IMG/VR virus record: IMGVR_UViG_3300050120_000115
Coordinates: 24,954-88,953 of that record
DNA length: 64,000 nucleotides
Source: a virus
Reading direction: 5' to 3' (one strand)
Position numbers and translations under genes: made by a program. The notes under the pieces are model-generated. The model made no database searches and was not told where the DNA came from. It saw only the letters and a list, made by a program, of their open reading frames with translations. This document shows positions 1 through 64,000 of this stretch, piece after piece (position 1 is the stretch's first letter; every line of letters begins with the position of its first letter).

Positions 1-8
1 GGGCTAGA

Positions 9-905
9 ATGGCTCGCGCCACTGGCGGGGTTTATGTTGATGGTAACGCCATCCAAAATCTCAGTGTAAAACTTGGATTAGTTCGTGAACGGCTTCTAGA
101 GCCAGGTCCGGCACTTAGCCAGATTGCTATTCTATTTGAGACAATGGAAGCTGCAGTGTTTGCTGGTCATGGGTCGGCTCCAGAGTTCGGCGTATCAGCC
201 GTATGGGCTCCATGGAGCGATGCAACAATAAGGCGTCATCAATACCCTGATGCTAGTGGTGGTGTTGGTATAGATGTGTTGGTTGGCTTCGGCTACCTAC
301 GCGCTTCCGCTATCAATCCCAAATATGGATCTATTGATTTTTTCGCTAAAGAGATTACTCTTGAGATTAACCCTAAGAATGCTGGGTACAATCGACCTAA
401 GGGTAATGCTAACTACGCAGCAATCAATAATCAAACTCGCAAGTTCGTACAGATAAGTCCAACGTTTCGCCTGATGGCAAATGAAATAGCTAAGCGCTGG
501 GTGAAGGAACCATTTAATAAAAGTGATGCAGCGGGTTTCAGGGCTAAAGGTCCAACCGCTCCAGCAATTCGTGACGAGCGCGGACGATTCGTTTCTAAAG
601 ATCATGTTCATAGTCGTAAATTCTCTGAAGTAAGCACCGAAGGCAAAGCCAAAGATTACGCTAACTTCGAGAATCGAAAGATTCGTGGAATGAATTTGGA
701 TCATCGTACCACCGAATCTAAAAGACTTCAACAGGAGTATAAGGATGTCGTGTCGGGGGCGAAGGGAAATTTCGCAAACGCTAGGGCTTATGATGCAGCC
801 GCTAAGCGTGTAGGTCGTTTTCATGTCTCTAACTTTGATGGTATGTCTACCTCTGGCCTAAAACAGTCTTACTTTTATAAGGCCAACAATCCAGGATTGG
901 GTTAA
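9..905 (+). CDS. putative neck/tail completion protein
   Basis: A 298-residue protein directly upstream of the tail-terminator and sheath genes. Its middle part (around residues 145-165, ISPTFRLMANEIAKRW) resembles the helical region of virion morphogenesis or tail completion proteins of the Mu gpG / HK97 gp10 kind. That likeness is weak, so the role rests mainly on position. The C-terminal third is basic and rich in K, R and A. The ATG follows a TAG at positions 5-7 that probably ends the previous gene. A minor virion protein of another kind is possible. Confidence 0.5.
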   Translation: MARATGGVYVDGNAIQNLSVKLGLVRERLLEPGPALSQIAILFETMEAAVFAGHGSAPEFGVSAVWAPWSDATIRRHQYPDASGGVGIDVLVGFGYLRASAINPKYGSIDFFAKEITLEINPKNAGYNRPKGNANYAAINNQTRKFVQISPTFRLMANEIAKRWVKEPFNKSDAAGFRAKGPTAPAIRDERGRFVSKDHVHSRKFSEVSTEGKAKDYANFENRKIRGMNLDHRTTESKRLQQEYKDVVSGAKGNFANARAYDAAAKRVGRFHVSNFDGMSTSGLKQSYFYKANNPGLG

Positions 906-907
906 TT

Positions 908-1588
908 GTGAGCACTACTCCCGTTACCCCCTGGTGGAAAAATTGGAACCTAGAGTACACCGACAATCAGTTCGGCCCCTTTTTTGGTGGTGGTTCGGTG
1001 CAGGAAGCATTCTACCAGACTCTAGAATTATGGTTTCCTACATATATCGCTGAAATGAATCGTAAACTCGGTGGAGAAATTCTAACCGATGTTCCTCAAT
1101 TTCGTACCGAACCAGACTATCGCTCACTAAGCAGTAGTCAGCAGTGCCAAATTCTAGTAAACGTTCCTCACACTGTTGGAACTCCTGAAAATTTTCAGGC
1201 CGGAGTCAGGGCGCAATGGCGAGTCAACGTCATGGTCTTCGTTTACGGTTCTAAAGACTGGCAAGAAACTCAAGCACTCACATACGCCTACGCCACTACT
1301 TTGCGTTCGCTCATTTTGCAGCAACGTGGACTAGGGGGTATCGCTCAAACCACTACGTGGGAGGGTGAGGAGTACTTAGAGGGCGAACACAGCTCTACTC
1401 GAACCACTGGAATTGCTCACGTTACTTTCGTTGTTACGATTGGAAACGTCAACAAACCTTTCGGTGGACTTCCTGCGTCACAATTTGCACCAGTAGGTGC
1501 CAACACGGGTCCGACACTTCAGCCCGTACCAGATCAACCCGACGTGGAAACTTACGATATTACTATAACAGAAGAGGCAATAGACTAA
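908..1588 (+). CDS. putative tail terminator protein
   Basis: A 226-residue protein starting at GTG two bases after the previous stop. Residues 80-180 alternate hydrophobic strands (QCQILVNVP, WRVNVMVFVYG, HVTFVVTIG) as expected for a compact alpha/beta tail-terminator or neck fold. The place just before the sheath gene is where contractile-tail phages usually keep this function. The stop overlaps the next ATG (TAATG). No diagnostic motif is visible, so the function is inferred from gene order. Confidence 0.45.
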   Translation: MSTTPVTPWWKNWNLEYTDNQFGPFFGGGSVQEAFYQTLELWFPTYIAEMNRKLGGEILTDVPQFRTEPDYRSLSSSQQCQILVNVPHTVGTPENFQAGVRAQWRVNVMVFVYGSKDWQETQALTYAYATTLRSLILQQRGLGGIAQTTTWEGEEYLEGEHSSTRTTGIAHVTFVVTIGNVNKPFGGLPASQFAPVGANTGPTLQPVPDQPDVETYDITITEEAID

Positions 1589-1842
1589 TGGCAAATATTG
1601 ACATACGAGTCTCTGCGTCACATACAATTTTCGGTAATGAGGGACAACCTTTGAGCCCAGGTTTTGAGTACACCGTAAAAGATACTCCCCTCATTCAGAA
1701 TTATGCTTCAGAGGGAATCGTCTCTATCGCCCGCGCCGAAAAGGCAGAGGACGAAAAGACCGAGAAGAAGCCACTTACTAAAACTCTAACGGACCAGGCA
1801 ACTGTTCCTACAAAGACCTCCGAGGAGAACTCTAATGGCTAA
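1588..1842 (+). CDS. small virion-region protein, unknown
   Basis: An 84-residue protein between the tail-terminator candidate and the sheath gene. The first 50 residues look like a small beta domain. The last 30 are charged and low-complexity (runs of E, K and T), probably disordered. Its stop overlaps the sheath start by eight bases, so the two are translationally coupled. I do not recognise a family. Confidence 0.6.
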   Translation: MANIDIRVSASHTIFGNEGQPLSPGFEYTVKDTPLIQNYASEGIVSIARAEKAEDEKTEKKPLTKTLTDQATVPTKTSEENSNG

Positions 1843-3385
1843 CCAAGCCCCAGGCGTTACTATCAATGTCACCGCTAACGCTACGACTCCTGCCAACCCA
1901 ACTTCAACCTCTAACTGGTTCGTAGCTGGTATGGCTGCTGGACCAGCTGGTATTGCAGTTCCTATCAAGTCAATGAATGACTTCAATACCTACTTCGGCC
2001 AGATTGTTTCTGGTGGAGTTACTGGACGCTACATTCTTAACGCTAACGTTAGCTCTACCCTTCTTTACGACTCCCTTGACGTGTTCTTCCGCGAGGGTGG
2101 TTCTGCTGCGTGGGTTTCTCGTGTTGCCTCTGTTTCTAGCGGTGTGGTTGCTACTTCGACCACTACTGGCGGACTATTTTTGCTGACCGCCGCTGGTAGC
2201 GGAACGTGGGCTAACTCATCAAATGCTGGTGCTAATGGACTAATCCTAACCATTACTGGTTCTACCGTTAACGCTACTACTGTGTACGCAACGTCGCTGG
2301 CTTACAATGGAAACGTTCTAGCAACAGCAACCAGCCTAGGAACCAACACAGACATCGTTAACTGGGTGAACTCACTTCCTCCCTACATTTCAATGTGCGT
2401 GGCATCAACTCAGTCGGGCACCACCGTGCTGCCTGCCTCCGGTTCTTCGGTTTCCGTCTACATGACAGGTGGAACCGACGTAGCAGTTGCTGATGCTGAC
2501 ACACCTGCTGCCATCGCAGTCTTCACAGACATTCTCGGCCCTGGTCAAATTTCTTACCCAGGAAATACATCAACCACTACAGCTGGCTACCTGGTAAATC
2601 ACGCCTTGGCATTCAACCGTGTGGCACTACTGGACGCTCAAAACACTGCCACTGCTGCGACCATCGTAACTCAGGCTAACACCGTTCAATCAGCCGCTAC
2701 GGACCCTTCATATGCAGCTATGTTCGCTCCATGGTTAATTGTTCCGGGAATCGTTAATTCTAACCCTGCTGTTCCTACGAGCACGGTATTTAACCGTACC
2801 GTCCCTCCTGTTGCCCTGGCGGCTGCTTTAATGGCGAAAAACGATGCTTCAAATGACTGCAACGTATCCGCTGCTGGTACCACCAATGGCGCATCTACAT
2901 ACGCTACTGGTGTATCTCAGACCTATATTACTTCTGACCGTGCGCTTCTAAACGCATCTGGAGTTAGTGTAATCAAATTAGTTCCGAACATCAATGTTAT
3001 CGCCCTTTACGGATACCGTAGCCTTTCATTCGCTCCTTCGTTCGTTCCTCTTAACAATGTTCGTTTCCGTATGCAAATCATTCGTGACCTTGATGTCATT
3101 GGCGAGTCATTCGTATTCCAGGAGATTGACGGTAAGGGCCAATTGTTCGCAGCATTTAATGGTGCTATCGCTGGACAGATGAATGCTTACTGGGGTCGTG
3201 GATCTCTTTACGGGCTTACTGCTGACGAGGCATTCTTTGTTAACACGGGTACTTCTGTTAATACTCCTACTACCATCACGGCTGGTCAAATTATTGCCAA
3301 CGTTGGTGCGAAGTTCTCCCCACAGGCCGAATTCGTTATTATCAACGTTACCAAATACTTGGTAAGTTCCAACCTTCCGGCCTAA
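1835..3385 (+). CDS. contractile tail sheath protein
   Basis: A 516-residue sheath protein that polymerises around the tail tube and contracts during infection. The N-terminus (APGVTINV, then WFVAGMAAGPAG and PIKSMNDFNTYFG) is the usual sheath start, with the handle domain region after it. The C-terminal part carries the conserved sheath core (INVIALYGYRSLSF, RFRMQIIRDLDVIGESFVF, QAEFVIINVTKYLV), which interlocks neighbouring subunits. Length fits the family. The ATG lies inside the end of the previous gene and has an upstream GAGGAGA. A tube gene follows, as in other myoviruses. Confidence 0.93.
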   Translation: MANQAPGVTINVTANATTPANPTSTSNWFVAGMAAGPAGIAVPIKSMNDFNTYFGQIVSGGVTGRYILNANVSSTLLYDSLDVFFREGGSAAWVSRVASVSSGVVATSTTTGGLFLLTAAGSGTWANSSNAGANGLILTITGSTVNATTVYATSLAYNGNVLATATSLGTNTDIVNWVNSLPPYISMCVASTQSGTTVLPASGSSVSVYMTGGTDVAVADADTPAAIAVFTDILGPGQISYPGNTSTTTAGYLVNHALAFNRVALLDAQNTATAATIVTQANTVQSAATDPSYAAMFAPWLIVPGIVNSNPAVPTSTVFNRTVPPVALAAALMAKNDASNDCNVSAAGTTNGASTYATGVSQTYITSDRALLNASGVSVIKLVPNINVIALYGYRSLSFAPSFVPLNNVRFRMQIIRDLDVIGESFVFQEIDGKGQLFAAFNGAIAGQMNAYWGRGSLYGLTADEAFFVNTGTSVNTPTTITAGQIIANVGAKFSPQAEFVIINVTKYLVSSNLPA

Positions 3386-3423
3386 CCAGCCCTAAACCCT
3401 TTCTAATTTCATAGGAGAAATAA

Positions 3424-3885
3424 ATGGCTGATCCTCTATTCAGTGCCTACGGTTCCGAACAACAGTGGCTTCCAAAACTTACTGTTATATCGCCTTTCAA
3501 AACGGGTGCCCTAGCCGGACTGGTTATAAACATCACTTTTGATAAGTTCTCTGGTGGAGACGTAACCGCAAATCCGCCTAAGTATCGCCCCGCAGGAATG
3601 GGTGACGAAATTTCGTACACGGCACTTCCAACTTACTCTGATGCCATGCTTACTAAAGCTTTTGAGCAGGCGGACCTTTTGACACAATCACAATTGCGTC
3701 GTTTGGCTGGTCGTGCCCAGGCTACCGTCACCTTGGTTCCCCTGGATGACACTGGTCTCGCATGGGGAAATAACCGTGTGTACAGCGGTCGTCTTGCTTC
3801 TGTCAAGGATGGAAACACTGACTCGACTTCAAGTGCTGTACGTAGCTGGGATGTAACTGTATCAGTGGACACCATTAGCGGTTAA
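3424..3885 (+). CDS. tail tube protein
   Basis: A 153-residue tail tube protein placed directly after the sheath, the standard myovirus order. The fold is predicted mainly beta (VINITFDKFSGG, QATVTLVPLDDTG, SWDVTVSVDT), matching the beta-barrel of tubes such as XkdM and gp19. A good ribosome site (AGGAGAAAT) precedes the ATG after a 38-base spacer that holds nothing else visible. The assignment rests on size, composition and position more than on a signature motif. Confidence 0.82.
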   Translation: MADPLFSAYGSEQQWLPKLTVISPFKTGALAGLVINITFDKFSGGDVTANPPKYRPAGMGDEISYTALPTYSDAMLTKAFEQADLLTQSQLRRLAGRAQATVTLVPLDDTGLAWGNNRVYSGRLASVKDGNTDSTSSAVRSWDVTVSVDTISG

Positions 3886-3907
3886 CCACTAAAGTCATTG
3901 GAGGAAT

Positions 3908-4489
3908 ATGACTGAATTTGTAATTGAGAAGCCGGAAGGCGACGCCCCTGAAGAATTGCAAGAAGATTTGGGTGATTTTGGAGGTTTGTACAAGACTCCA
4001 GAGGTCGAGGCATCAAAGCCAGCGACACCTATTTTTTCTTTAAAGAGTCGCCGTGCTGAAATCCTAAAGAAACTTCACATCGATCTTCGAGTACCTCGTT
4101 ATGAGGAGCCCGAAGTATGGGTACGTTTCTCTCCTGTGGACACCACGTTGATGAACGCATCGGTAACCAAGCACTCAAAGACCAAGGAAAAAGACTGGGG
4201 ACTAAAGGCCAATGCCGAAGTTCTTATCAACTCTTGTGTGGGTATCTACGCCGTTTTCCCAGAAAATCCTGATGAGAAGTTCTCACTACGCGAGGACGAG
4301 CCCAATGGTGAGTGGACCAAGTTCGATATGGCCCTAGCTAAGGCATTGGACATCATCCCAGATGAGCACGCTCCCGCCATTTCTGTTGTCCGCAAGTTCT
4401 ACTTTGCTGATGGTGACCTAGTTGATACTACGGAACGCCTTCTGCGATGGAGCAATGTTTCCAATAACGAGGCTGACACAGTTTTTTAG
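3908..4489 (+). CDS. tail assembly chaperone, short (G-like) form
   Basis: A 193-residue protein between tube and tape-measure genes, the position of tail assembly chaperones. It has an acidic N-terminus (residues 1-35) and a helical core. The zero frame stops at TAG 4487-4489, immediately after six T residues. The -1 frame is then open for 75 codons to 4713, so this is probably the shorter of two products. The ATG has an upstream GGAGGAAT. Confidence 0.82.
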   Translation: MTEFVIEKPEGDAPEELQEDLGDFGGLYKTPEVEASKPATPIFSLKSRRAEILKKLHIDLRVPRYEEPEVWVRFSPVDTTLMNASVTKHSKTKEKDWGLKANAEVLINSCVGIYAVFPENPDEKFSLREDEPNGEWTKFDMALAKALDIIPDEHAPAISVVRKFYFADGDLVDTTERLLRWSNVSNNEADTVF

Positions 4490-4713
4490 AAGCCCTGAAG
4501 GAAGATCCATTTATTGAGCAGGGTGCTTATGCACTAATGCACGGAATGGACCCACTGGAGCTTCTGGGACAGGGCAGAGATGAGCACCTCATTAGCTTGG
4601 CAATTCTCAACAAGACCATAGAGGTAAGTAGTAAGCAAAAATTCGAGGAGTACAAAATTCTCTCGCAACTTACTAGTTACGAACTGGCAAAAATTCTAAG
4701 CAAAATACTCTAA
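3908..4713 (+). CDS. tail assembly chaperone, -1 frameshift (GT-like) form
   Basis: The longer chaperone made if ribosomes slip back one base at the T run 4482-4487. The P-site TTT codon just before the TAG can re-pair in the -1 frame, and reading resumes with TTA GAA GCC at 4486. The extension of 75 codons (LEALKEDPFIEQGAYALMHG onward) ends at TAA 4711-4713, giving about 267 residues. It is helical and has no good start of its own near its beginning. Conserved G/GT frameshifting is known for chaperones upstream of tape-measure genes. The slip site is inferred and is not a classical heptamer. Confidence 0.75.
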
Positions 4714-4748
4714 CCAAACTCCGTCTTCATATTTTTAGGCGGCACGAG

Positions 4749-4775
4749 ACCGCTGCCCTTCGGGGTGGCGGTTTT
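4749..4775 (+). terminator. intrinsic terminator with TTCG loop before tape measure gene
   Basis: A ten-base-pair stem (ACCGCTGCCC with GGGTGGCGGT, two G-U pairs), closed by a TTCG tetraloop at 4759-4762 and followed by TTTT at 4772-4775. It lies between the chaperone stop (4713) and the tape-measure start (4792), so it may partly end late transcripts and set the ratio of tail proteins. No promoter is obvious between it and the next gene. Confidence 0.7.
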
Positions 4776-4791
4776 CGTATTTAAGGAAGTA

Positions 4792-7700
4792 ATGGCTGGA
4801 CCCGACGACATACCTATTGTAATTGGTGTAACAACTGGTGATTCCACCGAAGTGGTGGGGGCGTTGGATGACGCCGTAATTGGTCTAGAAGACAATCTTG
4901 GTAAACTAGATGCAACCGCCCAGGCGGCGGCTGGGTCTATAGATGAGGTTGGGGCTAGCGCGGGAGTCTCTGCAGCCAATGTTGACAAGCTCACCGCTGC
5001 CGCTGGAAAGCAATCTGGTGAAGCCAAGGCTGCAGCAGACTCCAACAAGGCTCTTTCGGACTCTAACTTGACCCTAGGTGATACCGCCAAGGGCGCGGCA
5101 GACAGTATCCTATCAGAAGCGGATGCAGCTAAGTTAGCTACGGCAAACCTACGCGCGCAGATGATTGTACAAGAAGAGCTTGCTGCAAATATGGCGGCAG
5201 CAAATTCAGCCCTGGGATCTGCTTACGTTGGAATGAGCAAACTAGAGGCTCTTGGTACCCCGGCTATTATGAAAGCCGCTACCTGGACAGTTCTGGGTGC
5301 TGGTGGACTTGCTTACGAGGGCATTAAGCAGTACATGAACTTTAATAAGCTCATTACTCAGACAGTCACTCAGGCTGGAGTGGCACCGAGTAATATGGGG
5401 TTCTTGAGCCAGACGGCTGAGAATATCTCAAAGCTTACTGGTGTTAAGCTCGATGACGTAGCTAACTCCTTGTATCGTGTGGCTTCTGGTACTGCTTCTT
5501 GGAATGACGGTCTTGGCGCGACGAAAAAGCAACTAGCGGATATTACTACCTCAGTTACCAAACTGCAGGTTCTGGGTAACGTTCCGGCTGGTGCAGCATC
5601 AGAACAGGCCGCTCGTGTTATTGTAGCACTTGTTAACTCTAACCTAAAGGGCGTAGGAACCAACCCCGCTGCTGCAGCGGCCCTTATTAACGCTGCCGTT
5701 GGTTCTGGTGACATGCGCCTTAATGACCTGGTTCCTGGTATCGGTCGAGGTGTCCTTCAGTCCGCTAAAGCCAATGGTATGAGCGCTAAAGACATGCTTT
5801 CGTGGATCGCCCTACAGACATCTATGGGTACCACCGCAAACGTTGCTGGTAACTATGTCAAGACTGGTATTAACCTTCTTGCCAACCCTTCCGCACAAGG
5901 TGTTTTGGCAGAAGCCATGATAGGGATCAAACCTGGAGAAATGCAGGGATTGATTTCTTCGAAGGGTGGATTGCAAGCTGCTGTGGCTGCATTTAATGCA
6001 GCGGTACAACACTTCAATCCTTCTACTTCTTTCGTTGGATATAGAACCAATATAGGTAATCCGCGTCCGGGGGGAACGGGAGAACAGGCAGCGATCAACA
6101 AACTCGAAACATGGGCTGTTGGAGAAATGCCTGCTGCGGTTCTGAAGCAATGGCAGCATGGTGGTAGTGCAGCTTCTGGTGGTCTAACTGCCGCTAACCA
6201 GCAATGGATTACTGACCTTATCCTTACCAAGGCGTTCGGTGGTTCCAAGCAGTTCGCTACGATTGCAGCCATTACAAAGAATCCTCAACTCCTGGCCGGT
6301 ATTGAAACCTCAATTGGTAACAAGTCTTCACAGGCATACTATAACTCATCTTATGCTATAGCAGAAAACACTCCCTCCCAGCGATTCGATAAGGCCATGG
6401 CAGCGTTGACCGTTGACTTGGTGAAGGCTGGAAAGGTTATGTACCCAGCCGTTATCAAGGTGGTGGATGGTCTGGTTTGGTTCGTTGGTAAAATACTATC
6501 GTGGAAGCCCGCTCTGTATGAAATAGGAGTTGCCCTAACAGCAATTGTTGGGTTTGCGGCCCTAGTCAAAGCCGCAGAACTTGGCAAGGGTGCCATGTCT
6601 ATCTACGGTGGGTTGCTAACTAGACTAAACCCTAATGGAACTAGCGGTTCATACTTCCGTAATGCCTATAACGTGAGTTCAGGAAAATCAACCCAGGTAG
6701 AATTGGGGGCTGCAGTTAGAGACCTTCAACTTGCTGAAGGAAAAGTCGCTACCGCTACCGTAGAGGGTGCTACAAAAACTACCGCTGCTATTGGCGAATT
6801 GATGACTTCTGCAGAGGCTGATACTGCTCGCCTGCAGACCACCATCATCGAGACTAGTGGGGGTAAGCTTGGGGGGCTAGGTCGTGGTCTTGGAGCAACA
6901 GGTGCAGGTGGGGTCGCTGGAGAAGAGGCAGGCGTTTTAGCCTTTCGTTCAGATATGTCAAGCCTGTACAAGAACGGACCTCAATTGGGACCGGTTTTTC
7001 CAACGCGTATGGGACCCACGTCACCTATGGAAGAGTTGGTTGGTCAGGGGAATAGTTACGGCGCAGCATCCTCTATACTATTCCAGAGAGATCAAGCGGC
7101 TATGCTATATCGACAAAAAGGGATGACTGCTGCAAGTGAATTTTCTGGAGTAGGTAACGGTCCTTCTGGATATCCAGAACCGTATGTACTGAACACTCCT
7201 GAGGACAAATTTCCTGGATTAGGATTATTGTCTACCGGAGCAAAGGACGCCTCTTCAGCTGCTCCGTCGATACTTTCTGAATTGAGAGGGCTGGGAGGAG
7301 GGGCGCTTGGATTAGTCGGTGGCCCAGTAGGGGTTGCCATGATAGCGGCAACCGTTCTTCCTATGGCTATGCCATACATGATAAAGGGACTGAGCCCAGT
7401 TATGGGATTCCTTGGCCATCTCTTCTCAGGGGGAAGAGCCGCCGCCGCACTACCTGTTCCTTCGGTAGTAAGTTATAACACGATACAAGATGCTACGCAA
7501 AAAGTAAATTCTATCAAGAAGTCTATCGCTGCTATGTTAAGTGGGGGGTTTGACCCTTCAACGGCTTCAATGGCTGAAAAGCTACAGTGGTGGAATTTGC
7601 ATCAAGATCTTTCATCTGCATTGGGAACAAAGGCGGTTGTTGCAAAACAAAATCCATATGCGGTTTATAAGCAAGCATATGCTTTAACTAACAACGCTAA

Positions 7701-8553
7701 TTTAAATTCTTTAATTTCTAAGACCGGTGCAAGCAGTTTCCTAAATAACACCACTTTGGTCGGTGGAGTAATGGCAAACTTTTCAGGAGCAGCCCTTACG
7801 GCCAGTCAGCAAGCTTATAAAGATCAAGTGTTGCTTGGAAAATCTATTCAGGGTAATACTCCTTGGGCTAAAGCCATTAGGGAAATGTTGCAGGGTGCTC
7901 AAGGTAAGGGTAAGAACTATCTAGGATTGTATGGAGATTCGGCTTCTCAAATACAAAGACTTATCTACGGGACAGTAGTGGGTGCTCACAACACTGCTCA
8001 GAATTTGTTGAATTCTGTGAATGGTGTTAAGTATCTTGGTGCAGGATTAGTAGACAAACACTATAATGATACTATGGCAGCACAAGGAGCCATTTCTCGT
8101 CAAGTGAACTGGGGAGCAGAAAATCAATTTCTATCAACCACTTCTCCAACCAAAAAATACAGTGCGTCTTTTCTGGAAAATAATGCTACTAATACAATAG
8201 CTACCGCTATAAAATTAGCAAAAGAAGATTTTACTAAAAGCCAGCAAACCTCTCTTGGCCCGGTGGCGGATAAAATGTACCTAGCGGCATCTAAAACCGC
8301 CGCCACAGAAGCCAGCAAATTTGAAGCACTAAGATCAGAAATTATTGCGAATGGGAAGAAAACAGAACTAGGTAGTAAAACTATTAAGGACATGACTGAT
8401 CAGATCAATAAGAACATGACACAATTATTCGATCAAAAAAACCTTAGTGCTGCGGCCTTCGGAAATGCGTTCGCCTCCGCACTGGCTGGACAAAGCCGTA
8501 GTCTTGCTGCAATGATTAACAAGGTGAGTCACCCTACCCAAACGGGAAAATAG
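4792..8553 (+). CDS. tail tape measure protein
   Basis: A 1253-residue tape measure protein, the longest gene in the window, which sets tail length and is threaded through the tube. Residues 1-160 are rich in A, D and S and predicted helical. The centre holds hydrophobic stretches near residues 160-185 and 565-600 (ALYEIGVALTAIVGFAALVKA), and a G/A-rich membrane-like segment lies near 840-880. The first ATG with a ribosome site (AAGGAAGT) is 4792. An in-frame GTG at 4765 lies inside the terminator hairpin and is less likely. Confidence 0.9.
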   Translation: MAGPDDIPIVIGVTTGDSTEVVGALDDAVIGLEDNLGKLDATAQAAAGSIDEVGASAGVSAANVDKLTAAAGKQSGEAKAAADSNKALSDSNLTLGDTAKGAADSILSEADAAKLATANLRAQMIVQEELAANMAAANSALGSAYVGMSKLEALGTPAIMKAATWTVLGAGGLAYEGIKQYMNFNKLITQTVTQAGVAPSNMGFLSQTAENISKLTGVKLDDVANSLYRVASGTASWNDGLGATKKQLADITTSVTKLQVLGNVPAGAASEQAARVIVALVNSNLKGVGTNPAAAAALINAAVGSGDMRLNDLVPGIGRGVLQSAKANGMSAKDMLSWIALQTSMGTTANVAGNYVKTGINLLANPSAQGVLAEAMIGIKPGEMQGLISSKGGLQAAVAAFNAAVQHFNPSTSFVGYRTNIGNPRPGGTGEQAAINKLETWAVGEMPAAVLKQWQHGGSAASGGLTAANQQWITDLILTKAFGGSKQFATIAAITKNPQLLAGIETSIGNKSSQAYYNSSYAIAENTPSQRFDKAMAALTVDLVKAGKVMYPAVIKVVDGLVWFVGKILSWKPALYEIGVALTAIVGFAALVKAAELGKGAMSIYGGLLTRLNPNGTSGSYFRNAYNVSSGKSTQVELGAAVRDLQLAEGKVATATVEGATKTTAAIGELMTSAEADTARLQTTIIETSGGKLGGLGRGLGATGAGGVAGEEAGVLAFRSDMSSLYKNGPQLGPVFPTRMGPTSPMEELVGQGNSYGAASSILFQRDQAAMLYRQKGMTAASEFSGVGNGPSGYPEPYVLNTPEDKFPGLGLLSTGAKDASSAAPSILSELRGLGGGALGLVGGPVGVAMIAATVLPMAMPYMIKGLSPVMGFLGHLFSGGRAAAALPVPSVVSYNTIQDATQKVNSIKKSIAAMLSGGFDPSTASMAEKLQWWNLHQDLSSALGTKAVVAKQNPYAVYKQAYALTNNANLNSLISKTGASSFLNNTTLVGGVMANFSGAALTASQQAYKDQVLLGKSIQGNTPWAKAIREMLQGAQGKGKNYLGLYGDSASQIQRLIYGTVVGAHNTAQNLLNSVNGVKYLGAGLVDKHYNDTMAAQGAISRQVNWGAENQFLSTTSPTKKYSASFLENNATNTIATAIKLAKEDFTKSQQTSLGPVADKMYLAASKTAATEASKFEALRSEIIANGKKTELGSKTIKDMTDQINKNMTQLFDQKNLSAAAFGNAFASALAGQSRSLAAMINKVSHPTQTGK

Positions 8554-8566
8554 GAGTACCTAAGTA

Positions 8567-9340
8567 ATGACTGGATTTAACCCACAGCCACACCCAAGTA
8601 GAAATAGCGCTCCTCCTCTTTTGGCCAACAAGCGGACTCTTCTCACCCTTACTCCATTTTCCCCGAACAAGGTTTACCATCCTGTCACCATGGGTATTGC
8701 GGGACAGATTCCCCTAACCCAGGTATCTGGATCAGGTGGGTGGCAAATAGTTGACCGCCCTCGTCGTGCTGCGGCAACTCAGTGGTATGACCGATCTCCT
8801 TTTCAACTGGTCATTCCGGCAATAATGGATCAATCGGTAACGCGCTCTGCTACCACTCCCGACGAGGACGTTAACCAGTTGCTTTCGTGGCTTAGTGCTC
8901 CTGACGTTAATGCTACAATAATCCAACCTCCTACCATAAAGGTTCACGGACCCGTACTTGGTACGGAGCTGACATGGGTTTTGTATTCATTGGAACACGG
9001 GGACGCCCTGAGGGATTCCCAGTCGGGTCAAATAATCCAGCAGATACTTACCATTACTCTCTATGAGTATAACCCTCCGTTCCCGTCCTTAGCAACAGGA
9101 TCTGGTCCTGCTGCTACCGCCGCAAAATCCAACACCGGGGGCAGCACCAAGAATTACGTAGTGAAGGCCGGAGACACACTAGCAAAAATAGCCTCTCAAC
9201 AACTCAAGGGAGTCTCTCTTTCAAAAGCAGAATCAGCGATTATAGATGCCAATCGTGGGGACCCGTCATTGAACATGAGAAGTCCTGGACAGATTCTAAC
9301 AACCCTATTAGGAAAAACAATAAAGATACCGAGTAGTTAA
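8567..9340 (+). CDS. LysM-domain baseplate/tail protein
   Basis: A 257-residue protein directly after the tape measure, where many myoviruses encode a LysM-containing baseplate protein (XkdP or gp53-like). Residues 60-175 are beta-rich. A linker of A, G, S and T follows, and residues 198-256 form a LysM-like module (NYVVKAGDTLAKIASQQL, then ANRGDPSLN and IKIPSS). It probably joins the hub to the tube end or contacts peptidoglycan. The stop is two bases from the next ATG. Confidence 0.75.
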   Translation: MTGFNPQPHPSRNSAPPLLANKRTLLTLTPFSPNKVYHPVTMGIAGQIPLTQVSGSGGWQIVDRPRRAAATQWYDRSPFQLVIPAIMDQSVTRSATTPDEDVNQLLSWLSAPDVNATIIQPPTIKVHGPVLGTELTWVLYSLEHGDALRDSQSGQIIQQILTITLYEYNPPFPSLATGSGPAATAAKSNTGGSTKNYVVKAGDTLAKIASQQLKGVSLSKAESAIIDANRGDPSLNMRSPGQILTTLLGKTIKIPSS

Positions 9341-9341
9341 C

Positions 9342-10475
9342 ATGGCTGCGTCAAAGACTATTCCAGCAGTGAATCGTTCAGCCACTTCTAACACTGGTGC
9401 CGTTCCATCGGCCTTCACTTTCCCCCAGTCCGCATCTGATACCCTTCTATCAACCATTGGATTTGGTAGCCTTAATCTTTCTGACCTTCTTTTTGTCAAT
9501 CCAGTTACTCAACAACGCTCAGAAATGTCTGATGCTTATCTTGAGGCAATTACTGACATAATTTATGAGAAGAATATGAATGGCGTAACCACGGTTACCC
9601 TTCAAACCAATGACCCTACTCGGGCGTTGCTTCGAACAGTGGTACAGCAGGGAACTGAATTAATAATTCAGGACCAGGGACGTGAGGTTCATCTATCGTT
9701 CACTCAAGAGACAAAAGCGTCTGACCAGTTGCAGCTAGCTTTTGAGTCAACAACCGTTTATCGTCTCTCTAATCAGCGAAACGCACCAGGAACAACTACA
9801 ACCTATACCTCTACTGCCGTTACTCAGTTCATGGCTTCTTTGGTGTATGCTCTTAATTATTCTGGCTCTCCTTACGCGCCGGTCAGTTTTGTTGCGCCGG
9901 ACTACCAAACAATTTGGGGTGAAATCAGCGGGTTCTTGGGGAAGGCTCCGCTAGCCGTAGGTCTAGGACGTGGAACAACAGTTGACCCATTCGAAGACTC
10001 CTGGACCTGTATGACACGAATCGCTTCCACCATTGGATGGCGACTTTGGGAGAATAACGGAACCGTATATTTCGGACCGGATGAATATTGGCTAGGAATT
10101 CTTACTGCTAGTCCGCAGGGAATCGCGCAGCCACCAGTTAATGTGGCCCTGGGCACGACAGGAACTAAGATACCGATTCTTAAAGAGTTCGGTCCAGACA
10201 TCATGCTTATTGATTACGACTGGGACGTTAACAAGCCATATGCCCAGGCCACCGTTACGTGCATGTTAGACGGGTGGACATACGACATCGGAGAAATAGT
10301 CCAGACCACGGGGTTGGGGCGAGCCGATGGATACTGGATGGTGTACGATATGCAGAGAGACTTCTACAATCCTCAGGCGACCATGACACTTCAGGTACCC
10401 ACGCCATATCCTGAACTTTACGAGCCCAACTCGCTTCCTCTTCCGGGATTTCCTCTTAGTGCAAAGTTCGTCTAA
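9342..10475 (+). CDS. putative baseplate hub protein
   Basis: A 377-residue protein following the LysM gene, matching the position of hub proteins of the gpD/gp27/XkdQ group. It is beta-rich throughout, with IIYEKNMNGVTTVTLQTNDP at residues 65-84 and an early region typical of hub barrels (GTELIIQDQGREVHLSFTQE). A middle part (TCMTRIASTIGWRLWENNGT) recalls hub proteins of actinophages. The gene directly abuts the next ATG. No enzymatic motif is seen. Confidence 0.65.
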   Translation: MAASKTIPAVNRSATSNTGAVPSAFTFPQSASDTLLSTIGFGSLNLSDLLFVNPVTQQRSEMSDAYLEAITDIIYEKNMNGVTTVTLQTNDPTRALLRTVVQQGTELIIQDQGREVHLSFTQETKASDQLQLAFESTTVYRLSNQRNAPGTTTTYTSTAVTQFMASLVYALNYSGSPYAPVSFVAPDYQTIWGEISGFLGKAPLAVGLGRGTTVDPFEDSWTCMTRIASTIGWRLWENNGTVYFGPDEYWLGILTASPQGIAQPPVNVALGTTGTKIPILKEFGPDIMLIDYDWDVNKPYAQATVTCMLDGWTYDIGEIVQTTGLGRADGYWMVYDMQRDFYNPQATMTLQVPTPYPELYEPNSLPLPGFPLSAKFV

Positions 10476-10841
10476 ATGGGAAGAACTAATTCAGCTAGTA
10501 CTCTTCTTGCTCAGCAATTGCTTAGAATGCATGGTATCACCGCTGACGCTGCTCAGATCACTGGTACATACTACGGAATAGTAGTACAGACTGATGTATC
10601 TCTAGGGCTTGGGTCTTCTTCGCCAATCCCGTCTGGAATGATGACGGTTAACATTCCAAGTCTCGGAGTAAATTCTGTTTCAGATCCTCTACCTTATCCC
10701 GGATCGGTAGCGCCACCACTTGGTACACAGGTGTCAATTGGATTTGATAGTAGTTCATCACCAATAGTACTAGCCCTTTATGGGTTTTCCTCATCATCAG
10801 GTGGGGGATCAGACATCGATCCATTTTTTCTCGGAGGATAA
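10476..10841 (+). CDS. putative baseplate spike/OB-fold protein
   Basis: A 121-residue protein after the hub gene. Residues 32-105 read as a small barrel with a conserved-looking pattern (YYGIVVQTDV, TVNIPSLGV, PPLGTQVSIGFDSSSSPIVLAL), as in the OB-fold base of gpV/gp5 spikes. The C-terminus is serine and glycine rich and ends with DIDPFFLGG. Function is inferred from position and fold-like pattern. The gene ends at TAA 10839-10841, and its last codons supply the GGAGG used by the next gene. Confidence 0.5.
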   Translation: MGRTNSASTLLAQQLLRMHGITADAAQITGTYYGIVVQTDVSLGLGSSSPIPSGMMTVNIPSLGVNSVSDPLPYPGSVAPPLGTQVSIGFDSSSSPIVLALYGFSSSSGGGSDIDPFFLGG

Positions 10842-10844
10842 TAA

Positions 10845-13535
10845 GTGCTGACTCTTAGCAGCGGACAAACATTACAAGGATCAGCAGTTACCCCATCGGT
10901 GGTAACTTACACCCTTACGGGGTCTTCTTACGTCCCAGGGTCATCTACATATGAGATCCTTGGTCAGGGACAATTGTCTAGTTCCGTAGCCGCCATGTTG
11001 TCTCCTTCAAGTGACTCTGCTCTTATCAGTCACATCCTTCTTGCCAACTCTTCTGCTTCATCCGTTTACATTAGTCTTTATGTAGACGGTACGGCTGGCT
11101 CCAACTTAATTGTTAACCTAAACATTCCCGCTAATGGTTCGGCCACATTCGACCGTGATGGTTGGAAGGTTTATGATTCTAACGGTAGTCTTCAGACTGT
11201 TGGATCTCCAGGTGCTTCTGGACCTACCGGACCTAGTGGTCCTGCAGGTTCATCAGGAGCCTCGGGACCAACCGGACCGGCAGGGGCAACTGGACCATCA
11301 GGCGGTCCCACTGGAGCTACCGGACCGACTGGGGTTACGGGACCGGCAGGAGGTACTGGAAGTACCGGAGGTACTGGTGCCGCTGGATCTGCAGGATCTG
11401 TTGGAGTAACTGGACCCACTGGACCAGCTGGGGTTACTGGGCCGACAGGAGGGACTGGCGGCACGGGAGGAATTGGTGGTATAGGCGTCACTGGAGTAAC
11501 TGGAGCAGGCGTCACTGGAGCGACCGGCCCTACTGGACCTACCGGTGTTACTGGACCTACAGGACCGACCGGAATTACGGGACCAGGATATTCTGGTGTA
11601 ACTTCTACCACATCGTTGCTTATAGCTACCGGTTCTACTACGTGGACGGTAGCGGCCACTCAGGCATATCAAGTCGGCCAGCGCGTTCGCGTGGCATATA
11701 CGACCACTCCTTCAGACTACATGGAAGGAGTAATCACCGCTCTGGTCGCCAACACATCTATAACAGTTTCAGTTGACACGACATCTGGATCTGGAACCTT
11801 TGCATCATGGTCATTCTCTGTAGCAGGACTTGTGGGCGTTACGGGTCCCACCGGACCTACCGGACCCACGGGTGTTACGGGGGGGACGGGCGGAACTGGA
11901 GGTACTGGGGCCGTGGGTGGAGTCGGGGCCACTGGCGTCACGGGAGTGACTGGGGCTGGGGTTACCGGTGTCACCGGAGCAACGGGACCTACTGGTCCTA
12001 CCGGTGTAACGGGAACAACGGGTCCTCAGGGGAACTTCGGGGGAGACGCATTTAATTGGACGTTTTCAACGGCAACAACCTCAACGCCTGCAGCCGGTGT
12101 ATTGAACTTCAACAATGCCACCGTATCTTCGGTCACTAATATTTATGTTAACCAGGCAGACTATCCAACTACTAATGTTTCAACGTGGCTAGCTGCCATG
12201 CGTTCCGGTGGGGTTGTAAAGGTTTACAACAACTCTACTCCAACCCAATTCGCGATATTCACCCTAACCGGCACCCCCTCGCTAACTGGTTCTGTATATA
12301 CCATATCTGTTACTTACGTGACAAACGCCGGTACTATTGACACAACCGCAGGCGACACTGTTCTTAATTACGATATCCCTGGATCAACGGGGGCAACAGG
12401 ACCTACTGGAGTTACTGGTGTTACGGGAGTTACTGGAGGAACAGGTGGAACAGGCGCAGCCGGTGCGGTTGGAGTAACTGGTCCAACCGGAGTAACCGGG
12501 GTAACAGGTGCCACTGGCGCTGGGGCAAGTTCGGTGGGAACAGTTAGAAATACTTCATCCCTACCTGCAACCGCAGCGGCAAATGAGTATACGGTTCTTA
12601 CAGGATCTACCGCTTCAACTACCCTGACGCTTCCAGCATCACCCGCAGGCGGAACTATAAATGCCGTCTTAAACAATGCTACCGTTAGCGCTACCCTGGC
12701 TCCAGGTGCTGGAAACTCTTTAATCATTCTTGGTGGATCGACAGCAAGCATCGTCATACCTCCAAATGGTTATTACGAGATAGTCTACGTTACCTCTACA
12801 ACGACTTGGTATGTTGTTACTGGTAGCCAAGAACGTGAACAGTTGCGCATAGGCTCAACGGCATCCTCAGCGACACCGGCTATCGATACAGATAACTATG
12901 ACGTGTACGAAATAACAGCTCTTGCTGCTACCATTACCGGCTTCACCATGACCGGTACGCCAGCTGATAACGACAAGTTGATGATAAGAATTACCGACAA
13001 CGCCACGGCTCGTGGAATCACTTGGGGTACCTCATTTGAAGCATCCCCAGGGTGTGCGCTGCCAACTACAACTGTAATATCCACTATGTTGACCTGTGGA
13101 TTCATCTACAACGGTTCAACCTCAAAGTGGAGAATTGTAGCAACAGATGCCTCTGTTGGTTCTCCACAGATAAATCAACTAGGTATAAATACTACTGCTC
13201 CTAGTGTAGCTGGAACGGTGGCCACGTCGCCCCCAACTTCGGCAACCATACAAACAGCGTTGGGTAATCTGACCTTAGGAACGGCGTATCATAATACGCT
13301 TTCTTACGATGTTAAAATGACAGTATTCATCGCAGTAACTGCCGACACCTCAATGGTTCTTAAGGATGGGGTTGGCACAACGAATACGCCGACTCAAACT
13401 ACTATAATTACCGGGACTACCGCAACTGGAATTATACCAGTTAATGTAAGAATTCCAACTGGATATTACAGATTACTTTCTATTTCTGGAACCGTAACCG
13501 ACGCTATCGTTGGACAATATTTGGAGGCCGCATAA
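10845..13535 (+). CDS. collagen-like tail fibre protein
   Basis: An 896-residue fibre protein with three Gly-X-Y blocks, roughly 11205-11600, 11833-12045 and 12380-12530, mostly GPT, GVT and GAT triplets. They would form collagen-type triple helices. Between and after them lie beta-rich domains of 80-110 residues, and the C-terminal 300 residues probably form a head domain that binds the host surface. The start is GTG with GGAGG eight bases upstream. Long open frames on the opposite strand here only reflect the repeat composition. Confidence 0.85.
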
Positions 13536-14830
13536 TGTCAACCACACCAATTAACTTAGTAGAGCTTCCTAATAACGCAATGGTAGCTCATAATCATATG
13601 TGGGCAATATATGAGAAAAATTCTTCCGGTCAATACGTAGTTGTTTCTCCGACTAAGAGTGTTCCTATCAACACTCCTTTATACGCCGTCGCTGGATGGG
13701 ATGCTCCTAGACCGGTAAACCCCCCAACAACGTATACTGTTACTTTCAATTCTGAGGGCGGATCAACGTGGCCACCAGAAACGTGCAACGCTGGTCAGTC
13801 GGTCTTAACCGATCTATTGCCCGTTAAAGCGGGGTACACATTCACTGGTTGGTTTAGCGCTCCCACTGGAGGGTCACAGGTTACGTCACCATTTACGCCG
13901 ACTGGCAACGTTACGTTGTACGCGCAGTGGACGCCAAACGCCTTACCCAGCCCGCTTATTCGTGGTGCATACATGGCACCAGCTGACCCGAGCGCGATTG
14001 CTACTTTTGCGTCGCTGACCAAAACTCCGGTAAACCTCGTTGTGGACTACATCCAGGACAACGATGGCTGGCAGGCGGTGGCTGGCGCTAGCGGCAGTAT
14101 CGACTGGTTGCTCAATGCGTGGAAAGTAACACCATATCAACTATGTCTAGCCGTACCCATAATCCCGAGCGATTCATCGGGCAACGCAGTAGGAACATTG
14201 TTATCAGGAGCGAACGGCTCATACAATGCGTACTACACCTCTCTCGCCAAAGTGCTTATAGCGGCAGGTTATGCTAAGTGCTACCTGCGCCTGGGCTGGG
14301 AGTTTGATGGAAGTTGGTACAAGTGGGCGGCGCTTAACCCGACCGATCAAGCGAACTACGCAGCATACTTCCGTCAAATCGTCACGACTATGCGCGCCGT
14401 AGCTGGCGCGGAGTTCCAGTTCATTTGGAATCCCGACGCCTCAGCATTCACACAATCGGGCTACAACGTTGAGTTGGCGTGGCCTGGAGCGCAGTACGTG
14501 GACGTGATTGGACTGGACCTGTACGACTTCAGTTGGAGTTCATCGACTGAAGCGGGCGTGTGGGTTAACTTTTTGTCGCAGATGAACGCCGCCGACGACT
14601 TCGCGACAGCGCAGGGCAAGCCCCTAGCGTTCTGCGAGTGGGGCGTACAGGCGCTCGCTTCACATGGTTTTGCGGATGACCCAACCTATATCACTAACAT
14701 GGTGACGTGGATGAAATCGCACAACGTTGTATTCGAGGCGTACTTCAACGGCGACACCACCAAGGCGCAGGATGCTTATCTTGGCAACTACCCTAATAGC
14801 TTGGCTGCGTTCACTAAAGCATTGGCGTAG
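13535..14830 (+). CDS. GH26-like glycoside hydrolase, tail-associated depolymerase
   Basis: A 431-residue protein in three parts. Residues 1-65 are a phage-type N-terminus. Residues 66-134 are a Listeria/Bacteroides-type repeat (YTVTFNSEGG, GYTFTGWFSAPTGG, VTLYAQWTP). Residues 140-431 form a TIM-barrel glycosidase close to GH26. The likely acid/base is Glu256 in LRLGWEFDGSW, and the likely nucleophile is Glu368 in FCEWGVQ. It probably cleaves a host mannan or glucan. From about codon 70 on, GC rises to about 60%, well above the flanking genes, which suggests transfer. Confidence 0.78.
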   Translation: MSTTPINLVELPNNAMVAHNHMWAIYEKNSSGQYVVVSPTKSVPINTPLYAVAGWDAPRPVNPPTTYTVTFNSEGGSTWPPETCNAGQSVLTDLLPVKAGYTFTGWFSAPTGGSQVTSPFTPTGNVTLYAQWTPNALPSPLIRGAYMAPADPSAIATFASLTKTPVNLVVDYIQDNDGWQAVAGASGSIDWLLNAWKVTPYQLCLAVPIIPSDSSGNAVGTLLSGANGSYNAYYTSLAKVLIAAGYAKCYLRLGWEFDGSWYKWAALNPTDQANYAAYFRQIVTTMRAVAGAEFQFIWNPDASAFTQSGYNVELAWPGAQYVDVIGLDLYDFSWSSSTEAGVWVNFLSQMNAADDFATAQGKPLAFCEWGVQALASHGFADDPTYITNMVTWMKSHNVVFEAYFNGDTTKAQDAYLGNYPNSLAAFTKALA

Positions 14831-14833
14831 CCC

Positions 14834-15484
14834 GTGGCCGTCGCTTTCGTTCAGAAGGGCGACAGTGGGGTAGCTCCCGGCATTGCTTCTGGCGTAGCCG
14901 GGAATATCCTTCCCACTAACGCGACGGTTGGTAACTGCGTTCTTGTAGCTATAGTTCCGAATACGACCGAAGCGGCGAATAGTTACAGCGTCACTAGCCC
15001 AATGGGGACGTTCGTCAAACTGGGTTCATCGGCCAACTCTGGGTACGACATTGAGTACTGGGGGCTACTCGGTGTCCCCACGGCGTCACGGGCAATCACC
15101 GTCACAACCACGGCTGGCAGGACTTGGTATGGCCAGGGCACCGAGTTCTCAAATGTCGGGTCACTACTAGCGGCGGTCATCAAGACCGGCACCAGCACCG
15201 CGCCAAGTTCGAGCGCTGTGACGGTCCCTGCTGGTGGCGCGATTATCGCAGGTATTAGTACAGCCGGAACAATATCTGCTGCACCATTATCCCCGTGGGT
15301 TGACTACAACGCTGGCGCGTTCATCTTCGCGGACGGAGCTGATACCGCCTACCAGGTGCCAGCGTCAGGTGGATCACTGACCGCAACATGGACCACTGGG
15401 TCGGCGGCGTGGGACGTGATAGCAATTGTTCTGGTTCAGGCTGTTGTTCCATTTACTCAGGGTAGAATGTTTTTAGGGTTCTAA
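14834..15484 (+). CDS. putative tail-associated structural protein
   Basis: A 216-residue beta-rich protein starting at GTG three bases after the previous gene. Most of it is small and polar (A, G, S, T, V), like phage adhesin or jelly-roll domains. GC is high up to about 15430, as in the preceding gene. The last 14 codons (VVPFTQGRMFLGF) return to phage-like codon use. It was probably brought in, or remodelled, together with the glycosidase. No family is recognised with certainty. Confidence 0.5.
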   Translation: MAVAFVQKGDSGVAPGIASGVAGNILPTNATVGNCVLVAIVPNTTEAANSYSVTSPMGTFVKLGSSANSGYDIEYWGLLGVPTASRAITVTTTAGRTWYGQGTEFSNVGSLLAAVIKTGTSTAPSSSAVTVPAGGAIIAGISTAGTISAAPLSPWVDYNAGAFIFADGADTAYQVPASGGSLTATWTTGSAAWDVIAIVLVQAVVPFTQGRMFLGF

Positions 15485-15525
15485 ACACTTGACAGATGGT
15501 GTAGAATTCCTGGTGGAGGAATAAA

Positions 15526-16530
15526 ATGTCAAAGTTGCATGTCGTTGGATTGCCACATACTTTTGTTACAGAAGAATATTCTGCGTGTGCCTATACCCAA
15601 AAGGTGCGTAAGTTTATTCCTATGATGGAAGCTCAGGGATTTGAGGTTATTCTTCATGATCCCATTTCCCCGGAGGAAAAAATAGGGTTCGGATTCAGCG
15701 GCCCTGAAGACTATCTTAAAATAGACTTTAATAGCGATCTTCCCATGTGGAAATTGCTTAACCAGCGTCTAGTAGAAATACTGAAGGACGCCCCTAGCAC
15801 CGACATTCTTTGTTTGATTACAGGACAGCCTCACGAAGAGTTGGTTAGCGCGCTTAATATGCGAATAGTCGAATTTGGCGTTGGATATCAGGGAGTGCTT
15901 AACGGTTCGTTCAGAGTTTTCGAATCCAACGCTTGGCGTAATTATGTATACGGATCTTACAAAGCAGATGTTAGCTTTTATGATGAGGTTATACCCAACT
16001 ATTATGAGATAGAAAAGTTTCCTGTTGTAGAACAACCTGATGATTATTTTGCTTTTGTCGGTAGGATGACAGATAAAAAGGGATATCGAATAGCAGAAAA
16101 GGTCTGTGAAGATGCAGGGTATGAATTGATACTTGTCGGTCAGGGCGATACACCTTCATATGGAGACTACCGTGGGCTGCTCCCGTATAACGAAACCATA
16201 GAAATTATGGCACACGCTAAAGCATTGTTTGTCCCCACTACTTACATCGCCCCATTTGAGGGTGTTCATATTGAGGCCCAGCTTTGTGGCACCCCTGTAA
16301 TTACAACTGATCAGGGGGTCTTCCAGGAGACTGTAGTAAACGGCTTCAATGGATATCGCTGCAAGATGTATCGAGATTTTGTTGAGGCTAGTGAAAAAAT
16401 ACCCCAACTCGACAGATCTTCAATAGCTTCTTCGGCGCGCTCTAAATACAGCCTTGAGTCTGTCGGAAAACAATATGCAGACTATTTTCTGAGGCTAGAC
16501 ACCTTAAACGGAGCAGGTTGGTACGCCTAA
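15526..16530 (+). CDS. GT4-type glycosyltransferase
   Basis: A 334-residue GT-B fold glycosyltransferase. The C-terminal half has the family marks: FAFVGRMTDKKGY at about 181-193, ELILVGQGD near 210, and PFEGVHIEAQLCGTPVITTD near 245-264, which binds the sugar nucleotide. It could glycosylate virion proteins or alter host surface sugars. The gene is AT-rich (about 37% GC in sampled lines) next to the GC-rich cassette. GGTGGAGGAAT precedes the ATG. A copy-like match to the dispersed motif occurs at about 15667 (reads SPEEKI). Confidence 0.8.
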   Translation: MSKLHVVGLPHTFVTEEYSACAYTQKVRKFIPMMEAQGFEVILHDPISPEEKIGFGFSGPEDYLKIDFNSDLPMWKLLNQRLVEILKDAPSTDILCLITGQPHEELVSALNMRIVEFGVGYQGVLNGSFRVFESNAWRNYVYGSYKADVSFYDEVIPNYYEIEKFPVVEQPDDYFAFVGRMTDKKGYRIAEKVCEDAGYELILVGQGDTPSYGDYRGLLPYNETIEIMAHAKALFVPTTYIAPFEGVHIEAQLCGTPVITTDQGVFQETVVNGFNGYRCKMYRDFVEASEKIPQLDRSSIASSARSKYSLESVGKQYADYFLRLDTLNGAGWYA

Positions 16531-16539
16531 ACCGAACCC

Positions 16540-16567
16540 TTGACTTTCGCGATTCTTGTGATAAGAT
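16540..16567 (+). promoter_or_regulatory. sigma70-like promoter for baseplate wedge genes
   Basis: TTGACT at 16540-16545, a 16-base spacer and TAAGAT at 16562-16567, in the 64-base gap after the glycosyltransferase. Transcription would begin near 16574, 21 bases before the ATG of the wedge gene. Confidence 0.6.
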
Positions 16568-16594
16568 CTATTAGAAGACTGGATTTCCACGCCC

Positions 16595-17305
16595 ATGGCG
16601 CAACCCATCACTAATTTAACAGCTGATTGGATTCCATCCACAGGGGTGAACCTGCAGTGGACAGCGGCTACTGACGCCACCAACGCCTCCGTATATGAAA
16701 TTTACGTTCTAGAGGACGTTCTGTCATACTCCCCTTCGTGGAATCTGGTAAGTACGTCTTCCCCTTACGTCGTCTCCTCAGCATCCCCTGGAAATGCTGC
16801 TTCTACGCTTTTACAGGTGGTGGCTCCAGCTACTTCCTATACTTTCCCAGCCGCCTCCATATCTGCACTTCAGGGTCCTGGATCTACGGTGGCTCCATCG
16901 TCTTTGGCATTCTTGATTATTCACATTGACTATAGTGGAGCGTCTAGCACCGGAATAAGCGTGTCTGCTTTTCAGGCACCCCAGAATAGACCGTATGGAG
17001 TACCACATTTTCAGAATAGTGTGTCTATCGACAATTTCGGTCAGTTCGATGTTAACCCTCAAGACTCTTACGAAGATGTCTCTTCTTGCGTAGCCGTATT
17101 CTTGGGAACGCTACCGGGACAGCGACCGGTCATTCCAGACTATGGAACACCAGACCTGACCTTCAGTGATCTGGATGTATTGGATATTACCAACAATCTT
17201 GGTATTTATGAGCCTCGCGCTGATGCAAGGATAACAGTTCAAGTGGATGATAACGATAACGCAACCCTGAGTGTACTGGTTCAGGGAATACAGGGCGGAA
17301 CATAA
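16595..17305 (+). CDS. gp25-like baseplate wedge protein with FN3-like N-terminus
   Basis: A 236-residue protein. Residues 1-125 resemble a fibronectin type III domain (ITNLTADWIPSTGVNLQWTA, SVYEIYVLED, TSYTFPAASI). Residues 135-236 match the gpW/gp25 wedge family: VFLGTLPGQRPVIPDYGTPD, then NNLGIYEPRADARI and a final strand. The conserved G-x-R-P-x-x-P-x-Y-G and EPR elements are both present. The ordinary gp25 domain stands alone, so the FN3 part is an added surface domain. The stop overlaps the next ATG (TAATG). Confidence 0.8.
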   Translation: MAQPITNLTADWIPSTGVNLQWTAATDATNASVYEIYVLEDVLSYSPSWNLVSTSSPYVVSSASPGNAASTLLQVVAPATSYTFPAASISALQGPGSTVAPSSLAFLIIHIDYSGASSTGISVSAFQAPQNRPYGVPHFQNSVSIDNFGQFDVNPQDSYEDVSSCVAVFLGTLPGQRPVIPDYGTPDLTFSDLDVLDITNNLGIYEPRADARITVQVDDNDNATLSVLVQGIQGGT

Positions 17306-20025
17306 TGGCGAGCACATACATATCACTACCGGTTATCACTGACAGTGATGTTATTGCACAACAGGCAATCGCCAATATTTCCCAGAACCTTCCCGGCTGG
17401 GTTGCGCGCGAAGGGAACCTAGAAGTATTGATTCTAGAGCAAATGGCCCTTGCAGCCGCAGAAGCTGCTACTACTGCTTCAGATGTTCCTAACGAGATCT
17501 TCACATTCTACGGATCTCTTATTGGCATAACCCCAATGCTGGGAACATATGAGACAATTCAAGTTACCCTAACTTTGGTTAGCCCAGCTGCCGGAAGTCC
17601 TGGTTACCAGATTCCTGCCGGGACACAAATGGGATTTTACTTTGCCGGAGCGTCTTATGTTTTTGAGACGATGACAGATTCACTTATTACCACGGGTGGT
17701 AGCAGTATCTCTTTGACTGTGCGAGCTGTTGCGGTTGGCTCTGTATACGATCTAGATACACTGTCTTCGACTAGCGGCCTAAATCTTACTAGTCTTTACC
17801 TTCAGTTAAGTAACAGTGATCCTTTGGTTTCTATAATTGAGCTTACGTCTACTCCCGCAACCAACGCTAACTTGATCTTAGGGACGGACCCCGAAAGCAG
17901 CACGTCGTTCCTAAATCGCTTGAGTGCGGAACTACAGCTCCTTGCTCCGCGTCCTATCACATCATCAGACTACTCATTATTCTCCCAAAATGTTGCTGGA
18001 ATATATCGCGCTCTTTCCATAGACGGTATCAACCCATTCAGTAACCTTATGTCAGTAACTAATGCCAATCCTACTCTTATGGCGACATCTGGTAGCATCC
18101 CATCTGGATGGGTCGGAGTAGGAGATGGTGGAACTAATCTCGCGGCTTTGAGTACCCCAGGGACATCTCCTTCTAACTACGTGGCAGTAACAACTGCTGC
18201 TTCAGCTCTAACATCTCTTGCTCCCTTTGAGGCCGCTAGCATAGTCGGAGCTACATCTATTACTATTACAACCGGCACTGGTCCTGCTATAAGTACTTCA
18301 GCAAGTCCTACCAATCCTGCTGTGGTTATAATAATTGATACGGTCAACGGCAACGAGGTATCCCTAGTAACGGCTGCGGCTGCGACAACGGGTTCTGGCG
18401 CTACCACACAGCAGGTGCTCACTTTAGGGGCTCCCCTTGGATATGCCCACAGTACATCAGCCACTCTTTCGGTAGCCCAGGGTGCTGATCTACCTCTTGT
18501 GGGATCAACCCCAGGATCTCCCGGCATTACTGCCGCTAACTCAAAATACTACCAGGCATCGGCAGTGATACAGTGCGGTTCAGACACAACCGCAACTGCA
18601 AAGCCACATATAGTAGCCCTGGCTACCTACCTTGATGGATCTACACGAGTATTCTCTAGTCACCCACAATTTACTAGTGGATTATTCGATTACACAGCCT
18701 CACCTAAGACCATTCTTTGCAATATTCCAACGGTAAATTCGTCTAGTTCTAACTACCTAGCCGGTTCTGCTAATGCTCCATACAATACCCTTAAGCCATC
18801 TTTGGTATCAGTTAAAACATTTGTAGTGTGGACCGTTGCCGGAACTTCCAAAACTCACTACATCTATTACGACAGCGTAGCAGCTACTCCACAACAGTTT
18901 CAGGACGATGATCAGCCAACTATATCTACAAGTTACTGGAACTTTATTCCAGATCCTAATCTATCTAGTTACTATTTTGCTAATTCAGCCCTAGGATCGT
19001 GGAGCGTTCCTTCTGGGGTTACTGTTATTCCTGGATTCGGATTTCAGTACCTTGGAACTGGCTCGGCTTTAGGAAGTAATCTAACAGTAACTTCACAGAT
19101 TTTTAATTTATCTAATGTTTCTTCAGATAACCCTGGTGTTACTACTAGAAATTATACAGCGTTTGCTACAGTAGACGCATCGTACACTGGTTCTAATTTT
19201 GGTAACATTAACGTAGAGGTATGGGACCTTAGTACTGGAGCCATCTTAACCACCGGCAGTGGCCCCACAAATGTTTCAGTTTCTCCTGCTTCCCCTATTT
19301 TGAGTACCCTAACCATTCCGTTTACCCTTACCACCGCAAAAGATGTTGAAGTAAGAATAGTATTTGGTACGGGACTTAATGTTCCCCTAAACTCTAGTGT
19401 GGTGATTTCAAATATTGGAATTATGGGTGGAACTCAGACTGCTGCGTACTGCACGTCAAAAAACGATGGTGGGTATTCATGGACCCAGGGTGGTCTGTAC
19501 TCAACTCAGGTGTTCAATTATCCACGAATGATTTCAATATGTCCCATAGATGTAAATGGAATTGGTGTAATAGATTCTGTCAATGACAATCTTATTTCCT
19601 ATCTTCAATCTCGACGTGAAATTAACTTTGTTACCAATGTCCTTCAGCCCAACTATTTACCTATTGATATTTCTTGGAGTGCCTATGTCGAAGCTGGATA
19701 CAGTGCAGCTACAGTACAGACGGCTGTCAACGCTGCTATAAGAAACTTCTTAAATCCAGCTACATGGGCTAATGGGCAGGGTAACCCGCCATCGTGGGAC
19801 GGATCTCAAACTACTATTCGTATATTTGACATAGCTTCGGCCATGAGCCAGGTACAGGGTCTGGGTAGTATTACTGCTGTTACTACTCGTCCGTCGTGGC
19901 CAATCTCTGGATCATATGGGACTTCAGACATTGTGATGATTGGCATAGCCGGTCTTCCTATAGCTAATAACATAACTTCCAGTATTCTTACCTCTACTCT
20001 CGCTGCATTTTCTGGATTAACCTAA
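17305..20025 (+). CDS. baseplate J-like wedge protein with large insertion
   Basis: A 906-residue baseplate J/gp47-type protein. Residues 1-245 contain the J N-terminal and central parts (PNEIFTFYGSLIGITPM, TDPESSTSFLNRLSAE, APRPITSSDYSLFSQNVAGI). Residues 740-906 contain the C-terminal part (NDNLISYLQSRREINFVTNV, NAAIRNFLNP, TIRIFDIASAMSQVQGLG). About 450 residues of beta-rich sequence sit in between, where most J proteins are continuous. That insertion may project from the baseplate rim as a carbohydrate-binding or structural domain. Confidence 0.85.
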   Translation: MASTYISLPVITDSDVIAQQAIANISQNLPGWVAREGNLEVLILEQMALAAAEAATTASDVPNEIFTFYGSLIGITPMLGTYETIQVTLTLVSPAAGSPGYQIPAGTQMGFYFAGASYVFETMTDSLITTGGSSISLTVRAVAVGSVYDLDTLSSTSGLNLTSLYLQLSNSDPLVSIIELTSTPATNANLILGTDPESSTSFLNRLSAELQLLAPRPITSSDYSLFSQNVAGIYRALSIDGINPFSNLMSVTNANPTLMATSGSIPSGWVGVGDGGTNLAALSTPGTSPSNYVAVTTAASALTSLAPFEAASIVGATSITITTGTGPAISTSASPTNPAVVIIIDTVNGNEVSLVTAAAATTGSGATTQQVLTLGAPLGYAHSTSATLSVAQGADLPLVGSTPGSPGITAANSKYYQASAVIQCGSDTTATAKPHIVALATYLDGSTRVFSSHPQFTSGLFDYTASPKTILCNIPTVNSSSSNYLAGSANAPYNTLKPSLVSVKTFVVWTVAGTSKTHYIYYDSVAATPQQFQDDDQPTISTSYWNFIPDPNLSSYYFANSALGSWSVPSGVTVIPGFGFQYLGTGSALGSNLTVTSQIFNLSNVSSDNPGVTTRNYTAFATVDASYTGSNFGNINVEVWDLSTGAILTTGSGPTNVSVSPASPILSTLTIPFTLTTAKDVEVRIVFGTGLNVPLNSSVVISNIGIMGGTQTAAYCTSKNDGGYSWTQGGLYSTQVFNYPRMISICPIDVNGIGVIDSVNDNLISYLQSRREINFVTNVLQPNYLPIDISWSAYVEAGYSAATVQTAVNAAIRNFLNPATWANGQGNPPSWDGSQTTIRIFDIASAMSQVQGLGSITAVTTRPSWPISGSYGTSDIVMIGIAGLPIANNITSSILTSTLAAFSGLT

Positions 20026-20043
20026 AGCATCCTAAGGATCTTC

Positions 20044-21450
20044 ATGTCTATAGATAGTGTAAATAACTTTGTTACAACTCTAGTGGAAACACCACCATCT
20101 CCGTTCATCTCTGGAACGTCAATGTTCGTTAGAACAGGTGATGGTGCCCTGATGCCAACACCTCCGTTCAACCTAACGGTGTCACCCCCTGGTGTGGCCG
20201 CTAATGCATATAATGCTGAAATAGTTAGGGTTACCGCTATATCTGGTGACCAGATTACCAACATGACCAGAGGTGTGGAAAGTTCTATAATTCAGAATAT
20301 ACAGGCTGGATGGACGGTAAATCAAAGTATTACCGCTGGACTTATTGCAGAAATCGAAGCAGCAATTGCTGCTGGTGGAGGCGGTGGGGGCGGTGGCGGA
20401 GGTGCTGTATCTAGCGTATTCGGCAGAACTGGAGCAGTGATACAGACCATCGGTGATTACGGTGTCGGTCAAGTTACGGGAGCTGCCCCATCGGCATCTC
20501 CTTCGCTCACCGGAACGCCCACTGCGCCCACTGCGCCTGCGTTGACTAACAGCACACAGATATCTACAACCGCATACACCGATGCAGCAGTTTCTGTAGA
20601 AAAAGCACGAGCAATAGCCGTAGAGGTAGGATTCGTCTCGTCTGCTTCTCCAGCTTTGACGGGAACACCTACGGCCCCAACTAATAGTACGGTTACGGAT
20701 TCTACCACACAGATAGCTACAGATGCTTTTGTTCAGGCCGCAGTTACTAATGGAGTAACTGGCGGTCCATCTATATTTACAGCGAGCGGAACATGGACAC
20801 CATCAACGACCGGTCAGCAATTGTTCATGGCTACTGTTGTCGGGGGGGGTGGAGGAAGTGGGGTCGCGTCTACTACCTATGGCGCTGGTGGCGGGGGGGG
20901 CGGAGAAGTATTAGCTAACTTCTACCTAGGACACGTAACCACATCTCAAACTATTACTATAGGGGCCGGTGGAACCCCTGGTAATTCTGGTGGTAATACT
21001 ACCATAGGTTCCTTAGCTACTGCTAAGGGTGGTTTCGCTGGCTCTACACAGAATGGTGGCCCTGGGGGTGCTTGTCCTCAGGCATATAATTCAACCAGCC
21101 CTGGGGCCGGTGGACAGGGGTCTTCAAGTACTAATGGTTCATTTGGATACAGTGGCCTATTCAGATTTGGCTCTGGTGGTGGTGGTGGTGGATTTCATGC
21201 TTCCACCGGAGGGGTAGGTGGTGGACCACTGGGTGCTACCTACGGCGCTGGGGTAACTGGCGCTGGTGGCGGAGGTGGATCTGGAGACGCAGGTTCTGCT
21301 GGGGGTGCCGGGGTCGGTACTGTTGGCGGTGCGGGTGGATCAGCTTTGGCCAATAGTGGCTCTGGCGGTGGTGGCGGAGGAGCGGGAACGACCCCTGGAG
21401 CCGGTGGAAATGGTGGTTCTGGATATATAATCGTTTGGCAGGTTGCATAG
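20044..21450 (+). CDS. glycine-rich tail fibre protein
   Basis: A 468-residue fibre. Residues 1-110 are an attachment domain. A polyglycine hinge at about 114-122 leads to VFGRTGAVIQTIGDYGVGQV, a motif often found in phage fibres. Two repeats of SPSLTGTPTAPTAP type follow (residues 150-235), then a glycine-rich tip from about 250 to the end (GGGGGSG-type sandwiches). Such tips form polyglycine-helix receptor-binding domains. Two G8 tracts lie in the tip-coding part at 20842-20849 and 20893-20900. Confidence 0.8.
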   Translation: MSIDSVNNFVTTLVETPPSPFISGTSMFVRTGDGALMPTPPFNLTVSPPGVAANAYNAEIVRVTAISGDQITNMTRGVESSIIQNIQAGWTVNQSITAGLIAEIEAAIAAGGGGGGGGGGAVSSVFGRTGAVIQTIGDYGVGQVTGAAPSASPSLTGTPTAPTAPALTNSTQISTTAYTDAAVSVEKARAIAVEVGFVSSASPALTGTPTAPTNSTVTDSTTQIATDAFVQAAVTNGVTGGPSIFTASGTWTPSTTGQQLFMATVVGGGGGSGVASTTYGAGGGGGGEVLANFYLGHVTTSQTITIGAGGTPGNSGGNTTIGSLATAKGGFAGSTQNGGPGGACPQAYNSTSPGAGGQGSSSTNGSFGYSGLFRFGSGGGGGGFHASTGGVGGGPLGATYGAGVTGAGGGGGSGDAGSAGGAGVGTVGGAGGSALANSGSGGGGGGAGTTPGAGGNGGSGYIIVWQVA

Positions 21451-22130
21451 TGGGACTTTTATTAGAAAAGTTACCTACCAGTGGGGTAACGGGACCATGG
21501 CATCTCATCTTTGACGAAGAGTTTAATGGGTCATCTCTCAACACTAATCGATGGACCCCATACTGGTTTAGCAATGGAAATGTTGTCAACAATGTTAACT
21601 GTTACTCTGCCAATGTATCTGTTACTCCTGCTCACGGCCTGGAGCTATTATTAGCTGGTGCTAACAGTGGATCGGTGGTAAGCTCCAATCCTAGTACCAA
21701 TCCGGTCGGCTTTCAGTTCACCTATGGATACGTAGAGTCTCAGATAACCTTCCCTAATAATAATGACTGGTCTGCAGGATGGATATTGGGGAACCCTTAT
21801 CCAAGTGGTGAATTTGACTATGCGGAAACAGATATACCAAATGAACTTACTGTAGGTAACTACCATTATGGAACCGGTGACGGCACAGCCGTTAACGACC
21901 CATCTCCAATATCTGGAGCCTTAGGAGTAAGTCACGTATTCGGTCTTGACTGGCAACCCAACCAGGCAAATTTTTATTATGATGGAACGCTCCACCATTC
22001 CATTACCGGATCAATTATTGTCAGCACTCCTCAGTACCTAATCTTCAACCACGGGGCAACATCATCAAGTGATGCTTCGGGGGCTGGATCAAAAGTTACC
22101 GTTAGATACGTTAGGGTTTGGCAACACTAG
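21450..22130 (+). CDS. GH16-like endoglucanase domain protein
   Basis: A 226-residue GH16-type glycoside hydrolase with a beta jelly-roll. The N-terminal WHLIFDEEFNG and the catalytic box GEFDYAETD (Glu121, Asp123, Glu126) fit the family E-x-D-x-x-E rule. DWQPNQANFYYDG and YVRVWQH mark the C-terminal strands. It probably cuts beta-glucan or a galactan on the host surface. The GTG start overlaps the fibre stop as TAGTG. An upstream TTG at 21435 would add five residues and has no ribosome site. Confidence 0.8.
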   Translation: MGLLLEKLPTSGVTGPWHLIFDEEFNGSSLNTNRWTPYWFSNGNVVNNVNCYSANVSVTPAHGLELLLAGANSGSVVSSNPSTNPVGFQFTYGYVESQITFPNNNDWSAGWILGNPYPSGEFDYAETDIPNELTVGNYHYGTGDGTAVNDPSPISGALGVSHVFGLDWQPNQANFYYDGTLHHSITGSIIVSTPQYLIFNHGATSSSDASGAGSKVTVRYVRVWQH

Positions 22131-23485
22131 TGACAATAGGTACTGGGTATTATGGTGAAGGATATTTTGGTGGTACGGACCTTTCGTACATAATCCCGTC
22201 TTCCCCCGCGCCCGGATTACCGTCTAGTTACACTACTAATCAGATTTATTCAGCAATGCCTCAGTTCGTCCAGGACCAGGACGCTGCACTGGGTTACCCG
22301 TTCTATTACTATTTATACGGAGTCTGTCAGTCACTAGACAAACTTGACAATCTAATGTTTGATAACGTTGGTGCTGGTATCACCGTTATGCCGACCTCTA
22401 TTTCGGGAACTCAAATAACACCAGGTAAAATTTCTTTACCAGTTGCGATTTCTGATTATGTGATAAATGTTTTCAATACTGATAGTACTTGGAATCAGAT
22501 AAATACCACGTCCAACTTCACCGTTAGAATAGAAAACGAAATCATACTTGTCTCTGGTGGAGCTTATAATTGGACACTTCCAAGTCTACAATTATATGTC
22601 GTACAGCGTGGGTACGAAAATACTTCTGCAGCTATTCACGCTGCTAGCTCTGGGGCTAACGGGACCACTGATCTTGTCAATTACGCTGGAGCTGTCGGTT
22701 GGTCACAAATCTTGGACATCAATCGTTGTCCTTCATACGCCCTTCCGTGGCTCGCACAATTTATTGGGTCGGGGATACCTCAAAATACGACGCTAACGTA
22801 TCAACAGATGATACAGAAGATGCAGGCTCGCTCAGGATTTCAGAGAGCAACGGTGTCCTCTATCATTGCAGAGATGGTGGCGGTTATTAATGCGCAGTCT
22901 GGTTCTATGTCTCCTATTTCCGCCGCGCAAATTATTGTACTCGAAAACACTGGTGTTCTAGCATCTCGTGGCGCTAATCTAAATGCCGCAATCGCTACGA
23001 CTGGTGCCACCTCTATGGTGCTGACCAACACAGATTCCTCTTGGGGAGATCTGGGAAGTAATGGAAGTTTCGTGGTGCAGATTGATGGCGAAAAGATTCT
23101 AGTACCTCAAGGTCTGTATAACTGGCTTTCGGCCCCGGTAACCATAACTGGAATAACAAGAGGCTATGGTGGGACTGGTGCAGCCACTCACACAGTAGGT
23201 ACTCAAGTCACTCTCGCTGGTGGTAATGACATTTATGGATTCAATGAGTACGCCATGACAATACTGATCCCGTCATCGTACTACGACCTGTATACATACA
23301 CCGGTCTAGTAGCAGCAGCGGGTGGCGCGGGAACCTATACGGCAGTCAATACCTTCATCGGGACACTCGGTGGAATCTACGGAGATCTGTCGGGCTCCTC
23401 TCTTCCATCATCAAGTTCTAATTTTGTTAACTTTCTATATCGTTACAGACCCGCAGGTCTTCAATGCTTCGTTGGTGGTTACTAG
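22130..23485 (+). CDS. tail protein I-like baseplate wedge protein
   Basis: A 451-residue protein following the J gene group. Residues 40-70 (QFVQDQDAALGYPFYYYLYG, SLDKLDNLMFDNV) and 190-250 (VGWSQILDINRCPSYALPWL, GIPQNTTLTYQQMIQKMQARSGFQRA) match tail protein I of P2-like baseplates. Two embedded repeats of about 75 residues have similar ends (TDSTWNQIN, VRIENEIILVSGGAYNW and TDSSWGDLG, VQIDGEKILVPQGLYNW), suggesting an internal duplication. The GTG start overlaps the previous TAG. Confidence 0.75.
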   Translation: MTIGTGYYGEGYFGGTDLSYIIPSSPAPGLPSSYTTNQIYSAMPQFVQDQDAALGYPFYYYLYGVCQSLDKLDNLMFDNVGAGITVMPTSISGTQITPGKISLPVAISDYVINVFNTDSTWNQINTTSNFTVRIENEIILVSGGAYNWTLPSLQLYVVQRGYENTSAAIHAASSGANGTTDLVNYAGAVGWSQILDINRCPSYALPWLAQFIGSGIPQNTTLTYQQMIQKMQARSGFQRATVSSIIAEMVAVINAQSGSMSPISAAQIIVLENTGVLASRGANLNAAIATTGATSMVLTNTDSSWGDLGSNGSFVVQIDGEKILVPQGLYNWLSAPVTITGITRGYGGTGAATHTVGTQVTLAGGNDIYGFNEYAMTILIPSSYYDLYTYTGLVAAAGGAGTYTAVNTFIGTLGGIYGDLSGSSLPSSSSNFVNFLYRYRPAGLQCFVGGY

Positions 23486-23505
23486 TGGAAATTAAGGAAT
23501 ACTAA

Positions 23506-24216
23506 ATGGCCTCGGGCTCTACTTCAAGACTACACGTACCCTATCCGGTTAATGCGGACACCGCTAACATCGCGTCCGACATGGAAGCGATTGCTAACTA
23601 TATTGATGGAAACCTCATTCCATACTACCAGGGAGCTACGTTCGTTGGAACTCCAGTAAGCGGAAACTTCTGGTGGAACACTACTGCGGGAACTTCGTAT
23701 GGACTCAATTATTACGATGGCTCATCGTGGCATTCTGTTAGTGCTGTATCTACTTCCTTTTCTGGAACTGCGGCGAACCGCTCCTCAATTGTCCCCTCCC
23801 CCGTTCTTGGAAATTTCTACTGGGCAACTGACACTACCGTTCTTTCTTTTTACACCGGGGCAGGGTGGGTAGTAGTAGGAAGCACCACGGTAAATGGACA
23901 AGACATTGCTATCTCTACCATCAACACCTGGCAGTCAGTAGCAACCTTAACTCCTGCAGCTAATGGACTCTATCAAGTAATCGCGTGTTTTGATGTGAAC
24001 TCAGGCACACCCACCGTAGGGGTGCAGGTACTCTACGCAGACGCAAACGGCGCGCAGACACTATCAATAGCCCCAACTGGTTCTGCACTCAGCGCTGGAG
24101 GGTGGTCGTCATTGACGGCGCTCATTTCTGCACATACCGGAACGTCCATTTCACTTCAGGTACAAGCATCGACAACGAGCAACATCACGGCTAGCGGATT
24201 TATAGAGGCGGTATAA
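23506..24216 (+). CDS. minor tail/fibre protein
   Basis: A 236-residue protein. The start (SGSTSRLHVPYPVNADTANI) is a common opening of phage fibre or tail appendage proteins. Two similar segments (GNFWWNTTAGTSYGLNYYDG and GNFYWATDTTVLSFYTGAGW) suggest duplicated small beta modules. The C-terminal half is a jelly-roll-like domain. It belongs to the fibre gene group by position. The stop overlaps the next ATG. Confidence 0.6.
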   Translation: MASGSTSRLHVPYPVNADTANIASDMEAIANYIDGNLIPYYQGATFVGTPVSGNFWWNTTAGTSYGLNYYDGSSWHSVSAVSTSFSGTAANRSSIVPSPVLGNFYWATDTTVLSFYTGAGWVVVGSTTVNGQDIAISTINTWQSVATLTPAANGLYQVIACFDVNSGTPTVGVQVLYADANGAQTLSIAPTGSALSAGGWSSLTALISAHTGTSISLQVQASTTSNITASGFIEAV

Positions 24217-24617
24217 TGAGCGGCGGAATAATTCTTCCAGAACCCTCTGTAGTGGCCTTAATAACATCCGGTGGGACCATCGAAGGCCCTGGTGGACTCT
24301 CTGGAATTTTCAACGGTGCGATAACAATGTCAGTGGCCAGCACTTGGTACCAATTATCGTCGGCTTCACTTACTCCCGGAACTTATCTAGTCTTGTTCAG
24401 CGGAGTGGTCAGTCCTAACTATTTGTTGTCAATGACACTATCGCTGACTAGTGCAGCATCATCGAGTTCGTGGTCAGTTACATCCATAGGATACGCGAAC
24501 GTAGCAATCGTAAAGGTTGTAACCACCACAACTATCTATATGAATGGCTCCATCTCTTCCATTGCCTCTGGCGCAGGGGCTGGGTATGGAACTATTATCG
24601 CTACATGTATTCTCTAA
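24216..24617 (+). CDS. small fibre-associated protein
   Basis: A 133-residue beta-rich protein coupled to the previous gene by TAATG. The second half (LTPGTYLVLFSGVV, VVTTTTIYMNGSI) resembles the jelly-roll C-terminal domain of the preceding product, so it may be an accessory tip protein. No known family is certain. Confidence 0.5.
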   Translation: MSGGIILPEPSVVALITSGGTIEGPGGLSGIFNGAITMSVASTWYQLSSASLTPGTYLVLFSGVVSPNYLLSMTLSLTSAASSSSWSVTSIGYANVAIVKVVTTTTIYMNGSISSIASGAGAGYGTIIATCIL

Positions 24618-24626
24618 AGGAAAACA

Positions 24627-25385
24627 ATGACAACTCAAGATAGCCGACCGGCTCAACTAGCGTGGCTCAAGTGGGCCGCTGCTAACCCTCACCTATTCAT
24701 CTATTCTGAGGGTGCCAATCGCATGTCCGCCATTGGCGTATGGCCATTAAGCTTTCCGATCACCGCCGACTGCTCAGGATTCGATACATGGATTCCGTGG
24801 GTTGCTGGAGGAAATGATCCGAACGGACTCGGGTTCGACCACCAGGGGTTCACGGGAACTCTTTTGTCACATGAAGAACACCTAGCACTATGGATGCGTA
24901 ATTCTAAAAACCAATTAGTTGAAGACGTTATTCCGGGAGATTTAGTTGTTTATGGCCCCGGTACAGGGGAACACGTCGCGATGATCGTTGAAGTTCACAA
25001 CAATGATATCTTAACAATAAGCTTTGGTGACAGTCAAGGACCTATATATACTTGGGTAAATCCACCTACTACCGTTTCTTCTCGTGGCTACGAAAGCGAT
25101 GGACGCCAGCCTCAAACGTACCTAGCTAATGTCACTGAGACTACGCGCCCACTTCGTACTCCTGCTGACTTGTTTGCTAATCCAACAGCCAAGGAACTCG
25201 CAGTGGCTGGTCTCGTTTATCTTACCGGTCCCCCCGAAGCGAAGATTGCCCAGGGCAACAAGTGGCCTATCTATTATTTCTACGACGGAAAGTTTTATAT
25301 TGTGCATCCCAATATGCCTGTTGGCACCGAAGAATACGCATCGAAGAATTACAAAACTCCAAATCATGCAGTAAGTGAGGAGTAA
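24627..25385 (+). CDS. NlpC/P60-like peptidoglycan hydrolase (endolysin candidate)
   Basis: A 252-residue protein whose first 140 residues look like an NlpC/P60 or CHAP peptidase. The catalytic Cys is in TADCSGFDTWI (about residue 50) and the His is in GEHVAMIVEVHNN (about residue 113). GDLVVYGPG precedes the His, as in this family. The remaining 100 residues lack a recognised wall-binding motif. There is no signal peptide, so release would need the membrane proteins encoded next. The ATG has AAAGGAAAAC upstream. Confidence 0.72.
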   Translation: MTTQDSRPAQLAWLKWAAANPHLFIYSEGANRMSAIGVWPLSFPITADCSGFDTWIPWVAGGNDPNGLGFDHQGFTGTLLSHEEHLALWMRNSKNQLVEDVIPGDLVVYGPGTGEHVAMIVEVHNNDILTISFGDSQGPIYTWVNPPTTVSSRGYESDGRQPQTYLANVTETTRPLRTPADLFANPTAKELAVAGLVYLTGPPEAKIAQGNKWPIYYFYDGKFYIVHPNMPVGTEEYASKNYKTPNHAVSEE

Positions 25386-25955
25386 ATGCTCATGCTTATC
25401 CACTTATTCGGCGGTTCGTATACAGCCTTAAATTATGTAGCAGACCTTATTACGGTGCTTGGTGCATTCTATGCAGGATACAGATTTTTCGAAAGCCGCC
25501 AGATCAAACGCCAAGAGAAGAAAGACAAAAAAGAAAAAGAAGAACTTATCGCTACTGTAAACACAGTAGTAGATGCTAGCGTCATCAAACTAATGACTAG
25601 CGTAGATTCCCTCGTTGAAAAAAGCGTCAAAGAAGAGCTGGCTGAAGTTAACGACAAGATTAAAAATCATGGTGAGATGTTACATCGCGTTGAACACGAA
25701 GTTACTTTTAATGACGGATCAAGTATGAAAGACTCTCAAAAGCGAACCGAAGCGTTGCTTAATAAGATGGCCATTGCCGTTGATGCTGTTCATGATACCC
25801 AAATTCGCCGCGAGCAAGATCAAAAAGCTCAATCAGAAACTCTTGAAAAGATTGATAAACGAGGTGAGGCTAACGCCAATGCTATTAACAGGGTTTCTAA
25901 TACCCTGGCTGGTCACCTTGGTGCCCACGAAGGGCTTCCGGGGGAAAACAACTAG
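25386..25955 (+). CDS. membrane-anchored coiled-coil protein
   Basis: A 189-residue protein with one membrane segment near residues 12-32 and a long charged coiled coil from about 38 to 175. It sits between the endolysin candidate and a holin-like gene, so a role in lysis (spanin-like or holin partner) is plausible but not shown by sequence. GTGAGGAGT precedes the ATG. Confidence 0.55.
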   Translation: MLMLIHLFGGSYTALNYVADLITVLGAFYAGYRFFESRQIKRQEKKDKKEKEELIATVNTVVDASVIKLMTSVDSLVEKSVKEELAEVNDKIKNHGEMLHRVEHEVTFNDGSSMKDSQKRTEALLNKMAIAVDAVHDTQIRREQDQKAQSETLEKIDKRGEANANAINRVSNTLAGHLGAHEGLPGENN

Positions 25956-26311
25956 TGACTTTTCTCTTGCTGGCCTGTGTGGCCGCGCTTGCTATGGTGG
26001 TTCAAGACATCTTGGGCATCGTTCTTCTTCTTGCCGCCACTCGAAATCGTGGCTCACTCGCGGGGATAATGGATAGCCTTCAGTGGTTAGTTGGAATCAC
26101 CACTACTACCATTTCTGTTTCGGTTTTACAAGGTCATTCTCTATATGAGAAAGCCGTCGTAATAGTTTTAGTAACCCTCGCCAACTTTTTTGGGACGGTA
26201 TGGGGAGAGAAATTGGGAACGCACTTTGTCAAAGACAAGGGGCGACGCACCCACGAAGAACGCCTAAAAGCCTTAGAGATGTACGTAGAGAATAATAACC
26301 ATAGTGGATAG
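25955..26311 (+). CDS. holin-like membrane protein
   Basis: A 118-residue protein with three likely membrane segments (residues 1-25, 42-60 and 65-88) and a charged C-terminal tail (DKGRRTHEERLK). Size, topology and position after the wall hydrolase suit a holin. The GTG start overlaps the previous TAG. Confidence 0.6.
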   Translation: MTFLLLACVAALAMVVQDILGIVLLLAATRNRGSLAGIMDSLQWLVGITTTTISVSVLQGHSLYEKAVVIVLVTLANFFGTVWGEKLGTHFVKDKGRRTHEERLKALEMYVENNNHSG

Positions 26312-26318
26312 AGGGATA

Positions 26319-27059
26319 ATGACCGAACTGTTAGATGGACGTAAGGCTGGTAAGCTGGGTAAGCTACCTGGACAGCAACTTCTGACCACCACCCTACGCG
26401 ACTATATGAAGGGTGGCCTTCCTACTGCTCCCGCATCAGTTGACTACGGTCCTCGTGTTTCTAACTACCCCATGGCAGACAATGATAGACTTGGCTGCTG
26501 CACGTACTCTGGAATTATCCATCTTCTTCAGCTGCAGTATGCTGAAATTGGAGAAGAGTTTACTTATCCGGGAGATGAAGAAGTACAAGTAGAATACTTT
26601 GCCGAGACCGGTGGGCAAGATAGCGGCTGTGTAGAGACTTCTGTTCTTCAAAAATGGTCAGGGCCTGGACTCTTTGGAACCAAGGCTGCTGCATGGGTGC
26701 CGATCAATGTTCGTGATAAGAATGAGATGCAGGCTGCTATCTATCTATTCGGTGGAGTTTACCTTGGTGTAGAATTACCACAGAGTGCTGAATCTCAGTT
26801 CGAGGCTCAACAGCCGTGGCATCTCACGATCCCCCGTGGAAAACCAGTCGGCGGTCATTGTATTGTTGGGTCAGGATACAACCGTGAAGGTATAGACATC
26901 ATCACATGGGGCAAAGAAACAACCATGACATGGGACTGGTGGGAATACTACGGTTCGGAAGCATACGCTGTCATTCCTCAAGTATTTGTTGAGGCCGACC
27001 ACGGCCCCGTCTACCGAATTGCCATTGACCAACTACAGGCTGATTTGAAACTTCTCTAA
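26319..27059 (+). CDS. papain-like cysteine peptidase
   Basis: A 246-residue protein resembling C1-type cysteine peptidases. DRLGCCTYSGIIHLLQLQ supplies the likely nucleophile Cys, and KPVGGHCIVGSGYN followed by IDIITWGKETTMTWDWW supplies the His and the Asn/Trp-side region. It may act on the host wall or on a proteinaceous target during entry or lysis, as its neighbours are wall enzymes. ATG 26319 has AGAGGGAT close upstream. The GTG at 26304 would add five residues without a ribosome site. Confidence 0.65.
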   Translation: MTELLDGRKAGKLGKLPGQQLLTTTLRDYMKGGLPTAPASVDYGPRVSNYPMADNDRLGCCTYSGIIHLLQLQYAEIGEEFTYPGDEEVQVEYFAETGGQDSGCVETSVLQKWSGPGLFGTKAAAWVPINVRDKNEMQAAIYLFGGVYLGVELPQSAESQFEAQQPWHLTIPRGKPVGGHCIVGSGYNREGIDIITWGKETTMTWDWWEYYGSEAYAVIPQVFVEADHGPVYRIAIDQLQADLKLL

Positions 27060-27586
27060 TGTACCAGCCTAAGCCGGGGGATCTAGTTTTAGCAAGAACA
27101 GCTACTCTCTATGGAAAAATGATTCGAGCTGCACAAGCTCTTCGATGGTGGCAAGGACGCGACTGGAATCACGCAGCCATAGTCGTCAAGGTTGATACAG
27201 ATGGAACAGTATGGTGTCTCCAAATGACGAAGAATTGTAACCTAGTTAAAATAGAAGATGTTGCCAAAAATGGACACGTAAAAATAGTTCCGATCCCTGC
27301 AGACTTAGATGCAGATCGTGCTGTGGCATATGCTTATCTTCAGCTAGGTATTGATTACGGAGTGGGAACGATAGTAAGTGTTGCCGTTAATCTTGCCCTA
27401 CCCCGATTCTTAAATTTCGACTTTACACGCCCCGGAACCCTAATTTGTTCTGGGCTTGTAGCAAGAAGTTGGGAACACGGTGGATGGAACTGCCCCGTTG
27501 ACCCGTTTCAAATTACACCTGGTCAATTCGACCAAATTATGGGCGGCGGAGGAATCCCCGTCTACTATCCCCTTCATAAAGGATAA
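27059..27586 (+). CDS. YiiX/YebB-like permuted papain-fold hydrolase
   Basis: A 175-residue protein of the permuted NlpC/P60 type. KPGDLVLARTA opens the fold, WNHAAIVVKVD carries the His (about residue 38), and GTLICSGLVARSWEH carries the Cys (about residue 131). The His-before-Cys order is typical of this group, which includes amidases and lipid-active enzymes. It is the third papain-superfamily enzyme in 3 kb. The start overlaps the previous stop. Confidence 0.7.
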   Translation: MYQPKPGDLVLARTATLYGKMIRAAQALRWWQGRDWNHAAIVVKVDTDGTVWCLQMTKNCNLVKIEDVAKNGHVKIVPIPADLDADRAVAYAYLQLGIDYGVGTIVSVAVNLALPRFLNFDFTRPGTLICSGLVARSWEHGGWNCPVDPFQITPGQFDQIMGGGGIPVYYPLHKG

Positions 27587-27588
27587 AC

Positions 27589-28230
27589 ATGACTGCTTTC
27601 GATCCCCTAAACCCCAAGTACCCAACACAGGTGCTGTACGACCCTATCAATAATCAGTTCGTCTATTGGAACGGCCAGCAGAACGTTGTGGCACCTATCA
27701 ATGTACAGGCGGCTCAGTCGGCTTTGACTGTTTCCAGCACTAGCGGAACCTACGGAACCGTACTTACCCTGGCTACTAGCGGTGGAACCACCAGTGGAAC
27801 CGTTACGTATGTGCTCAATAACGCTGGATCAGCGAACGCGAGTATTACTGGAAGTGGTACCACCTTAACGGCCACTACCGCAGGAACCTGCACCATTACG
27901 GCTACCATGGCTGGAGATACCGACCATATTGCGGTTAGTTCTGCTCCCACAACCGTAACCTTTGCTAAGGCTTCACAAGGTGCGCTCACACTCACCAGCA
28001 CAACTGGCGTCCACGGTACTCCTCTCACCTTAACTTCTAGCGGCGGTAGCGGAACTGGTGCGGTTACTTACGCCATTACATCTGCCGGAACTGCAGGTGC
28101 AACTTTGAGCAACGGGGGAACGAAGCTTAACGGAGCAACTGCCGGAACCTGCACAGTTACCGCAACCAAAGCAGCTGACATTGACTACACTACGGTTAGC
28201 TCTACTGCTACGACTGTGACATTCTCATAG
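27589..28230 (+). CDS. Ig-like two-repeat virion protein
   Basis: A 213-residue protein. After a 40-residue start (PLNPKYPTQVLYDPINNQFV) come two related Ig-like repeats of about 85 residues, each with SST-G-YGT-LTL, TSGTVTYVL and AGTCTITAT-type strands (residues 42-128 and 129-213). Such repeats decorate phage capsids, tails or fibres. It lies apart from the main virion block. The next GTG overlaps its TAG. Confidence 0.65.
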   Translation: MTAFDPLNPKYPTQVLYDPINNQFVYWNGQQNVVAPINVQAAQSALTVSSTSGTYGTVLTLATSGGTTSGTVTYVLNNAGSANASITGSGTTLTATTAGTCTITATMAGDTDHIAVSSAPTTVTFAKASQGALTLTSTTGVHGTPLTLTSSGGSGTGAVTYAITSAGTAGATLSNGGTKLNGATAGTCTVTATKAADIDYTTVSSTATTVTFS

Positions 28231-28667
28231 TGACGGACGTTACCCCAGCACACGACCAGGCATTCTCACATAGCTACTTAGTCCATTATCCCGCTCACCC
28301 GCCGCGAAAAAGTGACCCTCACTATAGGGACTTTGAAGCCTATCGCAAGTCCCATGTGAAGACTGCTAAATGTGCCATTGGTGAGCATCGTAATGATTAC
28401 TCCGAATGTCAGGGTGGTCTAGAATTGCACCACGCGCACGTCGAGTTCAGCCTCCAGAACGGTGTAGACCTGAAATGGCTAGAGGTGGACTATCCAGGCA
28501 TATCTGATCCCAATACGGTTGGATCTTGGGTAGAATCTGGAGAAAATCTTATTTTCTTATGTGAGGGCCATCATCGCGGGGCGGGCGGAGTACATAATGC
28601 AAGTGCCTCAGACTATGAAGCTGAAAAGTATGTACGATCCCTCATTTCTCCTAAACCAAAAAACTAA
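28230..28667 (+). CDS. HNH-type nuclease
   Basis: A 145-residue protein with an HNH core. ELHHAHVEFSLQNGVDLKWL (about 68-87) gives the first His pair, and NLIFLCEGHHRGAGGVH (about 112-128) gives the second half. CAIGEHRNDYSEC may bind a structural metal. It could be a homing-type or packaging-linked nuclease. It lies 40 kb from any terminase candidate in this window, so homing or repair seems likelier. Confidence 0.65.
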   Translation: MTDVTPAHDQAFSHSYLVHYPAHPPRKSDPHYRDFEAYRKSHVKTAKCAIGEHRNDYSECQGGLELHHAHVEFSLQNGVDLKWLEVDYPGISDPNTVGSWVESGENLIFLCEGHHRGAGGVHNASASDYEAEKYVRSLISPKPKN

Positions 28668-28779
28668 CTGCCCGTATGCGGTTTTTCCAGAGTGCCCTTT
28701 GTGTAGCGGGGAGATGGCTGCCGAACATGCACACTATAGATGTAAAAAATGTGGCTGGCGCGACGCGTGTTGCCAATAG
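28597..28779 (+). CDS. small zinc-ribbon protein
   Basis: A 60-residue protein overlapping the end of the HNH gene in another frame. The last 30 residues (ECPLCSGEMAAEHAHYRC then KKCGWRDACC) form a C-x2-C / C-x2-C zinc ribbon. ATG 28597 has GGCGGAG seven bases upstream, better than the ATG at 28615. The zinc-ribbon half is downstream of the HNH stop and is the most secure part. Confidence 0.5.
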   Translation: MQVPQTMKLKSMYDPSFLLNQKTNCPYAVFPECPLCSGEMAAEHAHYRCKKCGWRDACCQ

Positions 28780-28817
28780 TTTGTTGCGCCGAAGCGTAGA
28801 TAAAGGGAACACGACAA

Positions 28818-29246
28818 ATGGAAATCTATAACATCAACGTTACGGTAGCCTATGGCCAGCCAACAGACATCCCTCCCTACGTTAACTTCAGTGTCGTACC
28901 AGCTAACAGCGTCATTAAGGTGGCTCTGGCACTACCGTTTCAGTCTCTCGCTGGAGTAGTTGTTGACCCTGATGTTGTTACGATAGGGTTCATTCCTCCC
29001 GGCGTAGCGAATTCGGCACCCCCAACTCCGGTTACCTTCGTCTACACTAATGGTCAGTCGCCTCCAGATCCTACGTATACCGTGGTCAGGGATTCCGCTG
29101 GGAACTACCATGCCCAGTTTGACATTACTTCCTATCCTACCGGATCTTGGAAGGTTTTCATTTCCGGCGCGCCAGGTACCAGCGGACTTGACACCACTAA
29201 AACTAAAATCTATTATGATCAGGGATTTATAGTTTCTGCATACTAG
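28818..29246 (+). CDS. hypothetical beta-rich protein
   Basis: A 142-residue protein, predicted mostly beta (IYNINVTVAYG, VIKVALALPFQ, PVTFVYTNGQ, YHAQFDITSYPTGSWKVFI). It looks like a small virion or Ig-fold protein. No family is recognised. AAAGGGAAC precedes the ATG. It is the last gene before a new promoter. Confidence 0.55.
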   Translation: MEIYNINVTVAYGQPTDIPPYVNFSVVPANSVIKVALALPFQSLAGVVVDPDVVTIGFIPPGVANSAPPTPVTFVYTNGQSPPDPTYTVVRDSAGNYHAQFDITSYPTGSWKVFISGAPGTSGLDTTKTKIYYDQGFIVSAY

Positions 29247-29264
29247 AATTAATAAAGAAAAGAC

Positions 29265-29293
29265 TTGATTAATCCTCACTTTTGTGCTACACT
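29265..29293 (+). promoter_or_regulatory. sigma70-like promoter
   Basis: TTGATT at 29265-29270, a 17-base spacer ending TGTGC, and TACACT at 29288-29293. The predicted start near 29300 lies at the ribosome site GGAGG (29301-29305) of the next gene. Confidence 0.7.
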
Positions 29294-29313
29294 GGTAGTC
29301 GGAGGTGAGGATT

Positions 29314-29583
29314 TTGTCTATGTCGGACCTAAGCGCGTTCAAGGCCATAGAGCCTGATACTAAATGTACCATCGGACGATTGCCATTCACTGATGAGCAA
29401 AGAATCATATTTGATCTAGTGATGGAAGCCGACCGCTTTGAGTTCCCAGCGGCACGAATCATTGAGGTTATGAATGACGACTGGGGATTAGAGGTAGGCG
29501 TAACTACCCTCAAGCAGCACCGCCGTAAGAAATGCGCATGTTTTAAGGGCAATCCAGCCCCAAATCAGGAGAAAAATGACTAA
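29314..29583 (+). CDS. putative DNA-binding protein
   Basis: An 89-residue protein. FTDEQRIIFDLVMEADRF and AARIIEVMNDDWGLEVGVTT suggest a helix-turn-helix, followed by the basic LKQHRRKKCACFKG. TTG 29314 lies eight bases after GGAGG; ATG 29320 is the alternative start and would remove two residues. It is the first gene after the promoter at 29.27 kb and overlaps the phosphoesterase start by eight bases. A regulator or small-terminase-like role is possible. Confidence 0.5.
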   Translation: MSMSDLSAFKAIEPDTKCTIGRLPFTDEQRIIFDLVMEADRFEFPAARIIEVMNDDWGLEVGVTTLKQHRRKKCACFKGNPAPNQEKND

Positions 29584-30910
29584 AGATCTCTCGCAGTTTC
29601 GCCGTCCTGAAGGTTCTAAGAAGGACAAAAGTTCTACGTCACTAAATTGGGGTAAGAATGGTAACGCATCTGCAATTTTTTCCGGGGGCACAGAAATACC
29701 AACGGACGCAGACATTCGTGCGCTGCTTGAAAGAGTTGGCAAGAACCCAGAAGACTACAATTGGGAAATAGTATCTGTATCTTGGAACTCTGCCTCTTGG
29801 CACCGTACTGAAGATGTGGCGGCCCAGTCAGTAAAGCACAGTGCGTTTACTGCACCCTCATGTGTAGTGAATATTAAGATTGCTCCTAAGTCTGAAGACG
29901 GGGACATGACGGTAGAGATTCGTCAGGCTCCCCCGCTAAAGGTGAGCGTTCAATCTACTAATCGTCTTCCTAAGCGTCGTACATCGGACTCTCTTAATTG
30001 TGCCGTCATTTACGCCGACTCGCAAATTTGGTACTGGTGTGATGTAAATGGTGTATGGCACCCTACCCATGACGAAGCGGCCTTAGATATTGGACTTCAG
30101 ATTACTGCAGATGTAGAGGCGGAGCACGGCATTGATGTCATGGTTGACCTTGGAGACCTGGGCGACTTTCCTGTTGTATCCACACATCCTTCCCCGCTTG
30201 CCATGACTCTACACGCAAGCACGAATATGTCTGTTGCAAGAATCTCTCGCCTCATGGCAGAGCGTACCGCACTTAGTCCTAATGCAGAGATGCGCCGCTG
30301 GTTGCGTGGCAATCATGAACAGAGGTGGTCAGACTGGCTGGCTAATAATGCACCTCACTTGGTTGGGCTCAAGAGGGCCGGAGAAGATGACCATCTTCCT
30401 ATCCTAAGCCTTCAGTATCTTACAAGGTCAGAAGAATTGGGTTGGACACTGGGGGAGAGAAGTTATCCAAATGATATTTTCTGGCTCAATGAAAACACTC
30501 GATGCATTCATGGCACTCTCGGAAATACTCAGGTAGGAACTACCCTCAACAAATACTTACAGGAAGAAGTCAACACTATCGCAGGGCACACACCCCACGC
30601 AGGGCTGGCCTATAGAACTATCGCACGTCAGAACGGACCGCGCACGTACATCGCTTGTACTCCCGGAGGCTTTATGCGCCGCGACGGAATGGTACCATCA
30701 GGTAACAATAAGAACACCGACATGGGTCAACCTAGCCAGAGCGATGGAGTCGGTTGGGAGCAGGGTATGGCAATCGTTTTTTACACTCCCGGCGCGGGGA
30801 TAACGGTTCCACAGATAGAACACATTCCAATCTTCGACGGAAAGGCCGTATGGAGAGGTAAGGTATACACTGCTCGCTGTGACGTGGACGGTAACCCGTT
30901 AGATGTCTAG
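29576..30910 (+). CDS. calcineurin-like phosphoesterase
   Basis: A 444-residue metallophosphoesterase. Motifs in order are DLGDLGDFPV (about residues 191-200), RGNHEQRW (about 243-250), RCIHGTLG (about 309) and IAGHTPHAG (about 338), which provide the two-metal site. The first 160 residues are an added region with a basic start. A substrate cannot be told; related phage enzymes act on nucleic acid ends or nucleotides. A G-oriented copy of the dispersed motif lies at 29674-29690 and reads AIFSGGTE. Confidence 0.75.
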   Translation: MTKDLSQFRRPEGSKKDKSSTSLNWGKNGNASAIFSGGTEIPTDADIRALLERVGKNPEDYNWEIVSVSWNSASWHRTEDVAAQSVKHSAFTAPSCVVNIKIAPKSEDGDMTVEIRQAPPLKVSVQSTNRLPKRRTSDSLNCAVIYADSQIWYWCDVNGVWHPTHDEAALDIGLQITADVEAEHGIDVMVDLGDLGDFPVVSTHPSPLAMTLHASTNMSVARISRLMAERTALSPNAEMRRWLRGNHEQRWSDWLANNAPHLVGLKRAGEDDHLPILSLQYLTRSEELGWTLGERSYPNDIFWLNENTRCIHGTLGNTQVGTTLNKYLQEEVNTIAGHTPHAGLAYRTIARQNGPRTYIACTPGGFMRRDGMVPSGNNKNTDMGQPSQSDGVGWEQGMAIVFYTPGAGITVPQIEHIPIFDGKAVWRGKVYTARCDVDGNPLDV

Positions 30911-31175
30911 TCCTAAGTACGACGAAACTCGTAAAGTACAGAAGCCTCCTCTGGAGGACGTACTGAGTGTCAAGCGCAAGCGAGCGTGGCTACCTGCCCC
31001 AGAGGGCGACGTTCCCTGCGATGTGTGTGGACTGTTGTGTCCCCTGAATCTTTATGAAGGCTTCGAAACTATTCATATAACCTGTAGTTACGGAGTGTCG
31101 GGGAAGCGCTGGGTGAAGGAACGTGCTAAGAGACTAAAGGCTGCTATGTTAGCTGGGAATAGTCTCGGAATCTAG
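30903..31175 (+). CDS. small cysteine-containing protein
   Basis: A 90-residue basic protein with VPCDVCGLLC and a later THITC-like Cys (residues 38-60), suggesting a zinc knuckle. It overlaps the phosphoesterase end by eight bases. Its last nine codons overlap the 3' end of the convergent WhiB gene. No family recognised. Confidence 0.55.
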   Translation: MSSPKYDETRKVQKPPLEDVLSVKRKRAWLPAPEGDVPCDVCGLLCPLNLYEGFETIHITCSYGVSGKRWVKERAKRLKAAMLAGNSLGI

Positions 31176-31508
31176 GAGTTCGGAGTACGCTTCTTCAGGT
31201 TCCATTCCCCGCGCGGAGAATTCTGAACGTTGTTTGCTGGTAGATCCGCCCCACGTATCCGTCACTTCTGGATTTTCCATCGCGTAAGTAAAACACTCTT
31301 TACGAACTGGGCAACGTCTACAGATTTCCAATCCACGCTGAGCATATGCCGACTGGCCTTGGCCCGCGAACCACAGCTCCGTAGGTTCGCCGTTGCACAG
31401 AGCATCATACATCCATGGTGGGCGTTGACGACGTAACATCATTACAAAAGTGGCGATTTCCCATTCGGTAAACGAGATGACTGGATGAGAATCATTACTA
31501 TTGCTCAC
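31149..31508 (-). CDS. WhiB-like iron-sulfur transcription factor
   Basis: A 119-residue WhiB-family protein. Four Cys ligate a 4Fe-4S cluster: one in YDALCNGEP (about residue 38) and three in ICRRCPVRKEC (C-x2-C-x5-C, about 67-77). The DNA-binding turn TWGGST follows. Host WhiB proteins bind sigma-A region 4; phage versions can repress host whiB2. The C-terminal tail holds a copy of the dispersed motif (31205-31223). It is the last gene of the minus-strand cluster. Confidence 0.9.
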   Translation of the reverse strand: MSNSNDSHPVISFTEWEIATFVMMLRRQRPPWMYDALCNGEPTELWFAGQGQSAYAQRGLEICRRCPVRKECFTYAMENPEVTDTWGGSTSKQRSEFSARGMEPEEAYSELLDSETIPS

Positions 31509-31659
31509 TTAGGTTCAACTCCTTGTAAATATGGAGATGAGCTGCGGCATGAGCCATTGGGCGATTGGATTCCCTACCTGAAAGATTTCCACACGAACAT
31601 GTTAATTTAAAACCATCCCCATCTGGGGTAATGTCTACATAGTGTGTGGTATTCTTCAT
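31498..31659 (-). CDS. small protein, unknown
   Basis: A 53-residue protein (starts MKNTTHYVDITPDGDGFKL) with a CSCG pair near residue 22. It may be a small zinc protein. The ATG overlaps the upstream HNH stop as ATGA, which fixes the start better than an in-frame upstream ATG. It overlaps the WhiB start by 11 bases. Confidence 0.6.
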   Translation of the reverse strand: MKNTTHYVDITPDGDGFKLTCSCGNLSGRESNRPMAHAAAHLHIYKELNLSEQ

Positions 31660-32066
31660 TCTATAAAGCCCCTTAGTTTTGCTTCTTTTGGATTTATGGT
31701 GACATAGTGGTGGCATATTCTACATGCCGCACGGAATTGCTGATTTTCGTCACCGTTATTCGGGACCTTATTTCCTCCGCGCGAGCGAAGTTTTACTTCG
31801 TGTACATCAACTGCTTCGCCCTGGCACTCATCATTCCAGCGTATCTCACACTCGGGATGACGGTCCAGAAAATCTTGAACGAACGGTATACGCTCTTCTT
31901 CATAAAACTTCTGAGTCTTCTCAGATCTAGCTGCTATCTTCTTCCCCCCTCTTCGCAGGGGGGATTTTTGCTTAATGGACTCCGAGATACTGGTCGAGCT
32001 GCTCCGCGTAAACGGAGTTCTCGCGAGAGAGCCGTGCGATTTCAAAGTCTTTCTTTTCAATGACAT
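31656..32066 (-). CDS. HNH endonuclease
   Basis: A 136-residue HNH nuclease. The basic N-terminus (SLARTPFTRSS, KSPLRRGGKK) is typical of a phage HNH group. CEIRWNDECQGEAVDVHEVK then ENQQFRAACRICHHYVT (about 79-125) give the zinc pair and the catalytic His. Its 5' part overlaps a separate coiled-coil gene by 95 bases in another frame. A shorter start is possible, but no ATG is available downstream before the core. Confidence 0.72.
   Translation of the reverse strand: MSLKRKTLKSHGSLARTPFTRSSSTSISESIKQKSPLRRGGKKIAARSEKTQKFYEEERIPFVQDFLDRHPECEIRWNDECQGEAVDVHEVKLRSRGGNKVPNNGDENQQFRAACRICHHYVTINPKEAKLRGFIE
31944..31969 (+). terminator. plus-strand terminator hairpin inside minus-strand genes
   Basis: CCCCCCT / AGGGGGG seven-base-pair stem with a six-base loop (31944-31963) followed by TTTTT (31965-31969). 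It would stop plus-strand transcripts that read through the convergent junction at 31.15 kb. It lies within minus-strand coding sequence. Confidence 0.5.
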
Positions 32067-32133
32067 GTTCTAACTCAAAAATCTGGGACTCAAGCCCGTG
32101 TATATAGTCTAGAGTGGCCTCATCATATTCCAT
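31972..32133 (-). CDS. small coiled-coil protein
   Basis: A 53-residue acidic helical protein (starts MEYDEATLDYIHGLESQIFE), a clear coiled coil. AGGAGGG six bases before the ATG is the strongest ribosome site in this cluster, so I take it as real. Its 3' two-thirds overlaps the HNH gene start in a different frame. Confidence 0.7.
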   Translation of the reverse strand: MEYDEATLDYIHGLESQIFELEHVIEKKDFEIARLSRENSVYAEQLDQYLGVH

Positions 32134-32136
32134 ACT

Positions 32137-32508
32137 TTACCCTCCTGTGCTTGTTCGGTAATTGGCATTCAGGGTTTGGAGCGCACCAATCTCGTCTCTT
32201 ATCGAGAACAGTGCTTGCTTGTGAGCCTCTCGCTTCGCGGAAGTGGACTCCATTTCAAAGCGTTCATCTTCAGTGTTAATGGTAGCAAGATCGTCAGCAG
32301 CATCCCCACTAACTTTCACTCCATCTACTACTCCCAAGACACGGGCCTGGAAACGTTCCTTAGCGAACTTTGTCTTAAAGGCCGCTTCTGCCCGACCAGC
32401 ATTTTCTATCACCTCTAAGTACGTACTGGTAAGGTGATCCTGACGGTTGATGGCAGAGCGCAACCTGTTCTCTATATCTATAATGGAAAGGGGAGCACGC
32501 TCAGTCAA
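32137..32508 (-). CDS. helical protein, unknown
   Basis: A 123-residue, almost wholly helical protein (IIDIENRLRSAINRQDHLTS, YLEVIENAGRAEAAFKTKFA). Such proteins are common between recombination genes and nucleases in actinophage-type genomes, but I cannot name a function. It ends three bases before the next ATG and follows the Acb2-like gene by two bases. Confidence 0.65.
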   Translation of the reverse strand: MTERAPLSIIDIENRLRSAINRQDHLTSTYLEVIENAGRAEAAFKTKFAKERFQARVLGVVDGVKVSGDAADDLATINTEDERFEMESTSAKREAHKQALFSIRDEIGALQTLNANYRTSTGG

Positions 32509-32510
32509 GA

Positions 32511-32840
32511 CTAGACCTCGTGTGTTCCCTCAACGTCGCGGGCCTCGCGCTCGGCGGTACGGTCATTCAACCAATGAAGTGCCTCTTCGAGCTTGGTAAT
32601 AGCCAGTGCGTTCTGACGACAAGCAAACTTACCACCGTTAGCAGACTGGTAGAAGTAGATGCGTTGCTTGGCCACCGCTATGAGAGTCTCCACGAAGGCA
32701 CCATTAGGTTCCTGCCGATCTTCTCCGCGTCCCAGGGGTCCGTTCTGCCACAACACGGAAAACCCAATGCCGGAAGCGTAACCCCCTGAGGGATTCCCGT
32801 CATTGTCTAGGTCATTAACTGCAGTAAATTTAGCTAGCAT
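32511..32840 (-). CDS. Acb2/Tad1-hairpin-like protein (possible anti-CBASS)
   Basis: A 109-residue protein. Residues 25-60 (GIGFSVLWQNGPLGRGED, then EPNGAFVETLIAVAKQRI) and the end (ACRQNALAITKLEEALHWLN, then REARDVEGTHEV) fit a family found in many phages. Its helical hairpin (R-x-x-A-L-A-x-T-K-L-E-E-A-x-x-W) resembles Acb2 and Tad1 proteins, which bind cyclic nucleotide signals of host CBASS or Thoeris systems. The family match is by memory of the pattern, and the anti-defence role here is inferred. Confidence 0.62.
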   Translation of the reverse strand: MLAKFTAVNDLDNDGNPSGGYASGIGFSVLWQNGPLGRGEDRQEPNGAFVETLIAVAKQRIYFYQSANGGKFACRQNALAITKLEEALHWLNDRTAEREARDVEGTHEV

Positions 32841-32842
32841 GA

Positions 32843-32983
32843 TTATTCTCCTAGTGCATACTCTTCGTAGCGCTTAGCGGTTCCAACCACATCTACACCC
32901 GTTTTTTTAGCTGATTCAATGGCCAGTTGCAAAAATAGTGTTTTCAGAGCTACCAGTTCACCATCTATGGTCTTTTCTCTCAT
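32843..32983 (-). CDS. small helical protein
   Basis: A 46-residue protein (starts MREKTIDGELVALKTLFLQL) with a single helix and a short tail (RYEEYALGE). The ATG overlaps the upstream membrane gene stop as ATGA, and the gene ends two bases before the Acb2-like ATG. Its GGAGAA end provides that gene's ribosome site. Confidence 0.65.
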   Translation of the reverse strand: MREKTIDGELVALKTLFLQLAIESAKKTGVDVVGTAKRYEEYALGE

Positions 32984-33222
32984 GATTTACCTTTCTTAAT
33001 GTTCTGTAGCACCATATTCTTGATGGTACGTGTTACTTGAAATCCGACTCCGGCGAGAAGGAAAATCCAAAGATGGTGAGTATGGGTGGCAACCGCCCAC
33101 CACACTAATCCAATAACCCCACCAGTAATGGTGATGATAAGAAGCGCCATTAATAGCACTCCACTAGCTACTACGTATGCTTGACTCTTAGTTAAGTCAT
33201 TGAGCGGTGACTGTTCTTTCAT
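32980..33222 (-). CDS. small membrane protein
   Basis: An 80-residue protein with two membrane segments (about residues 15-40 and 48-66) and basic ends. It is coupled by ATGA overlaps to genes on both sides. It might be a superinfection or signalling protein; nothing in the sequence decides. Confidence 0.6.
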   Translation of the reverse strand: MKEQSPLNDLTKSQAYVVASGVLLMALLIITITGGVIGLVWWAVATHTHHLWIFLLAGVGFQVTRTIKNMVLQNIKKGKS

Positions 33223-33668
33223 TGCGATTTCCTTTTATTTGCTGTTATTTTTGCGCAAGCCCTACACCTGCGCGCACCATCTGGATCAATGTACAGATTA
33301 CTTCCTTGGTATTCGTGTCCGCGAGGACAATGGGTTTTTCTACCTTGACCATTATCTATAGCATTATCCACATTAGACAATAATCTTAAATGATTAGGAT
33401 TGCAACATGGCCTGTTCTTGCATATGTGATCTACCGTCATTCCTTTTGGTATATATCCGTTAACAGACATCCACACAACTCTGTGTGCTGTTGTCCCCGC
33501 GTTACCTCCATCCCCAGTTCTCCACCCAATTTGTCCATAGCCATGATTCCCTATACTAAGTTTCCAAGGCCAACAGTCATCTTCTAACCCAATGTTAACC
33601 CTGTCAAAGACTCTATCTATTACTCTTTGAGGAACTTCTTGCGTGGAAGGCGGTGCGCACTTATCCAT
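33219..33668 (-). CDS. free-standing HNH homing-type endonuclease
   Basis: A 149-residue HNH_3-type nuclease. CWPWKLSIGNHGYGQIGWR opens the domain. AHRVVWMSVNGYIPKGMTVD then HICKNRPCCNPNHLRLLSN (about 64-101) is the HNH core. KTHCPRGHEYQGSNLYIDPD and RRCRACAK form the zinc tail. It is related to the nuclease at 63.0-63.5 kb. It sits between SSB and the membrane gene and probably is a mobile insertion. Confidence 0.8.
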   Translation of the reverse strand: MDKCAPPSTQEVPQRVIDRVFDRVNIGLEDDCWPWKLSIGNHGYGQIGWRTGDGGNAGTTAHRVVWMSVNGYIPKGMTVDHICKNRPCCNPNHLRLLSNVDNAIDNGQGRKTHCPRGHEYQGSNLYIDPDGARRCRACAKITANKRKSQ

Positions 33669-33670
33669 GG

Positions 33671-34099
33671 CTAAAATGGAGGCTCTTCATCAAACGCATA
33701 CGTTACTGGAGCGGCCTTGGTATATCCATTTGTTTCGGAACGGGGAGTACGGAGAACTGAGGCAGTTGCCCATTTCAAACTTGGAGCAATTTCATCAGCG
33801 TTGATCTCAAATGCATTACGCTTCTCTCCAGTTACAGTTTCGTAGGAGCGCTGTTCTAGCCTACCCGTTACCACCACCCTGTCTCCCCGACCTAGAGAAA
33901 TAGCTACGTTCTCCGCTAGCGGACCATACGCAACCACGTCGAAGAAGGAGGTTGATTCCTCCCACTCTTGACTCTGACGATTCTGCCAGCGGCGATTGAC
34001 CGCTACTCCTAGCTGTACACTGGCCTGCCCTGAGTTCAGGAACTTAAGTTGTGGATCGCGAGTTACATTACCCGAAACCGTTATAGTGTTATCTGACAT
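33671..34099 (-). CDS. ssb: single-stranded DNA-binding protein
   Basis: A 142-residue SSB. The OB fold is clear: TVSGNVTRDPQLKFLNSGQA, LGVAVNRRWQNR, TSFFDVVAYGPLAENVAISL, GDRVVVTGRLEQRSYET. The acidic tip DEEPPF is the usual partner-binding tail. It covers single strands in replication and recombination. Neighbours are a small unknown gene and the Erf annealing gene in one operon. Confidence 0.93.
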   Translation of the reverse strand: MSDNTITVSGNVTRDPQLKFLNSGQASVQLGVAVNRRWQNRQSQEWEESTSFFDVVAYGPLAENVAISLGRGDRVVVTGRLEQRSYETVTGEKRNAFEINADEIAPSLKWATASVLRTPRSETNGYTKAAPVTYAFDEEPPF

Positions 34100-34317
34100 T
34101 ATTCTGCCTCCGTAAAATCGATGTAGTAATCCTTGCCGAGATTCAAGTGGGCTGGCGTTTCGGAGGTCTTAATGCTTACTGAGATCTCTCCGCTGGGGGT
34201 TGTCCTGAAGAATTCCTCGTTCTCCAGCGACGATCCTGCCTGCACCGGACGCAACTTGAAGTTGACCGTTCCATACATGTCTCGCGTCTCCGAATAGCAT
34301 GTAAACTTTGCTCTCAT
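34099..34317 (-). CDS. small conserved-type protein between SSB and Erf
   Basis: A 72-residue protein (starts MRAKFTCYSETRDMYGTVNF) with strands such as YGTVNFKLRPVQAGS and a terminal DYYIDFTEAE. The last base of its stop is shared with the SSB ATG. I have seen similar small genes near phage recombination genes but cannot give a function. Confidence 0.6.
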   Translation of the reverse strand: MRAKFTCYSETRDMYGTVNFKLRPVQAGSSLENEEFFRTTPSGEISVSIKTSETPAHLNLGKDYYIDFTEAE

Positions 34318-34326
34318 GATTATCTC

Positions 34327-35139
34327 TTACTTTCTAGCCAACGGTGTGTAATTCGGGTGTGCCTCAAGCTTGGCCTTAACCCGCTTGAACTCGTCTACTG
34401 TCAACTCATCGTTGGCACTGATGCTCCGGCCAATGATGTTATCGATGAGGTCACGCATACCCTGGTCGTCCATTCCGATGTTCTTGATGGATACAGCCCA
34501 GATCATTTGAGACTGTGCTTTGGAAACGAGGGTTCCAGTGGGCGCTGGTGCGGAGCCTGCAGTGTTAGCGATCTTCTCGTTCATCCCCGTTGTCGGCGCC
34601 GGAGCAGAAGGTGCGGGTGCTGATCGAGATGACTGCTGATTTTGCGCCGGGGCGGGACGAGGGGTTTCAGGAGCGATACCCACTACCTTCGTACCTACTG
34701 TATCGGGATCTGGGTCACCAGTCACAAGCTTGAACTGCTGCTTATAAAAATACTTCTCAGCCATTGACATAGCCGCCGCCATGGATTTGTCGTTCGAGTT
34801 TTCATTCTCCCCGACAACGATTGCAGTGGTGTGAGAATTGTCAGGGCCGGTCATCTCGTAGGCCATAATGACCTGAGCCCAGTGCTGGTGACCGATTACC
34901 GTTCCTTCATGGTTGAAGATATCAGTATCCCACGACTTAGCACTCTGTAGCTGCGGAACAATATTAAGATTTTCCTCTACCAGAAGTGGCTGGATAGCCT
35001 CAATAATCTGCTCAATGCCTACAACCTTATAGTCCCTTCCGCCTCCGATGCCAGCTACCTCTACACCTTTTTGAAGACGGCCAACCCTTCCGGTAACGGC
35101 AAGAATAGCCTCGTGAACCGACTTTGAACCTACAGCCAT
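34327..35139 (-). CDS. erf: Erf-family single-strand annealing protein
   Basis: A 270-residue Erf-type recombinase. Residues 1-145 are the annealing core (VGIEQIIEAIQPLLVEENLN, SHTTAIVVGENENSNDKSMA, AAMSMAEKYFYKQQFKLVTG), followed by DPDPD. A P/A/S/T-rich linker (about 155-200) leads to a helical C-terminal domain. It pairs complementary strands with SSB and the YqaJ exonuclease. It is the first gene after the promoter at 35.17 kb. Confidence 0.85.
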   Translation of the reverse strand: MAVGSKSVHEAILAVTGRVGRLQKGVEVAGIGGGRDYKVVGIEQIIEAIQPLLVEENLNIVPQLQSAKSWDTDIFNHEGTVIGHQHWAQVIMAYEMTGPDNSHTTAIVVGENENSNDKSMAAAMSMAEKYFYKQQFKLVTGDPDPDTVGTKVVGIAPETPRPAPAQNQQSSRSAPAPSAPAPTTGMNEKIANTAGSAPAPTGTLVSKAQSQMIWAVSIKNIGMDDQGMRDLIDNIIGRSISANDELTVDEFKRVKAKLEAHPNYTPLARK

Positions 35140-35166
35140 TTTATTCCTCCAATTCGATCTGTTCTC

Positions 35167-35195
35167 AGTATAGCAGGTTGCTGTACTAAAGTCAA
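35167..35195 (-). promoter_or_regulatory. promoter for erf-ssb operon
   Basis: On the minus strand TTGACT (35195-35190), a 17-base spacer ending CCTGC, and TATACT (35172-35167). The leader contains GGAGGAAT before the Erf ATG at 35139. Confidence 0.85.
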
Positions 35196-35213
35196 CACGT
35201 ATTTCGTTTTTCT

Positions 35214-35444
35214 TTAATGCTCATTCATCAGGTGGATCATTAATTCGTACTCCGGGCCAGAACCAATGAACACATAAGGAGCCTTGGGTCGCGTTTGGAA
35301 TAGCCCCTGAGCAGGTTCGATGGTGTACAGATCTGCTAGCACTACTTCGGGATCGTTTTCCATGGTCGGGTCAACCAACACCGTTACAATATCCGACTCC
35401 GGGGGAAGGGTCCTTAAGTGCGAGACCAACTCAATTACATTCAT
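35214..35444 (-). CDS. small protein, unknown
   Basis: A 76-residue protein (starts MNVIELVSHLRTLPPESDIV) with a SMI1- or DUF-like small alpha/beta pattern ending PYVFIGSGPEYELMIHLMNE. ATG overlaps the preceding stop as ATGA. A degenerate copy of the dispersed motif lies at about 35389-35411. Confidence 0.6.
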   Translation of the reverse strand: MNVIELVSHLRTLPPESDIVTVLVDPTMENDPEVVLADLYTIEPAQGLFQTRPKAPYVFIGSGPEYELMIHLMNEH

Positions 35445-35680
35445 GCTATCAAGTTGAAGTGACTACCAGCTCTATATGCTATTTCCGCAACGCGGCCAAG
35501 ACGGTCTTCAATATCCTTGATCATATCGTATTGTTGGTTAACCACGGCCACCAGACTAACTATGTCCTGTCGCAATCCTTTATTCTCATCCCCCAGACGG
35601 TTAACCTCATAAACAATACTCTCCACATACTTGCGAGTATGCCAGCTATCAAAATCAGTCCACTCTGGTGCTCTAATCAT
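35441..35680 (-). CDS. small coiled-coil protein
   Basis: A 79-residue protein, helical after residue 14 (KYVESIVYEVNRLGDENKGL, QYDMIKDIEDRLGRVAEIAY). Probably a coiled coil. Coupled to both neighbours by four-base overlaps. Function unknown. Confidence 0.6.
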   Translation of the reverse strand: MIRAPEWTDFDSWHTRKYVESIVYEVNRLGDENKGLRQDIVSLVAVVNQQYDMIKDIEDRLGRVAEIAYRAGSHFNLIA

Positions 35681-35871
35681 AGGTCCTCTCCCATGCTCAT
35701 CTGCCAGTCATCGTACTCTCTGCTAGACCTTGACACTTCTTTGTCTTCAAGTTCCGTCAGCCTGTCATTCAACGCATCTACGTTAGCTACTAGATTGAGT
35801 ATGATGTCCGTGCGCACCTCTCCAGGAAGATCGTCCCACGGGATTACTGAGGACGTGCCTTCGCCCCACAT
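35677..35871 (-). CDS. small acidic protein downstream of YqaJ
   Basis: A 64-residue protein (starts MWGEGTSSVIPWDDLPGEVR) with a C-terminal coiled coil and an acidic end. The ATG at 35871 overlaps the exonuclease stop as TAATG, so I prefer it to an upstream in-frame start that would overlap the exonuclease by 55 bases. Confidence 0.62.
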   Translation of the reverse strand: MWGEGTSSVIPWDDLPGEVRTDIILNLVANVDALNDRLTELEDKEVSRSSREYDDWQMSMGEDL

Positions 35872-36932
35872 TATTTCACCAGCAAAGTTCGAGAACCGGG
35901 GGAGGACTTCAAGTAACGAGACCACACCTCAGGCTCAGAAGCTTCCAGAGATTTAGCATCAAAGGTTGTACGGTCCTGGCCAGACTTAAAGGTCAGTACC
36001 AGTTCGTTACTGTATACCGCTGCTTCGTGATCCCCTAGTCTAGATACAATCTTGGTACGTAGGGCCTTCTCTCTCTCGGTAGCCTTCTTAGTTTCCTCTT
36101 TCGCCGCGACGAAATTCTGCACCATTAGATAGTCATCGTCATCCATGTCGAGAACCTTGTCCGGGGTAGAGCGGGGGAAGCGGGCAGAGATTAACTCCTC
36201 CGTCGTGTCAGAGCCATCGATTTCTGGCTCAATCTCGTATACAACGTTAGCCCAAAAAGCGGACTCTGCCTCACAGATGTCCAGAGCAACCTTGTCATCC
36301 CAGATTAAATCGTCATCGGGGAGTTTTCCTAGTTTTCGAACGACCAGTCCTTGTCCGCCAACAAGAGCAGCGAAAGTAACATGGTATACTTCAATACCCA
36401 AAGACGCAAGAACGATGCCATAGTGGTAGCCCTGAATAAGATATGTCTCTGGTACCTTACCTTTAGCCCATTTGTTCGCCGCGCCGTTGGTAGCGATACC
36501 CGTGGTTTTAACTTCCACGATGTCTATGATGCCAGGGGGGATCTCCGTGCTGTGCCAAACCGTCACTTTCCCCGCTGGGAATTGCTCAGAGGGTTCTACC
36601 TCAACGTAGTCCAGGTTCACGAACATAAAAGGGTAGTCGGGGGAAGAGGACCAAGCAAGGACGGGCCACTCAACAAGAGCCTTGTTAAACTTCTGAGCGT
36701 AGGCTTCTCCAATGACTGGCTCCAGACGATGCCCCCACTCTGTCGCTTCGTTCCCTGTGAACTCTCTAACAGTTTTACCGGCCTTCTCACTCCAAAGCTG
36801 GAATGAACTTCCGTACTGATTAAGCCCCAAAATTGTACCGGCGTCTGACCCGCCGATGCCTTTAGCGCGTTCGGCTAGCCACTCTTCCTCCGATAGATCC
36901 CAAGTTGGGATTATGTTAACACTCAACTCCAC
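35871..36932 (-). CDS. YqaJ-type recombination exonuclease
   Basis: A 353-residue YqaJ/lambda-exonuclease-like nuclease that degrades one strand to make tails for annealing. The core shows GIGGSDAGTILGLNQYGSSF (about 27-46), TEWGHRLEPVIGEAYAQKF (about 64-82), the metal-binding Asp region (FMFVNLDYVEVEP) and DIVEVKTTG (about 138-146). GTG start, overlapping the previous gene's stop region. It pairs functionally with Erf and RecA encoded nearby. Confidence 0.88.
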   Translation of the reverse strand: MELSVNIIPTWDLSEEEWLAERAKGIGGSDAGTILGLNQYGSSFQLWSEKAGKTVREFTGNEATEWGHRLEPVIGEAYAQKFNKALVEWPVLAWSSSPDYPFMFVNLDYVEVEPSEQFPAGKVTVWHSTEIPPGIIDIVEVKTTGIATNGAANKWAKGKVPETYLIQGYHYGIVLASLGIEVYHVTFAALVGGQGLVVRKLGKLPDDDLIWDDKVALDICEAESAFWANVVYEIEPEIDGSDTTEELISARFPRSTPDKVLDMDDDDYLMVQNFVAAKEETKKATEREKALRTKIVSRLGDHEAAVYSNELVLTFKSGQDRTTFDAKSLEASEPEVWSRYLKSSPGSRTLLVK

Positions 36933-37201
36933 TCCTCTACTAATTCATACGTCTGTGCAAAGATGTCTGGTTTACAGGGATAAAACTCTTCAGCCACACC
37001 CTTAATTACGTAATCCCCCTGCTTGGCTATCATTGTTCCCTCTAGTGTTTCTATCTCTAGTTGCTTGATGTCACTGGTAGCAATCACGGGTTCAACGTAC
37101 TGAGAACCAGCTATCCATTTATTGATGGCTATGACGTGTGACGTACTTCCACCAAATTTTATGGCCTCTACCTCAACTGGTTTCTTACGGTATCTTGCCA
37201 T
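36923..37201 (-). CDS. small phage protein (RYRKKPVEVEA family)
   Basis: A 92-residue protein. MARYRKKPVEVEAIKFGG and KQGDYVIKGVAEEFYPCKPD are hallmarks of a small family very common in phages of many hosts, with no known function. Overlaps the exonuclease start by ten bases and shares one base with the upstream LexA-like gene. Confidence 0.75.
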   Translation of the reverse strand: MARYRKKPVEVEAIKFGGSTSHVIAINKWIAGSQYVEPVIATSDIKQLEIETLEGTMIAKQGDYVIKGVAEEFYPCKPDIFAQTYELVEEWS

Positions 37202-37431
37202 TATTTTTTACCTTTCGCGAGACGAATACTACGGGCGATATTTTCCTCTAGATCTATCTTACCACCATCATGCAGGGAGGCACACGTTGCGTGGACGTTG
37301 CCCAGTGAAATGCCGGTGGCTTTTTGAAGGTCGCGGTAGGACGGACCATAACTGCGCTCCTTGTACCACTCCTTAATAGCAGAGAGTACTATGCGTTCGT
37401 TGTCAAGTCGTTTGTCCATGGTGTTCATCAT
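37201..37431 (-). CDS. LexA-type DNA-binding domain protein
   Basis: A 76-residue protein equivalent to the LexA N-terminal winged helix: RIVLSAIKEWYKERSYGPSY then RDLQKATGISLGNVHATCAS (about 13-52). It lacks the self-cleaving protease half, so it cannot respond to DNA damage as LexA does. It may be a stable repressor of early genes or of host SOS. Located between recombination genes. Confidence 0.75.
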   Translation of the reverse strand: MMNTMDKRLDNERIVLSAIKEWYKERSYGPSYRDLQKATGISLGNVHATCASLHDGGKIDLEENIARSIRLAKGKK

Positions 37432-37625
37432 TTCCCCCGCGCCAAAAAAACTCCGAGTAATTCATCGTCACTCATTCGTTGGGCCGCCTTGTCGGTAGCA
37501 GGTGCCCAACCCCACCAATTACATTGGTGGCAATAGCAGGGGTTTCTATTTCCTTCTCCGTCATTACAATAATACTGAGGGGGGTCACTAGTTAGGATCA
37601 TTCTTGTATCAGGAATATGTCTCAT
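37428..37625 (-). CDS. small cysteine-rich protein
   Basis: A 65-residue protein (starts MRHIPDTRMILTSDPPQYYC) with CYCHQCNWWGWAP, a probable zinc site. ATG 37625 overlaps the upstream stop as ATGA. Its last codons (GVFLARGK) coincide with a C-oriented copy of the dispersed motif at 37432-37452. Confidence 0.6.
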   Translation of the reverse strand: MRHIPDTRMILTSDPPQYYCNDGEGNRNPCYCHQCNWWGWAPATDKAAQRMSDDELLGVFLARGK

Positions 37626-37939
37626 TCCTCCCCCTCCGAAAATTCTGCATCCCAATCCTCTGGTGTTCCAAGTCTCACTACGTGGATGAAGAAGTCTCCA
37701 TTATCGTCATCCATCTCCTTGTCGGACATTGGTACCCCAGCATGATTCATGCAGACTTGATCAGTACAGTAACCATTGTCTACTCCATACTGTAGCCACG
37801 TATCAAAGTTCATCTCCGGCGACTCAATTTTTTCGGCGGGGAGAATACGGGTTATACCAGGACCGCATATTGGACAGTCTTCGTCATCTAAGTGACTCGA
37901 CTCGTAGTGCGTTTGCGCTCCACAGTTATATATTCTCAT
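37622..37939 (-). CDS. small cysteine-containing acidic protein
   Basis: A 105-residue acidic protein with CPICGPGITRILPAEKIESP (about 22-41) and NGYCTDQVCMNHAGVPM (about 55-71). Two copies of the dispersed motif fall within it: 37826-37845 between the two parts, and 37625-37645 in its last codons (EFSEGEE). Overlaps the end of recA by 14 bases. Confidence 0.6.
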   Translation of the reverse strand: MRIYNCGAQTHYESSHLDDEDCPICGPGITRILPAEKIESPEMNFDTWLQYGVDNGYCTDQVCMNHAGVPMSDKEMDDDNGDFFIHVVRLGTPEDWDAEFSEGEE

Positions 37940-38948
37940 TGGTCTCCCCGAACATTGCCTTATCTACTGCCTCTTTAACCATGGCGTAAGTCTCAGGTTC
38001 GTTAGATAGGCGCTCCTTACCCTTCGTCTGACCATTCGCGAATTTCTCACCCTCGAAGTAGGTCCATGATCCGTTGTCCATCTTGGCGAGCACTCCCGTC
38101 TTAACTGCCGCGTCATAGAGGGAATTTTCCTTCGCCGCGCCCTTGCCCAAAATGATGTCAAACTTAGCCACCTTGTACGCAGCGGCCATCTTGTTTTTCA
38201 CTACCTTTACTTCGGTTTTGTTTCCAATGATGGTATCACCATCCTTGATGGCGTCCCGCTTACGAATATCAAGACGAATAGATGCGTAAAATTTGAGGGC
38301 GCGTCCCCCACTGGTCGTCTCCGGTGATCCGTATTGGACACCGATTTTCTCACGTAATTGGTTAATGAAGAAGAGGATTGTTCCAGAACGTGCAGTACTT
38401 GATACAAGTTTAGCTAGACCATCGCTCATAACCTTGGCGAGACGACCGATATTAGCATCCCCGATCTCACCCTCTAATGCGGCTCGGGGAACCATGGAGT
38501 TTACAGAGTCAATGACGATGACACCGAACCGTTCACTTCGTGCCAGGCGATTAGCAATCTCAAGAACCTGCTCAGCGGTATCTGGTTGTGAAAGGTATAG
38601 ATCGTCTACGTTAACGTCGAGGGCACGCATGTACTCGGGGTCAATGGCATACTCCATGTCAAGATAGGCGCAAAGAAGTCCGGCCTTCTGCGCCTCAGCA
38701 ACCAAGTGGATAGCCAGGGTTGACTTGCCGCTGGATTCTGGCCCATAAACCTCTACAATTCTACCACGCGGGAAACCACCGATCCCAAGAGCATCGTCTA
38801 GAGAAGGGATACCAGAAGAGATAGCCTCCGTGGGGACAATGGTATCATCACCCATACGGATGATGGAACCCTTGCCGAAGGTAGCATCGATGTCAGCTAG
38901 GACACTCTTAAGACGATCCTCCGTAGCTATCGGTTTCTTAACTACCAT
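37926..38948 (-). CDS. recA: RecA recombinase
   Basis: A 340-residue full-length bacterial-type RecA. Walker A GPESSGKST is at 69-77. VIVIDSVNSMVPRAALEGEI is the Walker B and L1 region, and INQLREKIGVQYGSPETTSG with GRALKFYASIRLDIRK covers L2 and the core. Most phages use shorter UvsX-like or annealing proteins instead. It differs from host RecA at usually constant sites (DMEYAIDP for DAEHALDP). It probably drives strand exchange alongside Erf. Confidence 0.95.
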   Translation of the reverse strand: MVVKKPIATEDRLKSVLADIDATFGKGSIIRMGDDTIVPTEAISSGIPSLDDALGIGGFPRGRIVEVYGPESSGKSTLAIHLVAEAQKAGLLCAYLDMEYAIDPEYMRALDVNVDDLYLSQPDTAEQVLEIANRLARSERFGVIVIDSVNSMVPRAALEGEIGDANIGRLAKVMSDGLAKLVSSTARSGTILFFINQLREKIGVQYGSPETTSGGRALKFYASIRLDIRKRDAIKDGDTIIGNKTEVKVVKNKMAAAYKVAKFDIILGKGAAKENSLYDAAVKTGVLAKMDNGSWTYFEGEKFANGQTKGKERLSNEPETYAMVKEAVDKAMFGETNENI

Positions 38949-39126
38949 AGTAGTACCACGGACCCAGCGAGTAACCTAAAAGTGTGAGGGTTGTCTCTGC
39001 CTGATGGAAAAGACCTGCCTCGAAACTTCCGTCCTCGTGATCCTTGAATGCTTCCAAGGTCCCTATAACATCCTCGTATACGTCATTGATCGCCTTCTTG
39101 CGAAGTTGCGTTTTCAAACTGGACAT
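38938..39126 (-). CDS. small protein upstream of recA
   Basis: A 62-residue protein (starts MSSLKTQLRKKAINDVYEDV), helical, ending in GYSLGPWYYYGS. First gene of the long minus-strand operon, with GAAAGGGA before its ATG. It overlaps the recA start by 11 bases. Function unknown. Confidence 0.62.
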   Translation of the reverse strand: MSSLKTQLRKKAINDVYEDVIGTLEAFKDHEDGSFEAGLFHQAETTLTLLGYSLGPWYYYGS

Positions 39127-39147
39127 TTTTTCCCTTTCGTCTGTTCC

Positions 39148-39176
39148 AGTATAACATAAGTTCAGTCCCGAGTCAA
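39148..39176 (-). promoter_or_regulatory. promoter for the recA operon
   Basis: Minus-strand TTGACT (39176-39171), 17-base spacer and TATACT (39153-39148). It is back to back with the plus-strand promoter at 39181; the two -35 boxes are four bases apart, so one regulator could act on both. Confidence 0.85.
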
Positions 39177-39180
39177 GTCC

Positions 39181-39209
39181 TTGACTTCAGAAGTTTTTCC
39201 TGCTATACT
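39181..39209 (+). promoter_or_regulatory. promoter for SNF2-like helicase, leaderless
   Basis: TTGACT 39181-39186, 17-base spacer ending CCTGC, TATACT 39204-39209. The helicase ATG is at 39217, eight bases after the -10 box, so the mRNA should begin at or next to the start codon. Confidence 0.85.
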
Positions 39210-39216
39210 GTCCATC

Positions 39217-41289
39217 ATGCACCAGGTTCCTCAACGTCATCTCGTCTGGCTAGACGGAGAAAAGATCAGGCTGCTCTTCAAACCACCGTTCAATAAGTTC
39301 GATGATTTTCTCAAAGAGGTGAGAGCGGTTACTGGTAGGTCGTGGGATGGTCAGCATAACATCTTTCCCCTAAGTTCTTCTGCAGAGGTACGTTCTTTGG
39401 TGGAGGCTTGGGAGATACCCGTCTCCCCCGAGGTCGAACTTTTAGAGGGATGGAATACCTACGTCGGTATGGTCAAGCGTGGACCCTACAACGTCTTCAT
39501 GGATCATAAGTCAGTGGTTATAACCTTTGATTATAACTCTACACTTATATCAGTAGTCCACCACTACATCCCTGGCGTGAACTGGCGGGGTTCCAATGGT
39601 ACTTACCGCGCTCCGGAGACGAGCGTTAATGAGGCCATCAAGTTTGCTCACGAGTTTGACCTCACGGTGGACCCGGAGATCGAAGCAAGAATACAGAAGG
39701 CAGTAGATGACGCAAAGGAATTGTATGAGCACTCAACTTTACTTGACTGGGATGAGTTCGAGATACCCGGACTCATACTTCCCCTTCGACCATATCAGCG
39801 TGCTGCTGTTGCGTATATGCAACGGGTTAGGCGCTGCATTTTAGCCGATCAACCAGGACTCGGTAAAAGCGTTTCGTCAATATCCACGGTAATCCTTGAT
39901 AAGTCGTTGCCGGTTGTGGTAGTCTGTAAGAACAGGTTGAAGGAGACTCTGCGCGAGGATTTCCTTAAGTTCTACCCCAATCTCAACATCACAATTTTGA
40001 ACGGGGGGAAACGACAAGAGATACCGAAGTCGGACGTGGTGATAGTTAACTACGACATAGCCAAGCAGCGACTAGAGGACATCAAAGAACATGGGTACAA
40101 ATCTCTCATCGTTGACGAGTCTCACTACATCAAGAACGGTAAGAAGCGATCCACCTGTACTGGGTGCGGGCACAAGGTCAACTCTAACGCAGTGAACTGC
40201 AAGGGGTGCGGTAAGACCGGAATCAAGGTTAACACTCGTTGGGATGTGCGTCGTACGGATGCGGTGATGCGTCTCTCAATGTCCCTCCCCCCCGAGGCGC
40301 TGGTGCTTTTACTTACAGGGACCCCAATCGGAATCCGCCCCGGTGAACTAATCCGTCAGTTGGAGTGCATCGACCGTCTAGATTTGTTCGGGGGAGAGTG
40401 GAGGTTCAGGAAAAGGTACTGTCCCGACAACAAGACAGCACTCAATCTCCAAGAGCTGAACACCAAACTGCGCGAGAACTGCTTTGTTCGCCGTAAGACG
40501 AGTGAGGTATATGGGCAACTCCCTCCCATTCAGAATTCCATCCAACGTATGGTTCTCACCGATGAGCAGATGAAGCGTTATAAGGAGATCGAAGCCGACA
40601 TCGTGGAGTACCTCGCGGAGAAGGCACGTCAAAAGGCCATCGACATGGGAGAAGATCACGATGCCGCTTACTGGAGCAAGCGTAACGCTGTCGAACGGGC
40701 TGAGGCTTTGGTCCGACTTAACACCCTACGTGGAGCTATTGTCGAGTTAAAATACGAGGCTGCCTTAGACTGGCTAGATACGTTCCTGGAAACAGGTGAC
40801 GAGCCGATACTCGTCTTTGCCAACCGAATCAAAATAGTGGAAGGGGTGTACAATCGATACATGGAGATGGCAGTTAAAGTCAGAGGAGACCTCACGAATG
40901 AGCAGGTACTGGAGAATGTCCACGTCTTCCAGGAACAGGATTGGTGTCGTATGCTTGTGGCTAACACGTCCTCTGCGAAAGAGGGTCTTACGCTCACTAA
41001 AGCATCGCATGTGGCCTTTTTAGAACTGGAGTGGAATCCAACAGACCATTCACAGGCTGTGAGCAGGGTTTACGGGCGCACAAACGATCCTCATGGAGCA
41101 GTTGCATACTATCTTCTAGCTCCTGGGACCGTGGATTACGATATGTATGCACTACTGCAAGAGCGTCAAAAAATTGTGGACGCGGTAACGGACGGTATTG
41201 AACTGGACGAGAAGCAACTAAGTATCGAGGACCAACTTATTAAGATGCTCGAAGAAAGAGGAGGATACAATGAGGCACTACGCAATTAG
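39217..41289 (+). CDS. SNF2-family helicase/ATPase
   Basis: A 690-residue SF2 ATPase of SNF2/SMARCAL1 type. The first 185 residues are two small HARP-like modules. LPLRPYQRAAVAYMQ begins the motor, then DQPGLGKS (motif I), DESHYIK (II), LLLTGTPIG (III), and in lobe 2 NTSSAKEGLTLTKASHV (V) and QAVSRVYGRTND (VI). A zinc finger (CTGCGHKVNSNAVNCKGCG) is inserted after motif II. It may remodel forks or displace host proteins. The start is set by the promoter and ATG 39217. Confidence 0.88.
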   Translation: MHQVPQRHLVWLDGEKIRLLFKPPFNKFDDFLKEVRAVTGRSWDGQHNIFPLSSSAEVRSLVEAWEIPVSPEVELLEGWNTYVGMVKRGPYNVFMDHKSVVITFDYNSTLISVVHHYIPGVNWRGSNGTYRAPETSVNEAIKFAHEFDLTVDPEIEARIQKAVDDAKELYEHSTLLDWDEFEIPGLILPLRPYQRAAVAYMQRVRRCILADQPGLGKSVSSISTVILDKSLPVVVVCKNRLKETLREDFLKFYPNLNITILNGGKRQEIPKSDVVIVNYDIAKQRLEDIKEHGYKSLIVDESHYIKNGKKRSTCTGCGHKVNSNAVNCKGCGKTGIKVNTRWDVRRTDAVMRLSMSLPPEALVLLLTGTPIGIRPGELIRQLECIDRLDLFGGEWRFRKRYCPDNKTALNLQELNTKLRENCFVRRKTSEVYGQLPPIQNSIQRMVLTDEQMKRYKEIEADIVEYLAEKARQKAIDMGEDHDAAYWSKRNAVERAEALVRLNTLRGAIVELKYEAALDWLDTFLETGDEPILVFANRIKIVEGVYNRYMEMAVKVRGDLTNEQVLENVHVFQEQDWCRMLVANTSSAKEGLTLTKASHVAFLELEWNPTDHSQAVSRVYGRTNDPHGAVAYYLLAPGTVDYDMYALLQERQKIVDAVTDGIELDEKQLSIEDQLIKMLEERGGYNEALRN

Positions 41290-41422
41290 CCGCGCCATCG
41301 TGAAGCACGTTGCACCAGGACTGAAGTACCCGTCGTCAGCTATCGCTCGGAAGGCGGTGCGAACTGCCCTATTTTCCGGTCCTGCCGCGTACAAGAAGTC
41401 CCCTCCCGCGCGCAAGCAGTAG
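41270..41422 (+). CDS. small basic protein
   Basis: A 50-residue protein (starts MRHYAISRAIVKHVAPGLKY), strongly basic with an SPPARKQ end. AGAGGAGG six bases before the ATG supports it, and it overlaps the helicase end by 20 bases. Could bind DNA or RNA. The following 134 bases to 41557 hold no clear gene or promoter. Confidence 0.65.
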   Translation: MRHYAISRAIVKHVAPGLKYPSSAIARKAVRTALFSGPAAYKKSPPARKQ

Positions 41423-41556
41423 ACCCCCTCCTAGGATCGACGGAGAGGCCCCTAGATTGGCTCAGTTCGTCACGAAAAGTCGGAGTAGTATCCCAAGACC
41501 TTGAGAACGTTTCAGGGCGTCATAGGTCAATATAGAGTCCTAAGAAAGAGTTGTAG

Positions 41557-42516
41557 ATGAGTAAAGAGGTTGAGGTTCGCGCCTATAGATTTTCCATTCT
41601 GCCCGAGTGGATTTTATCAAAAGACATTAGCCATGCTGCCATCAGGCTTTTTTGTGTCCTTAATAGATGGCTAGGAGAAAACGATTACGTTTGGCCGTCC
41701 AGGAAAACAATAGCAGAGAGAATGGGGTGCTCTGTGAATACCGTAGACAGGGCTATAGATGAGCTTGAAAAAATAGGGGCCATAAGTGTAGAGCACCGAT
41801 CAGATAGCAACGGAGCCCCTACTAGTTCCCTTTTCTATCTATGGCCCGCTACTTTTGGGGGTACCCCCATGGGTGGGGAGACCCTCCCTGGGTGGGGAGA
41901 CCGTACCCCCATGGGTGGGGAGACCGTACCCCCAAAACAGGTATACAATAGAGATACAATTAAAAGAGAAACAATTAAAGAGAATTCTTCTACTCCCACC
42001 CCTCCGGGGAGTGAGAAGTGGACGGACGAAGTTAAAGAACTCACCTCCCTTCTCTGCCATTGGAATGTCGAGAACGGATACAAAGCGTTTACCCTAGGTC
42101 CTAAGCAGTGGGCTGACATGGATAAGTTGTTGAGGATTGACAAGCGCTCGCCGGATGAAGTTAGATCTATCATCGAATGGTGTCAGAAGGATGCGTTTTG
42201 GAACGGAAATATCCGTAGTACTTTGAAGTTGCGTAAGCAGTTCGATACCTTGGTAGGGAGGATGCGCCAGCAGGGGTGTCTCCCTCCAATCCCCTCAGAG
42301 ATCTCCCTTTCCCCCGACCAAAAAAATGTTGCGCTTATTTTCGACTGCTATGACCAGGGAGGAGAGTGGTTCGACTTCACGACTGAGGAATTCTTACTTG
42401 ACAATCCCGTTTCCTTCGGCTATAATCGTCCTAGGGATGCTCGGGGAAATATGGTTGACGCGGACGGGAAACCGTACAAGATGACCGCCCAGGGCCAGAG
42501 AGTGAGGTTGGAATAG
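41557..42516 (+). CDS. HTH replication initiator-like protein
   Basis: A 319-residue protein. Residues 10-95 form a winged helix of the kind in phage replication initiators (AAIRLFCVLNRWLGENDYVW, SRKTIAERMGCSVNTVDRAI). A low-complexity hinge (about 100-135) is encoded by tandem DNA repeats. A helical C-terminal domain follows (KQWADMDKLLRIDKRSPDEV) that may load a helicase. The repeats plus AT-rich stretch inside the gene resemble the arrangement of the lambda O gene. The next gene's GTG overlaps its stop. Confidence 0.7.
   Translation: MSKEVEVRAYRFSILPEWILSKDISHAAIRLFCVLNRWLGENDYVWPSRKTIAERMGCSVNTVDRAIDELEKIGAISVEHRSDSNGAPTSSLFYLWPATFGGTPMGGETLPGWGDRTPMGGETVPPKQVYNRDTIKRETIKENSSTPTPPGSEKWTDEVKELTSLLCHWNVENGYKAFTLGPKQWADMDKLLRIDKRSPDEVRSIIEWCQKDAFWNGNIRSTLKLRKQFDTLVGRMRQQGCLPPIPSEISLSPDQKNVALIFDCYDQGGEWFDFTTEEFLLDNPVSFGYNRPRDARGNMVDADGKPYKMTAQGQRVRLE
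41861..41933 (+). repeat. iteron-like tandem repeats in initiator gene
   Basis: Three direct repeats sharing GGGTGGGGAGACC: units 41861-41883 and 41903-41925 are identical 23-mers beginning GTACCCCCAT. Unit 41884-41902 is a shorter variant, and a partial GTACCCCC follows to 41933. An A/T-rich stretch of about 55 bases comes next. This is the layout of a phage origin with initiator-binding iterons next to an unwinding region. Confidence 0.7.
41934..41990. other. AT-rich stretch beside iterons, candidate unwinding element
   Basis: About 57 bases with long A runs and few G or C (AAAACAGGTATACAATAGAG, then ATTAAAAGAGAAACAATTAA). It abuts the iterons inside the initiator gene. The site could be where the helix opens at an origin. 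Confidence 0.5.
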
Positions 42517-42785
42517 TGGGGTACATACTCATCGTAGCGTTCGTGGTCCTCGTATTCGTGATCCTTTTCGGCGCGGGAGTTTTTAAGAGTGTTGACTCCT
42601 CTCCGGGGGAAGACGCAGATAAAGAAACATACTCCCATCAAGGACTTTCCGACAACTGCTTATGGCACATCAATGCCTACATTGAGAGCCTTGATACCAA
42701 ACCCACAGCGCCAGCTGAAATAGGTGCTGCAGTATATGAAGCCCTAAGTGAATGGTTGAGTCAACAGTATGAGGAGGAAGCATGA
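42516..42785 (+). CDS. small membrane-anchored protein
   Basis: An 89-residue protein with one N-terminal membrane segment (residues 2-22) and a soluble acidic part. SHQGLSDNCLWHINAYIESL may be a small helical domain. GTG start overlapping the initiator stop. Confidence 0.6.
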   Translation: MGYILIVAFVVLVFVILFGAGVFKSVDSSPGEDADKETYSHQGLSDNCLWHINAYIESLDTKPTAPAEIGAAVYEALSEWLSQQYEEEA

Positions 42786-42841
42786 CCTACACCTGCGCCA
42801 CAGAGGGATGCGGAGAGTCATTGACTAAGGAGGCTTCGTGA
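42782..42841 (+). CDS. possible 19-residue microprotein or gene remnant
   Basis: ATG overlaps the previous stop as ATGA and its TGA overlaps the next GTG, so it exactly bridges two genes. The peptide is MTYTCATEGCGESLTKEAS with two Cys. It could be a translational coupler or the stump of a gene cut off at the left edge of the GC-rich block. Low certainty. Confidence 0.35.
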   Translation: MTYTCATEGCGESLTKEAS

Positions 42842-43095
42842 TTTTCGTTTGGACTTTCTGCGTGATGGGCCTGGCGACTCTGTTGCTGGTTTACATCCTC
42901 GCCCGTCGTGACGCTCGGACAATCACAACGATCACCGTGGCGTCGTCGCTTCATCTTCCGAAGGGGACGAAAATAGAAATAGAGGGGGAGCGGTTCAAGA
43001 TTCTCAACGTTTCGGTGGATGGAACGACTCTACGGGTCCGCAGACTTCGCGCTAGGTCGGCGTCATTGACTAGGGAGGGGAACAATGAAGTTTGA
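42838..43095 (+). CDS. small membrane protein
   Basis: An 85-residue protein with an N-terminal membrane helix (residues 2-22, FVWTFCVMGLATLLLVYILA), then a basic beta-like part (KGTKIEIEGERFKILNVSVD). First full gene of a block that is clearly richer in GC than its surroundings. AAGGAGGC precedes the GTG. Confidence 0.55.
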   Translation: MIFVWTFCVMGLATLLLVYILARRDARTITTITVASSLHLPKGTKIEIEGERFKILNVSVDGTTLRVRRLRARSASLTREGNNEV

Positions 43096-43486
43096 CGTTA
43101 ACGAATTGTCATACGGACAACTGATTGGGAGCAGGTTTTGCACGGTCCTTTCATCGTCATCAATGGGCGAATATGAAGGCGACGAGTTCTACATCGTGGA
43201 GCAGGCCAATGAAAGATGGGGCGACGGAGTGCGCTACGGGTTCGTTTCTGTCGGCTACGGGTCATGCTCCGGGTGCGACGACTTGCAAGGAGCGGATGAC
43301 GCTAATGAAGTGAACGAACTCGCGGAGAGGATTTACAAGTCGATTAAGTGGTTCGCCACGCTCGACGAACTAAAAGCGCACCTGGACGTAATGGACGCGG
43401 CGAACGAGTGGTACATGAACGATGACGACTGGCCCCAGGCGAAAGCAGAGTTGATTGCTGGTCTTGACACGGAGGAGACCCCATGA
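43085..43486 (+). CDS. hypothetical protein
   Basis: A 133-residue acidic protein with a beta-rich first half (QLIGSRFCTVLSSSSMGEYE, EFYIVEQANERWGDGVRYGF) containing GSCSGCDD, and a helical acidic second half. It may be a small metal-binding protein. Coupled to the next gene by ATGA. Confidence 0.6.
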   Translation: MKFDVNELSYGQLIGSRFCTVLSSSSMGEYEGDEFYIVEQANERWGDGVRYGFVSVGYGSCSGCDDLQGADDANEVNELAERIYKSIKWFATLDELKAHLDVMDAANEWYMNDDDWPQAKAELIAGLDTEETP

Positions 43487-43833
43487 CCACCTCAGAGCAA
43501 GCCGCGTTACTGGCTGAGCACCAGCCGTATACCTGGAACTGCGAGATTGAAGACTGTCGCTGCAAGGAACACCTTGCTAAGTGTCGGGGGTGCGGCGACA
43601 TATACCCCTGCGACGTACACCGCATGGCAGAACTCAAAGACGCTGAGACAGCCCAGTCCGCCTCTGAAGTAGTGGAGAGAATCGTGGAGGCGCTGGAAGA
43701 AGCCAGAGAAGATTCCTTCTCCAGAGAATCACTGACCTCGTTGGACTTTTGGAACCGTGGGCAAACAAAGGGATTCGACGACGCCATCGCCCTCCTGCGC
43801 TCCCGTGACTGGTCTAAGGGGGAGGGAGAATGA
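43483..43833 (+). CDS. cysteine-rich hypothetical protein
   Basis: A 116-residue protein with WNCEIEDCRCKEHLAKCRGC and IYPCDVH (residues 18-46), a likely two-site zinc domain, followed by an acidic helix. High GC as in its neighbours. Overlaps the next ATG by four bases. Confidence 0.6.
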   Translation: MTTSEQAALLAEHQPYTWNCEIEDCRCKEHLAKCRGCGDIYPCDVHRMAELKDAETAQSASEVVERIVEALEEAREDSFSRESLTSLDFWNRGQTKGFDDAIALLRSRDWSKGEGE

Positions 43834-44045
43834 GCGGTTACGAGTTCAACTGGGGCGTCAACGCTGAGAAGGCGCGGGCTCATCTTGAAGAGCAGGACCG
43901 TTTGATAGCCGTTGACGATGCGGTGATTGAGGAATTACGAGACCTCGTGGACCGTCTGGAGAGGGAATCTTGGCAACGCAAGGCGCAAAGAGCAGAATTC
44001 ATAAAGAGGTTTGTGGCCTCTAACCAAGGAGATACCCATGAATGA
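43830..44045 (+). CDS. small coiled-coil protein
   Basis: A 71-residue protein, helical from residue 10 (VNAEKARAHLEEQDRLIAVD, VIEELRDLVDRLERESWQRK). A short coiled coil of unknown role. Its end overlaps the next start by eight bases. Confidence 0.58.
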   Translation: MSGYEFNWGVNAEKARAHLEEQDRLIAVDDAVIEELRDLVDRLERESWQRKAQRAEFIKRFVASNQGDTHE

Positions 44046-44601
44046 GACGGTTCTAAATCAAGGTCCGATATGTGGTGAGAAGAACGGCGAGCATCGTTGC
44101 TCTCTCACCAGCGGCCACGAGGGTTTACACGTCTGTTGTGTCAATGTTGCGTGGCAGACCCCGAACCCAATCACAGAGATGATGAAAGAGAGTCCTGCAC
44201 CCATGAATGAGATAGACCGAGAGGCTGGAAACATGAGCGAGCAATTTGACAAGGTATTTTCCCGTCTTAACTTTTGGGCGCAGGACGTGGCGCATTGGCT
44301 AATGGCTGACGATATTCGCGCAGAACTTTCCGACGCTCTAACCTCCACCGACGCCCAACTCGCCGCTCTGAGAGACGAGCGTGACCGGCTGGCGAGGGCG
44401 TTAGAACGTGACGCGATTGCGAAAGCACTTCAGTCGGCGTGGACCGACTTTTGCGCCGACACCGGATGCATCCCCGACTGTTTCACAATCCACGGCCCTC
44501 GAACCACACAGGTCGAAGCCAATTTCGACAGAGGGAACTTCGCTGGATTCGTAAGAGACTGGCTCCTGCGCCAACTCATTGAAAGCGAGGAAGGCCAGTG
44601 A
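44038..44601 (+). CDS. hypothetical protein with CxxxC-type N-terminus
   Basis: A 187-residue protein. PICGEKNGEHRCSLTSGHEG then LHVCC (about 9-33) looks like a short zinc-binding element common in phage proteins (C...H..C...GHEGLH). A coiled coil (about 105-130) and a C-terminal domain follow. ATG 44038 has AAGGAGAT upstream, better than the in-frame ATG 44011. Confidence 0.6.
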   Translation: MNETVLNQGPICGEKNGEHRCSLTSGHEGLHVCCVNVAWQTPNPITEMMKESPAPMNEIDREAGNMSEQFDKVFSRLNFWAQDVAHWLMADDIRAELSDALTSTDAQLAALRDERDRLARALERDAIAKALQSAWTDFCADTGCIPDCFTIHGPRTTQVEANFDRGNFAGFVRDWLLRQLIESEEGQ

Positions 44602-44828
44602 GCCAGCCAACTCAAACGTGTCAACTCTGCGGCAACAGCGTCGTGGCCGTCATTTCTGGTCGCGGATTTCCACCTGACACCGCCGCCAAGAAACTGAAGA
44701 AACTCTGCAACTCTCAGGGCTGTGAGTGTGACCCCAAGTATCGAGCGGGCATTGAAGGGCTGGAGAGACTACTGAAAGAAGCCCCCAGCGTGACCGACAG
44801 AACCAGTGAGAGAGGGAAGAAATGCTGA
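44598..44828 (+). CDS. small zinc-finger protein
   Basis: A 76-residue protein with TCQLCGNSV (C-x2-C) and CNSQGCEC (about 37-44). GTG start overlapping the preceding stop as GTGA. The 3' end contains the first copy of a 19-base repeat that precedes two start codons. Confidence 0.58.
   Translation: MSQPTQTCQLCGNSVVAVISGRGFPPDTAAKKLKKLCNSQGCECDPKYRAGIEGLERLLKEAPSVTDRTSERGKKC
44802..44820 (+). repeat. 19-base start-associated repeat, copy 1
   Basis: ACCAGTGAGAGAGGGAAGA, identical to 45049-45067. Both copies end at a start codon, and the GAGGGAAG part serves as ribosome site. Confidence 0.7.
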
Positions 44829-45046
44829 CAATTAGCAAACGATGTGTCTGCGCGAAATGCGAGGCCAGCGGGCGAGATGGGATGTATCGAATGGTCGGCC
44901 ACTGCACGAACTGCGGACAGGGCGATATTCTGATTCTCTACCGCGAGGGGGACAAGGCGGCGATGGCTGATTGCCCTATGTGTGGAAACTACTACACCGT
45001 CACTCCTGACCGTCTTGCCACGCCAGACGAAATACCGGAGGCGTGA
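44822..45046 (+). CDS. small double zinc-ribbon protein
   Basis: A 74-residue protein with two metal sites: CVCAKCEASG / GHCTNCGQGD and ADCPMCGNYY (residues 8-58). Such ribbons bind nucleic acid or partner proteins. Start follows the repeat at 44802 by one base. Confidence 0.62.
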   Translation: MLTISKRCVCAKCEASGRDGMYRMVGHCTNCGQGDILILYREGDKAAMADCPMCGNYYTVTPDRLATPDEIPEA

Positions 45047-45048
45047 TG

Positions 45049-45067
45049 ACCAGTGAGAGAGGGAAGA
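45049..45067 (+). repeat. 19-base start-associated repeat, copy 2
   Basis: Identical to 44802-44820. Its last A is the first base of ATG 45067, which supports that start for the following gene. Confidence 0.7.
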
Positions 45068-45369
45068 TGACCGACGACCGATTGAAAGAGATTAAGGAAC
45101 GGCTGGAGAAGGCAACGCCGGGGAAATGGCGTGCTGATAGGAACACGGTTGATTTTGGGCCACCAACCGGCTCGCCATTTGCCGTGCTACACAGTGACGC
45201 TGACCCGTCGAACACCACCAACGACGCCGACTTCATCGCCCACTCCCGCGAGGACATCCCCTACTTGCTGGCCGAGATTGAGCGACTGAAGCAACTCATC
45301 GGAAAATCAGCCTCGATGGGCCGGGGTATCTTGACGATTCTTGGACAGGCTGAGGGGGCTGGGGAATGA
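45067..45369 (+). CDS. hypothetical protein of a common actinophage-type family
   Basis: A 100-residue protein. RLKEIKERLEKATPGKWRAD and NDADFIAHSREDIPYLLAEI with ERLKQL are hallmarks of a widespread small family in phages and actinobacteria; function unknown. I chose ATG 45067, directly after the repeat and its ribosome site; ATG 45046 is the alternative. Confidence 0.65.
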   Translation: MTDDRLKEIKERLEKATPGKWRADRNTVDFGPPTGSPFAVLHSDADPSNTTNDADFIAHSREDIPYLLAEIERLKQLIGKSASMGRGILTILGQAEGAGE

Positions 45370-45839
45370 GTGACGCACAGGGAATCTGGACAACGGGCGC
45401 TGGGCCAAACTCTCTGGAATTCTCAGAGATAATCGCGAGATACGAGGCCCAAATCTCAGCCCTCACCGCTGACCTGGCGCAAGCCCGCTCCTACTCAATC
45501 GAGCGCATCACAGAACTTAAGGCGAGTCACGAGGCCGAAATACAAGAGCACGTCCTACGCGCCGACAGCCTGCGAGCCGAGTTGAGACGACTGGAAGAGG
45601 AGATGGGTGAAGCCAACGATCAGATTCTCGATGCTGACCGCGATTTGGACAACCGAGAGACGGAAATACGGGCGCTGAAGGGACGGATAGAGCGCGCGCG
45701 AGACTGGCAACGCGAATTGGTGGACTCAACGAACGCGGCCCTACTCGCTCATGGTGTCTGCTACTGCAAGGAATGTACCGGGAATATAGAGCGTCAACGG
45801 GCCTCTAACGAAGTCGCGGCCATTCTGGGAGAGTCGTGA
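45366..45839 (+). CDS. coiled-coil protein
   Basis: A 157-residue protein, coiled coil from about 20 to 120 (EIIARYEAQISALTADLAQA, SLRAELRRLEEEMGEANDQI), with CYCKEC near the C-terminus as a possible zinc site. Last gene of the GC-rich block. A promoter and a motif copy follow directly. Confidence 0.6.
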   Translation: MSDAQGIWTTGAGPNSLEFSEIIARYEAQISALTADLAQARSYSIERITELKASHEAEIQEHVLRADSLRAELRRLEEEMGEANDQILDADRDLDNRETEIRALKGRIERARDWQRELVDSTNAALLAHGVCYCKECTGNIERQRASNEVAAILGES

Positions 45840-45846
45840 AATGTGC

Positions 45847-45852
45847 TATACT
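45847..45852 (+). promoter_or_regulatory. extended -10 promoter before helicase operon
   Basis: TGTGCTATACT (-10 at 45847-45852). The -35 region is poor. The predicted start near 45859 falls at the edge of the dispersed motif copy 45861-45880. Confidence 0.55.
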
Positions 45853-45860
45853 TTCCGTCA

Positions 45861-45880
45861 TTCCCCCGAACCAAAAAATT
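45861..45880 (+). repeat. dispersed boundary motif, intergenic copy
   Basis: TTCCCCCGAACCAAAAAATT. It is one of the cleanest copies and lies outside any gene, between a promoter and a small start codon, which argues that conservation is of DNA and not of a peptide. Confidence 0.75.
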
Positions 45881-45891
45881 AAAGGACTATT

Positions 45892-46008
45892 ATGACCATT
45901 GAAGAATTAGGGAATCTATTAGAGGATCTCCTGAATGAACTAAGAAATCTTAACGAGAATCTCATGGTGCTTAACTTTGAAAACGCTCGCGAACGTGGTA
46001 ACGTTTAG
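45892..46008 (+). CDS. 38-residue microprotein
   Basis: A short acidic helical protein (starts MTIEELGNLLEDLLNELRNL). AAAGGAC is upstream, and the stop overlaps the helicase GTG as TAGTG, so it is probably a translated coupler or small partner of the helicase. Confidence 0.6.
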   Translation: MTIEELGNLLEDLLNELRNLNENLMVLNFENARERGNV

Positions 46009-48356
46009 TGATTAACCTTTACGACATACCAACCGAAGAGGCCCTAATAGGGGCGATGCTGTTGCGCCGCGAAGCAGTTATAGAGGCAATGGACATCGTT
46101 GAACCCACTGATTTCTATCTTCCTTTCCATGCTTCCGTCTTCCGCACTATCGAAGAATTGTTAAGTGAAGGTATTGTTATTGACTACACAACAATAACCT
46201 CTAAGGTCGGGGGAGACGACACTGTAATACGACTATCCACCATGCAGATGAACGCCCCTAGCGCTAGCACCAATGCTGTCATTTCCTACGCTCGCATAGT
46301 GTATGACAAGTCCATGGCCCGCAAAGTATACCAACAGCTGGAAGAGGCACGTGGAAAGTTGATCGCGGGAGATGACCCTTACGAAACGGTTGACGATCTT
46401 GACAAGCAACTAGGTACTGTAGGACATTCTCATGGTGACGAGTTAGAGTCAGTGACCCTCGAAGAACTCGAAGCATCTATGGACCTGACTCAGGATGTGG
46501 TTATACCTGGTATGCTCAACCGTGGTTGGCGTACTATCATCGTAGGATCAGAGGGGAGCGGTAAGGCCCTAGACATTGACACGCCATTGCTAACCACCAC
46601 TGGGTGGAAGACCATGGGCACTGTTGTTACCGGTGATATTGTTTTTGGCGAAGATGGTGAGCAGACAGAAATATTGGCAGTTACGGAACCGTTTATTGGT
46701 GATTGCTATGAACTGGTATTTAGTGATGGATCTAAAATAGTCGCTGACGCTAACCATCTTTGGAAAACGGAAACCCTTAAGTCCAGGGAGTCTAGTGCTT
46801 ATCAACGGAGACGACCGGAGGGGTTTAATGATTGGAGGACTCAGTTGCACAAGAGGAAAGAATTTCCTTCTATCAAAACGACTAAAGATATTTTTGATAC
46901 CATAATGGCCAGGAAGGGTCATGCAGTCAACCATTCTGTCGAGGTGTGTGGTCCGCTGCAGTTGCCCGACGCTGATCTCCCTCTGGACCCATATGTTCTT
47001 GGCGTATGGCTGGGTGATGGAACATCTAAAGAACCACATATAACATCCATGGACGATGAGATTATAGAGGGCGTTGTTAGCGCAGGATTCCCCGTTAAAA
47101 GTCTTGATCGTAAACCAAATAATAGGGCTGCAACATATAGATTTGGCAAGGAGTTAACCCTACGCTTACGAATGTCTGGCGTAATTGGAAGTCAATATAA
47201 GAGACTTGATACTGGGCACAAGCATATTCCAGAGCAGTATAAGTTCGCTTCTTTTGAACAACGCCTCGCCCTTCTCCAGGGTCTTATGGATACTGACGGT
47301 ACCGTATCCGGTGGCGGCGAAAAGAAGGGAAGAGGATACGGAGCCTCTAACTGTGTGTTTAGTGTGGTAGACAGAACTTTAGCCTATGATGTTTTAGAGT
47401 TGGCCATAGGGTTGGGTATTAAAGCAAGCATCAAAGAGGGGGACGCCATGCTATACGGAAGGATTATTAGTAAGGTTTATGATGTTATATTCCAGACTGA
47501 CCTTCCAGTATGCAGACTAAAAAGAAAACTTGAACGCCTTCATCCTCTGAAGACTTATCGTGCCAAGCTTCGTTACATTAAAGAATGCCATCCAGTCGAT
47601 CCTAGGATGGTTCGCTGTATTCAAGTAGACAGAGAAGATGGAATGTTCTTAGCTGGACGCACTCTTATACCTACTCACAATTCGGTTCTGCTTCGCACTA
47701 TTGGCATCTCAGCGTCTCAGGGGCTGCACCCTTTTTCTCATCGTCCCATTCCCCCTGTCCGAGTTTTGGTAGTTGACCTTGAGAACCCCAAGGAAGCTAT
47801 TATTGAGACTGGTTCTAAACTGATGCAGTACGTCAAGACATTCTCACCAGACTATGACCCGACAAGGTTCAAAGTCTTTCGCAGGCCGGGAGGGATAGAC
47901 CTAAGAAAGAGCAAGGACAAGGCCGATCTACGAAGAGAGATTGACGCACACCAACCTGACCTCGTTTGCATCGGACCAGTCATCAAGATGTACCAGCGAA
48001 AGGGTGGGGAGTCTTACGAAGAGTCCGCCGATGCTGCGATGTACGAACTAGACCAGCTACGAGTTCGCTACGGTTTCGCCCTTATGCTAGAGCACCATGC
48101 CGCTAAGGGTCACCAGGGGTCGCGAGAGATGACACCTTTCGGCTCGCAACGTTGGATGAGTTGGCCGGAGGCGGGCAAGAGTCTGTACAGTGACAAGAAC
48201 GATCCCACTATTGTGAGGGTGGACACTTTTCGTGGCGACCGTCTTCAGGGAATCGCTTGGCCTAATAGAATTACGAGAGACCGTGAATGGATAGTGTCAG
48301 GAATTTGGGATGACGGAATCCCCGAGGGAATAGGACAGCCGGGGAGAAGACCATGA
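46008..48356 (+). CDS. DnaB-like replicative helicase interrupted by an intein
   Basis: A 782-residue precursor. Residues 1-140 match the DnaB N-terminal domain (PTEEALIGAMLLRREAVIEA, DFYLPFHASVFRTIEELLSE). Residues 170-186 lead into Walker A GSEGSGK, which is split by a 372-residue intein and continues with SVLLRT. Further on come VRVLVVDLENPKEAI (Walker B side) and LMLEHHAAKGHQGSREMTPF (motif 3/4 region). Splicing leaves 410 residues, similar to short AAA_25/RepA-type helicases. GTG start. It probably unwinds the fork with the initiator at 41.6 kb. Confidence 0.88.
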   Translation: MINLYDIPTEEALIGAMLLRREAVIEAMDIVEPTDFYLPFHASVFRTIEELLSEGIVIDYTTITSKVGGDDTVIRLSTMQMNAPSASTNAVISYARIVYDKSMARKVYQQLEEARGKLIAGDDPYETVDDLDKQLGTVGHSHGDELESVTLEELEASMDLTQDVVIPGMLNRGWRTIIVGSEGSGKALDIDTPLLTTTGWKTMGTVVTGDIVFGEDGEQTEILAVTEPFIGDCYELVFSDGSKIVADANHLWKTETLKSRESSAYQRRRPEGFNDWRTQLHKRKEFPSIKTTKDIFDTIMARKGHAVNHSVEVCGPLQLPDADLPLDPYVLGVWLGDGTSKEPHITSMDDEIIEGVVSAGFPVKSLDRKPNNRAATYRFGKELTLRLRMSGVIGSQYKRLDTGHKHIPEQYKFASFEQRLALLQGLMDTDGTVSGGGEKKGRGYGASNCVFSVVDRTLAYDVLELAIGLGIKASIKEGDAMLYGRIISKVYDVIFQTDLPVCRLKRKLERLHPLKTYRAKLRYIKECHPVDPRMVRCIQVDREDGMFLAGRTLIPTHNSVLLRTIGISASQGLHPFSHRPIPPVRVLVVDLENPKEAIIETGSKLMQYVKTFSPDYDPTRFKVFRRPGGIDLRKSKDKADLRREIDAHQPDLVCIGPVIKMYQRKGGESYEESADAAMYELDQLRVRYGFALMLEHHAAKGHQGSREMTPFGSQRWMSWPEAGKSLYSDKNDPTIVRVDTFRGDRLQGIAWPNRITRDREWIVSGIWDDGIPEGIGQPGRRP
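46566..47681 (+). mobile_element. class 3-type intein with LAGLIDADG endonuclease
   Basis: Starts with Ala (ALDIDTPLLTTTGWKTM), not Cys or Ser, and ends TLIPTHN before extein Ser. HLW in block B, Cys in VRCIQV (block F) and Thr in PTHN form the W-C-T set of class 3 inteins. Homing endonuclease motifs VLGVWLGDGT and LLQGLMDTDGTV are intact. It is inserted in the helicase P-loop between Lys and Ser. No copy of the dispersed motif is seen inside. Confidence 0.88.
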
Positions 48357-48859
48357 CGGTAGTAGTTGCGTACACAACAAAGGACGAGTGCTGGATGGCT
48401 AGCGATTCAGCTAGCTCTGATGGAGCTTCGATTGAGGAGGCTGTTACCCCTAAGGTTATGAGACACGCTGGTGGAGGGTTGATTGGTTCAGCCGGATCGT
48501 GGCTTCTCCTTAACCTTCTCTACCCCCTTCAAAAAAAGAAGTGTGAAGTTTCTGATGTGCTAGATATCATTCGCATCGTCAAAGATGGCCCGCACGCGGA
48601 AGAATTGGATGGTGCAGAAGTTCTAATGGCGTGGCCCGGTAGGCCATTGGTGGTTGTCTATAGTGGTGGGTATTATGTAGAACTCAAGTCCCCGTACACG
48701 GCCATCGGCGTGCCAAAATACGCCCTTGGATTTTTGGAAGGGGCGAAGGACGAGATCGATGGAACAGTACTCAAGAAAGCCGTCACCATCTCAGCAAAAT
48801 ATTCAACATCAGTAGGACTACCCGCTAAACTACTACACGTTACGAAAGGATCAGAGTAG
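48353..48859 (+). CDS. HslV/proteasome-like Ntn hydrolase
   Basis: A 168-residue protein of the proteasome-beta/HslV fold. If Met1 is removed, Thr is residue 1, and Asp17 (in WMASDSAS) and Lys33 (in VTPKVMR) fall exactly at the HslV catalytic numbering. IGSAGSW is the Gly-rich turn, and AIGVPKYALGFLEG resembles the HslV centre. No partner ATPase is visible in the window. It could process virion proteins or act on host proteins. ATGA overlap with the helicase end. Confidence 0.72.
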   Translation: MTVVVAYTTKDECWMASDSASSDGASIEEAVTPKVMRHAGGGLIGSAGSWLLLNLLYPLQKKKCEVSDVLDIIRIVKDGPHAEELDGAEVLMAWPGRPLVVVYSGGYYVELKSPYTAIGVPKYALGFLEGAKDEIDGTVLKKAVTISAKYSTSVGLPAKLLHVTKGSE

Positions 48860-48860
48860 T

Positions 48861-49205
48861 TTGATTAGAGAATTATTCAATGGAGAGCAACGAGGCGAGT
48901 GTCGGGGAGACTGGGAGCATTTCAAATTCAATAGCAAGAAGAGCGCTGTCACCATGGCCATGTGCGATAGGTGTGTGGTGCGAGAGGCTTGCTTAGAATA
49001 CGCACTGGAACACGAGTCCTATGGAATTTGGGGCGGGGCAAATGAAAAAGACAGGAAGAAGATCCGCAAAGAACGTGGCATCCCCCAACCCCCACTGCTT
49101 GGCTATTACAACCCCCTGTTCCCCGTGAACGTAAAAATTACCAACGCCCGCAGCGCCCAGCGTATGAGGGAGATGCGATACCGCAGACAGGAAGAATCAG
49201 TATGA
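48861..49205 (+). CDS. WhiB-like iron-sulfur transcription factor
   Basis: A 114-residue second WhiB protein. Cys are in RGECRGDW, then MCDRCVVREAC (C-x2-C-x5-C), and YGIWGGAN is the DNA-binding turn, with basic NEKDRKKIRK after it. The C-terminal 40 residues are an extra basic tail, and a motif copy (49119-49140) lies where the WhiB domain ends. TTG start two bases after the previous stop. Confidence 0.88.
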   Translation: MIRELFNGEQRGECRGDWEHFKFNSKKSAVTMAMCDRCVVREACLEYALEHESYGIWGGANEKDRKKIRKERGIPQPPLLGYYNPLFPVNVKITNARSAQRMREMRYRRQEESV

Positions 49206-49927
49206 ATTTAGAAGAAGAACATCAGGCCGTTTGGGAACAGAACTTTCCAGGGCAACGTATACCAGGTAGTGCTGAGCCGCTAGAAGGTAAGTGCGGAGCC
49301 AAGATACGTAATAAAAATCTTGCCGCCATATCCCTGGTCCGCCATTGTAAGGCAGCGGCAGGTCAAGGCACGCCGAATTCTACCGGATGTTGCTCCAGGC
49401 ACGGAGGATCGACGCCGACACACGTCCGTTCAGCGATGCGCAAAAAGGTGGGCAGCGAAATGGCTACTCTAGCAGAGCGCTTAGGTGAGGCCAAACCCAT
49501 CGGACCTCCTGAGGTTGAGTTTTTCATCCTGGCGTCAAAATCCAAACAGTGGGTAACTTTGCTCGAAGAGGAGATGGGCAAACTTGGTGCCGACATAACC
49601 TCGTATGATGCCCAGGGAGTGGAGCGTGTGCGCGCGGTCATCGAATTACTTGAAAGGGGTTGGTCAAGATTTCAAAGCATAATCGAGTTCAGCATGAAGC
49701 ACGACTTGCAGAAGAGAGTGGTAGAGTTAGAGGAACAGCAAGCATCCGCACTGATAGCTATCATTATGAGCGTTATTCTTAGTCAGTCCCTCGCGCTCAC
49801 CGAAAAGCAGGTTGCCACAGCCAGGTCACTTTTGGCTCAGGAGTTCACTAAGGCGGGTAAGTCTCTATCCCCCACCTGGTCCGAAGGTCTTATAGAGAAC
49901 GAAATTATTGATGCTGAAAGTTGGTAA
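49202..49927 (+). CDS. HGGSTP-motif protein
   Basis: A 241-residue protein. The first 80 residues resemble a phage zinc element (KCGAKIRNK, CKAAAGQGTPNSTGCCSRHG then GSTPTH) seen in some small-terminase-like and DNA-binding proteins. The rest is helical and acidic. I cannot decide between a terminase small subunit and a regulatory protein. The next promoter starts within five bases of its stop. Confidence 0.5.
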   Translation: MNLEEEHQAVWEQNFPGQRIPGSAEPLEGKCGAKIRNKNLAAISLVRHCKAAAGQGTPNSTGCCSRHGGSTPTHVRSAMRKKVGSEMATLAERLGEAKPIGPPEVEFFILASKSKQWVTLLEEEMGKLGADITSYDAQGVERVRAVIELLERGWSRFQSIIEFSMKHDLQKRVVELEEQQASALIAIIMSVILSQSLALTEKQVATARSLLAQEFTKAGKSLSPTWSEGLIENEIIDAESW

Positions 49928-49931
49928 ACAC

Positions 49932-49960
49932 TTGACAAATCGTAACTTAGGGTATATAAT
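49932..49960 (+). promoter_or_regulatory. strong promoter, leaderless start
   Basis: TTGACA 49932-49937, 17-base spacer, TATAAT 49955-49960. ATG 49967 begins seven bases after the -10 box, at the expected +1. Confidence 0.85.
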
Positions 49961-49966
49961 GTAGGT

Positions 49967-50107
49967 ATGCCATACAAAGACCCTGAACAAACAAAGCTTT
50001 ACTACAAAGATTATTACCAGCGTAACAAGGAACACCTGAAAGCCTACGGCATCGCCTACGGCAAGCGTAAACGCGCAGAAGCTAAGGTTGCTAAACATGG
50101 GGGCTAG
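49967..50107 (+). CDS. 46-residue basic protein next to nuclease
   Basis: Starts MPYKDPEQTKLYYKDYYQRN, a basic aromatic-rich segment like the N-terminal DNA-binding part of some phage nucleases. It overlaps the start of the GIY-YIG gene by 11 bases. It could be a DNA-binding helper, or the first piece of a gene now split. Confidence 0.6.
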   Translation: MPYKDPEQTKLYYKDYYQRNKEHLKAYGIAYGKRKRAEAKVAKHGG

Positions 50108-51248
50108 AAAACCCAATGTGGGGGTTAACGATCTCGCAACAATCAACCCCGAACTAGCGGCCCAAGCACACGGGTGGGACCCAACGACGCTAAGGATTAA
50201 CAGTATAGAGGTGGTCTTGTGGAAATGTGATAAAAATCATGTTTGGGAATCTACTGTCCATAATCGTACAGCTGGACATAATTGCCCGTATTGCTCGGGA
50301 CGCCGTGCTATTTCTGGCGAGAATGATTTAGCGACCATGCATCCAGATATAGCTGCGCAGGCGAACGGTTGGGACCCTACACAAATACTTCCCTATAGTA
50401 ACGTAAGAAAGCAGTGGCATTGCGATAAAGGTCACTTATGGTTAGCTAGTTCTAGTACAAGAGTATTCTGTAAATTGAATAGCGGCGGTAATGGGTGTCC
50501 TTATTGTAGTGGAAGATACGTGTTGACCGGGTTCAATGATTTGGCCACTCTGTACCCAGAGATTGCAGCAGAGGCCCATGGATGGGATGCTACGCTCACA
50601 TCGGGATATACCAATAAAAAACTAGATTGGATTTGTGGGAGTGGCCATGTATATTGCACCAGGGTCGGACATCGAACTTATTATGGGAGTGGATGTCCAT
50701 ACTGTAGTAATCAAAAAGTTCTTCCGGGTTTTAATGATCTTCTTACGGTTGATCCAGGTTTAGCTGCTCAGGTATATGAAGGAGATCCATCTATGGTTAC
50801 GGTATCTTCTGGAAAGAGATTTAAGTGGATATGTGGATATGGCCATATCTGGTCGTCTCGTGTCGCAGATAGAACTGCTGGCAAGGGATGTTCCGGGTGT
50901 GCTATTCGTGGTTTCAACACAGAAAAGCCTGGATATCTTTATTTATTACGCCACGATCTATGGGGAATGCTACAAATTGGGATCACCAATCTGCCTCAAA
51001 GGAGAATGAACAAGCACGCTGAACTAGGTTGGGAGATTGTAGAGATTAGGGGACCGATGAACGGTAATACCGTGCGAAGGGACGAGAAGGAAATTTTAAG
51101 GTTTCTTCACCGTAACGGTGCCGATGTCGGCAACGCAGGCATAGCCGGAAAGTTCGATGGCTACACAGAGTGTTGGGTAGAAGAAACTTACCCTGTCAAG
51201 TCACTTCAAGAACTCCTAAACGCTGTTGGGGAATTGGTTTCTGACTAG
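50097..51248 (+). CDS. treble-clef repeat GIY-YIG endonuclease
   Basis: A 383-residue protein. Four repeats of about 65 residues each carry NDLAT, then a CGxGH-like turn and CPYCSG (for example KCDKNHVWES, GHNCPYCSGR), matching the treble-clef repeats of DUF4379. The end (KPGYLYLLRHDLWGMLQIGI, QRRMNKHAELGW) fits GIY-YIG. Repeats likely give DNA specificity and the last domain cuts. Probably a homing-type element. Start ATG 50097 with GG-rich upstream; TTG 50088 is possible. Confidence 0.75.
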   Translation: MGARKPNVGVNDLATINPELAAQAHGWDPTTLRINSIEVVLWKCDKNHVWESTVHNRTAGHNCPYCSGRRAISGENDLATMHPDIAAQANGWDPTQILPYSNVRKQWHCDKGHLWLASSSTRVFCKLNSGGNGCPYCSGRYVLTGFNDLATLYPEIAAEAHGWDATLTSGYTNKKLDWICGSGHVYCTRVGHRTYYGSGCPYCSNQKVLPGFNDLLTVDPGLAAQVYEGDPSMVTVSSGKRFKWICGYGHIWSSRVADRTAGKGCSGCAIRGFNTEKPGYLYLLRHDLWGMLQIGITNLPQRRMNKHAELGWEIVEIRGPMNGNTVRRDEKEILRFLHRNGADVGNAGIAGKFDGYTECWVEETYPVKSLQELLNAVGELVSD

Positions 51249-51276
51249 GGTTTTTAGACTTCTTTAGTTATCCGTC

Positions 51277-51296
51277 TTCCCCCGGCCTAAAATTTA
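51277..51296 (+). repeat. dispersed boundary motif, intergenic copy
   Basis: TTCCCCCGGCCTAAAATTTA in the 65-base space between convergent genes, 29 bases after the GIY-YIG stop. It does not code for anything here. Confidence 0.72.
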
Positions 51297-51313
51297 GATG
51301 CGAGAAGGCGGGA

Positions 51314-51460
51314 CTAACCAACGCGTTGGAACTCAGTCATCTTATTACCCTTTACCATCTTGCAACGGTGGGCTACTTCTTTGATGAAGGAAGGCTGACG
51401 CTGGCGCTCATTGCACTTGGGGCATACCCACACTGACTGACGTTGCTTCTCGACTACCAT
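51314..51460 (-). CDS. small zinc-ribbon protein
   Basis: A 48-residue protein (starts MVVEKQRQSVWVCPKCNERQ) with C-x2-C and a later HRC, likely a half zinc ribbon. ATG lies inside the last codons of the upstream gene. Last gene of a four-gene minus-strand operon. Confidence 0.65.
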   Translation of the reverse strand: MVVEKQRQSVWVCPKCNERQRQPSFIKEVAHRCKMVKGNKMTEFQRVG

Positions 51461-51684
51461 GAATTTTCCTCGCTCGGGGGAAGGGACAAGCCGGGAACGA
51501 AGTCCACCTTCATAAGTCCAATGAACTGAGTGTAGTCTAGTGTAGGGATATTAGAATACATTGCTCCACAGGTCGGGCACTCTGCCTCCTTGCCTCCCCA
51601 GCTGTCCACCCAGTCTCCGCATTCCGCGCAACTAAAAATAGAGTACTCTATTGCTACGTCTACAGCTATCGGCTCTGGTCTCAT
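51454..51684 (-). CDS. small zinc-ribbon protein
   Basis: A 76-residue protein with SIFSCAECGDWVDSWGGKEA then ECPTCGAMY (C-x2-C twice). ATG 51684 overlaps the preceding stop as ATGA. A G-oriented motif copy (51462-51482) covers its last codons and the next gene's start. Confidence 0.62.
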   Translation of the reverse strand: MRPEPIAVDVAIEYSIFSCAECGDWVDSWGGKEAECPTCGAMYSNIPTLDYTQFIGLMKVDFVPGLSLPPSEENSW

Positions 51685-51950
51685 GTCTCGTCGTCCTCTT
51701 GTGAGTCTTTCCACTCATAGTACTTGTCGTTTTCTTTATTTTCCCGTTCCCCGATTGGATGAACACCAAGATCCTCAAGGTGAAGAAGGATTGGAAAGGC
51801 TAGTCCCTCAATCATCGCTCTTTGTGGTTTGTTGATTTTGGGAGGAGTACTGATGTTATTGAGGGCGCGGTACCAGCCGCTCAATTCAGCAACAGCCATG
51901 TCTAGTTCGGTAAATTCCTTCTCTATATTGTCGTACTTTTTGTGGCTCAT
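51681..51950 (-). CDS. hypothetical helical protein
   Basis: An 89-residue acidic protein, helical (KEFTELDMAVAELSGWYRAL, QRAMIEGLAFPILLHLEDLG). Overlaps both neighbours by four bases. Function unknown. Confidence 0.6.
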   Translation of the reverse strand: MSHKKYDNIEKEFTELDMAVAELSGWYRALNNISTPPKINKPQRAMIEGLAFPILLHLEDLGVHPIGERENKENDKYYEWKDSQEDDET

Positions 51951-52354
51951 GCTTCCTCATACCCGTCGAGCTGCTGTACAGCGTAGTTGATCATACTGTC
52001 ACAGAATATCTTTTGACTCGAAAAAAACCACGCGGGGCAGACGGAATTATAGATGTAGTGTCCGACGAGTTTGATCAACTGAAGAGGGCTCTCTAGGGAG
52101 TCGTTGCGGTCCCACGAGTACTTGACTCGTTCCGGTAGGTTCTCTTCCCCCCCGGCCAAAATTGCGGAGGCTTCTCGGTTCATGTTGATGAGCCACTCGC
52201 CAAGCTGATTCTGAGTTAAGAACTGCCACGACAATGCGGGCTTATCTACTTCAGACGCTTCAAAGTCTAGCATGAGCACGCTATTCTGCGAGCTATCCCA
52301 GGCTACTGTCGTGATAGCGTCAATTTCATCTTTGGAAAGCAAAGACATTTTCAA
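51947..52354 (-). CDS. hypothetical protein
   Basis: A 135-residue protein (MKMSLLSKDEIDAITTVAWD start) with ALSWQFLTQNQLGEWL and a C-terminal helical region containing two Cys. A motif copy at 52145-52163 reads AILAGGEE. GAAAGG precedes the ATG. First gene after the minus-strand promoter at 52.37 kb. Confidence 0.6.
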   Translation of the reverse strand: MKMSLLSKDEIDAITTVAWDSSQNSVLMLDFEASEVDKPALSWQFLTQNQLGEWLINMNREASAILAGGEENLPERVKYSWDRNDSLESPLQLIKLVGHYIYNSVCPAWFFSSQKIFCDSMINYAVQQLDGYEEA

Positions 52355-52369
52355 CCTTTCGTTTATCTT

Positions 52370-52398
52370 AGTATAGCATAAATGCTGATCTTTGTCAA
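52370..52398 (-). promoter_or_regulatory. minus-strand promoter
   Basis: TTGACA (52398-52393), 17-base spacer ending TATGC, TATACT (52375-52370). Drives the four minus-strand genes to 51314. Confidence 0.85.
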
Positions 52399-52523
52399 GC
52401 CTAACTGGTTATACCTAAAACTCTGGAAGTTTGAAATCCCTGATAAAAAGGCACAAAAACCATTTTGGCGGCGGCGGCAAACGGTCCCTATGAACAAAGG
52501 TTCAAGAAATATGAGAAAAGGTG

Positions 52524-52552
52524 TTGACACGGAGGAGAAAGTACTGTACACT
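52524..52552 (+). promoter_or_regulatory. promoter of the 52.5-62.9 kb operon, leaderless
   Basis: TTGACA 52524-52529, 17-base spacer, TACACT 52547-52552. ATG 52559 lies exactly seven bases after the -10 box. No other strong plus-strand promoter is seen for the next 3 kb. Confidence 0.82.
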
Positions 52553-52558
52553 GGATAC

Positions 52559-52756
52559 ATGACAGATATTCGAATTCGAACATATGCGGAAAATGAAGAG
52601 CGTACTCGCCGGTTTTTGGATCACGCTAAAGACGACTGGTATTCAGGCGATATTAAGGAAGCTGCCTTCTTGGCTACTTGTGCAGTCGCTACTTCTAATC
52701 TCGCTATCGCCGCCGCAATTTTAGCGCGCCCCCAGCCGGATAATGGAGTCATCTAA
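52559..52756 (+). CDS. small helical protein
   Basis: A 65-residue protein (starts MTDIRIRTYAENEERTRRFL) with an alanine-rich helix (EAAFLATCAVATSNLAIAAA). The start is set by the promoter; the frame is open further upstream but overlaps the promoter. A similar ARAQVYSTLAIAL helix occurs in the gene at 53.6 kb, so the two may be related. Confidence 0.65.
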   Translation: MTDIRIRTYAENEERTRRFLDHAKDDWYSGDIKEAAFLATCAVATSNLAIAAAILARPQPDNGVI

Positions 52757-52947
52757 TGACCTACACGCAATGCCTCCACTGCATTGACGAGGTGAGTAAC
52801 AATCCTTGCGACCTTGATTTATTTATCCGTCTCGCGGAAGGTGGAGAACATCCAGAAAAGGGCGAGTGGTTCCACCCCTACTATGCAGATGTATGGTGTC
52901 ATAACGCAGAAGGTACTAAAGCAGCCCCAGGGAGGGTACACGGATGA
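52756..52947 (+). CDS. small cysteine/histidine protein
   Basis: A 63-residue protein with CLHCIDEVSNNPC and WCHNAEGTK, likely binding one zinc. TAATG overlap with the previous gene, ATGA overlap with the next. Confidence 0.58.
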   Translation: MTYTQCLHCIDEVSNNPCDLDLFIRLAEGGEHPEKGEWFHPYYADVWCHNAEGTKAAPGRVHG

Positions 52948-53399
52948 GTAACATTTTTCAAATCGGGGATTGGGTCAGGTTCAAGGATGAAGACGACTTT
53001 GGTCTAAGTACGCACCTTAAGGTGGTAGACTTGAAACCAGTTGGGAATGGGAATGAGTTTAGTTACACTCTTTTTGACCCCGCATCCCCCGATGCTGAAA
53101 TTAAGAGCTATGGCTCCGAACTGGAACTCGTGGAAATTCTTGAAAGGGGGAAGACGGAACCAAAGACGAAAACCACCTACAGGATGGCAAACGGAGACCT
53201 TATCTATGGAGAGTACAGCTATGTAGGGGACCTAGAATTCTTTGAGGATAGTGATGAACCTACTGAACTAGTGAAAGAGACATGGGTACTCGTGTCTTCA
53301 GAACAGCTCACTATCCCCGGACTAGATTCAGAGGATGACAATTACGAAGACGACATTGTTCAAGCCGATGATTTACACCGATACAGCATGGGAGGATAA
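52944..53399 (+). CDS. KOW/SH3-like domain protein
   Basis: A 151-residue protein beginning with an SH3-like strand set (FQIGDWVRFKDEDDFGLSTH, EFSYTLFDPASPDAEIKSYG) and ending with an acidic tail. One of four proteins in this operon with G-D-x-V barrels. Three motif matches fall in it: 53084, 53135 (reads EILERGKTE) and about 53311. Confidence 0.58.
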   Translation: MSNIFQIGDWVRFKDEDDFGLSTHLKVVDLKPVGNGNEFSYTLFDPASPDAEIKSYGSELELVEILERGKTEPKTKTTYRMANGDLIYGEYSYVGDLEFFEDSDEPTELVKETWVLVSSEQLTIPGLDSEDDNYEDDIVQADDLHRYSMGG

Positions 53400-53401
53400 C
53401 G

Positions 53402-53599
53402 ATGGAGATCATTGAGGACAGATGGACCGCAGTAAACGGAAATGTTTGGACCAGAGAAGAGTTTTTAGATAAGATGGAGTGGGAGGGTGGTCTGGTAGAC
53501 ATGATCGGTTGGGGTGGTGCTGGTTGCTTCCCTCCGTCTCTCCGCGAGATGGCTAAGAGTATTGAGGATTTTGAGTTCGGGGAGGACGAAGGTGAATAA
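53402..53599 (+). CDS. small acidic protein
   Basis: A 65-residue protein (starts MEIIEDRWTAVNGNVWTREE) with Trp-rich helices and an acidic end. The final codons EFGEDEGE coincide with a G-oriented motif copy (53568-53586). Overlaps the next GTG by eight bases. Confidence 0.58.
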   Translation: MEIIEDRWTAVNGNVWTREEFLDKMEWEGGLVDMIGWGGAGCFPPSLREMAKSIEDFEFGEDEGE

Positions 53600-53939
53600 G
53601 CAAGAGGCACTAAAGAGTGCAGAAGATTCAATAGGTTTAGCCAGGACTGCTGGAACAGGCTACTTACCAGCGTATTATCTTGCTAGAGCACAAGTATATT
53701 CTACACTAGCTATAGCGCTCAAGGAGGAGCCTGTCCCCAATTCCGTTCCCCCCGTCCGAAAATTTAGTGGGCCGGGAGATGATGAGTACAATCAGGGGTA
53801 TGAGCAAGGACTATATGATGGAGCACACGACCTAGCAAAGTTAATTGACAATTACACCAACGATCCCTACAAGCCTTACGAGGCAAAAATTCAATTGATA
53901 CGCGAATCGTGTGGGTACGTTCTTGAGGTGGAAAAATAG
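53592..53939 (+). CDS. two-part helical protein
   Basis: A 115-residue protein. An alanine-rich helix (LPAYYLARAQVYSTLAIALK) and a C-terminal domain (EYNQGYEQGLYDGAHDLAKL) are joined by a proline linker, PVPNSVPPVRKFSGPG. A clean motif copy (53747-53767) lies exactly in that linker. GTG start with GGGGAGGA upstream. Confidence 0.6.
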   Translation: MNKQEALKSAEDSIGLARTAGTGYLPAYYLARAQVYSTLAIALKEEPVPNSVPPVRKFSGPGDDEYNQGYEQGLYDGAHDLAKLIDNYTNDPYKPYEAKIQLIRESCGYVLEVEK

Positions 53940-54091
53940 TGTCATTAACTTTTGACGACATGGAACCCGAAGAGGATTACGGACTGAACGACTGGCTAGA
54001 GCAATTGCTGGAAGAGACCTGGCTCGAATTTTTAGAGGCGGGGGAAGAGGAAATGCACGAAGGAGAGGACGCGGATGAACTCGATGAATGA
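53939..54091 (+). CDS. 50-residue acidic protein
   Basis: Starts MSLTFDDMEPEEDYGLNDWL; nearly half of its residues are D or E, as in DNA-mimic or inhibitor proteins. TAGTG overlap with the previous gene and a 17-base overlap with the CCA gene. A G-oriented motif copy (54027-54046) reads EFLEAGEE. Confidence 0.6.
   Translation: MSLTFDDMEPEEDYGLNDWLEQLLEETWLEFLEAGEEEMHEGEDADELDE
54027..54046 (-). repeat. dispersed boundary motif, G-oriented copy
   Basis: AATTTTTAGAGGCGGGGGAA on the plus strand, the reverse complement of the C form. It is a clean example of the inverted orientation. Confidence 0.7.
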
Positions 54092-55496
54092 CCTAGAGAC
54101 AACTGTTATGAAGATTGTCCACTTGGTGGAGGACGTCTACGGTCACGCTATCATTGTCGGGGGTGCCGTTCGTGATTTCTACATGTCCGGCGAGGCAGAT
54201 ATTTTTGAGTCTGCTACGGATATTGACCTAGAGATTTTCGGACTTCCCTGGGGGGACGTGAAGTGTATCCTAGAGGCTCTGGAGCTTGAGTACGATGAGG
54301 TTGGCGAACAGTTCTGTGTCTTGAAGATCAAGGGTCTCCCCATCGACATCTCCATTCCCCGCCGCGAAAATGTAACTGGTGCTGGGCACAAGGACTTCGA
54401 CGTTATCGGTGACCCTCATATGTCATTCGAAGAGGCTGCTAAGCGTCGTGATTTCACGATGAACGCCATGGGCTGGAACCCGACGACTAAGACATTCATC
54501 GATCCATATCATGGACGTTTAGCCATAGAATTAGGTAGGATATTTCATGTATCTAATAAATTCAGTGAAGACCCATTGCGACCAATCCGTGGTGCAAGAT
54601 TCTCTGCTAGATTTGGAATGATACTTTCTGGGCCAACTGGTGAATTGTGTTTTATTATGAATGAATCGATTAGTGACTTACCATCTGAGCGTATATGGAT
54701 GGAATTCAGACGTGCTCTTCTAGAGTCATACAAACCATCAACCTTTTTTTGGGAACTTGATTTAATGAAATGGTTAGAAGGTATTTTCCCAGAAATATCA
54801 GCATTGCAGGGTGTAATTCAAGATCCTGAATGGCATCCAGAAGGGGATGTTTATGCACACACGATGCACGCACTAGATTACTGGGCGCAGAATCTTAAGA
54901 CCGGCAACGACGAGGACGATTTGATCGTGGCGCTCTCCGTCCTGTGTCACGACTTTGGCAAAGTTTCTACTACAGAGTTTGTGGACGGAAAAATTCGTGC
55001 GCGGGGACACGAGGAGGCTGGAGCAGAACCCACCAAGAACTTCTTGCACCGTATGCGTCAGTACGAACTCGCTAAGCAGGTAATCCCCATTGTTGAGAAC
55101 CATCTGTACCCGCTCCATGTGGACCAATTTTCCGCGCGGGGGATACGGAGACTGGCAACGAAGGTCCCACGACTTGACCTCCTAGCCATCGTCTCAAGAG
55201 CAGACGTAGCAGGTAGACCCCCTATCGACCCAGCAAACTCCTTTGCCAAGATTGACGAGTTCGAGCGTATGGTGAGTTTAGTAGATTCTCCAGTAGGCGG
55301 CCCTAAGCGTTTGGCGACTGGGGATATGCTCATTGATATGGGTCTCTCCCCCGGTCCAGAATTTAAGGTCATCTTAGACCACGCTTATGAGTTGCAGTTA
55401 GACGGGATCATTAGCGATTCAGAAGATGCTTTGGAAGTATTGCATCAGCTGTTAGACGGTCCCATGACCGCCTACGGACACAATTTAGAAGATTAG
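54075..55496 (+). CDS. cca: CCA-adding tRNA nucleotidyltransferase with HD domain
   Basis: A 473-residue class II tRNA nucleotidyltransferase that repairs or adds the 3' CCA. IIVGGAVRDFYMSG at 27-40, catalytic Asp49 and Asp51 in ATDIDLEIFG, FEEAAKRRDFTMNAMGWNP near 118-136, and EDPLRPIRGARFSARFG. An HD domain follows (AHTMHALDYW, LCHDFGKVS). Codons 140-265 (about 54490-54870) are markedly AT-rich (33-40% GC) against 53-60% on both sides, so the gene is mosaic. No tRNA gene is seen nearby. Confidence 0.92.
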   Translation: MNSMNDLETTVMKIVHLVEDVYGHAIIVGGAVRDFYMSGEADIFESATDIDLEIFGLPWGDVKCILEALELEYDEVGEQFCVLKIKGLPIDISIPRRENVTGAGHKDFDVIGDPHMSFEEAAKRRDFTMNAMGWNPTTKTFIDPYHGRLAIELGRIFHVSNKFSEDPLRPIRGARFSARFGMILSGPTGELCFIMNESISDLPSERIWMEFRRALLESYKPSTFFWELDLMKWLEGIFPEISALQGVIQDPEWHPEGDVYAHTMHALDYWAQNLKTGNDEDDLIVALSVLCHDFGKVSTTEFVDGKIRARGHEEAGAEPTKNFLHRMRQYELAKQVIPIVENHLYPLHVDQFSARGIRRLATKVPRLDLLAIVSRADVAGRPPIDPANSFAKIDEFERMVSLVDSPVGGPKRLATGDMLIDMGLSPGPEFKVILDHAYELQLDGIISDSEDALEVLHQLLDGPMTAYGHNLED

Positions 55497-55542
55497 TTAT
55501 CCACAACCCATTTTGACCAGGGGAAAGACGGAATCTAAAGAT

Positions 55543-55570
55543 TTGCAAACGAGGATAAGTGTGCTATACT
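55543..55570 (+). promoter_or_regulatory. promoter upstream of Rpf-like gene
   Basis: TTGCAA 55543-55548, 16-base spacer ending TGTGC, TATACT 55565-55570. Leader of about 65 bases contains a tiny open frame. Confidence 0.7.
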
Positions 55571-55595
55571 TAAGTGAACAACAAGAGGAGGCTGA

Positions 55596-55619
55596 GTGAA
55601 AATAACATTCACCACGTAA
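55596..55619 (+). CDS. possible 7-residue leader peptide
   Basis: GTG AAA ATA ACA TTC ACC ACG TAA preceded by AGAGGAGG at 55584-55591. It lies between the promoter and the Rpf-like gene and could tune its translation. Confidence 0.35.
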   Translation: MKITFTT

Positions 55620-55643
55620 TTATTTGCTGACCATCGGAGTATC

Positions 55644-56057
55644 GTGTTTAAAAACATCAGAATACTAGTAGTAACCCTTTTTTTGTCCTTGTCCGTCTTC
55701 GTCGTTCCGGCTCCGGCTGGTGCGGCACCTATTCATCATCATCCAGTAGTTATTCATCAAGTGGTCCACAAGCCTGTGGTCGCTTCAAAACCCCTCGTTT
55801 CCCCCCTCCAAAAAATTCAGTGGTCGTGGGTCGGATTTTGTGAAACGCATGACGACTGGACCATGGAAGGCTCTCTTTACGCCGGAGCACTTGGCATCAC
55901 AAGGACTAATTGGATTGCCTACGGGGGGAGACGGTTCGCTTACGACGCAGCCCACGCGACCCCTTCAGAGCAGATCTATATAGCAACAGTTATCAACAAG
56001 GGTTATCCAGTGCCCGACCAACCTACTGGAATTTACTGTGACCCGCGAGGATGGTAG
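55644..56057 (+). CDS. secreted Rpf/transglycosylase-like protein
   Basis: A 137-residue exported protein. Residues 1-28 are a signal peptide (VVTLFLSLSVFVVPAPAGAA, cut near AGA-A). A His/Pro/Val linker follows, and residues 60-137 resemble the resuscitation-promoting factor fold: WSWVGFCETHDDW with the catalytic Glu after Cys, YAGALGITRTNWIAYGG, ATPSEQIYIATVIN. It should cut peptidoglycan outside the membrane. A motif copy (55799-55818) sits between linker and catalytic domain. GTG start with CGGAG upstream. Confidence 0.75.
   Translation: MFKNIRILVVTLFLSLSVFVVPAPAGAAPIHHHPVVIHQVVHKPVVASKPLVSPLQKIQWSWVGFCETHDDWTMEGSLYAGALGITRTNWIAYGGRRFAYDAAHATPSEQIYIATVINKGYPVPDQPTGIYCDPRGW
55799..55818 (+). 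repeat. dispersed boundary motif at linker/domain junction
   Basis: TTCCCCCCTCCAAAAAATTC, reading SPLQKIQ at the entrance of the Rpf-like domain. Confidence 0.7.
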
Positions 56058-56290
56058 CAATGACAGACATGAGCCTTCAAGAGGTGATCGACGGACTTCG
56101 CAGTGGTGTTGGCGTCGATATGCAAGAATTAATAGATAAGCTATTGACAAACGCATCAGATGCTGGTAGACTTAAAGTATTAGAAAATGCAGTAGACGAC
56201 GGAACGTTCGAGTCGTGGCCGATGTCATTGGGACTGGCTAACTATCTGGAGGATATACTCAGTGGAGAAGAAGATATTCAAGAAGGGTGA
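56051..56290 (+). CDS. small helical protein
   Basis: A 79-residue protein (MTDMSLQEVIDGLRSGVGVD near the start; ATG 56051 or 56060). Acidic, helical, no known family. Overlaps the Rpf-like end and the following GTG. Confidence 0.58.
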   Translation: MVAMTDMSLQEVIDGLRSGVGVDMQELIDKLLTNASDAGRLKVLENAVDDGTFESWPMSLGLANYLEDILSGEEDIQEG

Positions 56291-56912
56291 CCGGGTTAGG
56301 ATCAGAAATATGACGTATGGCGCTAGTCCTACGTATGTGGGCAGAACTGGTACTATTGACGAACGCTCTAACTCTGATTTATTCGGGGAACCTGCTTACT
56401 GGATTTATTTAGATGATTCTGAGAGGGGATTTAACGGTAAGGGTATTTTTACTGTTTCAGAGTTGGAGTTGCTTCCAGAAACCACGTCTTCCCCCGAGAC
56501 AATTTTTGATGTAGGAGACAGGGTCATATCCACGAAAGATGGCTTAAGGGGGGTAGTAACGGAGCTTGTAAATTCTCGTAACTCTGATTTTTACTTCGTA
56601 TGGGTTAGGTTTGATGGCCCTGGCTTCTCGGAGACTCGCAGAGATTCAGAACTCGTATTCGAGGGCGAGCCGATCAAAACCTTCACCGGATATCGCACCG
56701 GGGATATAACGGACACTCATAACGAAGACCAACGTAATGATAGCAAGGAACCTCAGTACTATGGATGTGTATTCCCAAATGGACGCACAGTACTTTCTTG
56801 GAACACTTCTGTAGAGTCCCTTTCTGTATTTGACTCCTACGCCGAATTCGAAAAAATACACGGACATTACGAAGACGGTTATGGAACCTTCATAGCATGG
56901 GACAAGAAGTAA
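56262..56912 (+). CDS. two-domain KOW/SH3-like protein
   Basis: A 216-residue protein with two small barrels: FKKGDRVRIRNMTYGASPTY (about 6-25) and FDVGDRVISTKDGLRGVVTE (about 82-101), then a third region ending GYGTFIAWDKK. A clean motif copy (56489-56507) falls in the linker between the barrels and reads SSPETIF. GTG start with GGAGG nine bases upstream, overlapping the previous gene by 29 bases. Confidence 0.62.
   Translation: MEKKIFKKGDRVRIRNMTYGASPTYVGRTGTIDERSNSDLFGEPAYWIYLDDSERGFNGKGIFTVSELELLPETTSSPETIFDVGDRVISTKDGLRGVVTELVNSRNSDFYFVWVRFDGPGFSETRRDSELVFEGEPIKTFTGYRTGDITDTHNEDQRNDSKEPQYYGCVFPNGRTVLSWNTSVESLSVFDSYAEFEKIHGHYEDGYGTFIAWDKK
56489..56507 (+). repeat. dispersed boundary motif between KOW-like domains
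   Basis: TTCCCCCGAGACAATTTTT, placed precisely between two similar barrels of one protein. Confidence 0.65.
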
Positions 56913-57163
56913 TGAGTGTTTGCGTACTTACAAAGTTCGATGTAGACTCTGAAAGGATTCTGGTCGGGGAACGAATTACGGAGGTTTTCAAGGACTGGCG
57001 TTCTGTAGAAGAATATTATCCAGACGTATTATTTCAGATTTGGCATTACGATGATATTGTAAAGGGATTGTACGCAGAAGTTAGGAATGACGTAAGGTTC
57101 GGGAGCGGAATGATTCATCGTACAACAGTATATGATGCGCTAATTTGTGAGGTGAAGGAATAA
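56912..57163 (+). CDS. hypothetical protein
   Basis: An 83-residue protein (starts MSVCVLTKFDVDSERILVGE), alpha/beta. TAATG overlaps on both sides. No family recognised. Confidence 0.6.
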   Translation: MSVCVLTKFDVDSERILVGERITEVFKDWRSVEEYYPDVLFQIWHYDDIVKGLYAEVRNDVRFGSGMIHRTTVYDALICEVKE

Positions 57164-57339
57164 TGGGAACTAGAACATTATGGGCAATCGTTGGGAGCTT
57201 TTTCCTTGTGCTGGATGGCTCTACGATTCAATACAGCGCACTTCATCATCACGTTTTTAGTCTTGTGCTGGCGCTGATTAGTTCGTTTCTCTTTTTTCTC
57301 ATCGCTGTACTAAACGGCCTAATGGCGGATGGTAAGTAA
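57163..57339 (+). CDS. 58-residue membrane protein
   Basis: Two membrane segments (WAIVGSFFLVLDG and LVLALISSFLFFLIAVLNGL). Starts MGTRTLWAIVGSFFLVLDGS. Shares one base with the stop before it and one with the start after it, typical of this operon. Confidence 0.65.
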   Translation: MGTRTLWAIVGSFFLVLDGSTIQYSALHHHVFSLVLALISSFLFFLIAVLNGLMADGK

Positions 57340-57716
57340 TGAACAGTTGGTTTCATGCCGTATCCGCTTCTAAGAAATGGGGCGGAACTCCAGAAGACTA
57401 CATTGAGATTGAGGAATTCATTGACTCATCCAAGGTTTCTCTGGGCGACGTGAGGCACCGTAGTTTGTATCATCATACTGAGGGCGTGTGGTTGTGTCAG
57501 AAAGTTTTTGGACGAATTGTAACTCTCGGAGGAGGTCGGCAAGTTCCCGTAAGATTAATTGCCGAGCGTCACATTATTGAGGATTTAGGGTGGTTGCCTT
57601 CACCGGCAGACTACTTGAAGAACATGCCGATCCAACAATGGTTCGGTGGGGCAAAACGTCGAGAGATGTCTTGGGAACAGTTAAAAACTATACCGGAGGA
57701 GGTATCAAATGTCTGA
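57339..57716 (+). CDS. hypothetical protein (DUF-like, HHTEG motif)
   Basis: A 125-residue protein. The first part (HAVSASKKWGGTPEDYIEIE, KVSLGDVRHRSLYHHTEGVW) and the end (RHIIEDLGWLPSPADYLKNM) fit a family common in phages in which a conserved His-rich stretch is found; function unknown. Confidence 0.65.
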   Translation: MNSWFHAVSASKKWGGTPEDYIEIEEFIDSSKVSLGDVRHRSLYHHTEGVWLCQKVFGRIVTLGGGRQVPVRLIAERHIIEDLGWLPSPADYLKNMPIQQWFGGAKRREMSWEQLKTIPEEVSNV

Positions 57717-63978: not shown

Positions 63979-64000
63979 CAACGGAGTACGCAGTAAGATA
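63971..64000 (+). CDS. partial gene at window end
   Basis: ATG 63971 opens a frame (MGDNGVRSKI) that runs off the window. The overlap with the preceding stop is typical of operon genes here. Nothing can be said about function. Confidence 0.4.
   Translation, partial: MGDNGVRSKI

Follow-up and report, generated by a model that had tools for sequence, protein, structure and literature searches.

A probable replication origin within a phage initiator gene

We report that a 64,000-nucleotide stretch of phage DNA (hereafter the window; positions 24954-88953 of the 88,953-base virus record IMGVR_UViG_3300050120_000115) very probably carries a replication origin inside the phage's own initiator gene, at 41856-41980, in a lambda-O-like intragenic arrangement; we infer both the origin activity and the binding of the initiator from the evidence set out below. 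A probable origin is thereby assigned to an otherwise unplaced phage genome. An earlier sequence-only reading had proposed such a candidate, with the layout of the lambda origin within O, and the DNA-binding head, intragenic repeats, A+T-rich stretch and C-terminal domain described here support it.

The initiator gene occupies 41557-42516 and encodes 319 aa (the gene, the features within it and the two helicase genes described below lie on the + strand). About 300 nt into it sits an array of direct repeats: a 23-bp unit A, GTACCCCCATGGGTGGGGAGACC, at 41861-41883; a 19-bp variant B, CTCCCTGGGTGGGGAGACC, read in another frame, at 41884-41902; a 23-bp unit C, identical to unit A, at 41903-41925; and a partial unit, GTACCCCC(A) / GTACCCCCA, at 41926-41934. 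An A+T-rich stretch (78%), a putative unwinding element that includes two imperfect 15-mers (41947-41961 and 41962-41976), follows at 41941-41980. The repeats are thus as the sequence-only reading had listed them, and its statement that they are followed at once by AT-rich DNA is right to within the six bases that separate the two. Two further details were absent from that reading, a perfect 14-bp palindrome, TGGGGGTACCCCCA, at the array's left end (41856-41869) and a 12-bp inverted repeat, TTTTGGGGGTAC / GTACCCCCAAAA, that bounds the array; inverted-repeat (dyad) character of the units themselves was not significant as scored. A search with an 18-base iteron pattern, allowing up to three mismatches, returned no second site elsewhere in the genome. 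Scanning IMG/VR for the exact iteron TACCCCCATGGGTGGGG returned none outside the record itself, and the unit is therefore private to it.

The initiator, recognized from the open reading frame list, its HTH_36 profile and PHROG matches, is predicted to combine a winged helix, a disordered hinge and a DnaD-like helical domain. The winged-helix head (aa 16-97; 41602-41847), delimited by AlphaFold2 and fold matches, is modeled with pLDDT above 90 over most of its length in the order H-H-H-H-E-E and matches HTH_36 (PF13730) at aa 23-74 with 50.1 bits against a gathering cutoff of 25. The hinge (aa 98-147; 41848-41997) has pLDDT below 50, and this predicted disorder covers exactly the part of the protein coded by the repeats and the A+T stretch, which do lie in the hinge, as previously claimed, and 3' of the HTH. 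The conserved C-terminal helical domain (about aa 155-240; 42019-42276) emerges from the C-terminal alignment, from AlphaFold2, which predicts it confidently over aa 157-240, and from an alignment to phrog_2514 that covers aa 160-239; it carries the motif W-C-Q-x-D-x-F-W-x-x-N-I-x-S and has no match in a Pfam profile search. The top PHROG families of the whole protein are phrog_391 ("replication initiation O-like," 2e-19) and phrog_2514 ("DnaD-like helicase loader," 2e-18). Fold comparison returned winged-helix proteins, including the DnaD N-terminal domain (2v79) and a plasmid initiator (4pt7), all with weak E-values, the top match being a DnaD model at a weak 5e-3. The lambda O Pfam family is absent among the 15 Pfam hits (E up to 0.1), "O-like" being a PHROG name only, and the RepA_N (PF06970) Pfam profile finds no match in the initiator. 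Judged by sequence, then, the initiator belongs to PF13730 and to neither the RepA_N nor the lambda O Pfam family.

The repeats exceed what chance or the encoded peptide would produce. In 64 kb of random sequence, about 7e-8 exact direct repeats of 23 bases would be expected within 70 bp of each other, and against synonymous codon shuffles that preserve the protein, the self-repeat score of the gene reaches p = 2/3000, with no 14-mer in three copies in any of the 3000 shuffles. The 14-base core lies in codon phases 1, 2 and 1; selection on the peptide therefore cannot explain the identity of the repeats, and the array is conserved as DNA. The gene shows two marks of an intragenic origin, direct repeats constrained at the DNA level and an adjoining A+T-rich element. 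When direct repeats are ranked over the 89-kb record, one locus alone outscores the array, a collagen-like coding repeat at 11.3 kb. The open reading frame that holds it (10845-13535) carries Gly-X-Y coding repeats at 11200-12520, the strongest direct repeats of the genome.

GC skew, which had been put forward as a possible check, lends no independent support. The cumulative minimum falls at 39287, 2.6 kb from the array and exactly at the point where the genes switch direction; for + strand genes, 4-fold-site skew is the same within error on either side of the array (-0.17 versus -0.15). After this control, we rejected skew as independent evidence of an origin.

Head and repeats are replaced together in the closest relatives

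The region has no DNA-level relative among GenBank phages; its closest relatives are two IMG/VR contigs with the same gene context, L001 and L002. Both keep the SNF2-like helicase gene directly upstream of the initiator (39181-41289; Pfam, DNA comparison) at 72-76% DNA identity, and both keep the C-terminal part of the initiator at 70-76% DNA and 68-72% protein identity. What lies between is replaced: 41563-41985 in L001, where the replaced piece begins at the initiator's own start codon, and 41276-41985 in L002, where it begins 3' of the SNF2 gene. In the DNA comparison, homology with both contigs resumes at 41986, shortly 3' of the array and its A+T-rich neighbor. The replacement heads are another, distant PF13730 domain, 37% (L001) and 32% (L002) identical to the head here over about 43 residues and 59% identical to each other over 93 residues, and they come with different, GGGGGTGCAG-based repeats: L002 has GGGGGTGCAGTGGTTGCACC four times over, and the L001 units, GGGGGTGCAGATG, are shorter. 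Since the head is replaced and the repeats differ while the C-terminal domain is kept, the comparison shows that head and repeats were exchanged jointly between phages, as one block, which is expected if one reads the other. Repeats that vary while the protein stays conserved had been named as a sign against an origin; here the head changes too, and only the C-terminal domain is conserved. Three further relatives (L018, L019 and L063) also match HTH_36.

In L001, two open reading frames are inserted directly before the initiator, one apparently of the HNH type as judged by eye (L001:3559-4122) and one of the GIY-YIG type (PF01541; L001:4387-4875). The latter starts where homology to the window ends, at the border of the exchanged piece.

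Arrays and head swaps across the initiator family

We assembled a family by alignment of the C-terminal domain, which gave 123 loci in viral and bacterial contigs, and by three further scans, which gave 240 more; removal of near-duplicates left 217 genes. An array was called significant when the best direct repeat beat synonymous shuffles at p ≤ 0.01. Such arrays occur in 163 of the 217 family genes (75%; the other 25% have none), as against 4 of 319 unrelated control open reading frames from the same loci (1%), so that hinge repeats are a family trait. A first set of 105 gave 79 significant arrays, and all but one of these are located between head and C-terminal domain. Periods are concentrated around 10-12 and 21-24, near one or two helical turns, although many are divisible by three as well and some of the arrays consist of simple sequence. 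Directly 3' of long-period arrays, A+T content over 50 bases is 0.62, versus 0.58 for the gene (p = 3e-4). Of 81 arrays, only 9 had units of significant inverted-repeat character, and we dropped dyad symmetry as a family rule. The arrays of two plasmid relatives miss the p 0.01 cut.

Head types are mixed within the family: 13 of the 20 C-terminal clusters with at least two members hold at least two of them. Swap pairs gave 80 significant arrays, of which 65 are found on the head side of the breakpoint and 10 on the C-terminal side, with 5 spanning it; the pairs are not independent events, so that the count is descriptive. Several of those on the C-terminal side or across are simple A/G-rich repeats from Gram-positive relatives (clusters C0, C4 and C5). 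On inspection of the C-terminal-side calls, three pairs proved to be start-codon artefacts, with homology through most of the shorter gene, and the rest were simple A/G-rich arrays of cluster C0; the head-side calls for pMLP1 are based on an N-terminal repeat, not on a hinge array. Clean cases come from Companilactobacillus and Proteus. In the Companilactobacillus prophages, identity of the C-terminal DNA is at least about 94%, and the heads are unalignable, even coming from different Pfam families (Lin1244_N versus a weak HTH_36). In the pair L103/L112, common DNA (94% identical) runs from 369/378 onward and the arrays end at 366/379; in the Proteus pair L130/L131, it runs from 540/513 and the arrays end at about 491/509.

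Six Companilactobacillus loci (L103, L110, L112, L113, L114 and L139) provide a naturally occurring series of recent head-origin swaps. Many Gram-positive members (L089, L097, L114 and others) have coding repeats of simple A/G-rich sequence (AAAAAG, AAAGTAAAGTAAAT) near the C-terminal domain, and some A/G-rich arrays are common to both sides of head swaps (C0, C4 and C5); the C-terminal module may thus include a second element of its own.

Does a given head predict its repeats? Arrays resemble each other in 1% of pairs with unrelated heads, and similarity beyond the hinge peptide is found in 8%, 4% and 23% of pairs at 35-45%, 45-55% and 55-70% head identity, respectively. Related heads in different backgrounds share units more often than unrelated ones, an effect that is modest below 70% identity and weakly suggests that a head predicts its repeats. 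For the head studied here the effect is not significant: its nearest relative in another background, L063, has a GGGTGGGGA core in common with it that does not exceed the hinge-peptide expectation (p = 0.16). Some joint inheritance of an adjoining head and array is also expected from adjacency alone.

Proposed mechanism and alternative readings

We infer repeat binding, melting, helicase recruitment and origin activity in the following form. The N-terminal winged helix would bind the repeats of about 20-23 bp, probably as dimers, its targets being the three near-complete units and the partial or palindromic ends. The bound protein array would strain the adjoining A+T-rich stretch, which would open, and the C-terminal DnaD-like domain would recruit the replicative helicase, either the DnaB-like protein encoded at 46008-48356 or its loader. 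The hinge peptide encoded by the origin may be a flexible spacer only. Head, repeats and A+T stretch would then form one specificity cassette, exchanged by recombination just 3' of the array, with the C-terminal domain staying with the rest of the replication module.

Three other explanations of the array deserve consideration, all improbable in our judgment. The strongest of them, though itself unlikely, is an operator through which the protein represses or tunes its own gene or the replication operon, replication starting elsewhere, for instance near 39.2 kb. The head is a winged helix, as in many repressors, one relative (H7) is annotated in GenBank as a transcriptional repressor, and gene direction and skew flip near 39.2 kb, with the skew minimum 2.6 kb off the array. 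Against this, the array lies some 300 nt inside the gene, away from a promoter position, and a scan of 41250-42100 found no promoter-like site on the + strand. The profile matches of the C-terminal domain are to replication families, and proven intragenic origins have the same layout; the array could also serve both autoregulation and replication.

That a low-complexity linker gave rise to the repeats incidentally (through replication slippage, or a Pro/Gly-rich peptide), with no function as DNA, seems to us very unlikely: repeats are frequent in disordered linkers and some arrays in the family are simple sequence, but the copies here occupy more than one reading frame and surpass what synonymous shuffling yields, arrays mark 75% of family members as against 1% of control genes, and they travel with the head. 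Slightly less probable still is a recombination or packaging site, a hot spot for phage recombinases with the exchange as its side effect. RecA and RecE-like YqaJ exonuclease genes are nearby, breakpoints fall directly beside the array, and homing-type nucleases adjoin the cassette in L001; yet the breakpoints lie 3' of the arrays and not within them, and array sequences differ between swap partners, so the arrays do not supply the homology for exchange. An origin within the initiator gene remains our preferred reading.

Relation to known replication systems

The layout itself is already known, and by analogy the present case would work like the precedents of lambda, pSK41, pPR9 and the PLE satellites. 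In lambda, the N-terminal part of O binds DNA and the C-terminal part acts in recruitment through lambda P. The origin occupies a central position in the O gene and comprises iterons and an AT-rich region (PMC7466680); there as here, iterons in mid-gene are followed by an A+T-rich region. Unlike lambda O, the initiator described here has a PF13730 head, a C-terminal domain putatively of the DnaD-like loader type and no lambda O Pfam match, and its units of 19-23 bp differ in sequence.

Plasmids offer a second comparison. The pSK41 origin occupies the center of rep, and the protein can do without the peptide that it encodes (PMC5703833). The staphylococcal plasmid pPR9 derives from a pSK41-like plasmid in which a PF13730 head with its origin took the place of the RepA_N head and origin; the resulting rep region can drive replication and shows compatibility with pSK41 (PMC5703833). 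PF13730 head and origin moved there as a block of about 500 bp while the C-terminal domain was conserved (PMC5703833), in parallel with the joint replacement of head and repeats here; pPR9 differs in being a plasmid, not a phage, with one documented event and a C-terminal domain of the pSK41 type. The RepA_N initiators of pSK41 and PLE share with the arrangement proposed here a winged-helix head and head-origin shuffling and, for pSK41, an origin in rep; they differ in that PF06970 has no match here and that the PLE origin lies in a noncoding region outside repA (PMC7145576). For PLE satellites, shuffling of head and origin has been proposed as an escape from an origin-directed nuclease (PMC8263062), and nuclease genes are often found at the borders of exchange in phages (PMC10448857). 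A further parallel comes from gp40/gp42 of the Arthrobacter phages KellEzio and Kitkat, annotated as replication initiation O-like, which share a C-terminal domain (77% identical) and have unrelated heads and different hinge repeats; these are actinophages, unlike the phage studied here, and their repeats are weak and miss the p 0.01 cut. Within the literature searched, whose coverage was limited, we did not find this member, the scale of the pattern or the number of exchanges described.

We regard it as an evenly balanced proposition that head and intragenic array constitute an exchangeable cassette of replication specificity, general to a very large family of initiators from phages and prophages, each gene holding a winged helix and its own target, with exchange possibly selected by competition between origins or by origin-directed nucleases. 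Under this proposition, near-identical C-terminal domains carry unrelated heads because the cassettes have been swapped often enough. It provides a testable rule, namely that the DNA target is written in the initiator gene directly after the domain that reads it. If true, origins could be called automatically in phage and prophage genomes, it would explain which phages or plasmids can coexist, and sequence alone would yield hundreds of natural winged-helix-target recognition pairs from which to learn a recognition code. The family-wide pattern merits systematic follow-up.

Neighboring genes

Profile searches bore out the earlier placement of the initiator, a DnaB-like helicase and an SNF2-like helicase in one region. 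The DnaB-like replicative helicase gene (46008-48356; Pfam, PHROG) contains a LAGLIDADG intein: the DnaB N domain spans aa 5-100 of the product, LAGLIDADG aa 417-487, and the AAA_25 match picks up again at aa 568. Terminase families of PHROG are hit by the intein region with E down to 2e-38, presumably owing to related inteins within terminases. Farther along, 54075-55496 and 58939-59631 hold genes for a tRNA nucleotidyltransferase-like protein (polyA_pol head, HD) and an RNA ligase, a possible RNA repair pair; no tRNA genes were found in the 64-kb window. The 386-aa product of 50088-51248, with four DUF4379 treble-clef stretches, a weak C-terminal GIY-YIG/T5orf172 match and the PHROG annotation "endonuclease," is by these matches a probable homing-type nuclease.
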